Source: a virus. From it: a stretch of 42,971 nucleotides of DNA. The DNA lies in IMG/VR virus record IMGVR_UViG_3300030202_002133, positions 1 through 42,971 of that record, one strand, 5' to 3'. A program made the translations under genes and the position numbers. Below are positions 1 through 42,971 of this stretch, one piece after another. The notes under the pieces were generated by a model. It saw only the letters and a list, made by a program, of their open reading frames with translations. It did not search any database and had not been told where the DNA came from. How positions within the stretch are numbered: position 1 is the stretch's first letter; each line of letters opens with the position of its first letter.

Positions 1-640
1 TACCTTTACGCTTGCCTTTGCCTTCAACCCAGTCAAGTATCATAGCTTCATCATCGTGAAAGTCTTTAAACTTTCTAAGGTTGTGAGAACGTTTACATGC
101 ATACGTATCGTTAGTACGTAATATAGAACCTTCGTAACCACTATCTAGATTTCTAGCGTGATTAACTTTAGCTTGAGATTCTGTAGGCACTAGCATTGTT
201 GGTACATGTTTAACACAGTGGTTTCGTGGTACGGTTTGTGTAATAAATTTACTACGTTCTTCAAATGTCATGGTCTCATCTATAATATCATAACAATGAA
301 ATTGTACAAGATCTGCTGATTCTAGCGCGTCTATGTCAGTAGGAGTTTGTCTTCTGACTAACGATATGATAGTTTCGAAATCATCTCTTAGATCGTGATT
401 ATACAATTCGCCATCGAGTATAACATTAGGATTAAGAGCGAACCACGGTTTAAGATTAAACAAGATATGGTCTATGTTTTTCCACTCTTTGCCTGTACGT
501 GAATACGCTTTTACTTGGCTATTGTCATACTGTATTACACACCTAACGCCGTCAAGCTTTGGTTGCATAAATACTTTGTTGTCATAGTTAATTGGTTTGT
601 CGCTTACTGGGTAAGCTAGCATTGGTTTTTTTCTCATCAT
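1..640 (-). CDS. ATP-dependent DNA ligase, 3' end cut by window edge
   Basis: Seals nicks in phage DNA through an enzyme-AMP intermediate. Translated from the complement of 640, the visible 213 residues show the nucleotidyltransferase motifs in order: motif I KLDGVR at 28-33 (K28 would be adenylated), motif III LDGELY at 75-80, IIIa FHCYDII at 114-120, motif IV YEGSIL at 169-174 and motif V LRKFKDF at 188-194. The frame runs off the left edge, so the OB-fold is not seen. Its ATG overlaps the stop of the upstream gene as ATGA, which suggests translational coupling. A second ATG follows immediately. The compact N-terminus resembles small phage ligases without an extra DNA-binding domain. The identification is secure; the exact ligase subfamily is not. 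Confidence 0.93.
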   Translation of the reverse strand, partial: MMRKKPMLAYPVSDKPINYDNKVFMQPKLDGVRCVIQYDNSQVKAYSRTGKEWKNIDHILFNLKPWFALNPNVILDGELYNHDLRDDFETIISLVRRQTPTDIDALESADLVQFHCYDIIDETMTFEERSKFITQTVPRNHCVKHVPTMLVPTESQAKVNHARNLDSGYEGSILRTNDTYACKRSHNLRKFKDFHDDEAMILDWVEGKGKRKG

Positions 641-981
641 TTATTTCCTCTTTTTAATATTTTATTTACTTCGTTCATTCTAGATTTTATAATAGCACAT
701 TTTTCATATTCTTCACCTTCTTGAAATAAGTTCATTAGTGTCATAAGCTTTGCGGCTTCACCTAGTGCATCTTCTTCTTCAGTTAGCTCAAGATCTTTGT
801 AAGCCGTGGACCAAGCTATGTCAGACTTGGACACGTGGTGAAACCAGTCTTCCATAGACTTAAGTTTTACCATACGGCTTACGATCTTGATTGCTAGCGC
901 GTTAAGGCCTTCATCGCCGACTTTAAGCGCATCTATTTTATCTAATATTTGTTTGTTTGTTACACGTTTATTATCCGTCAT
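637..981 (-). CDS. hypothetical early phage protein, helical
   Basis: A 114-residue charged, probably all-helical protein with no recognised family. It starts MTDNKRVT and contains an acidic stretch (LTEEEDALGEAA) in the second half. I chose the ATG at 981, which overlaps the previous gene by 11 nt. An upstream in-frame ATG at 1008 would overlap by 38 nt. The stop overlaps the ligase start by 4 nt. Odd: the 981 start codon lies inside one copy of the repeated early promoter-like element (967-1001), so a transcript from that copy would lack the start. Expression must come from an upstream promoter, or the element here serves mainly the ligase. Confidence 0.7.
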   Translation of the reverse strand: MTDNKRVTNKQILDKIDALKVGDEGLNALAIKIVSRMVKLKSMEDWFHHVSKSDIAWSTAYKDLELTEEEDALGEAAKLMTLMNLFQEGEEYEKCAIIKSRMNEVNKILKRGNK

Positions 982-1001
982 AGTTCGTATTTTGTTTGTA
1001 T
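967..1001 (-). promoter_or_regulatory. early promoter-like element, copy A (inside coding sequence)
   Basis: Minus strand: ATACAAACAAAATAC, 10 variable bases, GGATAATAAA. The match is as good as in the intergenic copies, yet it overlaps the 3' end of one gene and contains the ATG of the next (981). A transcript started here would begin inside the 114-residue gene and lead into the ligase about 330 nt downstream. Confidence 0.55.
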
Positions 1002-1333
1002 TTATCAATTAGTTTTTGTGGTTCACCTACAAATATACACTCAAAGTCAAGGCCGTTACCCATGCCTTCAAATATACTTATCCATGTAGTTTTTAATGGT
1101 GCTTGCCATATATAATATATGTACTCAAGATCACCATGTCTTGTATCAAGGTGTTCTACTTCCCAGCCTTGTACTTTTATTGAATCTAATAATGACTCTG
1201 CTATTTCTACGCCTAATCCTTCTGGGTAACCATCACTGTGGTTATAGAACTGTGCGTGTATAGCATTTGGGTGCTCGTTAAAGCTTACACCAACTTCTCT
1301 TGTTGCAAATCTAATCTGTGCTCTTGTACTCAT
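971..1333 (-). CDS. conserved-looking hypothetical phage protein (STRAQI type)
   Basis: A 120-residue protein starting MSTRAQIRFA, with the central signature YNHSDGYPEGLG at about 30-41. From memory, this start plus a His-Ser-Asp-Gly-Tyr-Pro block occurs in small uncharacterised proteins of unrelated phages. I cannot assign a function. Aromatic-rich beta strands (IYYIWQAPLKTTW) suggest a compact alpha/beta fold. It sits in the leftward operon 3 nt after the 86-residue gene ending at 1337. Its 3' end overlaps the next gene and contains a copy of the promoter-like element. Confidence 0.75.
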   Translation of the reverse strand: MSTRAQIRFATREVGVSFNEHPNAIHAQFYNHSDGYPEGLGVEIAESLLDSIKVQGWEVEHLDTRHGDLEYIYYIWQAPLKTTWISIFEGMGNGLDFECIFVGEPQKLIDKYKQNTNYDG

Positions 1334-1336
1334 AAT

Positions 1337-1597
1337 TTAATCTAATAATACCATATAAGCTTTAGCATTGTGCTGTCTAAACCAGTTAAGACCTTTTCTT
1401 AACAGGCTAACGTCAGTGTGTTTATAACCACCACCCATTTCTAACACCATAGTTGCACCCATTATAAAATCATACATAGATAATTCTATATTGTTTAGCT
1501 TATATTCTTCTCCAGAAAACCTGTTCTGTACAGTTGCTCCGTCTTTATATACTTCGCCATTAAACCACTTAGGTAATTGTTTAGTTTTTGTGCTCAT
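1337..1597 (-). CDS. hypothetical small phage protein
   Basis: An 86-residue protein with the block LNNIELSMYDFIMGATMVLEM in its middle, followed by a short basic segment (LLRKGLNWFRQHNAKAY). The central block resembles a stretch I associate with small conserved proteins of marine phages, but I cannot name a function. The start overlaps the end of the glutaredoxin gene by 17 nt, and the stop lies 3 nt before the next gene, so it is part of a tightly packed leftward operon. Confidence 0.75.
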   Translation of the reverse strand: MSTKTKQLPKWFNGEVYKDGATVQNRFSGEEYKLNNIELSMYDFIMGATMVLEMGGGYKHTDVSLLRKGLNWFRQHNAKAYMVLLD

Positions 1598-1973
1598 CTG
1601 TATTTATTTTAGTTTCTATTTGTCTTAATAATTGATCTAACCTACTAAACGCTGTGTTAATATTAGAATTCAATGTTTTTAATTTTTCTAAACACTGTAT
1701 TTCAACTGAAAAAGTTGACGGTTCAAAATTATTAATCATTTGTATTAAACCCATTGGATTGAAAAAATCTCTTCCAGGCACAAAGTAATTGTCTTTATAA
1801 TATATAGTAGGAACAGTTGGAATCCCAGTTAATTGAATTACTTTTTGCCAATCATCTTTGTTTTCTAAAGTTGTTTTTTCTTCAAATTTTATTTTATTTT
1901 TATTTAATTCTTCCTTTATAGTTTTACAATAAGGACAATTAGAGTTTGTATATACTTCTATTTTATCTTTCAT
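1581..1973 (-). CDS. glutaredoxin-like thiol-disulfide oxidoreductase
   Basis: The N-terminal 85 residues look like a glutaredoxin: beta strand KIEVYT, active site C13-P-Y-C16, and the cis-proline loop TVP at 53-55. The CPYC pair would reduce disulfides. In phages such proteins are usually linked to ribonucleotide reductase, but no reductase lies in this window. Residues 90-130 form an added charged, probably coiled-coil tail (LEKLKTLNSNINTAFSRLDQLLRQIE), so the protein is longer than a typical 80-90-residue glutaredoxin. The tail may mediate oligomerisation. Overlaps both neighbours by a few bases. Confidence 0.88.
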   Translation of the reverse strand: MKDKIEVYTNSNCPYCKTIKEELNKNKIKFEEKTTLENKDDWQKVIQLTGIPTVPTIYYKDNYFVPGRDFFNPMGLIQMINNFEPSTFSVEIQCLEKLKTLNSNINTAFSRLDQLLRQIETKINTDEHKN

Positions 1974-2242
1974 AATTCTAAATTTTTAAATTTATAATAG
2001 TACTCTTGTATTGTTTGTATTATATTTCTACCTGTTGCTGTATGAAAGCCATAACTGTGTGTATGTAACAAAGGTATTGGATCATTGAAGAATACTAGCT
2101 TTAAAAAGTCTTTAGCTTCTCTATGGCCAAATCTACTCATAGCATCATTACATGCGGCAGCAATACAATTAGGACAGTATTTTAATTCTTCATCTGTTCG
2201 CCACGCAAAATATTCTTCTACTTTTTTACTGGTTAGTCTCAT
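1970..2242 (-). CDS. hypothetical protein with CxxC pair
   Basis: A 90-residue protein of unknown function. Visible features are a cysteine cluster YCPNCIAAAC at about 22-31, a histidine-containing stretch (LLHTHSYGFHTATGR) and an aromatic helix near the C-terminus (QEYYYKFK). The two CxxC cysteines plus downstream histidines could bind a metal, but no known zinc-finger spacing is clear. The 4-nt overlap with the glutaredoxin start suggests coupled translation, and a redox or metal link with that neighbour is possible but untested. Confidence 0.7.
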   Translation of the reverse strand: MRLTSKKVEEYFAWRTDEELKYCPNCIAAACNDAMSRFGHREAKDFLKLVFFNDPIPLLHTHSYGFHTATGRNIIQTIQEYYYKFKNLEL

Positions 2243-2567
2243 CTTCTTCTACTTTAAAATGGTTATCAATTGCTTTCATTACTTTTTCAGCTAGATTATA
2301 GTGATCATTAAACGATAAATTATCAAGTTCTATTTTGTTATCATAGTTTATATTAAACTCATAATCAAACTCACCACAATCAAACTCATAGTCGCCAATA
2401 GCATTATCTACTACCATTTCTAACGCAGCATAAGTTTCGTTTAGTAATAACGGTTTGTTGTAATCTTCTAGTTCTTTTTGTTTAGACTTTAAATCCATAT
2501 TTAATTGATTTACTTTGTCTTGTAAGCCTTTTACTGTGGCCTCTAACATTTCTTTGTTTTCTGACAT
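2226..2567 (-). CDS. coiled-coil hypothetical protein, acidic
   Basis: A 113-residue protein. Residues 1-40 form a heptad-rich coiled coil (EMLEATVKGLQDKVNQLNMD...), and the remainder is strongly acidic (DYEFDCGEFDYEF). No family recognised. It is the first gene after promoter-like copy B at 2591-2625, which ends 23 nt before the ATG, so it probably heads the operon that runs leftward toward the ligase. Confidence 0.75.
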   Translation of the reverse strand: MSENKEMLEATVKGLQDKVNQLNMDLKSKQKELEDYNKPLLLNETYAALEMVVDNAIGDYEFDCGEFDYEFNINYDNKIELDNLSFNDHYNLAEKVMKAIDNHFKVEEDETNQ

Positions 2568-2590
2568 TTTATTTAATTTTATTTGTTTAT

Positions 2591-2625
2591 ATTATTATCC
2601 GTAGTTAATCGTATTTAGTTTGTAT
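2591..2625 (-). promoter_or_regulatory. early promoter-like element, copy B
   Basis: Read on the minus strand: ATACAAACTAAATAC, 10 variable bases, GGATAATAAT. It matches six other copies on this strand with identical internal spacing and ends 23 nt before the start codon at 2567. The block GGATAATA resembles a sigma70-type -10 region. The upstream block fits neither TTGACA nor the Bacteroidota TTTG pattern. Confidence 0.7.
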
Positions 2626-2654
2626 CATACCAAACTGCATATACTTTTACTCCA

Positions 2655-2804
2655 TTATGAGTTGTACAACTGTGTACTTTTCTCTTTACTTTTGGTTCGT
2701 TTAACAAGCTTTTGTCCCAGTATTTCGGATTCTTGCTGTTTAATTTTCTCTTTTTGCTCATATAATTCTATGTTTTTTATTAATTCTCTATTTTGTTTTC
2801 CCAT
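2655..2804 (-). CDS. small Lys/Glu-rich coiled-coil protein
   Basis: A 49-residue protein from ATG at 2804 to TAA at 2655, starting MGKQNRELIKNIELYEQKEK. It is almost entirely charged and probably one long helix. No family recognised. Only 1 nt separates its start from the stop of the upstream 116-residue gene, and it is followed by copy B of the promoter-like element. It therefore looks like the last gene of the short operon starting at copy C. Confidence 0.6.
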   Translation of the reverse strand: MGKQNRELIKNIELYEQKEKIKQQESEILGQKLVKRTKSKEKSTQLYNS

Positions 2805-2805
2805 T

Positions 2806-3156
2806 TTATTTTATATTATTTGCTTGTTTGATGTAATAGTTTTTAAGACAATAGCTTATTAAATATTCTAATCTGTCTTGTTCTCTTGGTATTAGTATAC
2901 GTTCCTTAGTATCAAACTCGTGTACTCTACCATTTGCATATTGATAGTAACGTTTACTCATTTTAGTTTTGTTTAATTGATAATTACTATAACCACAGTT
3001 ATTATTTCTTACATAGCCCGACTTGAATGATGCTACTTCAATAAACTTACCCCATCTTTTGATTGGTAGTTTCCAAGTGACTGTACCATTTGCTTTTTGT
3101 CTTTTAGTTGTAACGTCTTGTATACCAAGCAGTTGTATTGTTTCTTTTATATTCAT
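2806..3156 (-). CDS. hypothetical basic protein
   Basis: A 116-residue basic, tyrosine-rich protein starting MNIKETIQLLGIQDV, with no recognised family. The middle (SNYQLNKTKMSKRYYQYANGRVHEF) is Tyr/Lys/Arg-rich, which would suit nucleic-acid contact, but there is no diagnostic motif. Promoter-like copy C ends 13 nt before its ATG, the shortest leader of the set, so this is the first gene of its operon. Confidence 0.75.
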   Translation of the reverse strand: MNIKETIQLLGIQDVTTKRQKANGTVTWKLPIKRWGKFIEVASFKSGYVRNNNCGYSNYQLNKTKMSKRYYQYANGRVHEFDTKERILIPREQDRLEYLISYCLKNYYIKQANNIK

Positions 3157-3169
3157 ATTATTATTTATA

Positions 3170-3204
3170 TATATTATCCATTAGTAATCGTATTTATTTT
3201 GTAA
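3170..3204 (-). promoter_or_regulatory. early promoter-like element, copy C
   Basis: Minus strand: TTACAAAATAAATAC, 10 variable bases, GGATAATATA. Ends 13 nt before the start codon at 3156. It differs from the consensus by one base (A for C) in the upstream block. Confidence 0.7.
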
Positions 3205-3279
3205 ACGAGATGGGCAAGCGAGTAAGATTGTGGAGGGCTAAGAACCTCATACACATACTCACCTCGCGCCCTCACCTCG
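3205..3279. other. GC-rich intergenic island with direct repeat
   Basis: These 75 bases between two leftward genes are roughly 55 percent GC by hand count, against clearly AT-rich flanks. They contain the 9-bp direct repeat CTCACCTCG at 3258-3266 and 3271-3279. A 20-codon minus-strand frame (MCMRFLALHN...) exists but has no support as a gene. Confidence 0.5.
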
Positions 3280-3492
3280 TTATCCTAACATTGTACCATA
3301 ACCTCTACGCTGAGTCATCTTGGATATGCGAGCAGCGTCACTGCTTGACATTATCTGTATGGAATTACCGGTCTTGTGGTTTATAAGTGGAGCGCAACCA
3401 TATTGCTCGGTTGTGGAGCAGTCTACGCATACTTTGAATCCAAGATTAACTCGGCCTTGAGGTATTATATTGTTACATTTACACTGCAACAT
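3280..3492 (-). CDS. zinc-ribbon-like small protein
   Basis: A 70-residue protein with two cysteine pairs, C4-K-C6 and C22-V-D-C25, in a short basic context, followed by YGCAPLINHKTGN and a C-terminal basic end (ISKMTQRRGYGTMLG). The paired cysteines suggest one zinc ribbon. From memory, similar cysteine-pair proteins with an HKTGN block occur in phages without assigned function. A role in transcription or DNA metabolism is possible. The start overlaps the upstream gene by 14 nt, so the two are probably co-translated. Confidence 0.7.
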   Translation of the reverse strand: MLQCKCNNIIPQGRVNLGFKVCVDCSTTEQYGCAPLINHKTGNSIQIMSSSDAARISKMTQRRGYGTMLG

Positions 3493-3670
3493 AAGTAAAG
3501 CCTTTATAGTTAAACCATTCAGTTATATAAGAATAACCATCTTCATCTACTTCACCGAATTTAGTGCCAGCGAGTTCACATATAGTATAAGGTTTATAAG
3601 TTATACCGTTTAGTTGAATTTTTTGTTTACCAGTAGTTGTATCTGGTTTTAAGAATTTAATTTTGTTCAT
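3479..3670 (-). CDS. hypothetical small protein
   Basis: A 63-residue protein starting MNKIKFLKPD, with a predicted beta-rich sequence (GITYKPYTICEL... YSYITEWFNYKGFTYVAV) and no recognised family. Promoter-like copy D ends 19 nt before its ATG, making it first in a two-gene operon with the zinc-ribbon-like gene. Confidence 0.72.
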   Translation of the reverse strand: MNKIKFLKPDTTTGKQKIQLNGITYKPYTICELAGTKFGEVDEDGYSYITEWFNYKGFTYVAV

Positions 3671-3689
3671 GTTATATGTTTTATTTGAT

Positions 3690-3724
3690 TATATTATCCG
3701 TTAGTAATCGTATTTTGTTTGTAT
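3690..3724 (-). promoter_or_regulatory. early promoter-like element, copy D
   Basis: Minus strand: ATACAAACAAAATAC, 10 variable bases, GGATAATATA. Ends 19 nt before the ATG at 3670. Its upstream edge touches the stop codon of the micropeptide gene at 3724-3789, so no bases are wasted between the operons. Confidence 0.72.
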
Positions 3725-3789
3725 TATTCTCTTAGTAAATAACTACCTATCATTATAGTTATTAGTATTAGTATTATCCACGCTCCCAT
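3724..3789 (-). CDS. membrane micropeptide (21 aa)
   Basis: ATG at 3789 to TAA at 3724-3726 gives MGAWIILILITIMIGSYLLRE, a single hydrophobic helix with a basic/acidic end. The start shares one base with the stop of the exported-protein gene (TAATG), the usual arrangement for termination-reinitiation, and this is the main support for it being real. It might modulate the envelope or act with the adjacent exported proteins. Function unknown. Confidence 0.5.
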   Translation of the reverse strand: MGAWIILILITIMIGSYLLRE

Positions 3790-4145
3790 TATAGTTTAAT
3801 TGTAAATTTTGGTTTACCAACTGATACTTTAACTACTCCGCGTTGAGTATAGTACACGTGGTCTTTACTATCTAATACTTGTGTTGAAGTCGAGCCGTCA
3901 AAGAAAGTAGTTATTACTTTTCTTACTCTTAGTTTTTCGTCACTTAAATCTAAGCATAATACATCACCATATTTTAAATTTACTTCATAATACTTTTGTT
4001 TTTGCACTACTTTATATAAAATTGTATCTTGTTGGTAATCAAAATGATACACGTCTTTACCTTTAAAGTAAGTACATAGTGTGTCTTGCGCGTTAGCTGA
4101 TAGCATACTAGCTATTAGTCCAACGCTTAGTGTTAATTTCTTCAT
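3789..4145 (-). CDS. exported protein with Sec signal peptide
   Basis: A 118-residue protein with a classical signal peptide: MKK, hydrophobic core LTLSVGLIASMLS, and cleavage expected after ANA at 17-19 before QD, a very common flavobacterial style. The mature part (about 99 residues) is beta-rich (VYHFDYQQDTILYKVVQ, YYTQRGVVKVSVGKPKFTIKL). It would act in the periplasm or at the surface of the infected cell. It lies 3 nt from the lipoprotein gene, so the two are co-expressed. A role in blocking superinfection or changing the envelope is inference. No family recognised. Confidence 0.75.
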   Translation of the reverse strand: MKKLTLSVGLIASMLSANAQDTLCTYFKGKDVYHFDYQQDTILYKVVQKQKYYEVNLKYGDVLCLDLSDEKLRVRKVITTFFDGSTSTQVLDSKDHVYYTQRGVVKVSVGKPKFTIKL

Positions 4146-4148
4146 GTT

Positions 4149-4610
4149 TTAAAAGTTTTTATTTAATTTCATACCTAAGGTGCTATCGCCTTGGCAGTAT
4201 TTGTCTAAGAATATTTGCATACCTTCTGCTCCTAACTCGCTTTTTAATTGCTTCATTTCGTGATAGTAATCCCAACCCCACTTATCTGACATAGAAGAAA
4301 TGTGATGTGGAAAACCAAGATAATCAGGATTAGGCGCATGTACTTCACTTTCTTCTGTTTGATTTAAATCATATACACTCGGATCTAGAAATAATGGCTT
4401 GTTTGGGTCATAACTATCAAATGTTTTAATTTTATTTATACATTCTTCATCACTAATTCCTGGATACCATGACACACTACCACCTACACATACACCTGTC
4501 GGGTCATTCATATCCACTGGTTGACCCCAGTTTCTTGCAAAATTTGCTTCTTTTTGACACGAGCTAAAGATTATACCTATAGCTAATGCACATCTTGTTA
4601 TTTTCTTCAT
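4149..4610 (-). CDS. putative phage-encoded lipoprotein
   Basis: A 153-residue protein with a lipoprotein signal: MKKITRCALAIGIIFSSC, with the lipidated cysteine expected at C18, followed by QKEA. The mature part has a WYPGISDEECINKIKTFDSYD region and a helical C-terminus (YYHEMKQLKSELGAEGMQIFLDKY). An early phage lipoprotein would sit in the host inner or outer membrane. Known phage lipoproteins such as T5 Llp block receptors and prevent superinfection, which is an attractive but unproven parallel. It starts 12 nt after a 29-residue membrane micropeptide gene. Confidence 0.75.
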   Translation of the reverse strand: MKKITRCALAIGIIFSSCQKEANFARNWGQPVDMNDPTGVCVGGSVSWYPGISDEECINKIKTFDSYDPNKPLFLDPSVYDLNQTEESEVHAPNPDYLGFPHHISSMSDKWGWDYYHEMKQLKSELGAEGMQIFLDKYCQGDSTLGMKLNKNF

Positions 4611-4621
4611 AATTTATATTT

Positions 4622-4711
4622 TTATCCAAATAGTAAACACATTGTTATTAATATTACTATTGGTGTTAATACTATCATTTTTGCTTGCTTGTTTAATTGT
4701 TTTTCTGACAT
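4622..4711 (-). CDS. membrane micropeptide (29 aa)
   Basis: ATG at 4711 to TAA at 4622-4624: a polar N-terminus MSEKQLNKQAK, then one hydrophobic helix MIVLTPIVILITMCLLFG. It starts 15 nt after the upstream 80-residue gene and ends 12 nt before the lipoprotein gene, filling the gap exactly. Topology suggests a small single-span membrane protein. Function unknown. Confidence 0.5.
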   Translation of the reverse strand: MSEKQLNKQAKMIVLTPIVILITMCLLFG

Positions 4712-4726
4712 TTCATTTAGTTTTTA

Positions 4727-4969
4727 TTAATCTAGTGCTGGTTCTCTACCTGCCTCTTCATCTATTTTTATACACTCAGCTATTGCTTTCTCTAATAATT
4801 CTTGTGAATCTACTGAGTTAAACCACTCTTCCTTTTCCCATACATAGTATATCCAGTCATTTGCTTCGTGAGCGTGTTCAAAGTAATTGTCATACTCATT
4901 ACCATAACTATCAGTTACTTTCGCGTGATACCATTCACCTTCTTTTCTTGTTATACTAAAATCTCTCAT
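4727..4969 (-). CDS. hypothetical acidic protein
   Basis: An 80-residue acidic, aromatic-rich protein (WYHAKVTDSYGNEYDNYFEHAHEANDWIYYVWEKEEW) with no recognised family. The strand-rich first half and helical acidic second half suggest a small soluble alpha/beta protein. The start overlaps the stop of a 27-residue frame as ATGA. The gene belongs to the operon driven by copy E. Confidence 0.68.
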   Translation of the reverse strand: MRDFSITRKEGEWYHAKVTDSYGNEYDNYFEHAHEANDWIYYVWEKEEWFNSVDSQELLEKAIAECIKIDEEAGREPALD

Positions 4970-5049
4970 AATGCTAATTTTAATTGATTAGGATTTACTT
5001 TACTTTGTTCTTTTTTATACTGATTCCAGTGTTCTAATGTTTCATACAT
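4966..5049 (-). CDS. possible micropeptide (27 aa)
   Basis: A short frame MYETLEHWNQYKKEQSKVNP... from ATG at 5049 to TGA at 4966-4968. It is charged and helical, without a membrane segment. Support is limited to the 4-nt ATGA overlap with the next gene and its fit into an otherwise empty gap. It could instead be a leader peptide that couples translation of the 80-residue gene. Confidence 0.38.
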   Translation of the reverse strand: MYETLEHWNQYKKEQSKVNPNQLKLAL

Positions 5050-5062
5050 AGTTTTATATTTT

Positions 5063-5191
5063 TTAATTGTTTAATAAATAGGTTAAGTCGTCAATAGTAG
5101 TTTCTAGGAACTTCTCTCTGCACTCGGTTTTATTATATTTAAATATATTATTTAATAATAGTTTTAATAATTTAATTTTTAAGTTTGACAT
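5063..5191 (-). CDS. small hypothetical protein (42 aa)
   Basis: ATG at 5191 to TAA at 5063-5065, MSNLKIKLLKLLLNN..., an amphipathic, leucine-rich N-terminus followed by KTECREKFLETTIDDL. It is the first frame after promoter-like copy E (32 nt downstream), which supports it as the leading gene of the operon that includes the exported protein and lipoprotein. No family recognised. Confidence 0.5.
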   Translation of the reverse strand: MSNLKIKLLKLLLNNIFKYNKTECREKFLETTIDDLTYLLNN

Positions 5192-5223
5192 AGTTTATAT
5201 ATTTTAATTAATTTAAGTTCATA

Positions 5224-5258
5224 TATATTATCCAATACTAGTCGTATTTTGTTTGTAT
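5224..5258 (-). promoter_or_regulatory. early promoter-like element, copy E
   Basis: Minus strand: ATACAAACAAAATAC, 10 variable bases, GGATAATATA. It precedes the 42-residue gene starting at 5191 and the downstream operon containing the lipoprotein. It lies directly beside the tRNA-like hairpin. Confidence 0.72.
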
Positions 5259-5262
5259 ATTT

Positions 5263-5304
5263 GTTGTAGTGTGAGAATCGAACTCACAAAAACCATTACT
5301 ACAC
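5263..5304 (-). other. tRNA-like acceptor/T-arm mini-helix
   Basis: On the minus strand a perfect T-arm, GTGAG-TTCGATT-CTCAC, is stacked directly on a 6-bp outer stem (TGTAGT with ACTACA). A 10-base bridge (AATGGTTTTT) takes the place of the D and anticodon arms. The loop has the invariant TTCRA pattern flanked by G53 and C61. A complete cloverleaf could not be fitted further upstream. It may be a tRNA relic, an integration-site fragment of a host tRNA 3' end, or a structured 3' end. It lies between the startless frame ending at 5366 and copy E. Confidence 0.45.
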
Positions 5305-5365
5305 TGTACTCATTCATTTTGATTTACCAGAAAACAAGTGAAACTAACTGGAATTTTAGTTTTGT

Positions 5366-5611
5366 TTACTCAACAATTGTTTGTAAATTTCTACAGAAAC
5401 TTGGTACACAATTTGAGTTAGTATAACTTTTATACTTTTGGAAACAATTCATTGAGTTAAATCTTTCTGAGTGAGTATTATATACTTCATCATGATTATA
5501 AGAAACAATTTCTTGTTTTTTGTTTGTGAAAGTTATAACAGTATTTTTACCAATTAATGACTTTCTGATTACAAATCTTTTAGTTTTAAGTTCTTCAACT
5601 TTGTTTAAATT
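5366..5611 (-). pseudogene. open frame lacking a start codon
   Basis: 81 sense codons run open from just after a TAA at 5612-5614 to TAA at 5366-5368: NLNKVEELKTKRFVIRKSLI..., ending CVPSFCRNLQTIVE. No ATG, GTG or TTG occurs in frame until an internal ATG late in the frame. It is preceded by promoter-like copy F, so it sits where a real gene should be. The most likely explanation is a start codon lost by mutation or a small indel. The alternatives are a rare start codon or a sequencing error. The protein would be basic at the N-terminus with three cysteines near the C-terminus. No family recognised. Confidence 0.45.
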
Positions 5612-5648
5612 TTAAGTTAATTATTTATTTTATTAGTTTTGTTACATT

Positions 5649-5683
5649 TATATTATCCATTATTATCAGTATTTAGTTTGTAA
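5649..5683 (-). promoter_or_regulatory. early promoter-like element, copy F
   Basis: Minus strand: TTACAAACTAAATAC, 10 variable bases, GGATAATATA. It precedes the startless frame 5366-5611, which argues that this frame is or was a gene. Confidence 0.68.
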
Positions 5684-5743
5684 AAGTACTAATATTGTTT
5701 TGTTGATATTTTTAGTTGTAGAGTATACCACTGACTCTCTCAG

Positions 5744-5777
5744 TTTACAATTGTAAATTAGTTTACATTTGTGAATT
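5744..5777. promoter_or_regulatory. tandem palindrome, operator candidate
   Basis: TTTACAATTGTAAA at 5744-5757 is a perfect 14-bp palindrome. A degenerate second copy, TTTACATTTGTGAA, follows about 20 bp later, at the 3' end of the 51-residue gene and upstream of copy F. Two near-palindromes two helical turns apart are typical of a dimeric repressor site. They could also form a hairpin at the 3' end of the transcript. Confidence 0.4.
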
Positions 5778-5931
5778 ACATTACTTCAATTGACATATTT
5801 AGTTCATCAAATAGTTGTCCATATTCTGACTCATATACATTGTCAAGTGTGTATGTTACATTGTTGACTGTCATTTCATAGATATCATTATCTTCATCTA
5901 TTTTAATTGTAATTGTATTTACTTTATTCAT
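5776..5931 (-). CDS. small acidic protein (51 aa)
   Basis: ATG at 5931 to TAA at 5776-5778: MNKVNTITIKIDEDNDIYEMT... ending ELNMSIEVM. Very acidic, predicted as a small beta sheet plus a helix. It is the first gene of the leftward early module, with promoter-like copy G ending 25 nt before its ATG. An acidic, first-expressed small protein would fit a DNA mimic or host-takeover factor, but nothing in the sequence proves this. Confidence 0.6.
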   Translation of the reverse strand: MNKVNTITIKIDEDNDIYEMTVNNVTYTLDNVYESEYGQLFDELNMSIEVM

Positions 5932-5956
5932 ATTGTTATTGTTTAGTTGTTACATA

Positions 5957-5991
5957 TATATTATCCAAATGTATTAGTATTTAGTTTGTAA
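5957..5991 (-). promoter_or_regulatory. early promoter-like element, copy G
   Basis: Minus strand: TTACAAACTAAATAC, 10 variable bases, GGATAATATA. It is the outermost copy, facing left from the divergent control region, and precedes the 51-residue gene. It shares the bases ATGTAACAA immediately downstream with copy F, which suggests duplication of promoter plus leader. Confidence 0.72.
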
Positions 5992-6281
5992 AAATTAGTA
6001 TATGTAGATAAAACATAAAAAATACTGACGTATACAGCAAAAAACGTGAAAAATTATGGCGAAATAATGTAAAAAGGGGGCCCGTGGCGTAAATATATTT
6101 CGTTTTTGTAATGGGTTGATAGTCAGTGGTATAGGGGGCAATGCAAACTCTATAAATTTATAACGTGTTTTTATGTGACATTAGCTAATTAAGTATTAGA
6201 GTAGCACCCTATTGTCACACTTAGCAATTTCTTAACACTATATTCATTAAATATGTAGTTTTTACTCGCAATTATAAAAAT
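5992..6281. other. divergent intergenic control region
   Basis: About 290 bases without a convincing gene between the leftward and rightward modules. Visible features: a GC block GGGGGCCCGTGG at about 6076-6087, a second G-rich block (ATAGGGGGCA) near 6131-6140, a perfect 12-bp palindrome TATAAATTTATA at 6151-6162, and ATTGTCA at 6211-6217, which recurs at 6423 and inverted at 6469. Rightward promoters and possibly a replication origin would be expected here. I see no match to the early element in the rightward direction. Confidence 0.4.
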
Positions 6282-6359
6282 ATGGAAACAGAAAAAATAG
6301 ACATATCACCAGTTATATACATACTACTCTTAGTTGTTGTGTTTTTGCTCTCTATATAA
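6282..6359 (+). CDS. membrane micropeptide (25 aa)
   Basis: ATG at 6282 to TAA at 6357-6359: METEKIDISP followed by a single hydrophobic helix VIYILLLVVVFLLSI. It is preceded by an A-rich leader (ATTATAAAAAT) like other genes here and followed immediately by an 8-bp hairpin. Support is positional and compositional only. It may be a small membrane protein expressed from the rightward promoter region. Confidence 0.42.
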   Translation: METEKIDISPVIYILLLVVVFLLSI

Positions 6360-6360
6360 G

Positions 6361-6380
6361 GATATTACTAGCGTAATATC
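6361..6380 (+). promoter_or_regulatory. 8-bp hairpin after micropeptide
   Basis: GATATTAC-TAGC-GTAATATC is a perfect 8-bp stem with a 4-base loop beginning 2 bases after the micropeptide stop. No T-run follows, so it is not a classical terminator. It may be an RNA stability or protein-binding hairpin. Confidence 0.4.
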
Positions 6381-6422
6381 TAGGGTTAGAGATAGATTAC
6401 TAGAGATAAGGAGTAACTAGCT

Positions 6423-6475
6423 ATTGTCATAGTGTAAATAGTGGAATATATATGTAATCATATGAATATGACAAT
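6423..6475 (+). promoter_or_regulatory. long inverted repeat before rightward module
   Basis: ATTGTCATA at 6423-6431 is matched by TATGACAAT at 6467-6475, with a 35-base AT-rich spacer, ending 12 bases before the first gene of the rightward module. A related ATTGTCA lies at 6211. This is a candidate regulator-binding pair or a long 5' UTR hairpin. Confidence 0.4.
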
Positions 6476-6487
6476 AACACTCTTACT

Positions 6488-6709
6488 ATGAGAACAAGAA
6501 ACAACCCATTACCAGGTCTTTGCAAGAATTCACCGATGAAAAACAAGTTAGAGCTTGTAGATCATACACCGAAACCAAAAACAGGTACAGTATCTACTGG
6601 TGGCGGAGTTGGGCTACTTGTTGATTCAGCTAAAAAAACATTTGCAGGTTATGGTAAAACAAACCCACAAATAGTAAAAGATGCTAGAATGATGCCTGGT
6701 AAAATATAA
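6488..6709 (+). CDS. small basic protein with NSPMK signature
   Basis: A 73-residue basic protein, MRTRNNPLPGLCKNSPMKNK..., with a glycine-rich middle (GTVSTGGGVGLL). The N-terminal SPMK block is a variant of the SPVK signature found in the genes that follow. No family recognised. It is the first gene of the rightward structural transcription unit. Its TAA shares a base with the next ATG (TAATG), so the first two genes are probably translationally coupled. It may be a minor virion or DNA-associated protein. Confidence 0.65.
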   Translation: MRTRNNPLPGLCKNSPMKNKLELVDHTPKPKTGTVSTGGGVGLLVDSAKKTFAGYGKTNPQIVKDARMMPGKI

Positions 6710-6939
6710 TGCAAAAACTTACCCCTACCGCAAGACGTATGAAGGCTATTCGTGATAAACGAGCAGCAATGACACCAGAAAGACGTAAAAAGAAAGCAGA
6801 AAATCAACGTAAAAGACGTGAGGCTGAAAAAAATGGCAAAAACATTAAGGGTAAAGACTACGATCATAAAGATGGTAAGTTTAAGTCTGTAAAAGCAAAC
6901 CGTGGTAATGACGGTAAAGGAACTAAAAACGAAGGATAA
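6709..6939 (+). CDS. very basic protein, faint HNH-like C-terminus
   Basis: A 76-residue protein whose first half is an extremely basic helix (TARRMKAIRDKRAAMTPERR, followed by KKKAENQRKRREAEK). The second half reads KGKDYDHKDGKFKSVKANRGNDGKGTKNEG. The D-H-x-x-G...N-R-G-N-D-G pattern recalls the metal-binding part of HNH nucleases, but the first histidine and zinc cysteines are not apparent, so I do not call it a nuclease. Strong DNA or RNA binding is likely from composition alone. Confidence 0.65.
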   Translation: MQKLTPTARRMKAIRDKRAAMTPERRKKKAENQRKRREAEKNGKNIKGKDYDHKDGKFKSVKANRGNDGKGTKNEG

Positions 6940-6957
6940 TTATAAAAAATATATAAC

Positions 6958-7224
6958 ATGTCATATGAAATGAAAAAATCCCCTATCAACAAAGGGTACG
7001 CATCAAAACCATCACCTGCTAAGCTAGCACCAGTGATACTAGGCGCGATATATGGTGGTCTTGCATCTGGTGCAGTTGGAGCTGGGTCAGCGGCAATACA
7101 AGGAGCTGCATCAAGAAAAGCAGCAAAAAACCAAGCCCATGAACTATCAAAAAGCGAAGCAAGACAAAATATCACGACGTCAATGCAAGGTAAAGTTGGT
7201 GGCGGGTCAAGACTTATTGATTAA
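6958..7224 (+). CDS. small protein with SPxxK signature and Gly/Ala hydrophobic segment
   Basis: 88 residues: MSYEMKKSPINKGYASKPSPAK at the N-terminus carries two SPxxK/SPxK blocks, followed by a Gly/Ala-rich hydrophobic segment (LAPVILGAIYGGLASGAVGAGSAAIQGAA) and a basic, polar tail. This layout (basic tag, then a GxxxG-rich helix) recalls small virion proteins that cross or contact membranes during ejection. That is inference. It is one of five N-terminally signed small proteins in this block. Confidence 0.65.
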   Translation: MSYEMKKSPINKGYASKPSPAKLAPVILGAIYGGLASGAVGAGSAAIQGAASRKAAKNQAHELSKSEARQNITTSMQGKVGGGSRLID

Positions 7225-7250
7225 TAGTATAATAATAAAAACACGTTGCT

Positions 7251-7769
7251 ATGTATAAAATGAAAGGATTCACATACCCTGGTAAATCACCTGTTAAATT
7301 ATTCGGGATAGGTGAAAGAAAAAAAGCTGAAAAAGAAGCTGCTTACGCGGCCAAAGCAGAGGCTAGTGAAAAGTGGAGAGCCGCTATGGACACAAAAAGT
7401 GATGGTACCAGTATAGTTGCAGGAAACAATCCAAAGTACGGGGAAGTACCAACGATGAAAAAAGGTCCTATATTACAAACACCAACATCTTTACCAATAC
7501 AACCAGCGCAACCACTACCAGTTTCTACACCTGGACCGGTAATGCCTGGTAAACAAGCGGTGCCAACAGGGGGAATGAGTGATTCAAATGCAACACTTGG
7601 GCATAAGCTTGGTGAAGCATGGGATTCACAAAAAGCAAATATAATTGGTCAAGCTACTGGAGCGTTAGTTAAAGGAGCAATAGGATTTTTAACAAGAAAA
7701 AAAGAAAAACCAAAAAGACCAACTGGTATTGCAAGAGGCTTTAGCAGTGTTAAAATAGGTAAAAGTTAA
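7251..7769 (+). CDS. small virion-like protein with MKG...GKSPVK signature
   Basis: 172 residues, starting MYKMKGFTYPGKSPVKLFGIGERKK and continuing with an Ala/Lys helix. A proline-rich linker (about 75-110: LQTPTSLPIQPAQPLPVSTPGP) leads to a C-terminal segment with NIIGQATGALVKGAIGFLTRKKEK, another Gly/Ala hydrophobic helix followed by lysines. The start is shared in style with the next two family members. No known family. The modular form suggests a tagged, perhaps packaged, protein. Confidence 0.68.
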   Translation: MYKMKGFTYPGKSPVKLFGIGERKKAEKEAAYAAKAEASEKWRAAMDTKSDGTSIVAGNNPKYGEVPTMKKGPILQTPTSLPIQPAQPLPVSTPGPVMPGKQAVPTGGMSDSNATLGHKLGEAWDSQKANIIGQATGALVKGAIGFLTRKKEKPKRPTGIARGFSSVKIGKS

Positions 7770-7795
7770 AAATAAATAAATAAAAATTAGAAATT

Positions 7796-8104
7796 ATGGA
7801 AAAAACACCATTTAAAATGAAGGGATATTCCTATGCTGGAAAGTCACCAGTGAAAGACGACAAAGAGTTTCCAGGACTTTTACCAGAAGTAACCGTATCT
7901 GGAGGTAAAAAAACAGTGCCAGGAAGCTTTATTCAAGATGAAAGAGGTTCGTCTGTAGCTGGATCATCTGTAGAGCACGCTAACTTAAGAAAGAAACAGA
8001 AGAACCGAGATAAAAAACTTACTTCCTCAGAAGAAGCTAAACTTAAAAGTCTAAATGCTAAAACTCAAAAAGCTTATTGGGCGCAAGAAAGATTCAAAAA
8101 ATAG
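7796..8104 (+). CDS. small protein with FKMKG...GKSPVK signature
   Basis: 102 residues. The first 20 (MEKTPFKMKGYSYAGKSPVK) are nearly the same as the N-termini of the neighbours at 7251 and 8569. After them comes a unique hydrophilic body with LPEVTVSGG and a Lys/Arg-rich C-terminal helix (KKQKNRDKKLTSSEEAKLKS). No family recognised. The conserved start joined to unrelated bodies suggests the signature is a sorting or binding tag. Confidence 0.68.
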   Translation: MEKTPFKMKGYSYAGKSPVKDDKEFPGLLPEVTVSGGKKTVPGSFIQDERGSSVAGSSVEHANLRKKQKNRDKKLTSSEEAKLKSLNAKTQKAYWAQERFKK

Positions 8105-8150
8105 GGAAAGACCCTAGACCAAGTCAATATTAACCAAAAAAACCAAAAAA

Positions 8151-8444
8151 ATGACTTATTTATACTACAAGACTAGTACAATGACTAGCAATGTTAAACC
8201 GAATGAAAAAACTATTAACCAATGGACGCATCTAGCAGACAAAAGTAACTGGCGTATTACACAGTTACCTAACGGTTTTTATCAAACTGAAGTAAATGAC
8301 CCAGAATCTGATAAAAATTGGCATGATGTTACCAGAAGAGAAACCATAGAAGGCGCTGAAGCTGCAATTGACGGAAGCGTTGACCATTTCTCAAAGAAAT
8401 TAGAGGCTACAAAAGGCCCAAAAGTGGTAAAAACATTCGAATAG
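8151..8444 (+). CDS. hypothetical protein
   Basis: 97 residues, without the SPVK signature of its neighbours. The sequence has an aromatic beta-like part (NWRITQLPNGFYQTEVND) and an acidic helix. Two in-frame ATGs are possible (8151 and 8181). I keep 8151 because it follows a long A-rich leader like those of neighbouring genes. Its stop overlaps the GTG of the next small gene (TAGTG). Function unknown. Confidence 0.62.
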   Translation: MTYLYYKTSTMTSNVKPNEKTINQWTHLADKSNWRITQLPNGFYQTEVNDPESDKNWHDVTRRETIEGAEAAIDGSVDHFSKKLEATKGPKVVKTFE

Positions 8445-8557
8445 TGAACAAATTGAAGAAAGTAGGGTTCATAGTTCTAGGATGGACAGGTGTAATAGTA
8501 ACATTTATACTATATTACCTAGCTATAGCCCCACTTTTTTTAATATTTAACAAATAA
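8444..8557 (+). CDS. single-span membrane protein with GTG start (37 aa)
   Basis: GTG at 8444 to TAA at 8555-8557, reading MNKLKKVG then a long hydrophobic segment FIVLGWTGVIVTFILYYLAI ending FNK. A positively charged N-terminus and one membrane helix. It overlaps the previous stop by one base (TAGTG), which supports reinitiation. A small holin-associated or spanin-like membrane protein is conceivable, but the holin candidate is elsewhere (12279). Confidence 0.52.
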   Translation: MNKLKKVGFIVLGWTGVIVTFILYYLAIAPLFLIFNK

Positions 8558-8568
8558 ACACAAAAATC

Positions 8569-9147
8569 ATGGCAGGACCATTTAAAATGAAAGGATCACC
8601 GTTTCAAAGAAATTTTGGAATTGGATCATCTCCAGTTAAACAAGGATTAAAAAAAGAACTTAAGCAATTGAAAAAAACTACAGGGCCAGAGCCAAAGCCA
8701 ACTCTAGATAAAAATAAGAATAGGATACCTGATACGGTTGAATCAATTGAATCAAAACAAGGTCATATAGAAAAACCACCAAAAAAGAAAAAAGTAAGTA
8801 GATCACCTAGATTACCTAGATTACCTGAATCACCTGTATCACCTAAAGCGCGAAAAGAACCAATTACAAAACCGGTTCCTAAAATAAATATGCCAAAAGG
8901 GTTTGCGCCTAATATTTCTGACGAGCAAAGAGCAAAATCAAAAGGAACTTTAAAAGGAAAAACTGGATTTGAGTTCGATGTAGTTGATCCTGTTAAAAGT
9001 AAACTTATGCGAGTTGTAAGTAAGGTGGCTCCTAAAACACAACGTGTGACTCAAGAGATGGTAGATGCGCGAAAGAAGCGGACCGATGCGGAAAGTAAGA
9101 AAGTTCCATTGGGTAAAAAGGTTAAAGATTATTTTACTAAGAAATAA
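8569..9147 (+). CDS. basic proline-rich protein with two SPVK-type blocks
   Basis: 192 residues, starting MAGPFKMKGSPFQRNFGIGSSPVK. The central part is rich in Ser-Pro/Lys-Pro (SRSPRLPRLPESPVSPKARK), resembling the S-P-x-K/R repeats by which histone H1 tails bind the minor groove of AT-rich DNA. The C-terminus is lysine-rich (KKVKDYFTKK). The body is low-complexity and probably disordered. The block FGIG beside SPVK is shared with the gene at 7251. It may condense DNA or act as an internal virion protein. No family recognised. Confidence 0.68.
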   Translation: MAGPFKMKGSPFQRNFGIGSSPVKQGLKKELKQLKKTTGPEPKPTLDKNKNRIPDTVESIESKQGHIEKPPKKKKVSRSPRLPRLPESPVSPKARKEPITKPVPKINMPKGFAPNISDEQRAKSKGTLKGKTGFEFDVVDPVKSKLMRVVSKVAPKTQRVTQEMVDARKKRTDAESKKVPLGKKVKDYFTKK

Positions 9148-9205
9148 ATGAGGAATCCCCTGCGTAAAGAAACAAGAAGTACAATTTAATCAAATTTAAT
9201 TTAAT

Positions 9206-10774
9206 ATGGAATACAATCAGCCTAGCGAGATTGTCAAAGACGTAAGTTTTGGCGATATTGCTAATAAAAAAGTAGTTGCTGGCGTTGAAAAGCTAGCAAA
9301 AGCAGTAAAATCAACCTTAGGAGCATCTGGAAAGTGTGTAATATACGAAGATGCTAGAGGTTTACCGGTAATAACAAAAGACGGTGTAACAGTAGCAGAA
9401 TCTGTTGTCTTATTTGACCCGGTTGAAAACATGGGGGCAACCCTTATTAAAGAAGCTGCTAGAAATACAGTAAGAGAAGCGGGTGACGGTACTACTACAG
9501 CTACCGTTCTTGCTGAATCTCTGTTAAAAGAAGTAAATAGTAGCGATGCTACTACTAGAGAAATTAAAGACGGTATTAAATCCGGTCTTAATAAGGTAAA
9601 TAATTACCTAGATAAGATTTCTGTCAAGATCGAGGGTGATATGCTGAAATCTGTTAGTTCAATAAGTTGCAACAATGACGCGGAACTAGGAAAGATTATA
9701 GCAGAAGCTTATACTAAAGTAGGTAAAGATGGTGTGGTATTAATGGAAGAGTCTCCAACTGAAGAGACATACGTTGAAATTGTAGACGGTGTTCAAATCG
9801 ACTCAGGACTCACATCTCCACATTTTGTTACTGATAAAGATAAACAAGTTGCAGAGCTTGATAATCCATTAGTGTTAATAGTATCTTCAGAAATACCTAA
9901 CATAAGAAAAATACAAACAGTACTAGAACATGTTATAAAGAATAAACGATCACTACTTATCGTTGCGCCAGTTGACCAACAGGTTAAAGCAGCACTTCTT
10001 ATGAACAAGGTAAAAGGTAATATAAAAGTTAATATAGTTGATTTACCCGGATTCGGGCCCACAAAGCAGGATACGGTAGCGGATCTTGCTTTTTTAGTTG
10101 GTGGCAAGGTTATTAACGAAGAACTAGGTGATGACTTAGACCTTATAGACGTAGATTGTTTAGGAGAAGCTTATTCAGCAATTACAGATGATAAAAACAC
10201 AGTTCTCACTATAGAGACTCCAGAAGAAGAATTAAAGGAAAGAATTAAGAGTATTCAAAAATTAATTGATAAAGAGGATAAAAATCCATTTATTAAGAAA
10301 AAACACCAACAAAGATTGGCTATGCTGTCAGGATCAGTGGGCGTAGTAAAAGTAGGTGCTGATTCTAAAGTTGAACTCAAAGAAAAGAAAGATAGAGTAG
10401 AAGATGCTATCTACGCCACAAAAGCGGCCCTGAAAGAAGGTATCGTCCCAGGTGGTGGAGTTGCTCTTTTAAATGCTTCACAAAATATAAAACCTAAAGG
10501 TATTGGTGAAAAAATACTATTTAAGTCTATAATATCTCCTTTTCATGTAATCTTAAGTAATGCTGGTATACAAATAATAAGCGGGACAAAAGATCACGAG
10601 GGCTACGGTGTTGATGCTATAACTGGTGAAAGAATTAATATGATTAAGGCTGGAGTGATTGATCCTGTGCTTGTTACTAAGTCAGCGCTTAAAAACGCGG
10701 TGAGCGTAGTGTCAACGATTATATCTGCAGATTGTGTAATTTCAAATATGAGAATGAATGAAAGCAATCAATAG
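9206..10774 (+). CDS. groEL: phage-encoded chaperonin GroEL
   Basis: A 522-residue type I chaperonin (E. coli GroEL has 548). Nucleotide-binding elements are intact: ITKDG at 56-60, AGDGTTTAT at 92-100 (bacterial DGTTT), RVED at 397-400 with the hydrolytic aspartate, PGGGVAL at 415-421 and VIDP at 484-487. The apical domain (about 200-360) aligns well, including DLPGFGPTKQDT. Differences: the ATP loop reads TLGASGK instead of TLGPKGR, and the C-terminal GGM tail is missing, ending NMRMNESNQ. It overlaps groES by 17 nt in the order EL-ES, the reverse of most bacterial operons. It would fold phage proteins such as the capsid protein. Confidence 0.96.
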   Translation: MEYNQPSEIVKDVSFGDIANKKVVAGVEKLAKAVKSTLGASGKCVIYEDARGLPVITKDGVTVAESVVLFDPVENMGATLIKEAARNTVREAGDGTTTATVLAESLLKEVNSSDATTREIKDGIKSGLNKVNNYLDKISVKIEGDMLKSVSSISCNNDAELGKIIAEAYTKVGKDGVVLMEESPTEETYVEIVDGVQIDSGLTSPHFVTDKDKQVAELDNPLVLIVSSEIPNIRKIQTVLEHVIKNKRSLLIVAPVDQQVKAALLMNKVKGNIKVNIVDLPGFGPTKQDTVADLAFLVGGKVINEELGDDLDLIDVDCLGEAYSAITDDKNTVLTIETPEEELKERIKSIQKLIDKEDKNPFIKKKHQQRLAMLSGSVGVVKVGADSKVELKEKKDRVEDAIYATKAALKEGIVPGGGVALLNASQNIKPKGIGEKILFKSIISPFHVILSNAGIQIISGTKDHEGYGVDAITGERINMIKAGVIDPVLVTKSALKNAVSVVSTIISADCVISNMRMNESNQ

Positions 10775-11015
10775 ATATATAATAGTAGATAAAATAAAGA
10801 CAGAACCTAAAAAGGTTGCTGGTCTTATAATGACGGATGATACAGATGTAGATAACCGTTATATAAAAGCAAAAATAATATCGTGTGGAAATCTTGTAGA
10901 AGGTTTAAAAGATAACGATACGATATATTACGATAAACATGCTGGACACGACATATCATGGAAAGATACTCTTTATAGAGTTATTCGTGATGGCGACGTT
11001 GTTCTAGTAGATTAA
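10758..11015 (+). CDS. groES: phage-encoded co-chaperonin GroES
   Basis: 85 residues, shorter than the usual 95-97. It shows the GroES order: first strand (NRYIIVDK), mobile loop at about 15-32 with the hydrophobic GroEL-contact tripeptide in AGLIMTDD (E. coli GGIVLTG), the GxVxxxG-like AKIISCGN turn, DNDTIYYD (VGDIVIF position) and the closing RDGDVVLVD. It would cap the GroEL chamber. Its start lies inside the end of groEL, so both are made from one message, as expected for a dedicated phage chaperonin pair. Confidence 0.88.
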   Translation: MKAINRYIIVDKIKTEPKKVAGLIMTDDTDVDNRYIKAKIISCGNLVEGLKDNDTIYYDKHAGHDISWKDTLYRVIRDGDVVLVD

Positions 11016-11086
11016 CCTAAACCCCAAACAATAAACCACAAACTTAAAACAACAAACAAATTATTAATTAAAAAACAAAAAAAATT

Positions 11087-11395
11087 ATGGAAACTTACAT
11101 TTTATTTAAAGACACTGCTGAAGCAGCAGCTTGCTTTCCACTTTCAAAAACTACTTGGATAGCTGGTGATGATGCTCTTGTTGCTTGTACACTTGGTGCA
11201 AACAAACAAGCTGTATCTATTGCTTGTGCTGATGCTACTTCTGCTCTTAGATTAAAAGAAATCATGGACATTTTAGCGCCCGCTAGCGTAAAAGCTTCTG
11301 GAGGTGTGTTTGTTATAACAGACGACACTGATACAACTTTAAACATTGTTGCTGGTTTAGGTGCTACTACTGTTACAGCTGCTGACGTAGCTTAG
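11087..11395 (+). CDS. Ala/Thr-rich protein, possible virion component
   Basis: 102 residues, starting METYILFKDTAEAAACF, rich in Ala, Thr and Asp, with three central cysteines and a smooth beta-type C-terminus (GVFVITDDTDTTLNIVAGLG). No family recognised. It follows a 71-nt A/C-rich leader and has many Ala/Thr codons ending in T, like the capsid gene, which hints at strong expression. A small decoration or virion protein is plausible but unproven. Confidence 0.65.
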   Translation: METYILFKDTAEAAACFPLSKTTWIAGDDALVACTLGANKQAVSIACADATSALRLKEIMDILAPASVKASGGVFVITDDTDTTLNIVAGLGATTVTAADVA

Positions 11396-11398
11396 TAA

Positions 11399-11839
11399 TT
11401 GAGATTAACCGCGCAAGATTTGCGTGAAATGAATATTCTTAAGTATTACAGGCTCACTAGAAAGTGGGTCTGTAAAACTTACGGGTTAAAAGATGCAGAT
11501 TTAGAATTATTAATTTATTTAGATTGTAAAGGAAGATTTACACGAAACGATTTTATCAACGGAGTTTACACATATTCGTGGGATAAAGCGAGATGGGAGA
11601 GATTAAAAAGAGAAGGTTGGATAGAAACTTGGAGACACAGAAACAGAACGACTATAATGTACTCTGTATTTAAGACTTCTTTTAAGTGCTCTCAAATGAT
11701 AAGTAGAATTTACAGAATACTTCTAGGTGAGGAAGATCTTCCTACATCAGAAAGAAGTGTATTTTATAATAATAAATCATATACAGATAAAGTTTATAAC
11801 AAAGCTATAGATGATATGATAAAAGACAAAGACAGGTAA
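11399..11839 (+). CDS. winged-helix-like protein, TTG start possible
   Basis: 146 residues if TTG at 11399 is used (3 nt after the previous stop), or 136 from the ATG at 11429. The segment YGLKDADLELLIYLDCKGRFTR...W...RLKREGWIETWRHRNRTTIMYSVF reads like a MarR-type winged helix: recognition helix, then a basic beta-hairpin wing. It may regulate phage genes or bind DNA ends. No exact family identified. The gene is packed 1 nt before the metallopeptidase-like gene. Confidence 0.65.
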   Translation: MRLTAQDLREMNILKYYRLTRKWVCKTYGLKDADLELLIYLDCKGRFTRNDFINGVYTYSWDKARWERLKREGWIETWRHRNRTTIMYSVFKTSFKCSQMISRIYRILLGEEDLPTSERSVFYNNKSYTDKVYNKAIDDMIKDKDR

Positions 11840-11840
11840 T

Positions 11841-12269
11841 ATGGCGTTCAAACTAGGAAAAAATAGAGGCAACTATGCTGTTAATGGCGAAATTAAAACA
11901 AAGATGCGTTTTGGCAATCAATCTGGCGATGCTGACGTGTCTGTGCCTGGAACACCTGTTATTAGGACAAAACTAGCTAAAGGTATATTAGGCGAGGCTA
12001 ATATGGATGGAAGTATATATATTAGTGATAAACTAGAACCCGGTAGCTATCAAGAAAGACAAACTATTATGCATGAAATGAGGCATGCTACCGATATGAG
12101 ATTAGGTAAGTTAGAGTATGGAGATAACTACATAAAATATAACGGTGAAACTTTTCCGAGAGAAACTAGAAGAGGTAAAGATATGATATTAGTAGAGGGA
12201 GAATGGATGGAAGCTGGTGATGGAGATTTTCCTTGGGAAATGGACGCAAATAATGGCAATAAACACTAA
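11841..12269 (+). CDS. putative small zinc metallopeptidase (HEMRH motif)
   Basis: 142 residues. H78-E-M-R-H82 followed by ATD fits the zincin motif HExxHxxD, in which two histidines bind zinc and the glutamate is catalytic. A further acidic cluster (EGEWMEAGDGDFPWEMDA, about 119-136) could supply another ligand; the spacing of PWE to an aspartate recalls other phage HExxH proteins. The N-terminal MAFKLGKNRGNYAVNG is basic and recalls the tagged small proteins upstream. Possible roles are virion protein processing or a cell-wall step. It could be inactive. Confidence 0.6.
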   Translation: MAFKLGKNRGNYAVNGEIKTKMRFGNQSGDADVSVPGTPVIRTKLAKGILGEANMDGSIYISDKLEPGSYQERQTIMHEMRHATDMRLGKLEYGDNYIKYNGETFPRETRRGKDMILVEGEWMEAGDGDFPWEMDANNGNKH

Positions 12270-12278
12270 AATTAAATT

Positions 12279-12665
12279 ATGTTAGGTAAATTATTTTCTG
12301 GAGGAGCTGCTGAACTAGTAAAAGGCGTGGGCGGAGTTATAGATAACCTACACACATCTGGCGAGGAAAAGCTTGAGGCAGAAAGAAAAATAAAAGAATT
12401 AGTTGCGAACTATCAAATAGAAATGGAAAAAAACATTACTAGTAGATGGGAAGCAGATTTAAAATCAGACTCATGGCTTAGCAAAAACGTTAGGCCTATG
12501 ACTTTAATATTTTTAATAGTATGCACCATGCTGTTAATATTTATAGACGCAGGTGCGATAAATTTCAATGTAAAAGATTCTTATGTTGATTTATTACAAT
12601 TAGTATTAATAACAGTGATCGGTGCTTATTTTGGCGGTAGATCACTAGAAAAAGTAAAAAAATAA
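12279..12665 (+). CDS. holin, 3-TM superfamily type
   Basis: 128 residues. An amphipathic, glycine-rich first segment (8-22), a charged helix (28-60), the block DSWLSKNVRP just before a membrane helix (73-90), and a second strong membrane helix (103-120) ending GGRSLEKVKK. The W-L-S-K-N-x-R-P block ahead of the first clear helix is typical of the 3TM holin family. It would release the endolysin or disrupt the membrane at lysis. No endolysin is recognisable nearby, which is odd. It may be encoded outside this window. Confidence 0.78.
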   Translation: MLGKLFSGGAAELVKGVGGVIDNLHTSGEEKLEAERKIKELVANYQIEMEKNITSRWEADLKSDSWLSKNVRPMTLIFLIVCTMLLIFIDAGAINFNVKDSYVDLLQLVLITVIGAYFGGRSLEKVKK

Positions 12666-12668
12666 AAA

Positions 12669-13502
12669 ATGGCAAAATATTTCACAGTAAAGGTGGTACC
12701 AGTTGTACCCGCTAGTAAACAAGTGGCTTTTAACTCAAAAGATGTTCTTTTTGACTGGGTCTCTTTTCAAGTGCCTAGAGGCGCCAATAAATTAATATCC
12801 GCAACAGCAACCTTAAGAGGTACTAATGGTGGTACACAAGCGGCAAAAGATATAGACTTGTTTTTTGCAAAATCAATAAATGGCGCGGCACCAGCAACGC
12901 TAGGAACTGTAAACTCAACAATGACAGCTATTCCAGCTGTATCAAACCATTTAATTGGTTTTACAAAATTTGACAATAACGATTTTGGCGCGAGTTGTTT
13001 TGATTACCTTTCAATAGTATCTACTGGTAGTGGTGCTGCTGCTAGTAATATACCCGCTTTAGTGCTAGAGGGTGAGCATGCTTTTGGTGATAACGTGGGT
13101 TATGATACGTTATATATCGGTGGTGGCGCGGGTGGTACTCTTGATTTTGGTACAGGAGTGGTTACAAGTCAAGCTATTGACGTTAGTGAATTATCAGCTG
13201 CTCAATTAGTAAACGCTGATATAGAAGGAACTGATCCTAGAAACGCTTTTGCTGTTGGTGATATTATTCACGCTACAGATGATATTATTGTAGGTGAGAT
13301 AGAATCTATGGCTGATGCTAATACCATAACATTTAAAGCGGATGGTTCGGCTACAACCTCGCAAAAAGGAGATTACACTGTGCCAGCAGATCTTGCGGCT
13401 TGGAAAATACAAAACGGAGCGGGTGCCGCTGGTGACTTAGGTAGTGGTGATGAGCTTTTTAATATACACCCAATACAAATAATCCTTTGTTTTGAAAAAT
13501 AA
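12669..13502 (+). CDS. beta-rich virion protein candidate
   Basis: 277 residues rich in Ala, Gly, Thr and Asp, with strand-rich sequence and no membrane segment. The N-terminus (KYFTVKVVPVVPASKQ) starts a beta domain. The C-terminal half (about 165-240) contains AFAVGDIIHATDDIIVGEIESMADANTITF, similar in pattern to beta modules in the proteins at 24134 and 35252. A structural or decoration role is likely from composition and position. No family recognised. Confidence 0.65.
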   Translation: MAKYFTVKVVPVVPASKQVAFNSKDVLFDWVSFQVPRGANKLISATATLRGTNGGTQAAKDIDLFFAKSINGAAPATLGTVNSTMTAIPAVSNHLIGFTKFDNNDFGASCFDYLSIVSTGSGAAASNIPALVLEGEHAFGDNVGYDTLYIGGGAGGTLDFGTGVVTSQAIDVSELSAAQLVNADIEGTDPRNAFAVGDIIHATDDIIVGEIESMADANTITFKADGSATTSQKGDYTVPADLAAWKIQNGAGAAGDLGSGDELFNIHPIQIILCFEK

Positions 13503-13527
13503 ATAAAATTAACTTAAATTAAATAAA

Positions 13528-13818
13528 ATGGCAAAAAACACAAGTAAAAAAATTAAAGAACTTAAAGGAATAAAACCCGAAAAAATAACTGATGAGCAGT
13601 TAGAAAAAGTTCAAACGGCAATAAATGGCATCAACAGAGCACAGTTAGAGTTAGGTTCGATGGAGTTGAAAAAACACGAAATGATGCACAATATAGCTGG
13701 TCTTAGAGATAATTTAGTATTATTACAATCTGAGTTTGAAAAAGAATATGGCACCTATGATATTGATGTTAAGGACGGAACAATAAATTACAAGAAAGAT
13801 GTCAAAGCTAATTCGTAA
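13528..13818 (+). CDS. small coiled-coil protein
   Basis: 96 residues, mostly helical: KKIKELKGIKPEKITDEQLE, then QTAINGINRAQLELGSMELKKHEMMHNIAGLRDNLVLLQSEFEKEYG, which has heptad repeats, ending in a short acidic beta tail. It resembles small coiled-coil chaperone-like or core proteins of virions, but there is no diagnostic motif. It overlaps the next gene by 20 nt. Confidence 0.68.
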   Translation: MAKNTSKKIKELKGIKPEKITDEQLEKVQTAINGINRAQLELGSMELKKHEMMHNIAGLRDNLVLLQSEFEKEYGTYDIDVKDGTINYKKDVKANS

Positions 13819-14020
13819 AATTTCCGTAGGTAAAGATTATAAAAATGACGCTATGCACTATGCTGTGGGGCAAGAAGTGTATGGTGGTCATACAATTTGT
13901 GATATAATAGAAGAAGATGAAAAGTACTCTATTTATATTAAAAAGAAAAAAGACGTATTACCTTGGAAGGACTTTAACAAGAATATGGCTGTATCCGTAG
14001 AATATAATCTAGAGTACTAA
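13799..14020 (+). CDS. hypothetical small protein
   Basis: 73 residues, MSKLIRKISVGKDYKNDAMHYAVGQ..., with alternating strands (GHTICDIIEEDEKYSIYIKKKKDVLPW). No family recognised; a small SH3-like barrel is possible. It overlaps the coiled-coil gene at its start and the tandem-GroES gene at its stop (TAATG), so the three are tightly coupled. Confidence 0.68.
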   Translation: MSKLIRKISVGKDYKNDAMHYAVGQEVYGGHTICDIIEEDEKYSIYIKKKKDVLPWKDFNKNMAVSVEYNLEY

Positions 14021-14610
14021 TGAAGAGCGTTTACAACTTTGTTGTAAAGCCAAAAGGAAAAAGATATAACAATACTAAAAAACTAGATGGTGGGGAGTTA
14101 ATTCTTAACACGGAAATATTTAACCATCAGTACATTAATAGAGAAGCTATAGTTATATCAACTCCCATAATTGGTGATACAGATATAAAACCAGGAGATA
14201 CAGTTATAGTGCATCACAACGTGTTTCGTAGATGGCATAACGTGAAGGGTGTTGAGAAGAATAGCAGAAGTTATTTCGATGAAGATACTTACTTTATAAA
14301 CCACGATCAAATTTTTTTATATAAAAGAAAAGATAAGTGGATAGCTCCAAAAGGTTATTGTTTCGTAAAACCTTTAAAAGCAATAGATCAATTTAATATT
14401 GAATCTGAAAAACCACTACAAGGTATTGTTAAGTATTCAGACAGCACGGTTAATATTGGTGATCTAGTTGGTTTTAGACCAAGTAGTGAATATGAGTTTG
14501 TCGTTGATAACGAAAGGCTATATCGAGTTAAATCTAATTTTATTACAATTAAATATGAATATCAAGGAGACGAAGAAGAATATAATCCAAGCTGGGCACA
14601 AAGCGGTTGA
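14020..14610 (+). CDS. tandem GroES-fold protein (putative second co-chaperonin)
   Basis: 196 residues that read as two GroES-like domains. Domain 1 (about 1-104): strand YNFVVKPKGKR, a loop with LDGGELIL at 22-29 in place of GroES GGIVL, an AIVISTP turn, IKPGDTVIVHHNVF at 56-69 (VGDIVIF position) and a closing strand DQIFLYKR. Domain 2 (105-180): GYCFVKPLK, a loop without the hydrophobic tripeptide, LQGIVKYSD, NIGDLVGFRPSSEYEF and RVKSNFITIKYEY. T4 gp31 is a known phage GroES analogue. This protein may form a capped ring with the phage or host GroEL, or have become a structural protein. The fold is inferred from pattern only. Confidence 0.55.
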   Translation: MKSVYNFVVKPKGKRYNNTKKLDGGELILNTEIFNHQYINREAIVISTPIIGDTDIKPGDTVIVHHNVFRRWHNVKGVEKNSRSYFDEDTYFINHDQIFLYKRKDKWIAPKGYCFVKPLKAIDQFNIESEKPLQGIVKYSDSTVNIGDLVGFRPSSEYEFVVDNERLYRVKSNFITIKYEYQGDEEEYNPSWAQSG

Positions 14611-14830
14611 AGAGCTGATTAAAGTAGCGAAGGAAGCAATCGTTGATTCAGACGATGATATATCAGCAGATAGACTTAAGAATGCCGCGGCTACTAAAAA
14701 ACTAGCTATATTTGACGCATTTGAAATACTTAATAGAATACAAGAAGAAGAAAACATTTTGGAAGGTAAAACGCCTGAAGAAAAGAAAGAAAGAGTATTT
14801 AAAGGATTCGCAGAAGGAAGATCTAAATAA
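14555..14830 (+). CDS. terminase small-subunit candidate
   Basis: 91 residues from the ATG at 14555, MNIKETKKNIIQAGHKAVEELIKVAKEAI..., nearly all helical, with a conserved-looking RLKNAAATKKLAIFDAFEILNRIQEEENIL block. An upstream in-frame ATG at 14468 would give an unusual hydrophobic N-terminus and a long overlap, so I reject it. It directly precedes the terminase large subunit (its TAA shares a base with the next ATG). Helical size and position fit a small terminase subunit that recognises phage DNA. Sequence alone does not prove it. Confidence 0.6.
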   Translation: MNIKETKKNIIQAGHKAVEELIKVAKEAIVDSDDDISADRLKNAAATKKLAIFDAFEILNRIQEEENILEGKTPEEKKERVFKGFAEGRSK

Positions 14831-17043
14831 TGTACGAGCAAGATTTATATAAAATAATAGAACCTGTTAAAAAAACAACAATTAGTCGTTTTAATAAAGG
14901 TAAGAAATGGAAATACGGATACAATAAAGAAAATGACATTGTAGTACTATCTCATACTGGGCAAATAGGAGAAATTATAGAAATACAAGGTTTAGCAATA
15001 GCGCTTCCTAAGGTTCCTAAAGATGTGTATAGCAACAGTAAGAACAAATGGGTTAAGCAAGAGTACCCTAAAGAATTACAGCACATAAAAAATATATTTG
15101 ACTGGAGAAGCTACCCAGAAGATAATAAAGAAAAATGGTACGATTATATAGACGAAGAGTTTAAAAGAAGAGAGGAGGGGTTTTGGTTTACTAATAACGG
15201 AAAACCAACATATATAACAGGCACACACTATATGTACTTGCAATGGAGTAAAATAGATGTTGGAGCGCCTGACTTTAGGGAAGCAAATAGATTGTTCTAT
15301 ATATTTTGGGAAGCTTGTAAGGCAGATAAGAGATGTTACGGTATGTGTTACTTAAAGAACAGAAGATCAGGGTTTTCGTTTATGTCATCTGCAGAAACAG
15401 TTAATTTAGCCACTCTTGCAAGTGATAGTAGATATGGTATATTATCTAAAACAGGTGCTGATGCTAAAAAAATGTTTACAGACAAAGTAGTACCAATTAG
15501 TATTAATTATCCATTTTTCTTTAAACCTATTCAAGATGGTATGGATAGGCCAAAGTCAGAGTTAGCATATAGAGTACCGGCTAGTAAGTTTACAAGAAAA
15601 AAAATTACAGCTAACGAAAAGCTAGAAGATATACAAGGGTTAGATACAACTATTGATTGGAAAAACACAGGAGACAATAGTTATGATGGTGAAAAACTAA
15701 ACTTGCTAGTACACGATGAAAGCGGTAAATGGGAAAGACCTGATAATATTTTAAATAACTGGAGAGTTACAAAAACATGTTTACGATTAGGTAGCAGGAT
15801 AGTTGGTAAATGTATGATGGGCTCAACTTCAAATGCTTTAGACAAAGGTGGAGAAAATTTTAAAAAACTATACAATGCCTCAGATGTCACGAAAAGAAAT
15901 AGAAATGGTCAGACAAAGTCTGGTTTATACTCTTTGTTTATCCCAATGGAATGGAACTATGAAGGATTTATTGACCAGTATGGAATTCCAGTCTTTACTA
16001 ACCCTGACGTCGACAGACTTGCACCAGACGGTGAACTAATAGATGTAGGTGTAATAGATAACTGGCAAAATGAAGTTGATGGTCTTAAAGATGACCAAGA
16101 TGGTTTAAATGAGTTTTACCGTCAATTTCCAAGAACAACAGAGCATGCTTTTAGAGATGAAACAAAGGGTAGCATATTTAATCTTGTAAAAATATATGAG
16201 CAGGTAGACTATAATGAAGAAATGTCTAGAACCTTAGGAATTACAAAAGGTAATTTTCAATGGGTAAGTGGCGTTAAGGATTCTCAAGTTATATTTTATC
16301 CAGATCCAAAGGGTAGGTTTAAAGTTAGCTGGGTTCCACCTCAGCAATTACAGAATAGAGTGGTACTTAAAAATGGTATTAAATATCCTGGTAATGAACA
16401 CATGGGAGCGTTTGGTTGTGACTCTTATGATATATCAGGAACCGTAGATGGAGAAGGATCTAAAGGAGCATTGCATGGCTTAACCAGGTTTAGTATGGAG
16501 GACGCTCCTGCGAATAGTTTCTTTTTAGAATACTTATCAAGACCACCTACGGCTGAAATGTTTTTTGAAGACGTTTTAATGGCATTAGTATTTTATGGTA
16601 TGCCAATACTTGCAGAAAATAATAAACCTAGATTATTATACTATTTAAGAAGAAGAGGATATAGAGGTTTTAGTATGAATCGTCCTGATAAAATATGGAA
16701 CAAATTATCCGTAGCAGAAAAAGAAGTAGGTGGTATACCTAACTCAAGTGAAGATATAAAACAAGCTCATGCAGCTGCAATTGAAATGTATATTCAAGAT
16801 CACGTTGGTATAAAACAAGATGGAACTTTTGGTGATTTGTACTTTAATGAATTGCTAAATGATTGGGCAAAGTTTGATATAAACAAAAGAACAAAACACG
16901 ATGCTTCTATAAGTTCTGGTCTAGCTATAATGGCAAACAATAGGCATTTATACGCGCCAAATGCCAAGATAGAAAAACAAAAGTTAAACATAAATATTTC
17001 TAAGTATAGTAATACTGGAAGTAATTCACAAATAATCAAATAA
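14830..17043 (+). CDS. terL: terminase large subunit
   Basis: 737-residue packaging motor and nuclease. The ATPase domain shows a deviant Walker A, LKNRRSGFSFMSS (about 175-187), Walker B LNLLVHDE with D296-E297, and a coupling-type MMGSTSN at 329-335. The C-terminal nuclease carries an acidic cluster, GCDSYDISGTVDGEG, near 528-542. The N-terminal 130 residues include GTHYMYLQW, commonly found before the adenine-binding part in phage terminases. It would drive DNA into the prohead through the portal encoded next, 5 nt downstream. Confidence 0.9.
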   Translation: MYEQDLYKIIEPVKKTTISRFNKGKKWKYGYNKENDIVVLSHTGQIGEIIEIQGLAIALPKVPKDVYSNSKNKWVKQEYPKELQHIKNIFDWRSYPEDNKEKWYDYIDEEFKRREEGFWFTNNGKPTYITGTHYMYLQWSKIDVGAPDFREANRLFYIFWEACKADKRCYGMCYLKNRRSGFSFMSSAETVNLATLASDSRYGILSKTGADAKKMFTDKVVPISINYPFFFKPIQDGMDRPKSELAYRVPASKFTRKKITANEKLEDIQGLDTTIDWKNTGDNSYDGEKLNLLVHDESGKWERPDNILNNWRVTKTCLRLGSRIVGKCMMGSTSNALDKGGENFKKLYNASDVTKRNRNGQTKSGLYSLFIPMEWNYEGFIDQYGIPVFTNPDVDRLAPDGELIDVGVIDNWQNEVDGLKDDQDGLNEFYRQFPRTTEHAFRDETKGSIFNLVKIYEQVDYNEEMSRTLGITKGNFQWVSGVKDSQVIFYPDPKGRFKVSWVPPQQLQNRVVLKNGIKYPGNEHMGAFGCDSYDISGTVDGEGSKGALHGLTRFSMEDAPANSFFLEYLSRPPTAEMFFEDVLMALVFYGMPILAENNKPRLLYYLRRRGYRGFSMNRPDKIWNKLSVAEKEVGGIPNSSEDIKQAHAAAIEMYIQDHVGIKQDGTFGDLYFNELLNDWAKFDINKRTKHDASISSGLAIMANNRHLYAPNAKIEKQKLNINISKYSNTGSNSQIIK

Positions 17044-17048
17044 TAAAT

Positions 17049-19469
17049 ATGGCAGAGTCTGGCATTAAAAGTTATTTCCCGAGTCAAACAGTTAGCGATG
17101 CTGAAAAGCTAAGCTATGATTATGGTTTGAAAGTAGGTAAAGCAATTGGACAAGAGTGGTTTAATAACAATAGGGGCTATAATAAACATAGAACTAGTAA
17201 AAATAATTTTCATAATTTAAGGTTATACGCTAGAGGTGAGCAGTCTATTAAAAAATATAAGGATGAATTATCTATAAACGGTGATTTGTCCTATTTAAAT
17301 TTAGATTGGAAGCCTGTTCCAATTATCCCTAAATTTGTAGATATAGTGGTTAATGGAATAGCTGAAAGAACATATGATATAAAAGCTTATTCACAAGATC
17401 CATACGGAGTTGCTAAAAGAACAGAGTATATGGAATCTATATTAGGAGATATGGAGACTAAAGAAATGAGTGATTTTGCAATGAAAGCTTTTAATATAAA
17501 TCTTCTTGAAAACGATCCTAGCTCTTTACCGGAATCAAAAGAAGAATTAAGTCTTCACATGCAGATGACATACAAGCAATCTGTAGAACTAGCAGAAGAA
17601 CAAGCTTTAAACGTTTTGTTTGAAGGCAACAACTATGAGTTGACTAAAAAAAGGTTTTATTATGATTTAGCTGTTCTTGGTATTGGTGCTGTTAAAACTT
17701 CTTTTAACACTTCAGAAGGGGTTGTAATAGATTATGTAGATCCTGCTAATCTAGTTTATTCTCATACAGATTCCCCTTATTTTGATGATATTTATTATGT
17801 TGGAGAGGTTAAATCTATTCCAGTAAATGAACTAGCTAAACAATTTCCACATTTAACGGAAAGTGATTTAGAGGATATAATGGCAAATAGATCTAACAAT
17901 ATATCCAACCATAACTCAAGGTATAATTACCACGAGGAAGACAATAATACTATTCAAGTTTTATATTTTAATTATAAAACTTACATGAATGAAGTTTATA
18001 AAATAAAAGAAACAGGAACTGGTGCTGATAAAATTATACCTAAAGACGATTCGTTTAATCCGCCAAAAGAAAAAGAAGGCGGATACAATAAAATATTAAG
18101 ATCTATAGAGTGTTTATATGATGGCGCTATGATTATAGGGACTGACAGGTTATTAAGGTGGGAAATGTCAAGAAATATGATGCGCCCTAAAAGTGATTTT
18201 ACTAAAGTTAAAATGAATTACTCTATAGTTGCTCCTAGAATGTATAATGGTAAAATAGAGTCTTTAGTTAGCAGAATAACTGGTTTTGCCGACATGATTC
18301 AATTAACACATTTAAAACTTCAACAAGTATTATCACGAATGACACCAGATGGCGTTTACTTAGATGCTGATGGTTTAGCTGAAATTGATTTAGGTAACGG
18401 AACTAATTATAGCCCGCAAGAAGCGTTAAATATGTTTTTTCAAACTGGTAGCGTTATAGGTAGGTCTTTTACAAGTGAAGGCGATATGAATCCTGGTAAA
18501 GTGCCTATTCAAGAAATTACATCTGGATCAGGTGGTAACAAAATGCAAGCTCTTATTGGTAATTACAATTACTATTTACAAATGATAAGAGATGCTACTG
18601 GACTAAACGAAGCAAGAGATGGTAGCATGCCAGATAAAAATGCTTTGGTAGGTATACAAAAAATGGCAGCAGCAAATAGTAACACGGCTACAAGACACAT
18701 ATTACAAGCGGGGTTATATTTAACATCTTCGGTGGCTGAATGCTTGTCACTTAGAATTTCTGATATTATAGAGCACTCCCCAACTAAAGATGCTTTTATT
18801 CAAGCTATAGGTGCCCATAACATTGCAACGTTAGAAGAAATGAAAGAATTACATCTTTATGATTTTGGTATATTTATAGAGTTAATGCCAGATGAAGAGG
18901 AGAAAGCTATGCTTGAAAATAATATTCAAATGGCGTTACAACAACAAAGTATAGAGTTAGAAGATGCTATTGATCTAAGAGATGTAAGAAACGTAAAATT
19001 AGCTAATCAATTATTAAAAGTACGTAGAAAGAAAAAAGAAGACAAAGATAGAAGGCTTCAAATGGAAAACATTCAAGCTCAAACAAAATCTAACTCAGAG
19101 TCAGCTCAAGCGGCAGCTCAGGCCGAAACTCAAAAAGAACAAAATTTAGCACAAACTAAAGGGCAGTTAGAACAAATAAAATCTAATTTAGAAATTGAAA
19201 AACTAGCCACAGAAGCTGAACTTAAAAAAGAACTAATGGCTTTAGAGTTTCAGTACAACATGAGACTTAAAGGAATTGAAGTTCAGGGCATGAAAGATAG
19301 GGAAAAAGAAAAAGAAAATCGTAAAGACGAAAGAACAAAAATACAAGCTACACAACAATCAGAAATGATTGAACAAAGAAATAGTGGAAAACCACCTAAA
19401 AACTTTGAATCTACTGGTAATGATATGTTAGGCGGGGGATTTGATTTAGGTAGTTTTGAACCTAGTTAA
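17049..19469 (+). CDS. portal protein
   Basis: 806 residues, starting MAESGIKSYFPSQTVSDAEKL, immediately after the terminase. The central part (VDPANLVYSHTDSPYFDD at about 235-252; ATGLNEARDGSMPDKNALVGIQKMAAANSN around 517-546) is typical of large portal proteins, where the clip and stem precede a long helical crown. The last 150 residues are a Gln/Glu/Lys coiled coil, probably the barrel or crown. It forms the dodecameric vertex for DNA entry and exit. The large size fits podovirus-type or crAss-like portals. Confidence 0.85.
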   Translation: MAESGIKSYFPSQTVSDAEKLSYDYGLKVGKAIGQEWFNNNRGYNKHRTSKNNFHNLRLYARGEQSIKKYKDELSINGDLSYLNLDWKPVPIIPKFVDIVVNGIAERTYDIKAYSQDPYGVAKRTEYMESILGDMETKEMSDFAMKAFNINLLENDPSSLPESKEELSLHMQMTYKQSVELAEEQALNVLFEGNNYELTKKRFYYDLAVLGIGAVKTSFNTSEGVVIDYVDPANLVYSHTDSPYFDDIYYVGEVKSIPVNELAKQFPHLTESDLEDIMANRSNNISNHNSRYNYHEEDNNTIQVLYFNYKTYMNEVYKIKETGTGADKIIPKDDSFNPPKEKEGGYNKILRSIECLYDGAMIIGTDRLLRWEMSRNMMRPKSDFTKVKMNYSIVAPRMYNGKIESLVSRITGFADMIQLTHLKLQQVLSRMTPDGVYLDADGLAEIDLGNGTNYSPQEALNMFFQTGSVIGRSFTSEGDMNPGKVPIQEITSGSGGNKMQALIGNYNYYLQMIRDATGLNEARDGSMPDKNALVGIQKMAAANSNTATRHILQAGLYLTSSVAECLSLRISDIIEHSPTKDAFIQAIGAHNIATLEEMKELHLYDFGIFIELMPDEEEKAMLENNIQMALQQQSIELEDAIDLRDVRNVKLANQLLKVRRKKKEDKDRRLQMENIQAQTKSNSESAQAAAQAETQKEQNLAQTKGQLEQIKSNLEIEKLATEAELKKELMALEFQYNMRLKGIEVQGMKDREKEKENRKDERTKIQATQQSEMIEQRNSGKPPKNFESTGNDMLGGGFDLGSFEPS

Positions 19470-19470
19470 A

Positions 19471-19497
19471 GTTTATTAATTATTATTATATTATATT
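19471..19497 (+). promoter_or_regulatory. AT-rich leader shared with gene at 22319
   Basis: GTTTATTAATTATTATTATATTATATT directly before the ATG. Nearly the same leader (TTTATTAATT, then TATATTATATT) lies before the gene at 22319. Such reuse suggests a late promoter or translation-enhancing leader rather than chance. Confidence 0.35.
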
Positions 19498-20709
19498 ATG
19501 GAAGAAAAAAACGAAAACGTAGTTGAAGAAACTACACAAAACCAACAAGATCCAGGTGATGAAAACGTGGTAAAAGTTGATGAAAGTAAATTTGAGTCTG
19601 CTGGAGATGACAGCGTTATTAAGGTAGATTTAAGTAAACCACCAAAACCAATAGAAAATGAAACTAAAGAAGATAACGCTGACGACAGCGGAGTGGTTGC
19701 AGAGTCTGAAAATGCCGAGCCCACAGAAAAACAAGAAGAAATACAACCGGAAGCTGAAACACAAGAAACAGCAATATTAGAAGAAATTACTGAAAGTTCT
19801 ACTGAAGAACAAGTTGCAGAGGTAGAAGAGCAAATAGAAGAGGCTGTGGCAGAAGCTGAGGCTACTGGAAAACCACTACCAGAAAACATTCAAGATTTAA
19901 TAAACTTTATGGATGATACCGGTGGAGATTTAAATGACTATGTAAAGCTTAATCAAGATTACGGGAAAATGGGTGATCAAGACTTGTTATACGAATATTA
20001 TAAGCAAACAAAACCTCATTTAGATAATGAAGAAATTAACTTCCTTATGGAAGATCAATTCTCTTACGACGAAGAAGTTGACGACGATAGAGACATACGT
20101 AGAAAAAAATTAGCGTTAAAAGAGCAAGTTGCCAACGCTAAAAGCCACCTAGACGGGCAAAAGTCTAAATACTATAATGAAATCAAAGCTGGTTCAAAGC
20201 TCACGAGTGAGCAACAGAAAGCAGTTGATTTTTTTAATAGATACAACAAGGAAACAGAGGAGGTAAACAAGTCTGCTGAATTAAATAGAAATAGTTTTAT
20301 GAAAAAAACCAACGAGGTTTTTAGCGACAGATTCAAAGGTTTTGAATATAATGTTGGAGAAAAAAATTATAGATTTAATATTAAAGACGTGGAGAAAGTT
20401 AAATCAGAACAAAGTGATATTAATCAATTCATGGCAAAGTTTGTCAATGAAGATTCTACTTTGAAAGACGCTAATAAATACCACAAAGCTTTATTTACAG
20501 CAGCAAACACCGATGCTATTGCAAAGCATTTTTATGAGCAAGGCAAGGCTGACGCTATAAAAGATAGCGTTGCTAAAGCCAAGAACATAGACATGGACCC
20601 AAGACAGTCTCACAAAACAATAGAAACTGGAGGGTTAAAATTTAAAGTGCTAGGTGATAATTCTTCTGATTTTAAGTTTAAGATCAACAAAAACAAATTC
20701 AAAAATTAA
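19498..20709 (+). CDS. scaffolding protein candidate
   Basis: 403 residues, very acidic and disordered for the first 130 (runs of Glu, Asp and Thr, e.g. EEKNENVVEETTQNQQDPGD), then helical charged segments (AKSHLDGQKSKYYNEIKAGS) and a basic C-terminus ending FKFKINKNKFKN. An acidic helical protein with a basic C-terminal tail placed between portal and capsid genes fits a scaffolding protein, whose basic tail would bind the capsid protein. No protease motif seen. Assigned from composition and position only. Confidence 0.72.
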   Translation: MEEKNENVVEETTQNQQDPGDENVVKVDESKFESAGDDSVIKVDLSKPPKPIENETKEDNADDSGVVAESENAEPTEKQEEIQPEAETQETAILEEITESSTEEQVAEVEEQIEEAVAEAEATGKPLPENIQDLINFMDDTGGDLNDYVKLNQDYGKMGDQDLLYEYYKQTKPHLDNEEINFLMEDQFSYDEEVDDDRDIRRKKLALKEQVANAKSHLDGQKSKYYNEIKAGSKLTSEQQKAVDFFNRYNKETEEVNKSAELNRNSFMKKTNEVFSDRFKGFEYNVGEKNYRFNIKDVEKVKSEQSDINQFMAKFVNEDSTLKDANKYHKALFTAANTDAIAKHFYEQGKADAIKDSVAKAKNIDMDPRQSHKTIETGGLKFKVLGDNSSDFKFKINKNKFKN

Positions 20710-20729
20710 CAATTTAAAATTATTACAAA

Positions 20730-22244
20730 ATGGCAATTACAAGTGCAACGGCTGCAAATTTGACACCTTCACCGGTGAAAAAAGCGCTAGCTAGCAATTA
20801 CATGGACTTCGCTGGAGGTACTAATGGATGGGCAGATCAATATCTACCAGACGTTATGGCTAAAGAGGCAGAAGCTTATGGAAACAGAACGATGGCAGGA
20901 TTCCTAAGACAAGTTGGTGCTGAGGAAGCAATGCAAGGAGACCAAGTTATTTGGTCAGAACAAGGTAGATTACACCTAGCTTACAAAGGTCACGTAGACG
21001 CATCTGCGAATACTGGAGCTACTGTTGGTGGTGTTTCTGCAACAAACGCGGGTGGTGTTCTAGAAATAGAGCAAGACATCGATGGTAGAGCAATAACTAC
21101 AACGCATGGTATTAGACAAAATGATATTTTATTAATCGCTGATTCTAATACTACAGCTACAGTTTTAGTAACTTCTGACCCTGTTGGATCAGAAACTTTT
21201 GACGTAGTTCTTTATGACGCTGGAAATGACACAGCAACTTTAGCAAACGCTGGTTTTGCTGCTGGATCTGATGGTGACACTACTTTAACTATATTAGTTA
21301 TTGGTTCTGAATTTAAGAAAGGGGACAATGGTAGAACTGGACAAAACGAACCAGATCACAAAACTTATTCTAACAAACCAATTATCTTAAAAGATAAATA
21401 TGCTGTATCAGGTTCTGATACTGCTCAAATTGGTTGGGTAGAAGTTTCTAGTGAAGATGGTACTGGAGGTTACTTATGGTATGTTAAAGCTGAAGCTGAA
21501 ACTAGAATGAGATTTAACGATTACTTAGAAATGTCAATGTTGGAAACTATTCCAACTGATTCTTCTTCATCTTTAGTTGACTCTTTCTTAGGTAACACTG
21601 GTGGTGCTGATGGTACTACTGGTCACCAAGGTCTGTTTAACGCTATTTCAACTAGAGGTAATCAAACTTCTGGTGTTACTGGTGTTAACGCTGCTACTGA
21701 TTTAGCTGAGTTTGACGCTATTTTAGCAGAGCTTGATAAGAATGGTGGTATTGAAGAAAACATGATGTTTGTAAATAGAGCTACTGCTTTAGCAATAGAT
21801 GACATGTTAGCTTCTATGAATTCTTACGGAGCTGGTGGTACTTCTTACGGAGTATTTGACAACTCAGAAGACATGGCATTAAACTTAGGATTCTCAGGAT
21901 TCCGTAGAGGTTCTTACGATTTCTATAAGTCTGATTGGAAATATTTAAACCAGTTAGACGGAAGAGGTGGTATAAACGCTACTGATACGGTTAATGCAAT
22001 TAGAGGAGTTATGGTACCAGCTGGTACATCTTCAGTATATGACCAAATGTTAGGTAGAAACTTAACACGTCCGTTTTTACACGTTAGATATAGAGCTTCA
22101 CAAACTGATGACAGATACCTAAAAACTTGGGTTACTGGTTCGGTTGGAGCTGCTACTTCTGATTTAGATGCGATGGAGGTACATTATTTATCTGAAAGAT
22201 GTTTAGTTACTCAAGGAGCGAACAATTTCTTCTTAATGAACTAA
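20730..22244 (+). CDS. major capsid protein
   Basis: 504 residues directly after the scaffold candidate. Recognisable regions: EAEAYGNRTMAGFLRQVGAEEAMQGDQVIWSEQGR near 48-82 (N-arm and E-loop region), a Thr/Asp/Val-rich inserted beta domain around 105-200, and a C-terminal part ending CLVTQGANNFFLMN. Thr/Ala/Gly composition and codons ending in T suggest high expression. It would form the icosahedral shell (HK97 fold expected). The N-terminus contains LTPSPVKK, a chance or real echo of the small-protein signature. A strong terminator follows. Confidence 0.85.
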   Translation: MAITSATAANLTPSPVKKALASNYMDFAGGTNGWADQYLPDVMAKEAEAYGNRTMAGFLRQVGAEEAMQGDQVIWSEQGRLHLAYKGHVDASANTGATVGGVSATNAGGVLEIEQDIDGRAITTTHGIRQNDILLIADSNTTATVLVTSDPVGSETFDVVLYDAGNDTATLANAGFAAGSDGDTTLTILVIGSEFKKGDNGRTGQNEPDHKTYSNKPIILKDKYAVSGSDTAQIGWVEVSSEDGTGGYLWYVKAEAETRMRFNDYLEMSMLETIPTDSSSSLVDSFLGNTGGADGTTGHQGLFNAISTRGNQTSGVTGVNAATDLAEFDAILAELDKNGGIEENMMFVNRATALAIDDMLASMNSYGAGGTSYGVFDNSEDMALNLGFSGFRRGSYDFYKSDWKYLNQLDGRGGINATDTVNAIRGVMVPAGTSSVYDQMLGRNLTRPFLHVRYRASQTDDRYLKTWVTGSVGAATSDLDAMEVHYLSERCLVTQGANNFFLMN

Positions 22245-22256
22245 TCATTATATTTT

Positions 22257-22296
22257 AAAGAGACTGGGATTAATTTCCCAGTCCCTTTATTTTTAT
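22257..22296 (+). terminator. rho-independent terminator after capsid gene
   Basis: GACTGGGA (22262-22269), loop TTAATT, TCCCAGTC (22276-22283): a perfect 8-bp GC-rich stem followed by CCTTTATTTTT. The AAAG before and CTTT after extend the helix past a mismatch. Placed 12 nt after the capsid stop, it would cut most transcripts there, raising capsid mRNA relative to the genes behind. Confidence 0.85.
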
Positions 22297-22318
22297 TAAT
22301 TTTATTATATATTATATT
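22291..22318 (+). promoter_or_regulatory. AT-rich leader / restart signal after terminator
   Basis: TTTTATTAATTTTATTATATATTATATT lies between the terminator and ATG 22319 and closely resembles the leader at 19471. Behind a terminator, a new promoter would be needed, so this is the natural place for one. Confidence 0.35.
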
Positions 22319-23179
22319 ATGGCAAAAAAACAAAAAACAAAAGTTGAGGTAGAAGAACCTCAAATTAGAGAAGAGGTAGTTGTTGAAGCACCTCCGGTTG
22401 TTGAGCAACCAAAAAAAGAAACACTAGTTAAGGATATTCCTAAACTAAAAAAAGATGTATGGGAAATTAAACCTAGAACATATCTTTTAAAAGGTAACAA
22501 AAGACCTTTAAGCAAAATGATAAGATCTGCTAATATTTATTATTTTGATGAAGAAAAAGGATATGAAAGAGAGTTAAAGTATTGTGAAAATCAAATAACT
22601 CCTTTTGTAGATGAAATGAAGGGAGAGCAAAGACTATCACATGTTATATTTAGGAACGGTGCTTTAGTTGTTCCTAAAAACAAACAAACACTACAAAAGC
22701 TACTTTCTTTATACCATCCTCATAAAGACAAGGTTTTTTATGAATTAAAACCTAAAGTTATAGCTGAGAGTCAATTAACAGATATTAACTTAGAAGTAGA
22801 CGCTTTAATTGCAGCTAGAAACATGGATATAGATATGGCAGAAGCTGTTATGCGTGCTGAAATTGGTTCTAGAGTATCTAAGATAAGTTCTAAGGAGCTT
22901 AAACGTGATTTACTTATATTTGCTAAGAACAACCCTAAACTTTTATTAGAGTTGGTTAGTGATGAAAACGTTATGCTTAGAAACTTTGGTATTAAAGCAA
23001 CTGAGATGGGAATATTAAACTTATCTTCTGATCAAAGAACTTTTACTTGGGCTTCTAATGGTAGAAAACTAATGAACGTTCCATTTGACGAACATCCTTA
23101 CTCAGCTTTAGCTGCTTGGTTTAAAACTGACGAGGGTATGGAGATTTACTCTAATATTGAAAGACGATTAAATTCGTAA
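22319..23179 (+). CDS. post-capsid structural protein, unknown
   Basis: 286 residues. The first 50 are a Lys/Glu/Pro/Val-rich flexible segment (VEEPQIREEVVVEAPPVVEQ). The rest is a folded alpha-helical domain (SANIYYFDEEKGYERELKYCENQITPF, ISSKELKRDLLIFAKNNPKLLLELVSDEN). From memory, similar proteins follow capsid genes in marine phages without assigned role. A head-completion or virion accessory protein is likely. Expressed behind the terminator, so probably less abundant than capsid. Confidence 0.68.
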   Translation: MAKKQKTKVEVEEPQIREEVVVEAPPVVEQPKKETLVKDIPKLKKDVWEIKPRTYLLKGNKRPLSKMIRSANIYYFDEEKGYERELKYCENQITPFVDEMKGEQRLSHVIFRNGALVVPKNKQTLQKLLSLYHPHKDKVFYELKPKVIAESQLTDINLEVDALIAARNMDIDMAEAVMRAEIGSRVSKISSKELKRDLLIFAKNNPKLLLELVSDENVMLRNFGIKATEMGILNLSSDQRTFTWASNGRKLMNVPFDEHPYSALAAWFKTDEGMEIYSNIERRLNS

Positions 23180-23192
23180 TTAAACTGTAGAG

Positions 23193-23216
23193 GCAGTCGC
23201 CCTACGGGGCGATTGC
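23193..23216 (+). promoter_or_regulatory. stable hairpin with TACG tetraloop
   Basis: GCAGTCGCCC-TACG-GGGCGATTGC: a 10-bp stem (one G-T pair) capped by a UNCG-class tetraloop. Flanking TGTAG and CTACA can pair to extend it. No T-run follows, so it is an RNA structural, processing or stability element rather than a classical terminator. Confidence 0.65.
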
Positions 23217-23237
23217 ATACTACAAAATTTAAATTAT

Positions 23238-23399
23238 ATGAAAAATAAATCTAAAGGATTAGGCGACTCAATAGAAAAAATTACAAAAGCAACAGGTATA
23301 AAAAAGGTAGTTGATAAAGTTGCTAAAGCAACTGGTAAAGACTGTGGTTGTGGTAAAAGAAAAGAAACATTAAATAGATTATTTCCTTATAACAATTAA
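23238..23399 (+). CDS. small Lys-rich protein with CGCGKRK motif (53 aa)
   Basis: ATG at 23238 to TAA at 23397-23399, MKNKSKGLGDSIEKITKATG..., with an amphipathic repeated segment (KITKATGIKKVVDKVAKATGK) followed by D-C-G-C-G-K-R-K and the end RLFPYNN. The two cysteines in CGCGK could bind metal or form a redox pair. I associate short proteins with this CGCGKRK...LFP ending with Bacteroidota phages, but no function is known. It lies in the gap after the TACG hairpin, 4 nt before the next gene. Confidence 0.68.
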   Translation: MKNKSKGLGDSIEKITKATGIKKVVDKVAKATGKDCGCGKRKETLNRLFPYNN

Positions 23400-23403
23400 A
23401 ATT

Positions 23404-24129
23404 ATGGTAAATATAGACACAATATATCAAAGGGTTTTAGCGTTAGCTAATAAAGAACAAAGAGGATACGTAACGCCTCAAGAGTTTAATTTATTTGCCA
23501 ACCAAGCACAAATGGATATTTTTGAACAGTATTTTTACGATATAAAACAGTTTCACAGAAACACTACATCTCCTGGTAACGACACAGAGTTTTCTGATCC
23601 GTTATACATACTTAATGAAAAACTAAACACTTTTGAAGTAGAGCGAGGTCCAATGTGGACATCTGATCCATCTAACTTAGGTTTAACTATGAATTTACCA
23701 GAAGAAATATATAGACTTGGAACTGTAAAGCTTGGTTTAACTCAAGTTGAAATATTATCTAGCAAAGAGTTTGATGCCGCTAGGTTGTCATACTTAACTA
23801 GCCCTACTTTAGATAGGCCTATAGCTTGTATTGTTGCAAATAGATTAAACATAGCAACTGGTCCTGATACATTTGTTAACGCAATAGATACAGATATAAA
23901 TATAAGTTATATGAGAAGACCCAACGCTGTTAATTGGGGCTATGTTGTTGTTAATCAAAAAGCAATGTGGGATCCTACTAATACTAATCATTTTGAATTA
24001 CACCCATCAGAGCAAGGTGAATTAACTAGTAGAATATTAGCTTTTGCTGGAATAAATTTAAAACAAGGAGAGCTAACACAAGTAGCTGCTACAACTGAAA
24101 GTCAAAGAATTCAAAACGAAAAACAATAA
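23404..24129 (+). CDS. head-tail connector / ring protein candidate
   Basis: 241 residues, MVNIDTIYQRVLALANKEQRGYVTPQEFNLFANQAQMDIFEQYF..., an N-terminal helical pair typical of proteins that plug the portal in marine podovirus-like phages, followed by a beta region (TVKLGLTQVEIL, INISYMRRPNAVNWGYVVVN) and a helical end. It lies between capsid and tail genes, the normal place for ring or connector proteins. The exact ring cannot be named. Confidence 0.7.
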   Translation: MVNIDTIYQRVLALANKEQRGYVTPQEFNLFANQAQMDIFEQYFYDIKQFHRNTTSPGNDTEFSDPLYILNEKLNTFEVERGPMWTSDPSNLGLTMNLPEEIYRLGTVKLGLTQVEILSSKEFDAARLSYLTSPTLDRPIACIVANRLNIATGPDTFVNAIDTDINISYMRRPNAVNWGYVVVNQKAMWDPTNTNHFELHPSEQGELTSRILAFAGINLKQGELTQVAATTESQRIQNEKQ

Positions 24130-24133
24130 ATAG

Positions 24134-25459
24134 ATGGGATTAATAAACCAAACAGAACAAGCTTATTACAACGGAAACGATTATGGTAATTATCAATTTA
24201 TATCATTAAAAGATATTATAAATCAATTTATGGTAATTTACGTTGGAGATGGAAAAATTATTCCAAAAGCAAAAAGACTAGACGTAGCGTTTCACGCTCA
24301 AAGAGCTTTAGCTGAATTATCCTTTGATACGTTTAAATCATGTAAATCTCAAGAAATAACCGTACCGGCATCATTACAAATGATATTACCACAAGATTAT
24401 GTTAACTATACAAAAATTAGCACGGTAGACTCTGCTGGTATAAAACACTTAATGTACCCAACATCAAAAACCTCTAACCCATCTAGTAACCCAGTTCAAG
24501 ATAGTGATGGTTTATTTAAACTACAAGCGGTTGGTACTCTGGACAGTAATTCTAGTGATATTGTTTTAGATGCTGAGTATAAAGACATATTAGTTGGTAT
24601 GCGCGTGATAGGTCCGTACATCCCAATTGGAACTTTTGTTAGCGCAACCGCTAACGCAAGTGATATAACTACTATAACAATAGATAATGGTACTGGCACA
24701 GCTATTTTACCAACAGAGAGTAACGCTGGAACAACTTTAACTTTTGAAAAAACAGACGGTTCACTAGTGCTACCACAAAAATCATCTCATATAGTAGAAA
24801 ACTTATCTTGGAATGTTACAGATTATAAGATAACAGGTACTGCATCTGAATTAACAGATATTGAAATTGGCATGATAGTTTCTCATGATAATTTTCCGAT
24901 AGGAACTGTTGTAACAAATGTTTTTGATACAACAATAGTTGTAGATCAACTACCTGATATAGCTGTTGCATCTGGTGGTGAAGTAACTTTTATTTCTTTA
25001 GGTGCAGACACGGACACTTGGACTAACTACAAGTCAAACACGCCATCTGAAAACGACAATGACGATTATACTGACGATACTTATTGGCCTGCAGAAGGAT
25101 CAAGGTTTGGACTAGATCCACAGCACACTCAGGTAAACGGATCTTTTTATATAGATTGTATTAGCGGAAAAATTCATTTTAGCTCTAATGTTAGTGGAAA
25201 AACTGTGATCTTAGATTATATAAGCGATAGTCTTGGAACAGATGGTGAAATGCAAGTTCACAAGTTTGCCGAAGAAGCAATGTATAAATGGATTACTCAT
25301 GGTATTTTATCCACATCTTCTTACGGTCAACCGTTAGTTGCTAGGTTAACAAAAGAAAAGTTTGCAGCAACAAGAACAGCAAAATTAAGATTATCAAATT
25401 TAAAAATAGAAGAATTAACTCAAATTTTAAGAGGTAAATCGAAACAAATAAAACACTAG
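24134..25459 (+). CDS. tail ring / tubular protein candidate
   Basis: 441 residues. The N-terminal (QFISLKDIINQFMVIYVGDGKIIPKAKRLDVAFHAQRALAELSFDT) and C-terminal (MQVHKFAEEAMYKWITHGILSTSS...LRLSNLKIEELTQILRGKSKQIKH) helices look like one domain interrupted by a beta insert (about 135-290). The insert contains two copies of a GMxVxGxxIPxGTxV-like motif. It probably joins the head connector to the tail. The next gene starts 3 nt after its stop. Confidence 0.7.
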   Translation: MGLINQTEQAYYNGNDYGNYQFISLKDIINQFMVIYVGDGKIIPKAKRLDVAFHAQRALAELSFDTFKSCKSQEITVPASLQMILPQDYVNYTKISTVDSAGIKHLMYPTSKTSNPSSNPVQDSDGLFKLQAVGTLDSNSSDIVLDAEYKDILVGMRVIGPYIPIGTFVSATANASDITTITIDNGTGTAILPTESNAGTTLTFEKTDGSLVLPQKSSHIVENLSWNVTDYKITGTASELTDIEIGMIVSHDNFPIGTVVTNVFDTTIVVDQLPDIAVASGGEVTFISLGADTDTWTNYKSNTPSENDNDDYTDDTYWPAEGSRFGLDPQHTQVNGSFYIDCISGKIHFSSNVSGKTVILDYISDSLGTDGEMQVHKFAEEAMYKWITHGILSTSSYGQPLVARLTKEKFAATRTAKLRLSNLKIEELTQILRGKSKQIKH

Positions 25460-25462
25460 TAC

Positions 25463-28400
25463 ATGCCAGAAATTAAGCGTACTTTTACCGGTGGTAAAAT
25501 GAATAAAGATCTTGACGAGAGACTTGTTCCAAACGGGGAATATAGAGATGCAATGAATGTTGAGGTATTGACTTCGGAAGGATCTAACGTTGGTACTATT
25601 CAAAATATATTAGGTAACACTTTTGGATGTCAAGATTCATTATCTGGAATTGGTCATACTGTAGGGTCTGTTTCTGACGAGCGTAACGATACATTATATT
25701 GGTTTACTACTGATACGCGAAGTGACGCAAAAAAATTATCACCTAAATCGCTTTTATCAGGTCTTACAGATAGTCCTATAGTAAGTATAGGCGATATTTT
25801 AGATGATACTGGGGTCTCATCTAACAGTCTTTATGATAGCAGTGGTGATTATACTGGTGATTTCTTTTCTTTTAAAGATGCAATAAGACGTAAAAAAAAT
25901 AATAATTGTGAAAACGTTTTTATAGATGTTTATGGTTTTATAACGCTTATTCCACCTGGTAATAATTTCAACGTATCCGAAATAGATAATTTACCAGAAG
26001 AAGTACTTCAAATGGTAAAAGAAGGTTGGCGTGTAACAGCTACAAATGAACTTGGAAACGCAGTTAATACTGTTACTGTTACTGGGCAAGATTATTTAGC
26101 TGAAATTCCGTTTCAAATAGGATATGATCCTGGCGTGCAAAGTTTTGGAGGCGTAGCAAACGGCGGTTTTCTTGGGTTGGCTAGTGCTGGTGGTAAAGGA
26201 GCAAATGATCCAATAACGTTTTCTTTAACTGACAGTCCAAATATTATTTATTTGCCAGAAAATGCTTTTTCAGGCGCAGGTTTTGGTGGTTTTAGTGGAC
26301 CTCCTCCTGCTGGGGCAGATATTGAGTTGAGTCACACAGCTTATACTTCAGTGGGTGGTATTATAACTAAACCCAATACAACCGTAATTTCATCGCAAGT
26401 TGTTGTTGTTGAATACAACGATGGTACTGCTCAACATTTAATGGAAATAGAATTATCTGATGAGTTTGTTACGGGATTTGATACTTGGTGGAACTCTAAC
26501 GTGCAATCAACATACACAATTGCAGGTGGTGGTAATACAGACGCCATGATTAACAGTACTGCATCAACATGTGCAAATCAAACAAGCCGTTTAGATAATG
26601 GTAACTCTGGAGTAAGCGGATCATATACGGTTTTTACAAACTACACTATATCTACTCCTTTTGGAACTCCTAATGGAAATTTAATTTTTGATGATATATG
26701 GGAGAATACAGTAACTAGTTGGGATGTTGGAGATGCGTTTGCTGCAAGTGGTTTATATCCTAACGGAGGTTTTATAGGTTCAGTATCGAATTCTAGCCCC
26801 TGGATTGTTACACCAGTAGATGATAATGGTGATTTACTTCAGCCATACATGCCTTCTCCTCATCTTATGTACACAACTGGATCTATATCGGTCGGGTCTC
26901 AAGACGTGGGTACCATTTATTTTGACCAACAACTTCAAATAAATTCAAACCCACCTAGTGGAGGTGGAAAACCTACTGCTCTTGTTTTTTCTTCTAATGA
27001 AAATAGAGTTTTAAGATTTAATCAAAATAATATTGTAAACGGTATAAATATTATTGACGATATGTTAATGTGGACTGACGGAGAAACGGAACCAAAAAAA
27101 ATAAATATATCACGTAGTATAAGAGGTACAGACGAGTCAGGTAATAGGCATACTAGACTTGTTAATGACAGCATAAACCTAGGACTAGACATTCCATCAC
27201 AAAACCATGATGTGTTGATAAAAGAAGAGCACATAACGGTTATTAAACAATCACCTATACTTCCTCTTTCTTTAGAATTTAGCACTGGTAGAAACGACGA
27301 GTGGGATCAATCTGTACCAATGACTATATCAAGTGACACTAACGTTGCAATGTCTTCTTTTATAGACTCAAGTGCAGATAATAATATTTATAATTTTTCT
27401 AATATTAATGCGGGTGATAGTTTTAGAGTAGAACTTCCTGTTAATGTTGACGGGGAAGATACGTTTGATTTAGTTGATTTAGCTGGACAACCGTGGAAAA
27501 ATGGAACAGAGGTTGTTTTAAGAGAGTATAATACTAGTGGGGAAATAACAATACCGGTTAGGGATTTTAGGGCTAAAGGCCATATAGGATCTTGGAGTGG
27601 TAACAAATCAAGCGCAACTACTGGTGATCCAGCAAGGTTAGAAATTGTAATTGATTTTACAGATCATAACTTACGAACCGCACCAGATGGCGGTACCCTT
27701 ACGTATATTATAGATATTGCTGATAATTCATCAAACTTATTTGAATTTAAATTTCCTAGATTTTCTTATAGATATAAATACGAAGATGGCGAGTATTCTA
27801 CTTTTGCACCGTTTACAGAAGTTGCTTTTCTTCCTGGAAATTTTGAGTTTCATCCCAAAGAAGGTTATAACCTAGGAATGACAAATTCTTTAAAGTCACT
27901 TACATTAAAAGATTTTAACACAGTCTCTACACCACCCGATGTAGTAAGTATTGATATATTATATAAAGATGATCAATCAACTAACGTGTATGTTGTTGAT
28001 ACTATAAAGCCAAAAGATGAGGTAACACCCAACCCATGGAACGAAAATTCTTACACTGTAACAAGTGATATTATACATAGAATATTACCATCAAACCAAC
28101 TTTTAAGATCTTTTGATAACGTGCCAAGAAAAGCATTAGCACAGGAAATTGTAGGTAATAGAATTGTTTATGGTAATTATACACAAGGGCATGATTTAAC
28201 ATTTGGTGGAGTAGACGTTTACCCAAATTTTGTGCATTCATTAACCACAATTGACAGTGATATTAAATCTATAAAGTCATTAAGAGAATACCAGCTAGGC
28301 GTTGTTTTTGTAGATGACTTTGGAAGAGAAACCCCTGTAGTAACAAATAAAAGCGCTAGTTTTAGGGTTGATAAAAATAATGCTGACAAAAAAAATAAAC

Positions 28401-31400
28401 TAAACGTTTCTTTTACGGGTAGCGGTGTGCCTAGTCATATGAAATATTTTAAGTTTTATATAAAAGAAACATCAGGAGAATACTATAATATGGCTATGGA
28501 CCGTTGGTATGATGCTGAGGATGGTAGTGTTTGGTTATCGTTTGCCTCTTCTGACAGAAATAAAGTAGACATTGATACGTTTTTAATATTAAAAAAAGGT
28601 CTTGAATCTGGTAGCTTAGTAACTGATCCGGCTAGATATAAAGTTTTAGCAATAGAAAACGAAGCACCTGATTTTATTAAAACAACAATGTTTAACTGTG
28701 GAGAAATAAAACAAACTCACAACAACTTTAAGCTATTTGAAAACGGTTTAGATGGCGCCCCTGTTGTTGGTACAAATATTTTTCAAGGTGATTTAAAAAG
28801 ATTTGGAAACTCTAGCTTAAGTAGATTAGACGATTTAATTGTTGATCATGATATTTATGTTGATTTTTATGTTGATGATGGTACCGACATTGCTACGCAA
28901 AAATACAGAATAACAAATTGCTCTAAAGACGAGGTAGATAAAGACGTTCTGCCACTCAATCATGGAACTCATAAATTTACATTTACTATAGATGGGTATT
29001 TTGAAGAAGATTTAAATAGAATATTTAATGGATCCGCGTCGTCCCCAACGGAAGTAAAAGATAATGTAGTCGTGCGCTTTTATAAGGGTATAGCAGAAAA
29101 CGCTCCTAGATTTGATGGTAAATTTTTTGTAAAAATACACGCCGAAGGAAGTGCTTTTAGTGGTGAAATTGAAGATGTGGATGTACAAACTATAGATCCA
29201 AAAAAATTTACAACACGCTTGTCTCAAAAAATATACTATTTAGCACCAGACCATAAAGATCGTCATGAAAGCACGTATGATTTTACCGCTTTTGGTGATG
29301 AAGACTATGTTAAAGACCTTTGTGTAAACACTCAACTTGGCGTTTTAGCAACCGTAGCAACGGCTGGAAGTGGGATTGTTAACTTTGATCTTGCGGATAA
29401 AATGGGAAACAATAAAGTTATTGACACTGCTTTTTATATCCAACAAACATACAACACGTTTTCACTTGCTGGAGCACCGTGGTACAGCCTGAATAGTGGG
29501 CTTATAAAAGTTCCAGTAAATTACCAAGCATTTAGAGCTTATTTTAAGAACTCAATTACGGATTTGTGGGAGTCTCAAAATAATATATTAGACGCAGGTG
29601 GGACAGATGCAAAATCAGACAAAACATTAGCGGTGCAAATGGATAGTGCAACTTCATACTACAAGGCCTCTGTATTGTTTGGAATTCAAGATGATGGTAA
29701 AATGAGAAACGTTGATTCAAATTTTGGATTTGAAGATGTTATGTTTATAGATCAAGGCCCTTTTATAAATACAAATGGATTTTTTAATGACAAGTGGAGA
29801 AGGGATGGTTTTGGTAACGATTGGGCAACAGCACAGAGCAACACTAGAAATGGTATAGTAAATTATAATTCTGCAAACGAAGGTCGTATGGAATTAGCGT
29901 TTGGACCTGTAGCCCCTGAATTTGGCTTACCTTATGAAGATAAATCTTCAGGCGCTAGAATACTAGGGTCTAATGAACATATGAAATGGGAAAAAGCTCA
30001 AGAAGATTTTTGGAATTTTGAATCAGAACAAAGACAACGCTATGCCGGTACTCAAAAAGCAAAACTTTTTAGCAAGTTAAGCTCGGGTACTAAGTTTAGG
30101 TGGAAAGAAGATCCTACTAAAACTATTTACACTGTGTTTAAAGATTTTCAAGATAGTGGTAGAAATAGATATTCTGGATCTGGAAAGCACAATGGTTTTG
30201 TTTCTAATGCATTAAATACTATAGATTTTTCGTCATCAACAAATGCTACTGAATATAAATCAAAGTATGCAATTGGTGGCTATCAACAAAGTAGGATAGA
30301 TCAACCTTTTTATTGGGCAGGTGAAAATTTTTCAAAATCTAGAAGACTTAAGTTTTTTCCGCGCATGGAGTGGGAACCAACAATGCAAGGAGTTGAAGGT
30401 CCAATTACAAATGGCTTGTATGTAGATAAAAGTAAAGTAGGGTCTGCTGCAGCTACTAATATTTTTAGCGCGACAAACCAATGGACTAACACTACTTTTT
30501 CTATTCATAAACAATATTTTGAGAACACAAGAGATACTTCTAATGGTGGTTTTGATCCTATTGAAATAAGTGTAGGTATGTTACTAACACATGTAATACA
30601 AAGTAGTGGTGCTGCAATCACTAATCTTACTGATAGTAATGGAGAGCTGCTAAAAGGTGGTTATTTAATAAAAAACATTACACGGCCAGCCGCTGGTTCT
30701 AATCTCTATACAATAGAATTTGAAGGTTATACTTCTATATTTTCTTCAACAACACCAAACACAGAGCCGGCTAGCAATGTTAATGGTTTCAATAGCGTTG
30801 ACAGCGGGGCGTTAGCATTAATATTTCAACAACCAGCTATGAACGGGTTAAGTGTTAACTCCGTTAAAAACGTTTTAAATACTTACAGTGTTTCTGGTAA
30901 TAGAATTGGTATTGGCGCCGTAGGTTATACTATAGAGGTTGTTGAAGAAATAAGAGAAAACAAAACAATGCCAACCAACCCAGCGATATGGGAAACAGAG
31001 CCTAAAGAATCTACAGATTTAGATATATACTATGAAATTAGCGCTAAAAATCCAATTCAATTAAACGAAGACACAATTAATGCGGCGCTACCTATAAGAT
31101 CAAACGTATCATTCCGTAATGGTATAGCTATATTAAACAATGATGAAAATCCTATTACTATCGATGCTTATTCACCACCTGTTAGTGATACTATTATTAT
31201 TTCAGATCTTATTTGCGGTAACAATAACAATAACCCTTGTATAGACGCTAATGGCAACTCTATACCTCAGTTACAAATTGGTGATCAAATAATAGTTAAC
31301 AAGCCAGATGGAACAATAACCTATGTTACAGTCAAAGACATGGTACCAGATGATACTGACGCTGATAAAACAAGAATAATACAAATTGAGCGTAATCTAT

Positions 31401-34400
31401 ATAATAACAATCATATTTTAGGATGGCATAATTGTTATTCATTTGGAAATGGTGTTGAGTCAAATAGAATTAGAGATAATTTTAATTTACCATTTATTTC
31501 CAATGGTGTAAAAGCATCTATAACTGTAGAAGATTTCCCAAGAGAAGAGCAGAGAAAATATGGTTTAATATACTCTGGTATTTACAACTCTAACACTGGG
31601 GTTAATAATTTAAATCAGTTTATAATGGCTGAAAAAATTACCAAAGACATAAACCCTACTTACGGTAGTATTCAGAAATTATACACTAGAGATTCTGACT
31701 TACTTACATTATGCCAAGATAAAGTGTTAAAAATATTAGCTAATAAAGATGCTGTATTTAACGCTGACGGCAATCCACAATTAACAGCTACAGAAAATGT
31801 TTTAGGACAAACAATTCCATTTGGTGGTGAATACGGTATATCTGATAATCCAGAATCATTTGCATCGGAGGCATATAGAGCTTACTTTACAGACAAGGTA
31901 AGAGGTGTTGTTTTAAGACTATCAAAAGATGGTTTAACACCAATATCTGAAGCTGGAATGAAAGATTGGTTTAGAACTAATTTAAAGCTTAGTAAAAATC
32001 TTATTGGTAGTTATGACGATAGAAATGACGAATATAACATAACAGTAGCCGGTACTGTTAATAAAACAGTTTCTTTTAGTGAAAAAGTTAGAGGATGGGT
32101 TAGTTTTAAATCATTTGTACCTGAAAACGCTATTAGTTGTGCTAACGAATACTACACGTTTAAAAACAGTAGAGTGTGGAAACATCATTCAGAGTTTGAA
32201 GTAGATGGAACTACTAATGTTCCTAGAAATACATTTTACGGTGAGCATACGCCATCTAGTTTTAATGTTATATTTAATGAAAGCCCTAGCGTTGTTAAAT
32301 CTTTTAAAACTCTTAACTACGAAGGTTCACAAGCTAAAATAGATAAATTAGAATCTTATCAGATATATTTACCTGGAACTATAGATCCGGTAACTGGAGT
32401 GGGGATTGTTCATCCAAATGCAATTAGTCCAATAAGCGATGGTGAGTATTATAACTTACACAATAGAAACGGTTGGTATGTAGATAATATAGAAACAGAT
32501 CTAGAAAAAGGTAGTTTAAATGAGTTCATAGAAAAAGAAGGCAAGTGGTTTAATTATATAAAAGGCATAACTGACTCAGTAACGACTTTAGGTACGCTTT
32601 TAGGTGATTTTGATAGTAGTGATAGTTCTTTTCAAGGTTTAGGTAGGTTAACCGCCTCTCCACAGATTGCTAGCTTTAGCGGTTGTACCGATTCCGCGGC
32701 AACAAATTATGATATAAACGCTGTTGTAGATGATGGATCGTGTATAGACCCTATTTTAGGTTGTATGGATAATTTAGCTCAAAACTATAACGTAGCGGCT
32801 AACATTGATGATGGCTCGTGTTTATATCCTGGGTGTAATCATCCCGCGGCGTTTAATTACGATCCAAACGCAAATGTTAACGATGGTTCGTGTGTGCCGT
32901 TTATTTACGGGTGTACTGATAACTTATCTGTTCAGTTTTTTGATAAGGATGGTAATCTTATAGGTACCTTCGCTGCGTTTGTTAACTTTGATAACACCGC
33001 AAACACAGCTTGTGATGCTAGTGGAACTGCAGCGGGTAATAATGAATGTTGTATTGCGGCTGTACTTGGTTGTACAGATCCAACTGCGAACAACTACAGC
33101 ACGTCAGCAAATACTGATGATGGATCATGTGAATTTCCTGTAAACGGTTGTATAGATAGTACTGCTTGTAATTTTGATTCCTCAGCCAATGTTGATGATG
33201 GTTCTTGTTTATATTGTGGTGATATAGATGCGGACAACTATGATGGGGCAGACGCAAGTTGTACAACTAATTGTTTAACGTGTAGCTTCTTTGATAATTC
33301 TTTCTTAAGTTGGTCTTCGATGAATCCAAACCCTACAGATACAACGCTAGAAGTAATGTGGGAGAATTATGTTGGCGCGGGATTTGTTGATATTACAAAT
33401 GTTTTATATGAATTAAGATATAGAGTTAGCGGAACATCTACTTGGATTGTATCACCTTCTATAACACCTGCAACAACTGGTACAAACACATATACAATAC
33501 AAAACTTAGCACAAAACACTTCTTATGAAATTCAATTAAGATCAGTTTGTACCACAACAACATCTGATTGGAGCCCATCTGTAACTCTTCAAACAGAGAT
33601 TACTCAAATTTATGGCTGTACAGACGCAACTGCAACTAACTACGATGTAACGGCTACGACAGACGATGGTTCATGTACTTATCCTGTTTATGGGTGTACA
33701 GACCCATCAGCTCTAAACTATAACGTGTCTGCTAATACTGATGATGGTTCATGTACTTACTGTGTATATGGTTGTACAAATAACACAATGTTTAATTATG
33801 ATGCTTTAGCAACATGTGATGATGGATCTTGTATTCCAGTTATTAATGGATGTACTGATGCATCACAATATAACTACAACTCTACAGCAAACACTGATGA
33901 CGGAAGTTGTGAGCCTTATGTTTATGGTTGTACAGATAGTAGCATGACAAATTATGATCCAAACGCAAACACATCTGATGGTTCGTGTATTCCATTTGCT
34001 TATGGATGTATGGATCCACTTGCTTGTAATTATGATTCAACAGCTAACACCGACGACGGCTCGTGTCTTGTGTGTAGCGCTAGTAATATCGTAACTGTTA
34101 ACGTATCAGGAGTTTTTGCAGAAACAAACGGTGTTGTTTATAATGATCAAGTAACTCCTGTTTGGAATGTTGTTTTACCAGATAACTCTACAGGTCATAG
34201 GGTAAAATACAAAAAAAGCAGTGATCCTAATTCAGCTTGGGTTCTAATGACAGGACTTCCAGCCGGTGATGGCTCTGTTGCTATTAATCATCTTTTTGAA
34301 GAAAATGAAGATTATGACTTTAGAATAAAAACAACGTGTGGTACTTGTAGTAGCAGTTGGTCACCAATAACAACTATAAACATTGGGCCTTACATGGGTT

Positions 34401-34822
34401 GTACGGATCCAGCTGCGGATAATTATACACCTGGCGCTAGCGTTGACAATGGCTCGTGTAACTATACAACTTTAGGTTGTATGTGGATATACGCTGATAA
34501 CTACGATCCAAATGCAAACACGGTATCATTTGCTCAATGTACTTTTACTGCTGGAGCGATGGGATGTGCAGATCCAAATAACTGCCCTGGTTGTAACCAA
34601 TCTCCTCCTACATACAGTAATTATTATGATTATCACCCTGACTTTACCGATAATAGTAATTGTCACGCATTTTCTTATGGATGTACAGATCCAACTGCTA
34701 CTAATTATTTCTCAACAGCTATGGTTGATGATGGATCTTGTATTTACTTGGGTTGTACAGATCCAACGGCAACAAATTACGACTCTACGGCTACTGTAAA
34801 TGATGGTTCATGTACTTATTAA
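25463..34822 (+). CDS. giant tail/receptor-binding protein with Cys-rich repeats and FN3-like domains
   Basis: 3119 residues in one unbroken frame. The N-terminus (FTGGKMNKDLDERLVPNGEYRDAMNVEV) fits the tail-stabilisation proteins of podovirus-like phages and would anchor it to the virion. Residues about 2407-3119 hold 17 units of the pattern GCTDPxAxNYDxxAxxDDGSC (14 canonical, 3 degenerate), in three blocks split by two fibronectin-III-like domains (about 2608-2712 and 2873-2977). The DDGSC loops suggest calcium binding, and paired cysteines suggest disulfides. Such repeats are common on flavobacterial surface proteins, so this stalk probably contacts the host surface. Confidence 0.85.
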   Translation: MPEIKRTFTGGKMNKDLDERLVPNGEYRDAMNVEVLTSEGSNVGTIQNILGNTFGCQDSLSGIGHTVGSVSDERNDTLYWFTTDTRSDAKKLSPKSLLSGLTDSPIVSIGDILDDTGVSSNSLYDSSGDYTGDFFSFKDAIRRKKNNNCENVFIDVYGFITLIPPGNNFNVSEIDNLPEEVLQMVKEGWRVTATNELGNAVNTVTVTGQDYLAEIPFQIGYDPGVQSFGGVANGGFLGLASAGGKGANDPITFSLTDSPNIIYLPENAFSGAGFGGFSGPPPAGADIELSHTAYTSVGGIITKPNTTVISSQVVVVEYNDGTAQHLMEIELSDEFVTGFDTWWNSNVQSTYTIAGGGNTDAMINSTASTCANQTSRLDNGNSGVSGSYTVFTNYTISTPFGTPNGNLIFDDIWENTVTSWDVGDAFAASGLYPNGGFIGSVSNSSPWIVTPVDDNGDLLQPYMPSPHLMYTTGSISVGSQDVGTIYFDQQLQINSNPPSGGGKPTALVFSSNENRVLRFNQNNIVNGINIIDDMLMWTDGETEPKKINISRSIRGTDESGNRHTRLVNDSINLGLDIPSQNHDVLIKEEHITVIKQSPILPLSLEFSTGRNDEWDQSVPMTISSDTNVAMSSFIDSSADNNIYNFSNINAGDSFRVELPVNVDGEDTFDLVDLAGQPWKNGTEVVLREYNTSGEITIPVRDFRAKGHIGSWSGNKSSATTGDPARLEIVIDFTDHNLRTAPDGGTLTYIIDIADNSSNLFEFKFPRFSYRYKYEDGEYSTFAPFTEVAFLPGNFEFHPKEGYNLGMTNSLKSLTLKDFNTVSTPPDVVSIDILYKDDQSTNVYVVDTIKPKDEVTPNPWNENSYTVTSDIIHRILPSNQLLRSFDNVPRKALAQEIVGNRIVYGNYTQGHDLTFGGVDVYPNFVHSLTTIDSDIKSIKSLREYQLGVVFVDDFGRETPVVTNKSASFRVDKNNADKKNKLNVSFTGSGVPSHMKYFKFYIKETSGEYYNMAMDRWYDAEDGSVWLSFASSDRNKVDIDTFLILKKGLESGSLVTDPARYKVLAIENEAPDFIKTTMFNCGEIKQTHNNFKLFENGLDGAPVVGTNIFQGDLKRFGNSSLSRLDDLIVDHDIYVDFYVDDGTDIATQKYRITNCSKDEVDKDVLPLNHGTHKFTFTIDGYFEEDLNRIFNGSASSPTEVKDNVVVRFYKGIAENAPRFDGKFFVKIHAEGSAFSGEIEDVDVQTIDPKKFTTRLSQKIYYLAPDHKDRHESTYDFTAFGDEDYVKDLCVNTQLGVLATVATAGSGIVNFDLADKMGNNKVIDTAFYIQQTYNTFSLAGAPWYSLNSGLIKVPVNYQAFRAYFKNSITDLWESQNNILDAGGTDAKSDKTLAVQMDSATSYYKASVLFGIQDDGKMRNVDSNFGFEDVMFIDQGPFINTNGFFNDKWRRDGFGNDWATAQSNTRNGIVNYNSANEGRMELAFGPVAPEFGLPYEDKSSGARILGSNEHMKWEKAQEDFWNFESEQRQRYAGTQKAKLFSKLSSGTKFRWKEDPTKTIYTVFKDFQDSGRNRYSGSGKHNGFVSNALNTIDFSSSTNATEYKSKYAIGGYQQSRIDQPFYWAGENFSKSRRLKFFPRMEWEPTMQGVEGPITNGLYVDKSKVGSAAATNIFSATNQWTNTTFSIHKQYFENTRDTSNGGFDPIEISVGMLLTHVIQSSGAAITNLTDSNGELLKGGYLIKNITRPAAGSNLYTIEFEGYTSIFSSTTPNTEPASNVNGFNSVDSGALALIFQQPAMNGLSVNSVKNVLNTYSVSGNRIGIGAVGYTIEVVEEIRENKTMPTNPAIWETEPKESTDLDIYYEISAKNPIQLNEDTINAALPIRSNVSFRNGIAILNNDENPITIDAYSPPVSDTIIISDLICGNNNNNPCIDANGNSIPQLQIGDQIIVNKPDGTITYVTVKDMVPDDTDADKTRIIQIERNLYNNNHILGWHNCYSFGNGVESNRIRDNFNLPFISNGVKASITVEDFPREEQRKYGLIYSGIYNSNTGVNNLNQFIMAEKITKDINPTYGSIQKLYTRDSDLLTLCQDKVLKILANKDAVFNADGNPQLTATENVLGQTIPFGGEYGISDNPESFASEAYRAYFTDKVRGVVLRLSKDGLTPISEAGMKDWFRTNLKLSKNLIGSYDDRNDEYNITVAGTVNKTVSFSEKVRGWVSFKSFVPENAISCANEYYTFKNSRVWKHHSEFEVDGTTNVPRNTFYGEHTPSSFNVIFNESPSVVKSFKTLNYEGSQAKIDKLESYQIYLPGTIDPVTGVGIVHPNAISPISDGEYYNLHNRNGWYVDNIETDLEKGSLNEFIEKEGKWFNYIKGITDSVTTLGTLLGDFDSSDSSFQGLGRLTASPQIASFSGCTDSAATNYDINAVVDDGSCIDPILGCMDNLAQNYNVAANIDDGSCLYPGCNHPAAFNYDPNANVNDGSCVPFIYGCTDNLSVQFFDKDGNLIGTFAAFVNFDNTANTACDASGTAAGNNECCIAAVLGCTDPTANNYSTSANTDDGSCEFPVNGCIDSTACNFDSSANVDDGSCLYCGDIDADNYDGADASCTTNCLTCSFFDNSFLSWSSMNPNPTDTTLEVMWENYVGAGFVDITNVLYELRYRVSGTSTWIVSPSITPATTGTNTYTIQNLAQNTSYEIQLRSVCTTTTSDWSPSVTLQTEITQIYGCTDATATNYDVTATTDDGSCTYPVYGCTDPSALNYNVSANTDDGSCTYCVYGCTNNTMFNYDALATCDDGSCIPVINGCTDASQYNYNSTANTDDGSCEPYVYGCTDSSMTNYDPNANTSDGSCIPFAYGCMDPLACNYDSTANTDDGSCLVCSASNIVTVNVSGVFAETNGVVYNDQVTPVWNVVLPDNSTGHRVKYKKSSDPNSAWVLMTGLPAGDGSVAINHLFEENEDYDFRIKTTCGTCSSSWSPITTINIGPYMGCTDPAADNYTPGASVDNGSCNYTTLGCMWIYADNYDPNANTVSFAQCTFTAGAMGCADPNNCPGCNQSPPTYSNYYDYHPDFTDNSNCHAFSYGCTDPTATNYFSTAMVDDGSCIYLGCTDPTATNYDSTATVNDGSCTY
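32681..34819 (+). repeat. 17-unit coding repeat, about 70-80 bp each
   Basis: Encodes the GCTD...DGSC units of the giant tail protein. Unit spacing is mostly 72-81 bp. DNA copies differ strongly from each other in third codon positions, so the array is old or maintained at the protein level. The last two units are among the closest to the protein consensus. Confidence 0.85.
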
Positions 34823-34838
34823 TATATAAACAATAATT

Positions 34839-35228
34839 ATGCAAGTAATGATTTTAGGACTCGGCACTGTTATAAACTCCAGCTTACAAGTTGGAGACAA
34901 CGTGTATTATTCTTCAATTGGAACTGTGCCAGGTAGTGGATTTTCAACAGCTGGAAATCACACAATATTTCTTGGAACAGTAACAAACATAGAACAGCAA
35001 CCATCAAACGTTTTTAATGTGTCTGTGGTTTTTGATGAAGGAAGATTTGCACCTAACACTAGTATTGACTTACCAGATTTAAATGATTTCATTATGTTTG
35101 GCAAAGACAAAGCGGTAAACTCTTCTGACTTAACAGGTTATTATGCTGAGGCTAGATTTGTAAATTACAGAACAGACAAAATTGAATTGTTTGCTGTTAG
35201 TTCAGAAGTTGTAGAAAGTAGTAAATAA
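34839..35228 (+). CDS. small tail/virion protein candidate
   Basis: 129 residues, beta-rich (GTVINSSLQVGDNVYYSSIGTV, IFLGTVTNIEQQ, FNVSVVFDEG), ending in ELFAVSSEVVESSK. The VGDNVYY block with a TVTNIE strand resembles short proteins between tail-fibre genes of marine phages. No exact family. It lies 16 nt after the giant gene and 23 nt before the next virion gene, so all three are likely one transcript. Confidence 0.65.
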   Translation: MQVMILGLGTVINSSLQVGDNVYYSSIGTVPGSGFSTAGNHTIFLGTVTNIEQQPSNVFNVSVVFDEGRFAPNTSIDLPDLNDFIMFGKDKAVNSSDLTGYYAEARFVNYRTDKIELFAVSSEVVESSK

Positions 35229-35251
35229 ATAAAAAGTAATATAAATAAATT

Positions 35252-37267
35252 ATGGCAAACGGATACGGTAGTTCATCAGGTTCATCTAGTTCTTCTACGC
35301 AGAGAACATCAGGTTCGTCTAGTTCTTCTATGCAAAGAACAACTAATGCCCAGGGGCAAGTAGCTCCACCTGGTTTTCACTATATGCCAAATGGTACTTT
35401 AATGTCTGACGCGGAGCACGCTAGACTTTACGGTAAAAAAACTATAAGTAGTTTTAATTTAGATTTTTCTGATTTAGCGGCGGCAGGCGAAACTAGACCT
35501 TTTACTATAACTGGTGAAGCTGGTGTTCAGTTTAAACTTGATGTTAAAGATAATGCCACTGGTTACTATTACAACTTTGTAACAAACGTTTTTCAAGCTG
35601 CCCAGGCTTCTTTACAAGAAACTTTAGTTGGTAATTCATACGCTGGAAAAATAGTTTTTCCAACTATAACTGGTAGTGATGATCAATATGATGTGTATTT
35701 GTATGCGCTACCTGGAACAGTACATGCTAAATATAGTGAAGTTAGGTTTGGTGATGGTTCTATAGATATAAATAGTTCTACAGGATCTGACTCTTTAATG
35801 ATGCAAAAAGTTATATATCAATACGCTGCTTTAACACTAACACTCCAAGGTTTTTCAATAGGCAGTACTGTGGCTGGAACCGCCGCTACAGACACTATAT
35901 CTATTGATAGAGGTAAAAGTAAGCCTAAAACAGCTTTTTCTTGTACAGTTACAGCCGCGGCAACAGCTGCTTATAGAATTTTAAAACAACCCGTAGCTGG
36001 TGATGTTATAGCTTTTTTAGAACCCGTGATTGGGTCTGCGCCAATAACACTACCGGGGGAAAATATATATCCTGAAGTTAACAACACAGACACAGTAGAT
36101 GGTGATTTTACAGCAGGTACATCGACAAAAATAGTAATGGACACAAATGTTGCTAATAAAATGGTCGTTGGAGATAAAATAACTATAGCAACAGCTGATG
36201 CAACTGATACTGTAGATGGGGCTGTTTCTAGTTCTAATAGAATAGTAATGGATAATAACGTTATTACAAAAATGTCTGTTGGCGATAGAGTTACAGGAAC
36301 TGGTATTGCGGACACAGCAATAGTAACGGTTACACATTTAAATCCAGATAGTGATAACGCTAAAGAACTACAAGTGTCAGAAGCTGTTAGTATAAGTGAT
36401 GGCGTTACATTAACGTTTTCACCAAAATGTAATAGAGAATTGTTTACTGTTGCTGCTTTAAATCCAGATGAAGATAATGCAAAAGAGTTTTCTTTTGTGG
36501 ATGCAAATGGTACCACCGACACTAGATTTGGTGTTCGTGATGGCGCTACGTTGAGCTTTAGTAACCAAATGAATTATAGTTGGCCCGTAAATAACTATGC
36601 TAATATACTTAGGGAGAATATGATAGTTTTAGCTAATACAAATGTTTCATCGGGAACAGCTATAGGCAAATATGAAGATTCAATAACTATTTTTGAAGGA
36701 ACTAAAAAAGAAGAAAAAATAATAAAAAACCAAAGACCGGCAATAAGCACTTTGGGTAAAAAACCTACAGTAGTAAAAAACTTAGTTACAGTTCAAGAGG
36801 GACAAATAGTTTTTGATAGACAACAAGTACTAGCCTTAGCAAACGATACGTTAAAAGTAGGTGGTCATGGAGAGGAGGAAATATCAAGAGTATATGGTTG
36901 GGATGTTAAATTTACAAATTTAGCTATAGCTTTGACAGCACCTACTACAACTACAACAGAAGCTACCAGTGCCCACGCAACAATAGCGGTGGCAGATAGA
37001 GAGGGTGTTATAAATAATTTTTCTAGAGTTAGTGGTATAGGTATTGATGCTTCTTTAGAAAGCCCTCTTATCACAAGTGGTGGTGGGGCTGATGGAGCTG
37101 GTGATTGGGTTATGGATGCTACTCAAACTTTAGAAAACGGTATTACGTTAACAGTAGAAAACACTGGTAGAATAGCTACTATAACTGGTGATATTGAAAT
37201 TATAAAAGCAGGTACCGCTAGTCAAACACTAAGATTTGATATTAATAAACTGCTTTCCACGTCTTAA
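35252..37267 (+). CDS. beta-rich virion protein with Ser-rich N-terminus and internal repeats
   Basis: 671 residues. Residues 4-35 are a serine tract containing two near-identical copies of SGSSSSSxQRT. The centre (about 279-430) repeats a module: VDGDFTAGTSTKIVMDTNV...GDKIT, VDGAVSSSNRIVMDNNV...GDRVTGTGI, and LNPDxDNAKE occurring twice. The C-terminus is beta-rich (TVENTGRIATITGDIEII). Composition and place in the tail block point to a fibre or tail structural protein. No enzyme motif found. Confidence 0.68.
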   Translation: MANGYGSSSGSSSSSTQRTSGSSSSSMQRTTNAQGQVAPPGFHYMPNGTLMSDAEHARLYGKKTISSFNLDFSDLAAAGETRPFTITGEAGVQFKLDVKDNATGYYYNFVTNVFQAAQASLQETLVGNSYAGKIVFPTITGSDDQYDVYLYALPGTVHAKYSEVRFGDGSIDINSSTGSDSLMMQKVIYQYAALTLTLQGFSIGSTVAGTAATDTISIDRGKSKPKTAFSCTVTAAATAAYRILKQPVAGDVIAFLEPVIGSAPITLPGENIYPEVNNTDTVDGDFTAGTSTKIVMDTNVANKMVVGDKITIATADATDTVDGAVSSSNRIVMDNNVITKMSVGDRVTGTGIADTAIVTVTHLNPDSDNAKELQVSEAVSISDGVTLTFSPKCNRELFTVAALNPDEDNAKEFSFVDANGTTDTRFGVRDGATLSFSNQMNYSWPVNNYANILRENMIVLANTNVSSGTAIGKYEDSITIFEGTKKEEKIIKNQRPAISTLGKKPTVVKNLVTVQEGQIVFDRQQVLALANDTLKVGGHGEEEISRVYGWDVKFTNLAIALTAPTTTTTEATSAHATIAVADREGVINNFSRVSGIGIDASLESPLITSGGGADGAGDWVMDATQTLENGITLTVENTGRIATITGDIEIIKAGTASQTLRFDINKLLSTS

Positions 37268-37318
37268 ACCGTAAAAAAAGTGTAAAAACTGTGATTATAT
37301 TGTTATAAATATAATTAA

Positions 37319-37741
37319 ATGGAAAATATAATAATAAGACCTATAAAAGAGGAAGATTATCAATTTATTGATAAATGGTGGCAACAAATAGACAAAGCAC
37401 CTCCACCTAGAAGTTTATTACCAGAAAATGGCTTACATGGACTTATGGCCTGCAAAAATAACAAACCTATAGTTTGTACTTATTTATACTTAACAAACTC
37501 TAAGTTTGGTTATGCAGATTATATGATAAGTGATAACAGTTACAAAGGAAGAGACAGATTTGATATAATATTAAAACTAATGAACATGTGTATTGGGACT
37601 GGTTTTAAATTAGGTTGTGAGGATTTTTGGTTTGTAACAAAAAATAAAGGTGTGTTAAAAAGATGTAGAGCTCTTGGAGCAAAAGTTTCAGAAGATCCAT
37701 ATTATTTAATATGCTCTTCAAATTCAAAAAAAGAAATATAA
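37319..37741 (+). CDS. GNAT-like acetyltransferase-fold protein
   Basis: 140 residues with the order of a GNAT domain: beta1 IIIRPIKEEDYQFIDKWW, a LHGLMACKNNKPIVCTYLYL strand pair, a YMISDNSYKGRDRFDIILKLMNMCI helix at the acetyl-CoA loop position and FWFVTKNKGVLKRCRALGAK (motif B-like). The usual Q/R-x-x-G-x-G/A loop is degraded (SYKGRD), so activity is doubtful. GNAT-like proteins occur among ejected virion proteins (T7 gp13 is one often cited case), which fits its place before the internal-virion-like genes. Confidence 0.65.
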   Translation: MENIIIRPIKEEDYQFIDKWWQQIDKAPPPRSLLPENGLHGLMACKNNKPIVCTYLYLTNSKFGYADYMISDNSYKGRDRFDIILKLMNMCIGTGFKLGCEDFWFVTKNKGVLKRCRALGAKVSEDPYYLICSSNSKKEI

Positions 37742-37743
37742 AT

Positions 37744-38748
37744 ATGGCAAAAAACAAAAACAAACAACCTAGCCCTTTTCACAAAGGAAAAGACAGAGGA
37801 GAAGGTGACTATAAGCAAAGCTACGGACAAAGCTTAATGAGTAACATTCAATACGGCCCATTTGCTGGTGTAAAAGCCATGATGGATATGGAAAAATATG
37901 GAGACGACGAGTGGGGTATTAAAGCTGCACAAGCAGATATGGATAGGTCTTTTAGTGATTTTCAAAAATTAAAAGGTGGTGCTGGTGAAAACTTATGGGC
38001 TGGAGCTAAAAATTTAATTGATGTTGAAAATTATTTTGGTGATGTGAAAAAAACAGTAGGTGGTATGGAAAACGTAATGGACGATCTTACTGGTGGTGTT
38101 TCTGAGCAAATAAAGTTTGAAAGAGACATGGCAGCGCAACAAAATGTTAACACTATGGATGCTCTTAGAGGTGGTGGTGGTGGTTCTGGTGCAGCGGCAT
38201 TAGCACAGTCGATGTCTGGTATTCAAGCTCAGCAACGACGAGATCTTGGCGGGAGAGTTGGGGAAACAACCGCTAAAGTTGAAATGGCAAAAGCACAACA
38301 AGCGGCTAATTTACAACAAATGGAAGTTGCTGCGGTTACACAAGAAGCACAATCGCGAACGCAAATGGATTTAGCTCAAGACCAAGGGGCGATGGAAGCT
38401 CAAAAATTTCAACTACAAGGAGAAGCTGACGCAAGAGAATTACAAATACAAATGCAACAAGCGGAATTATCTTATTTAGCTGGACTTAAAGAGTCTGCTG
38501 AAGCAAATAAAGATGCAGATACAGCTGGTAAATCTGACCGTAGATTAAAAAAGAATATTACAAAAATAGGTAAGTCAAATAGTGGATTAAATATATATTC
38601 TTTTGAGTATAAAAATCCAGCACATGGCGTGGGATTATTCCAAGGAGTTATGTCTGATGAAGTACCACAAGAAGCTGTTATTGATAGCGGTGATTGGTAT
38701 GACTTAGTAAACTATAGTGTGTTAGACGTAGAATTTAAACAAATATAA
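37744..38748 (+). CDS. Gln/Ala-rich virion protein with C-terminal S74 auto-chaperone domain
   Basis: 334 residues from ATG at 37744 (an upstream in-frame ATG at 37711 overlaps the GNAT gene and is less likely). The N-terminus has KQPSPFHKGKDRG, an echo of the SPxK signature. Residues about 130-250 are a Gln/Ala/Met helix (AKAQQAANLQQMEVAAVTQE), as in T7-type internal core proteins. Residues 264-334 (SDRRLKKNITKIG...LNIYSFEYKN...GVMSDEVPQ) match the intramolecular chaperone of the peptidase S74 family, which cleaves itself before the Ser of SDRRLKK. S74 usually ends tail spikes, so its place on this helical protein is unusual. Confidence 0.72.
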   Translation: MAKNKNKQPSPFHKGKDRGEGDYKQSYGQSLMSNIQYGPFAGVKAMMDMEKYGDDEWGIKAAQADMDRSFSDFQKLKGGAGENLWAGAKNLIDVENYFGDVKKTVGGMENVMDDLTGGVSEQIKFERDMAAQQNVNTMDALRGGGGGSGAAALAQSMSGIQAQQRRDLGGRVGETTAKVEMAKAQQAANLQQMEVAAVTQEAQSRTQMDLAQDQGAMEAQKFQLQGEADARELQIQMQQAELSYLAGLKESAEANKDADTAGKSDRRLKKNITKIGKSNSGLNIYSFEYKNPAHGVGLFQGVMSDEVPQEAVIDSGDWYDLVNYSVLDVEFKQI

Positions 38749-38750
38749 AT

Positions 38751-40673
38751 ATGGCAGTTGATATAAATGCAATGTATAAAGCTGGACTCGCTAGAGGGAG
38801 CACGGGTAGAAATCCAAAAGTTGAGCGACAAATAGCTAGACGACAACGTTTAGTTGATTTTGGATATTCATTAGTTGGAACTGTAGCTACAGAAATGATT
38901 AAAGATAGTTTTGAAGGCATGCAAAAGTTTAGAGATGCTAAAGAAAGTCAGACTGCAGCCATGAATCTTGCTCAATCAAAAGTACCTAAAGAAAATACTA
39001 ATTTACCAGAAGCAATACGTACTATTAACGCTAACTATAGAGACGCCGCTAGAAGATCGCGGTTAACATTTGGAGAAAAAAGAAGAGAAGCTAAAGCTGA
39101 AATGCAAATGTGGATGGGTCAAATGAGAGATATGAACTCATATTTAGAGGCTTATCAATTTCATACTCCAAAGTCTCAGGGCCAGTTATCTGTTGCTACT
39201 GGTATAGCTGGAGAAAATAATAAAGCTGGAAACTCAAACATAAGTTCATATGCCAATGCTGATGAAATTAGAAATTTAACGGAGCAGGCTAATGGCGATA
39301 TGGGAATGTTACTAAATTGGGATTTAGATAACGGAACCATGAGAGTTTACAGAGGTGGTAAGTGGATTACAGACGAAAATGGCAAGCGATCGTATGTGAG
39401 CAAAGGTATAGAGGAGAATAAAGAGTTAAAGAAAAAATACGATGAATATCTTAAAAGAATGGAATCTGTAATTCAAGATCCAAACAAGAAAGAATCTGAA
39501 GTTTCCACGGGCGGAACTGGAGATCAGTATTCCTTAGGTATCAACACACCAGCGTTTGGCGGTGCTTATGATGAACAAAAACTTCAAGAAATGACTGGTA
39601 CCGAGACTATGTCATATCAAGATTGGGCACAGACTCAAGATAGGGGAACACTTCGTAATGCAGAATACTCAACACTAAAGTTTCCTAAACCAGAAGATAG
39701 ACAAATGGCTGAGGATTATAATAGCGAGTTATCAAAAAACACCACTTTAGCTTACAAAAGAGACTCGTTACCATGGGATCTTATTTCTGAAGATAATAAA
39801 ACTGAATTTAACAACAGGATAGATGGTTACAGTGATTCTACTTTCAAAGATTTTTTCTTTGGTGGAGGAGCTTTTGACCATTCAAATAGAAGAATGCCTG
39901 AGTCTTCGCTTGCTTATAAATTGTTATTAAGTAGAAACTTTGATAACGATACAGAAAACGATTTAATTCCACCGGGCTCTGAAAATTCAACAGAACAATC
40001 TGACATAAAGTGGGAGGGCGCTTTAACTACGTTGAAAATGCAATCAATGGTTTCAGGTTCTTCTTATAGAAAATACGCAAAAGAAACTCTGTGGAAAGAC
40101 ATGGAGGATCGCTATACTAAAGCACAACAAAGATGGGCTGATGATCATCCAGATGACTCAGGAGGAAGTGGACGTGGAGGTAACTATACTACTATTAATT
40201 TACCGTGGCAAAAAAACATTAAAGAAGGTCAAAACCAACGCGAAATAGGTCAACAAACCTTAGTAGATGGCGTATTAGCTGGTAGAGATCGAGTTGTAGC
40301 GGGTAATGATATATATACTAAGCGGGTAAACGGAAGAGATTATCAATTAACCGGAGAAATTGTAGAAGGCAAAGAAAGACCAATTTCAAGTGGATCAATA
40401 ATAACAGGAAGAAGTTTAGTTGAAACAAGAGGAGGTCGTTTTGGAAAAATACCAGCAGATTTTGATTTTGATCCTATTTACAAACCAAGAACAAGTTCAG
40501 CTGCAAGTTCTCAAACTAATGTATATAATCCAATGGATAAACAAATTACAATTAAACAAATGAAAGACGCATTGAAAGGAAGTGGTAGCCCTTATGATCT
40601 TCGTGGGGTTAATGATAAAGAAATAAAAAAGATGTATAAAAAATGGGTGATAAGTAAATTTAAAAATCAATAA
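38751..40673 (+). CDS. large internal virion protein candidate
   Basis: 640 residues, hydrophilic, with an N-terminal part that is helical and basic (ARQRLVDFGYSLVGTVATEMIKD) and no clear hydrolase motif. The middle contains polar, Asn/Asp/Gly-rich stretches, and the C-terminus is basic (KGSGSPYDLRGVNDKEIKKMYKKW). It starts 2 nt after the S74 protein and ends 1 nt before the next giant gene. The row of coiled proteins resembles the ejected core proteins of podoviruses. Function inferred from position only. Confidence 0.6.
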   Translation: MAVDINAMYKAGLARGSTGRNPKVERQIARRQRLVDFGYSLVGTVATEMIKDSFEGMQKFRDAKESQTAAMNLAQSKVPKENTNLPEAIRTINANYRDAARRSRLTFGEKRREAKAEMQMWMGQMRDMNSYLEAYQFHTPKSQGQLSVATGIAGENNKAGNSNISSYANADEIRNLTEQANGDMGMLLNWDLDNGTMRVYRGGKWITDENGKRSYVSKGIEENKELKKKYDEYLKRMESVIQDPNKKESEVSTGGTGDQYSLGINTPAFGGAYDEQKLQEMTGTETMSYQDWAQTQDRGTLRNAEYSTLKFPKPEDRQMAEDYNSELSKNTTLAYKRDSLPWDLISEDNKTEFNNRIDGYSDSTFKDFFFGGGAFDHSNRRMPESSLAYKLLLSRNFDNDTENDLIPPGSENSTEQSDIKWEGALTTLKMQSMVSGSSYRKYAKETLWKDMEDRYTKAQQRWADDHPDDSGGSGRGGNYTTINLPWQKNIKEGQNQREIGQQTLVDGVLAGRDRVVAGNDIYTKRVNGRDYQLTGEIVEGKERPISSGSIITGRSLVETRGGRFGKIPADFDFDPIYKPRTSSAASSQTNVYNPMDKQITIKQMKDALKGSGSPYDLRGVNDKEIKKMYKKWVISKFKNQ

Positions 40674-40674
40674 T

Positions 40675-42971
40675 ATGGCGGAATATATATTAAATGGAGA
40701 ACCTATTGAGGTTGCTCCTGAACACGTAGAAATTTTTAAATTACAGAATCCAGACTCTAAATTAGCTAATGAGTCTTCTGAAAAAATAGCAAGAGACGTT
40801 CTCCCGACATTGGGAAAGCTAACAGACTCCTCGACAGGGACCCAGGCGATGGAGTCAAACGTTATGGATTCAGGGTCGGGCGATGGTTCATCGGTATTAC
40901 CAAGTTGGGGTAGTCAATTAGAAAGAAGCTTTGATCCCAAGGGTAGTATAATGCCAGATTTGTATACTAAACAAAAACGTGAAGAAGAAATTGAGATTTC
41001 AGAAAAAGAAAGAAAGTCTACAAAAGTATATTCTAATGATAAAGCAGCGTTTGTAAAAGAATTAAACGCTATGTTTAAAAACCCTAACACTTTAAAAGAA
41101 ATTTTAAATGGTGATGAAACACTGCAGAATGTTGTTATAGGAAAAGGTGGGCAACCAGTTAGAAATCCTGAGGAAGCGTTAAAAGATTATATCCACGATC
41201 AAATAAAAGGTTTTGCGTGGTATGGTAATGGTGATAGAGCTATAGACCCTAACACTGGCGAATCATATTATCCTAATTTAACAAATAGGGATATTGACGA
41301 GCTTATAGATGGTGTGTTTGATTCACAATATGCTCAAGAGAGCGTTAATAATAGAAACAATAGAATTGCAGTTGGTGAAGGTGGTGATGATAATTCAAGA
41401 AAAGCAGATATACTTACTTTCAATAAAGGCAATAAAGAGATAGCTAATCTTGTAGAGCAAATAAACCACGGTGGTTTAGAGGCTGATGAAATAGAAGAAA
41501 AGTTCAACCAACTAACAGAACTTAAAAAGAAACAAGGTAAAACTGACATGTTATTTAATTATAATACTGGTCAATTAATATTACCTAAGTCTAAAGAAGA
41601 TAAAGAAAATTTATTAAAAGAAGATGGGGTTGCGCCTTTACAAGATAAAACTGGAGATTATCAAGGTTTAACTTTAGATGAACTAGCGTTGGAGTATAAA
41701 AGAAGTTCTTTGGCTTTAGGTGGTTTAAACAAAGAGCTTAGTGAAGTACTAGAATTTGATACAGAAGGATATGATTATACAGATGACGCTATACTAAGGC
41801 CTATGGCTTTAAAAGATTATTTAAATCAAGTTAATCCAGAATCAATAACTAGACCTATAAATTATGTGCCGAAAGGTTATACAGAGAAGGAGTGGAAACA
41901 AAAAATAGAAAGACTAAGAGACGATAAAATAGAATATACAGCTAATCACGAGGCTTTAAAACGTATGTATCTATTAAACGATGGTTTACTTGATATTAAA
42001 AAAAGTGGCGTTGAAACAGCTGTTAAATCATTTGTAGAACCTTTTATTGGTAGATATGGTACTGACGCTATAATGGGTGGTCAATCAGAAAGAGTTGTAC
42101 TGGATAAAGTTGGAGAGAAGTATGGTGAACTAGGTATACCTATAGATAAAAAAGAAGAAGAATATTTAGAAAGAGATTGGGTTGAAATGACAAACGAAGG
42201 GCTGTTTGGAAGCGCTAGGATACTAGCAGAATTTTATGCCGTAGGTAAATTCTTAAAACCTATTGAATACGCTACAGGTCTCACTAAATACACAAAATAT
42301 TTAACGTCTAGTAGGTATAGAAATCAAGCTGGAAAAACCTGGTCAGAAGCAGCGATAAAGTCTAGAGCTAGTGCTAACGGTATGTCTGTTGGTAGCGTTG
42401 CGACAAAAACAAAAAAAGCAACTGGTTATGCTGGAAAGTATAATTTAACCAAGGTACCTCCAACTATTGGTATGCGAGCTAAATCATTAGGTATAGCTGG
42501 TTTAATGGAAGGTGCAAAATTTGAGGCTATAAGTAGATTTGATACTGGCGGTGAAGAAGGCGGTTTTGCAACTGGTTTTGGTTTTGGCGTTGCTGGGAGA
42601 ATGATAGCTCCATTAGCTCCTTATTTAGCACAAAAAGGTTATTTAAGAGATTTTGATTTTAAAAGAGTGCCTACTTTTGTTGGGCCACTTACAAAACGTG
42701 TTTATACTCCTGGAAATTTATCTGGACAAGCATTATTCCAACAATTTGTATCTGCGCCAGCTAGTTTTGTTGTAGGATCTGAAGCAGGTGAAATAATGCA
42801 CGGTATAGTTGATGATGCTTTTGGTAACAAGCAGTTCTCTCAATTTATGGATGAGCATTATGGAGATTATGGTGAGGTTGGTAAAAGATTAATTTCTAAT
42901 GGATTTATTGGTGTTGGATTTGGTATGGCTGGACCTCATGGTTCTATGTTTAAAGGTTTTGCTGATTTCAA
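40675..42971 (+). CDS. very large protein, cut by right edge
   Basis: Starts at ATG 40675 and stays open for at least 765 codons to the window end. N-terminus MAEYILNGEPIEVAPEHVEIF, then a charged helical body. Around residues 600-660 there is a Gly/Ala/Phe-rich hydrophobic stretch (GGFATGFGFGVAGRMIAPLAPYLAQ), like the membrane-active parts of ejected internal virion proteins. No catalytic motif (lytic transglycosylase or RNA polymerase) is visible in the part present; such domains could lie beyond the edge. Last gene of the visible tail/core transcript. Confidence 0.75.
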   Translation, partial: MAEYILNGEPIEVAPEHVEIFKLQNPDSKLANESSEKIARDVLPTLGKLTDSSTGTQAMESNVMDSGSGDGSSVLPSWGSQLERSFDPKGSIMPDLYTKQKREEEIEISEKERKSTKVYSNDKAAFVKELNAMFKNPNTLKEILNGDETLQNVVIGKGGQPVRNPEEALKDYIHDQIKGFAWYGNGDRAIDPNTGESYYPNLTNRDIDELIDGVFDSQYAQESVNNRNNRIAVGEGGDDNSRKADILTFNKGNKEIANLVEQINHGGLEADEIEEKFNQLTELKKKQGKTDMLFNYNTGQLILPKSKEDKENLLKEDGVAPLQDKTGDYQGLTLDELALEYKRSSLALGGLNKELSEVLEFDTEGYDYTDDAILRPMALKDYLNQVNPESITRPINYVPKGYTEKEWKQKIERLRDDKIEYTANHEALKRMYLLNDGLLDIKKSGVETAVKSFVEPFIGRYGTDAIMGGQSERVVLDKVGEKYGELGIPIDKKEEEYLERDWVEMTNEGLFGSARILAEFYAVGKFLKPIEYATGLTKYTKYLTSSRYRNQAGKTWSEAAIKSRASANGMSVGSVATKTKKATGYAGKYNLTKVPPTIGMRAKSLGIAGLMEGAKFEAISRFDTGGEEGGFATGFGFGVAGRMIAPLAPYLAQKGYLRDFDFKRVPTFVGPLTKRVYTPGNLSGQALFQQFVSAPASFVVGSEAGEIMHGIVDDAFGNKQFSQFMDEHYGDYGEVGKRLISNGFIGVGFGMAGPHGSMFKGFADF

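Follow-up and report, generated by a model that had tools for sequence, protein, structure and literature searches.

The window analysed here is a stretch of viral DNA of 42,971 nucleotides (IMG/VR virus record IMGVR_UViG_3300030202_002133, positions 1 to 42,971), in which the early genes, at 1-6 kb, run leftward and the late region after them runs rightward. Open reading frames (ORFs) were called mechanically. The late region opens with a cluster of small genes (6488-9147) that adjoins GroEL (9206) and GroES (10758), and continues with a holin-like gene (12279), the terminase (14830), the portal (17049), an acidic scaffold-like gene (19498), and the major capsid protein (20730..22244, plus strand). 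Tail genes, including one for a protein of 3119 aa, lie between the capsid gene and a presumed ejection trio (37711, 38751, and 40675 to the window end). Its terminase and capsid protein place it nearest, among named phages, to the uncultured podovirus MW202828, the Flavobacterium elemo phages, and Cellulophaga phi38:1 and phi40:1; contigs from genome bins with a related terminase mostly, though not all, carry a Bacteroidota label.

The cluster comprises seven genes, all on the plus strand, and five of them share a short N-terminal signature. The first gene of the rightward late region (6488..6709) encodes a small basic protein of 73 aa that begins MRTRNNPLPGLCKNSPMK and has the variant LCKNSPMK at residues 11-18. 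The next small basic protein (6958..7224, 88 aa) starts with MSYEMKKSPINKG..KPSPAK, a variant of the form MKKSPINKG..KPSPAK, and continues into a Gly/Ala-rich segment. Clear tags then follow in proteins of 172 aa (7251..7769; N-terminus MYKMKGFTYPGKSPVK, tag YKMKGFTYPGKSPVK), 102 aa (7796..8104; MEKTPFKMKGYSYAGKSPVK, tag PFKMKGYSYAGKSPVK), and 192 aa (8569..9147; MAGPFKMKGSPFQRNFGIGSSPVK, tag PFKMKGSPFQRNFGIGSSPVKQ). A search for loci related to the 102-aa protein returned none, and a tag very similar to that of the 192-aa protein occurs in another genome (G022) on an apparently unrelated body. Two ORFs within the span lack the signature: 8151..8444 (97 aa, pI 6.3), whose family is present in 14 genomes, and 6709..6939, a basic protein of 76 aa and pI 10.8. 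The latter is a homolog (55% identity, E=5e-18) of phi40:1 gp080, a type found in phi40:1 and phi38:1 and annotated as a "structural protein" from experimental MS/MS. The product of window gene 11399 also matches phi40:1 gp078, so the two phages have part of the region ahead of the terminase in common; window gene 11087 has no similarity to phi40:1 gp077.

An earlier note on this DNA had described a family of small basic proteins with a common N-terminal signature and unrelated bodies. Every N-terminus it quoted is present, including PSPFHKGKD in the S74-type protein at 37711, and the cluster bodies have no BLAST similarity to one another. "Small and basic" holds for the five tagged cluster proteins (pI 9.9-10.5) and fails for the S74-type protein, which is acidic (pI 5.3). 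Comparison of the window's tagged proteins with PHROGs and Pfam gave nothing informative. Three features were missing from that account: the FKLG form of the tag at 11841-12269, TPSPVKK at the N-terminus of the capsid protein, and the homology of 6709-6939 to a phi40:1 virion protein detected by mass spectrometry.

The signature is well beyond chance. Within the first 45 aa of proteins on the window's late strand, SPxK occurs five times against a shuffle mean of 0.40 (maximum 2 among 200 shuffles) and [FY]KMKG three times against 0.01, and the early strand has no SPxK in that interval; one of the five SPxK matches is the major capsid protein. A wider sample of 16 records picked by their capsid protein, together with the window, has 29 late-strand SPxK matches where 3.95 are expected (maximum 10 in shuffles), four of them in capsid arms, and 12 late-strand FKMKG matches against 0.02. 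The early strands of the same sample contain four SPxK against 2.8 expected, and three control motifs (TPxK, SPxE, and PSxK) show no excess. A fourth, the reversed motif KxPS, does exceed expectation (13 vs. 4), in part at least owing to its presence inside tags such as KMKGPSLY. Counted over ORFs, the tag occurs in 112/1144 on the late strand and 4/469 on the other strand (P=6e-13). It is important to remember that per-genome tag counts are biased upward, several records having been chosen by tag DNA; the enrichment in records picked by capsid protein is free of this bias, the window excepted.

Alignment of 137 tagged proteins gives the consensus xPFKMKGxxxxxxSPxK with hardly any conservation beyond it. 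Six residues is the commonest spacing between the two elements, with a tail of other spacings. The third position of SPxK holds one of L, A, F, M, T, V, and I in 84/91 tags (28.5 expected, P=3e-34), and D or E in none (8.7 expected). Glutamine follows SPxK in 19/91 cargo tags, a six-fold excess over the 3.1 expected (P=2.5e-10). All four codons are used for the glycine of KMKG (22/14/10/4), which places the constraint on the protein and not on the DNA. Tags on unrelated bodies are more similar when they come from the same genome than when they come from different ones (9.95 vs. 7.31, sd 0.82).

How far does the tag extend among phages? The DNA pattern for PFKMKG was found in at least 118 stretches of viral contigs, many of which encode small tagged proteins. 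Among the matches listed, 35 records were tested, a few of them included despite a chance-like match; 31/35 have a terminase 72-95% identical to that of the window and 30/35 a related capsid protein, so the tag marks one lineage of uncultured marine phages. The late-protein N-termini of Cellulophaga phi38:1 and phi40:1 and of the Flavobacterium elemo phages contain no KMKG/SPxK in the stretches examined, and a tblastn search of cultured phages with the consensus tag found no match, although with so short a query this is weak evidence. Terminase-picked contigs from bacterial bins, which are more distant relatives represented mostly by only 10 kb on either side of the terminase, are not enriched (5 vs. 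3.1 expected), and single bin contigs (L300 and L306) carry the tag. Its absence from the cultured relatives and lack of enrichment in the bin contigs confine the tag to part of the lineage. The suspicion that the signature might be lineage noise is correct as to lineage and wrong as to noise, given the constraint at the protein level that the four glycine codons reveal.

What the carriers have in common is the tag. The bodies of the tagged proteins number 115 and fall into 85 clusters, 71 of them singletons; many of the tagged proteins are small and without a known domain, and in PHROGs and Pfam the 137 proteins mostly belong to families without known function. One short conserved tag is thus carried by dozens of otherwise unrelated late proteins. 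It is also portable, as the earlier note had supposed, for the same body may occur with and without it. In a tree of the gp099-like family to which the 37711 product belongs, built from the body only with the first 45 residues excluded, the tag needs about six gains or losses (bootstrap 6-6), and well-supported branches alone force two; one sister pair, untagged in G036 and tagged in G048, has 100/99 support.

Several carrier families are conserved. One is represented in the window by an HExxH metallopeptidase-like protein (11841..12269, plus strand, 142 aa, pI 5.9), which bears the FKLG form of the first element; its residues 1-31 are predicted to be disordered and its core folded. In this family the first element is FK[ML] in 16/18 members, and the HExxH motif is kept in nearly all full-length homologs. 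The protein matches MJ1213 weakly (E=0.027), and a fold search with its model gave only weak matches, including the abylysin zymogen and SprT-like phage models, so that the family can be placed only weakly as nearest to minigluzincin and SprT-like folds. Small Cys/Lys-rich proteins form another conserved carrier family. A tagged kinase-like protein in G026 has RIO/OspG matches, and a search for further relatives returned none. Some small tagged proteins are encoded close to lysis genes and may there serve outside the virion.

Among the carriers are the presumed ejection proteins. In relatives, these are three consecutive genes of rising size after the tail genes (roughly 200-560, 270-890, and 1200-4000 aa), an order and size pattern that fits T7 gp14/15/16 and P22 gp7/20/16 as tabulated (PMC8954989). 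The first of the window's trio (37711..38748, plus strand) encodes the S74-type virion or ejection protein, which matches phrog_6121 (virion structural protein) and has the variant QPSPFHK. Translation from an internal ATG at 37744 yields MAKNKNKQPSPFHKGKD. Profile comparison, and only that, links its family to phi40:1/elemo gp099 (86.5%, E=5e-6); BLAST of one gp099-like protein against elemo gp099 was not significant. An AF2 model of a gp099-like protein is all-helical at low confidence (pLDDT 69, pTM 0.37). The tag is present in 8/28 members of the gp099-like family, on the middle, gp100-like protein in G022 (NISPLKIN), and on the giant gp101-like protein in G008, G016, G036, and G048 (MSKIKSPLKQNE, MSKSTKSPLKHNE, MRKPSPLKHKE, and ..SSPLKHGD). 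In phi40:1, gp099-gp101 are annotated from virion MS/MS; a virion location for the carriers is suggested through relatives only, with both the gp099-like family and the untagged 6709-6939 protein matching phi40:1 virion proteins identified in this way. In a survey of conserved families, SPxK near the N-terminus was absent from the terminase, portal, scaffold, GroEL/ES, and holin-like gene; the scaffold had one FKM-type match. Among the tail giants, 1/32 has a clear tag (G048) and 1/32 a chance-like match.

From this distribution, we lean toward the view that the signature is an N-terminal address tag that sends late proteins into the assembling head, where they would be packaged and probably ejected with the DNA. 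Packaging, which the earlier note had offered with a "perhaps," is favored by placement: the tag is confined to late genes, recurs on the ejection trio, is absent from portal, scaffold, and terminase, and occurs once in the tail. The tag would be a short, probably disordered N-terminal segment in which a first element, [FY]K[ML]K[G], is separated, usually by six residues, from a second element, S-P-(hydrophobic or small)-K-(often Q). While the prohead assembles, all tags may bind one and the same partner, for which the scaffold and the capsid's inner face are the likeliest candidates; the carriers would then sit inside the mature virion, and many of them may be host-takeover or DNA-associated cargo. 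Because most gp099-like and giant proteins are untagged yet must be packaged, the tag is not the sole route into the head. The tagless cultured relatives, the unenriched bin contigs, and the possible non-virion role of carriers encoded close to lysis genes speak against a role in packaging.

A hint about the partner comes from the capsid protein. The N-terminal arm of the window's major capsid protein contains TPSPVKKAL, and in its family, the arm reads LNSVP[AS]Px[KQ]Q, with Q in the last place in 59/83 distinct arms; [SA]PxKQ occurs in 18/83 distinct arms and in 0.0 in shuffles. We considered the window's SPVK as one more cargo tag and rejected this, as the corresponding stretch varies in the family (VPAPQKQ, VPSHVQK); we treat the motif as a separate, similar one. 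The portal has no SPxK near its N-terminus. The resemblance of [AS]-P-x-[KQ]-Q to the S-P-x-K-Q of the tag suggests a shared partner, with five residues as a thin basis. That the tag mimics the capsid arm, so that cargo and capsid protein would share a binding partner (the scaffold, for example), is an idea we hold only tentatively and would expect to be wrong.

Other explanations have to be weighed. The carriers could be fast-diverging paralogs, tandem duplicates of one small late gene in which the N-terminus alone evolves slowly and does a job unrelated to packaging. Arrays of tagged genes do occur, both before GroEL and at the far end of the late region, and near-identical tags are found in neighboring genes, such as two in G036 and two in G015. 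However, duplication of one gene cannot yield a tag on conserved non-homologous families (ejection, HExxH, and Cys/Lys-rich proteins), and gain and loss on a single body, as in the gp099-like family, does not fit either; we consider this origin unlikely. Somewhat less probable again is a docking tag for some other partner: the head exterior, the tail, a late factor (the phage chaperonin, for instance), or the envelope at lysis. The cluster lies beside GroEL and GroES (9206 and 10758) and near the holin-like gene (12279), and the many small carriers without known domains would suit such a role, but shell and tail proteins are untagged (with the one tail giant in G048 as the exception) whereas ejection proteins are tagged, and a tag for the chaperonin would not account for such a choice of clients. 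Last, the note's proposal that S-P-x-K contacts AT-rich DNA in the minor groove, which would make the carriers genome- or nucleoid-binding proteins, may be set aside as very improbable. The histone-tail SPKK motif is SP(K/R)(K/R), repeated as many as seven times (PMC9903204), and shares with the tag its S-P and the lysine in fourth place. However, the third position of SPxK in the tag is hydrophobic or small in 84/91 and never K or R (0/91 vs. 18.6 expected, P=9e-10), and acidic proteins (37711 and 11841) carry forms of it, even if the strongly basic proteins of the cluster (pI 9.9-10.8) could contact DNA with their bodies.

If the tag is indeed a loading signal, it would provide a sequence rule for which of the many uncharacterized small genes in a widespread group of marine phages have products that enter the host at infection, and such cargo is the set in which host-takeover and anti-defense proteins would be expected; the internal proteins of T4 are a precedent. 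Beyond the T4-like phages, it would represent a distinct kind of capsid targeting signal, and it would offer a means of placing proteins inside these heads. Should mimicry of the capsid arm hold as well, loading would be plug-and-play, with any gene able to join by acquiring about 20 codons.

The string FKMKG had no occurrence in the literature searched. Callevirus (Cellulophaga phi38:1 and phi40:1) and Elemovirus (Flavobacterium elemo) have, like the window, a similar core gene order and a homologous terminase and capsid protein, and phi40:1 also has the gp080-type virion protein; they differ in their tagless late-protein N-termini in the stretches examined. We know of no N-terminal tag shared among the T7 or P22 ejection proteins, and the marine-phage tag differs from that system in being optional and in occurring also on many accessory proteins. 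Some of the tagged proteins are nevertheless counterparts of T7 gp14/gp15/gp16 and P22 gp7/gp20/gp16 by order and size (PMC8954989). The Bacteroidota phage crAss001 stores cargo in its capsid (gp45, gp46, and RNA-polymerase-related proteins), with C1 (gp45) binding the portal; the portions of the description consulted name no shared targeting motif, and the words "signal" and "targeting" are absent from the text (PMC10172136).

The closest parallel that we can offer is the capsid targeting sequence (CTS) of T4, as a likeness to the proposed function and not a claim of homology. The T4 sequence belongs to a different phage group, differs from the two-element tag with its S-P-x-K, and is cleaved by the gp21 prohead protease; for the marine phages, no prohead protease was recognized among the genes scanned in the general annotation. 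In both systems, a short N-terminal sequence is common to unrelated bodies. In the T-even phages, the internal proteins are a highly diverse set in which only the CTS is conserved (PMC3012670), and the T4 CTS is carried by IPI-III, basic proteins that differ in the rest of their sequence and are loaded into the head and ejected from it (PMC3012670, PMC9026906); its first ten residues are sufficient, and fused proteins are packaged and delivered (PMC9026906).

The leftward early region of the window carries seven copies of the motif TACAAAnnAAATACnAn8GGATAATA, against 0.03 expected, all on the minus strand (969-1000, 2593-2624, 3172-3203, 3692-3723, 5226-5257, 5651-5682, and 5959-5990), and these are probably early promoters of the phage. 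The early gene set includes a glutaredoxin gene (1581-1973, minus strand).

Among the late genes, a conserved HExxH protein with homologs (11841-12269) adjoins the holin-like gene; its candidate roles are cargo enzyme, lysis factor, and maturation protease. The 3119-aa tail protein (25463-34822) ends in a C-terminal run of about 12 repeats of 26 aa, GCTDxxAxNYDxxAxxDDGSC, encoded by a DNA unit of 78 bases lying mainly at 32676-34823. The N-arm of the lineage's capsid proteins, taken over the first 25 residues of 83 distinct arms, has LNSVP[AS]Px[KQ]Q[TA]L as its consensus.

Elements of the N-terminal tag, PFKMKG-x6-SPxK, occur in further proteins. In a protein of 43-44 aa, MP[FI]KSKKQ..W..KYH.GK[SA]PFKMKG, the first element sits C-terminally rather than N-terminally (L022, L030, L062, L077, L086, L092, and L117, among the matches listed). 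A late kinase-like protein of the related genome G026 (L262:3162-4040) has SPFK at its N-terminus and combines a hydrophobic Gly-rich stretch with a kinase-like domain (YHGDLNANN); a search for relatives of this protein found none.

Finally, the presumed ejection proteins matched by profile to gp099 of phi40:1/elemo (for example, L225:18921-19772, L260:16112-17083, and L249:10346-10978) begin with the tag in some members and with a hydrophobic Gly-rich stretch in others, as if the two N-termini were mutual alternatives.
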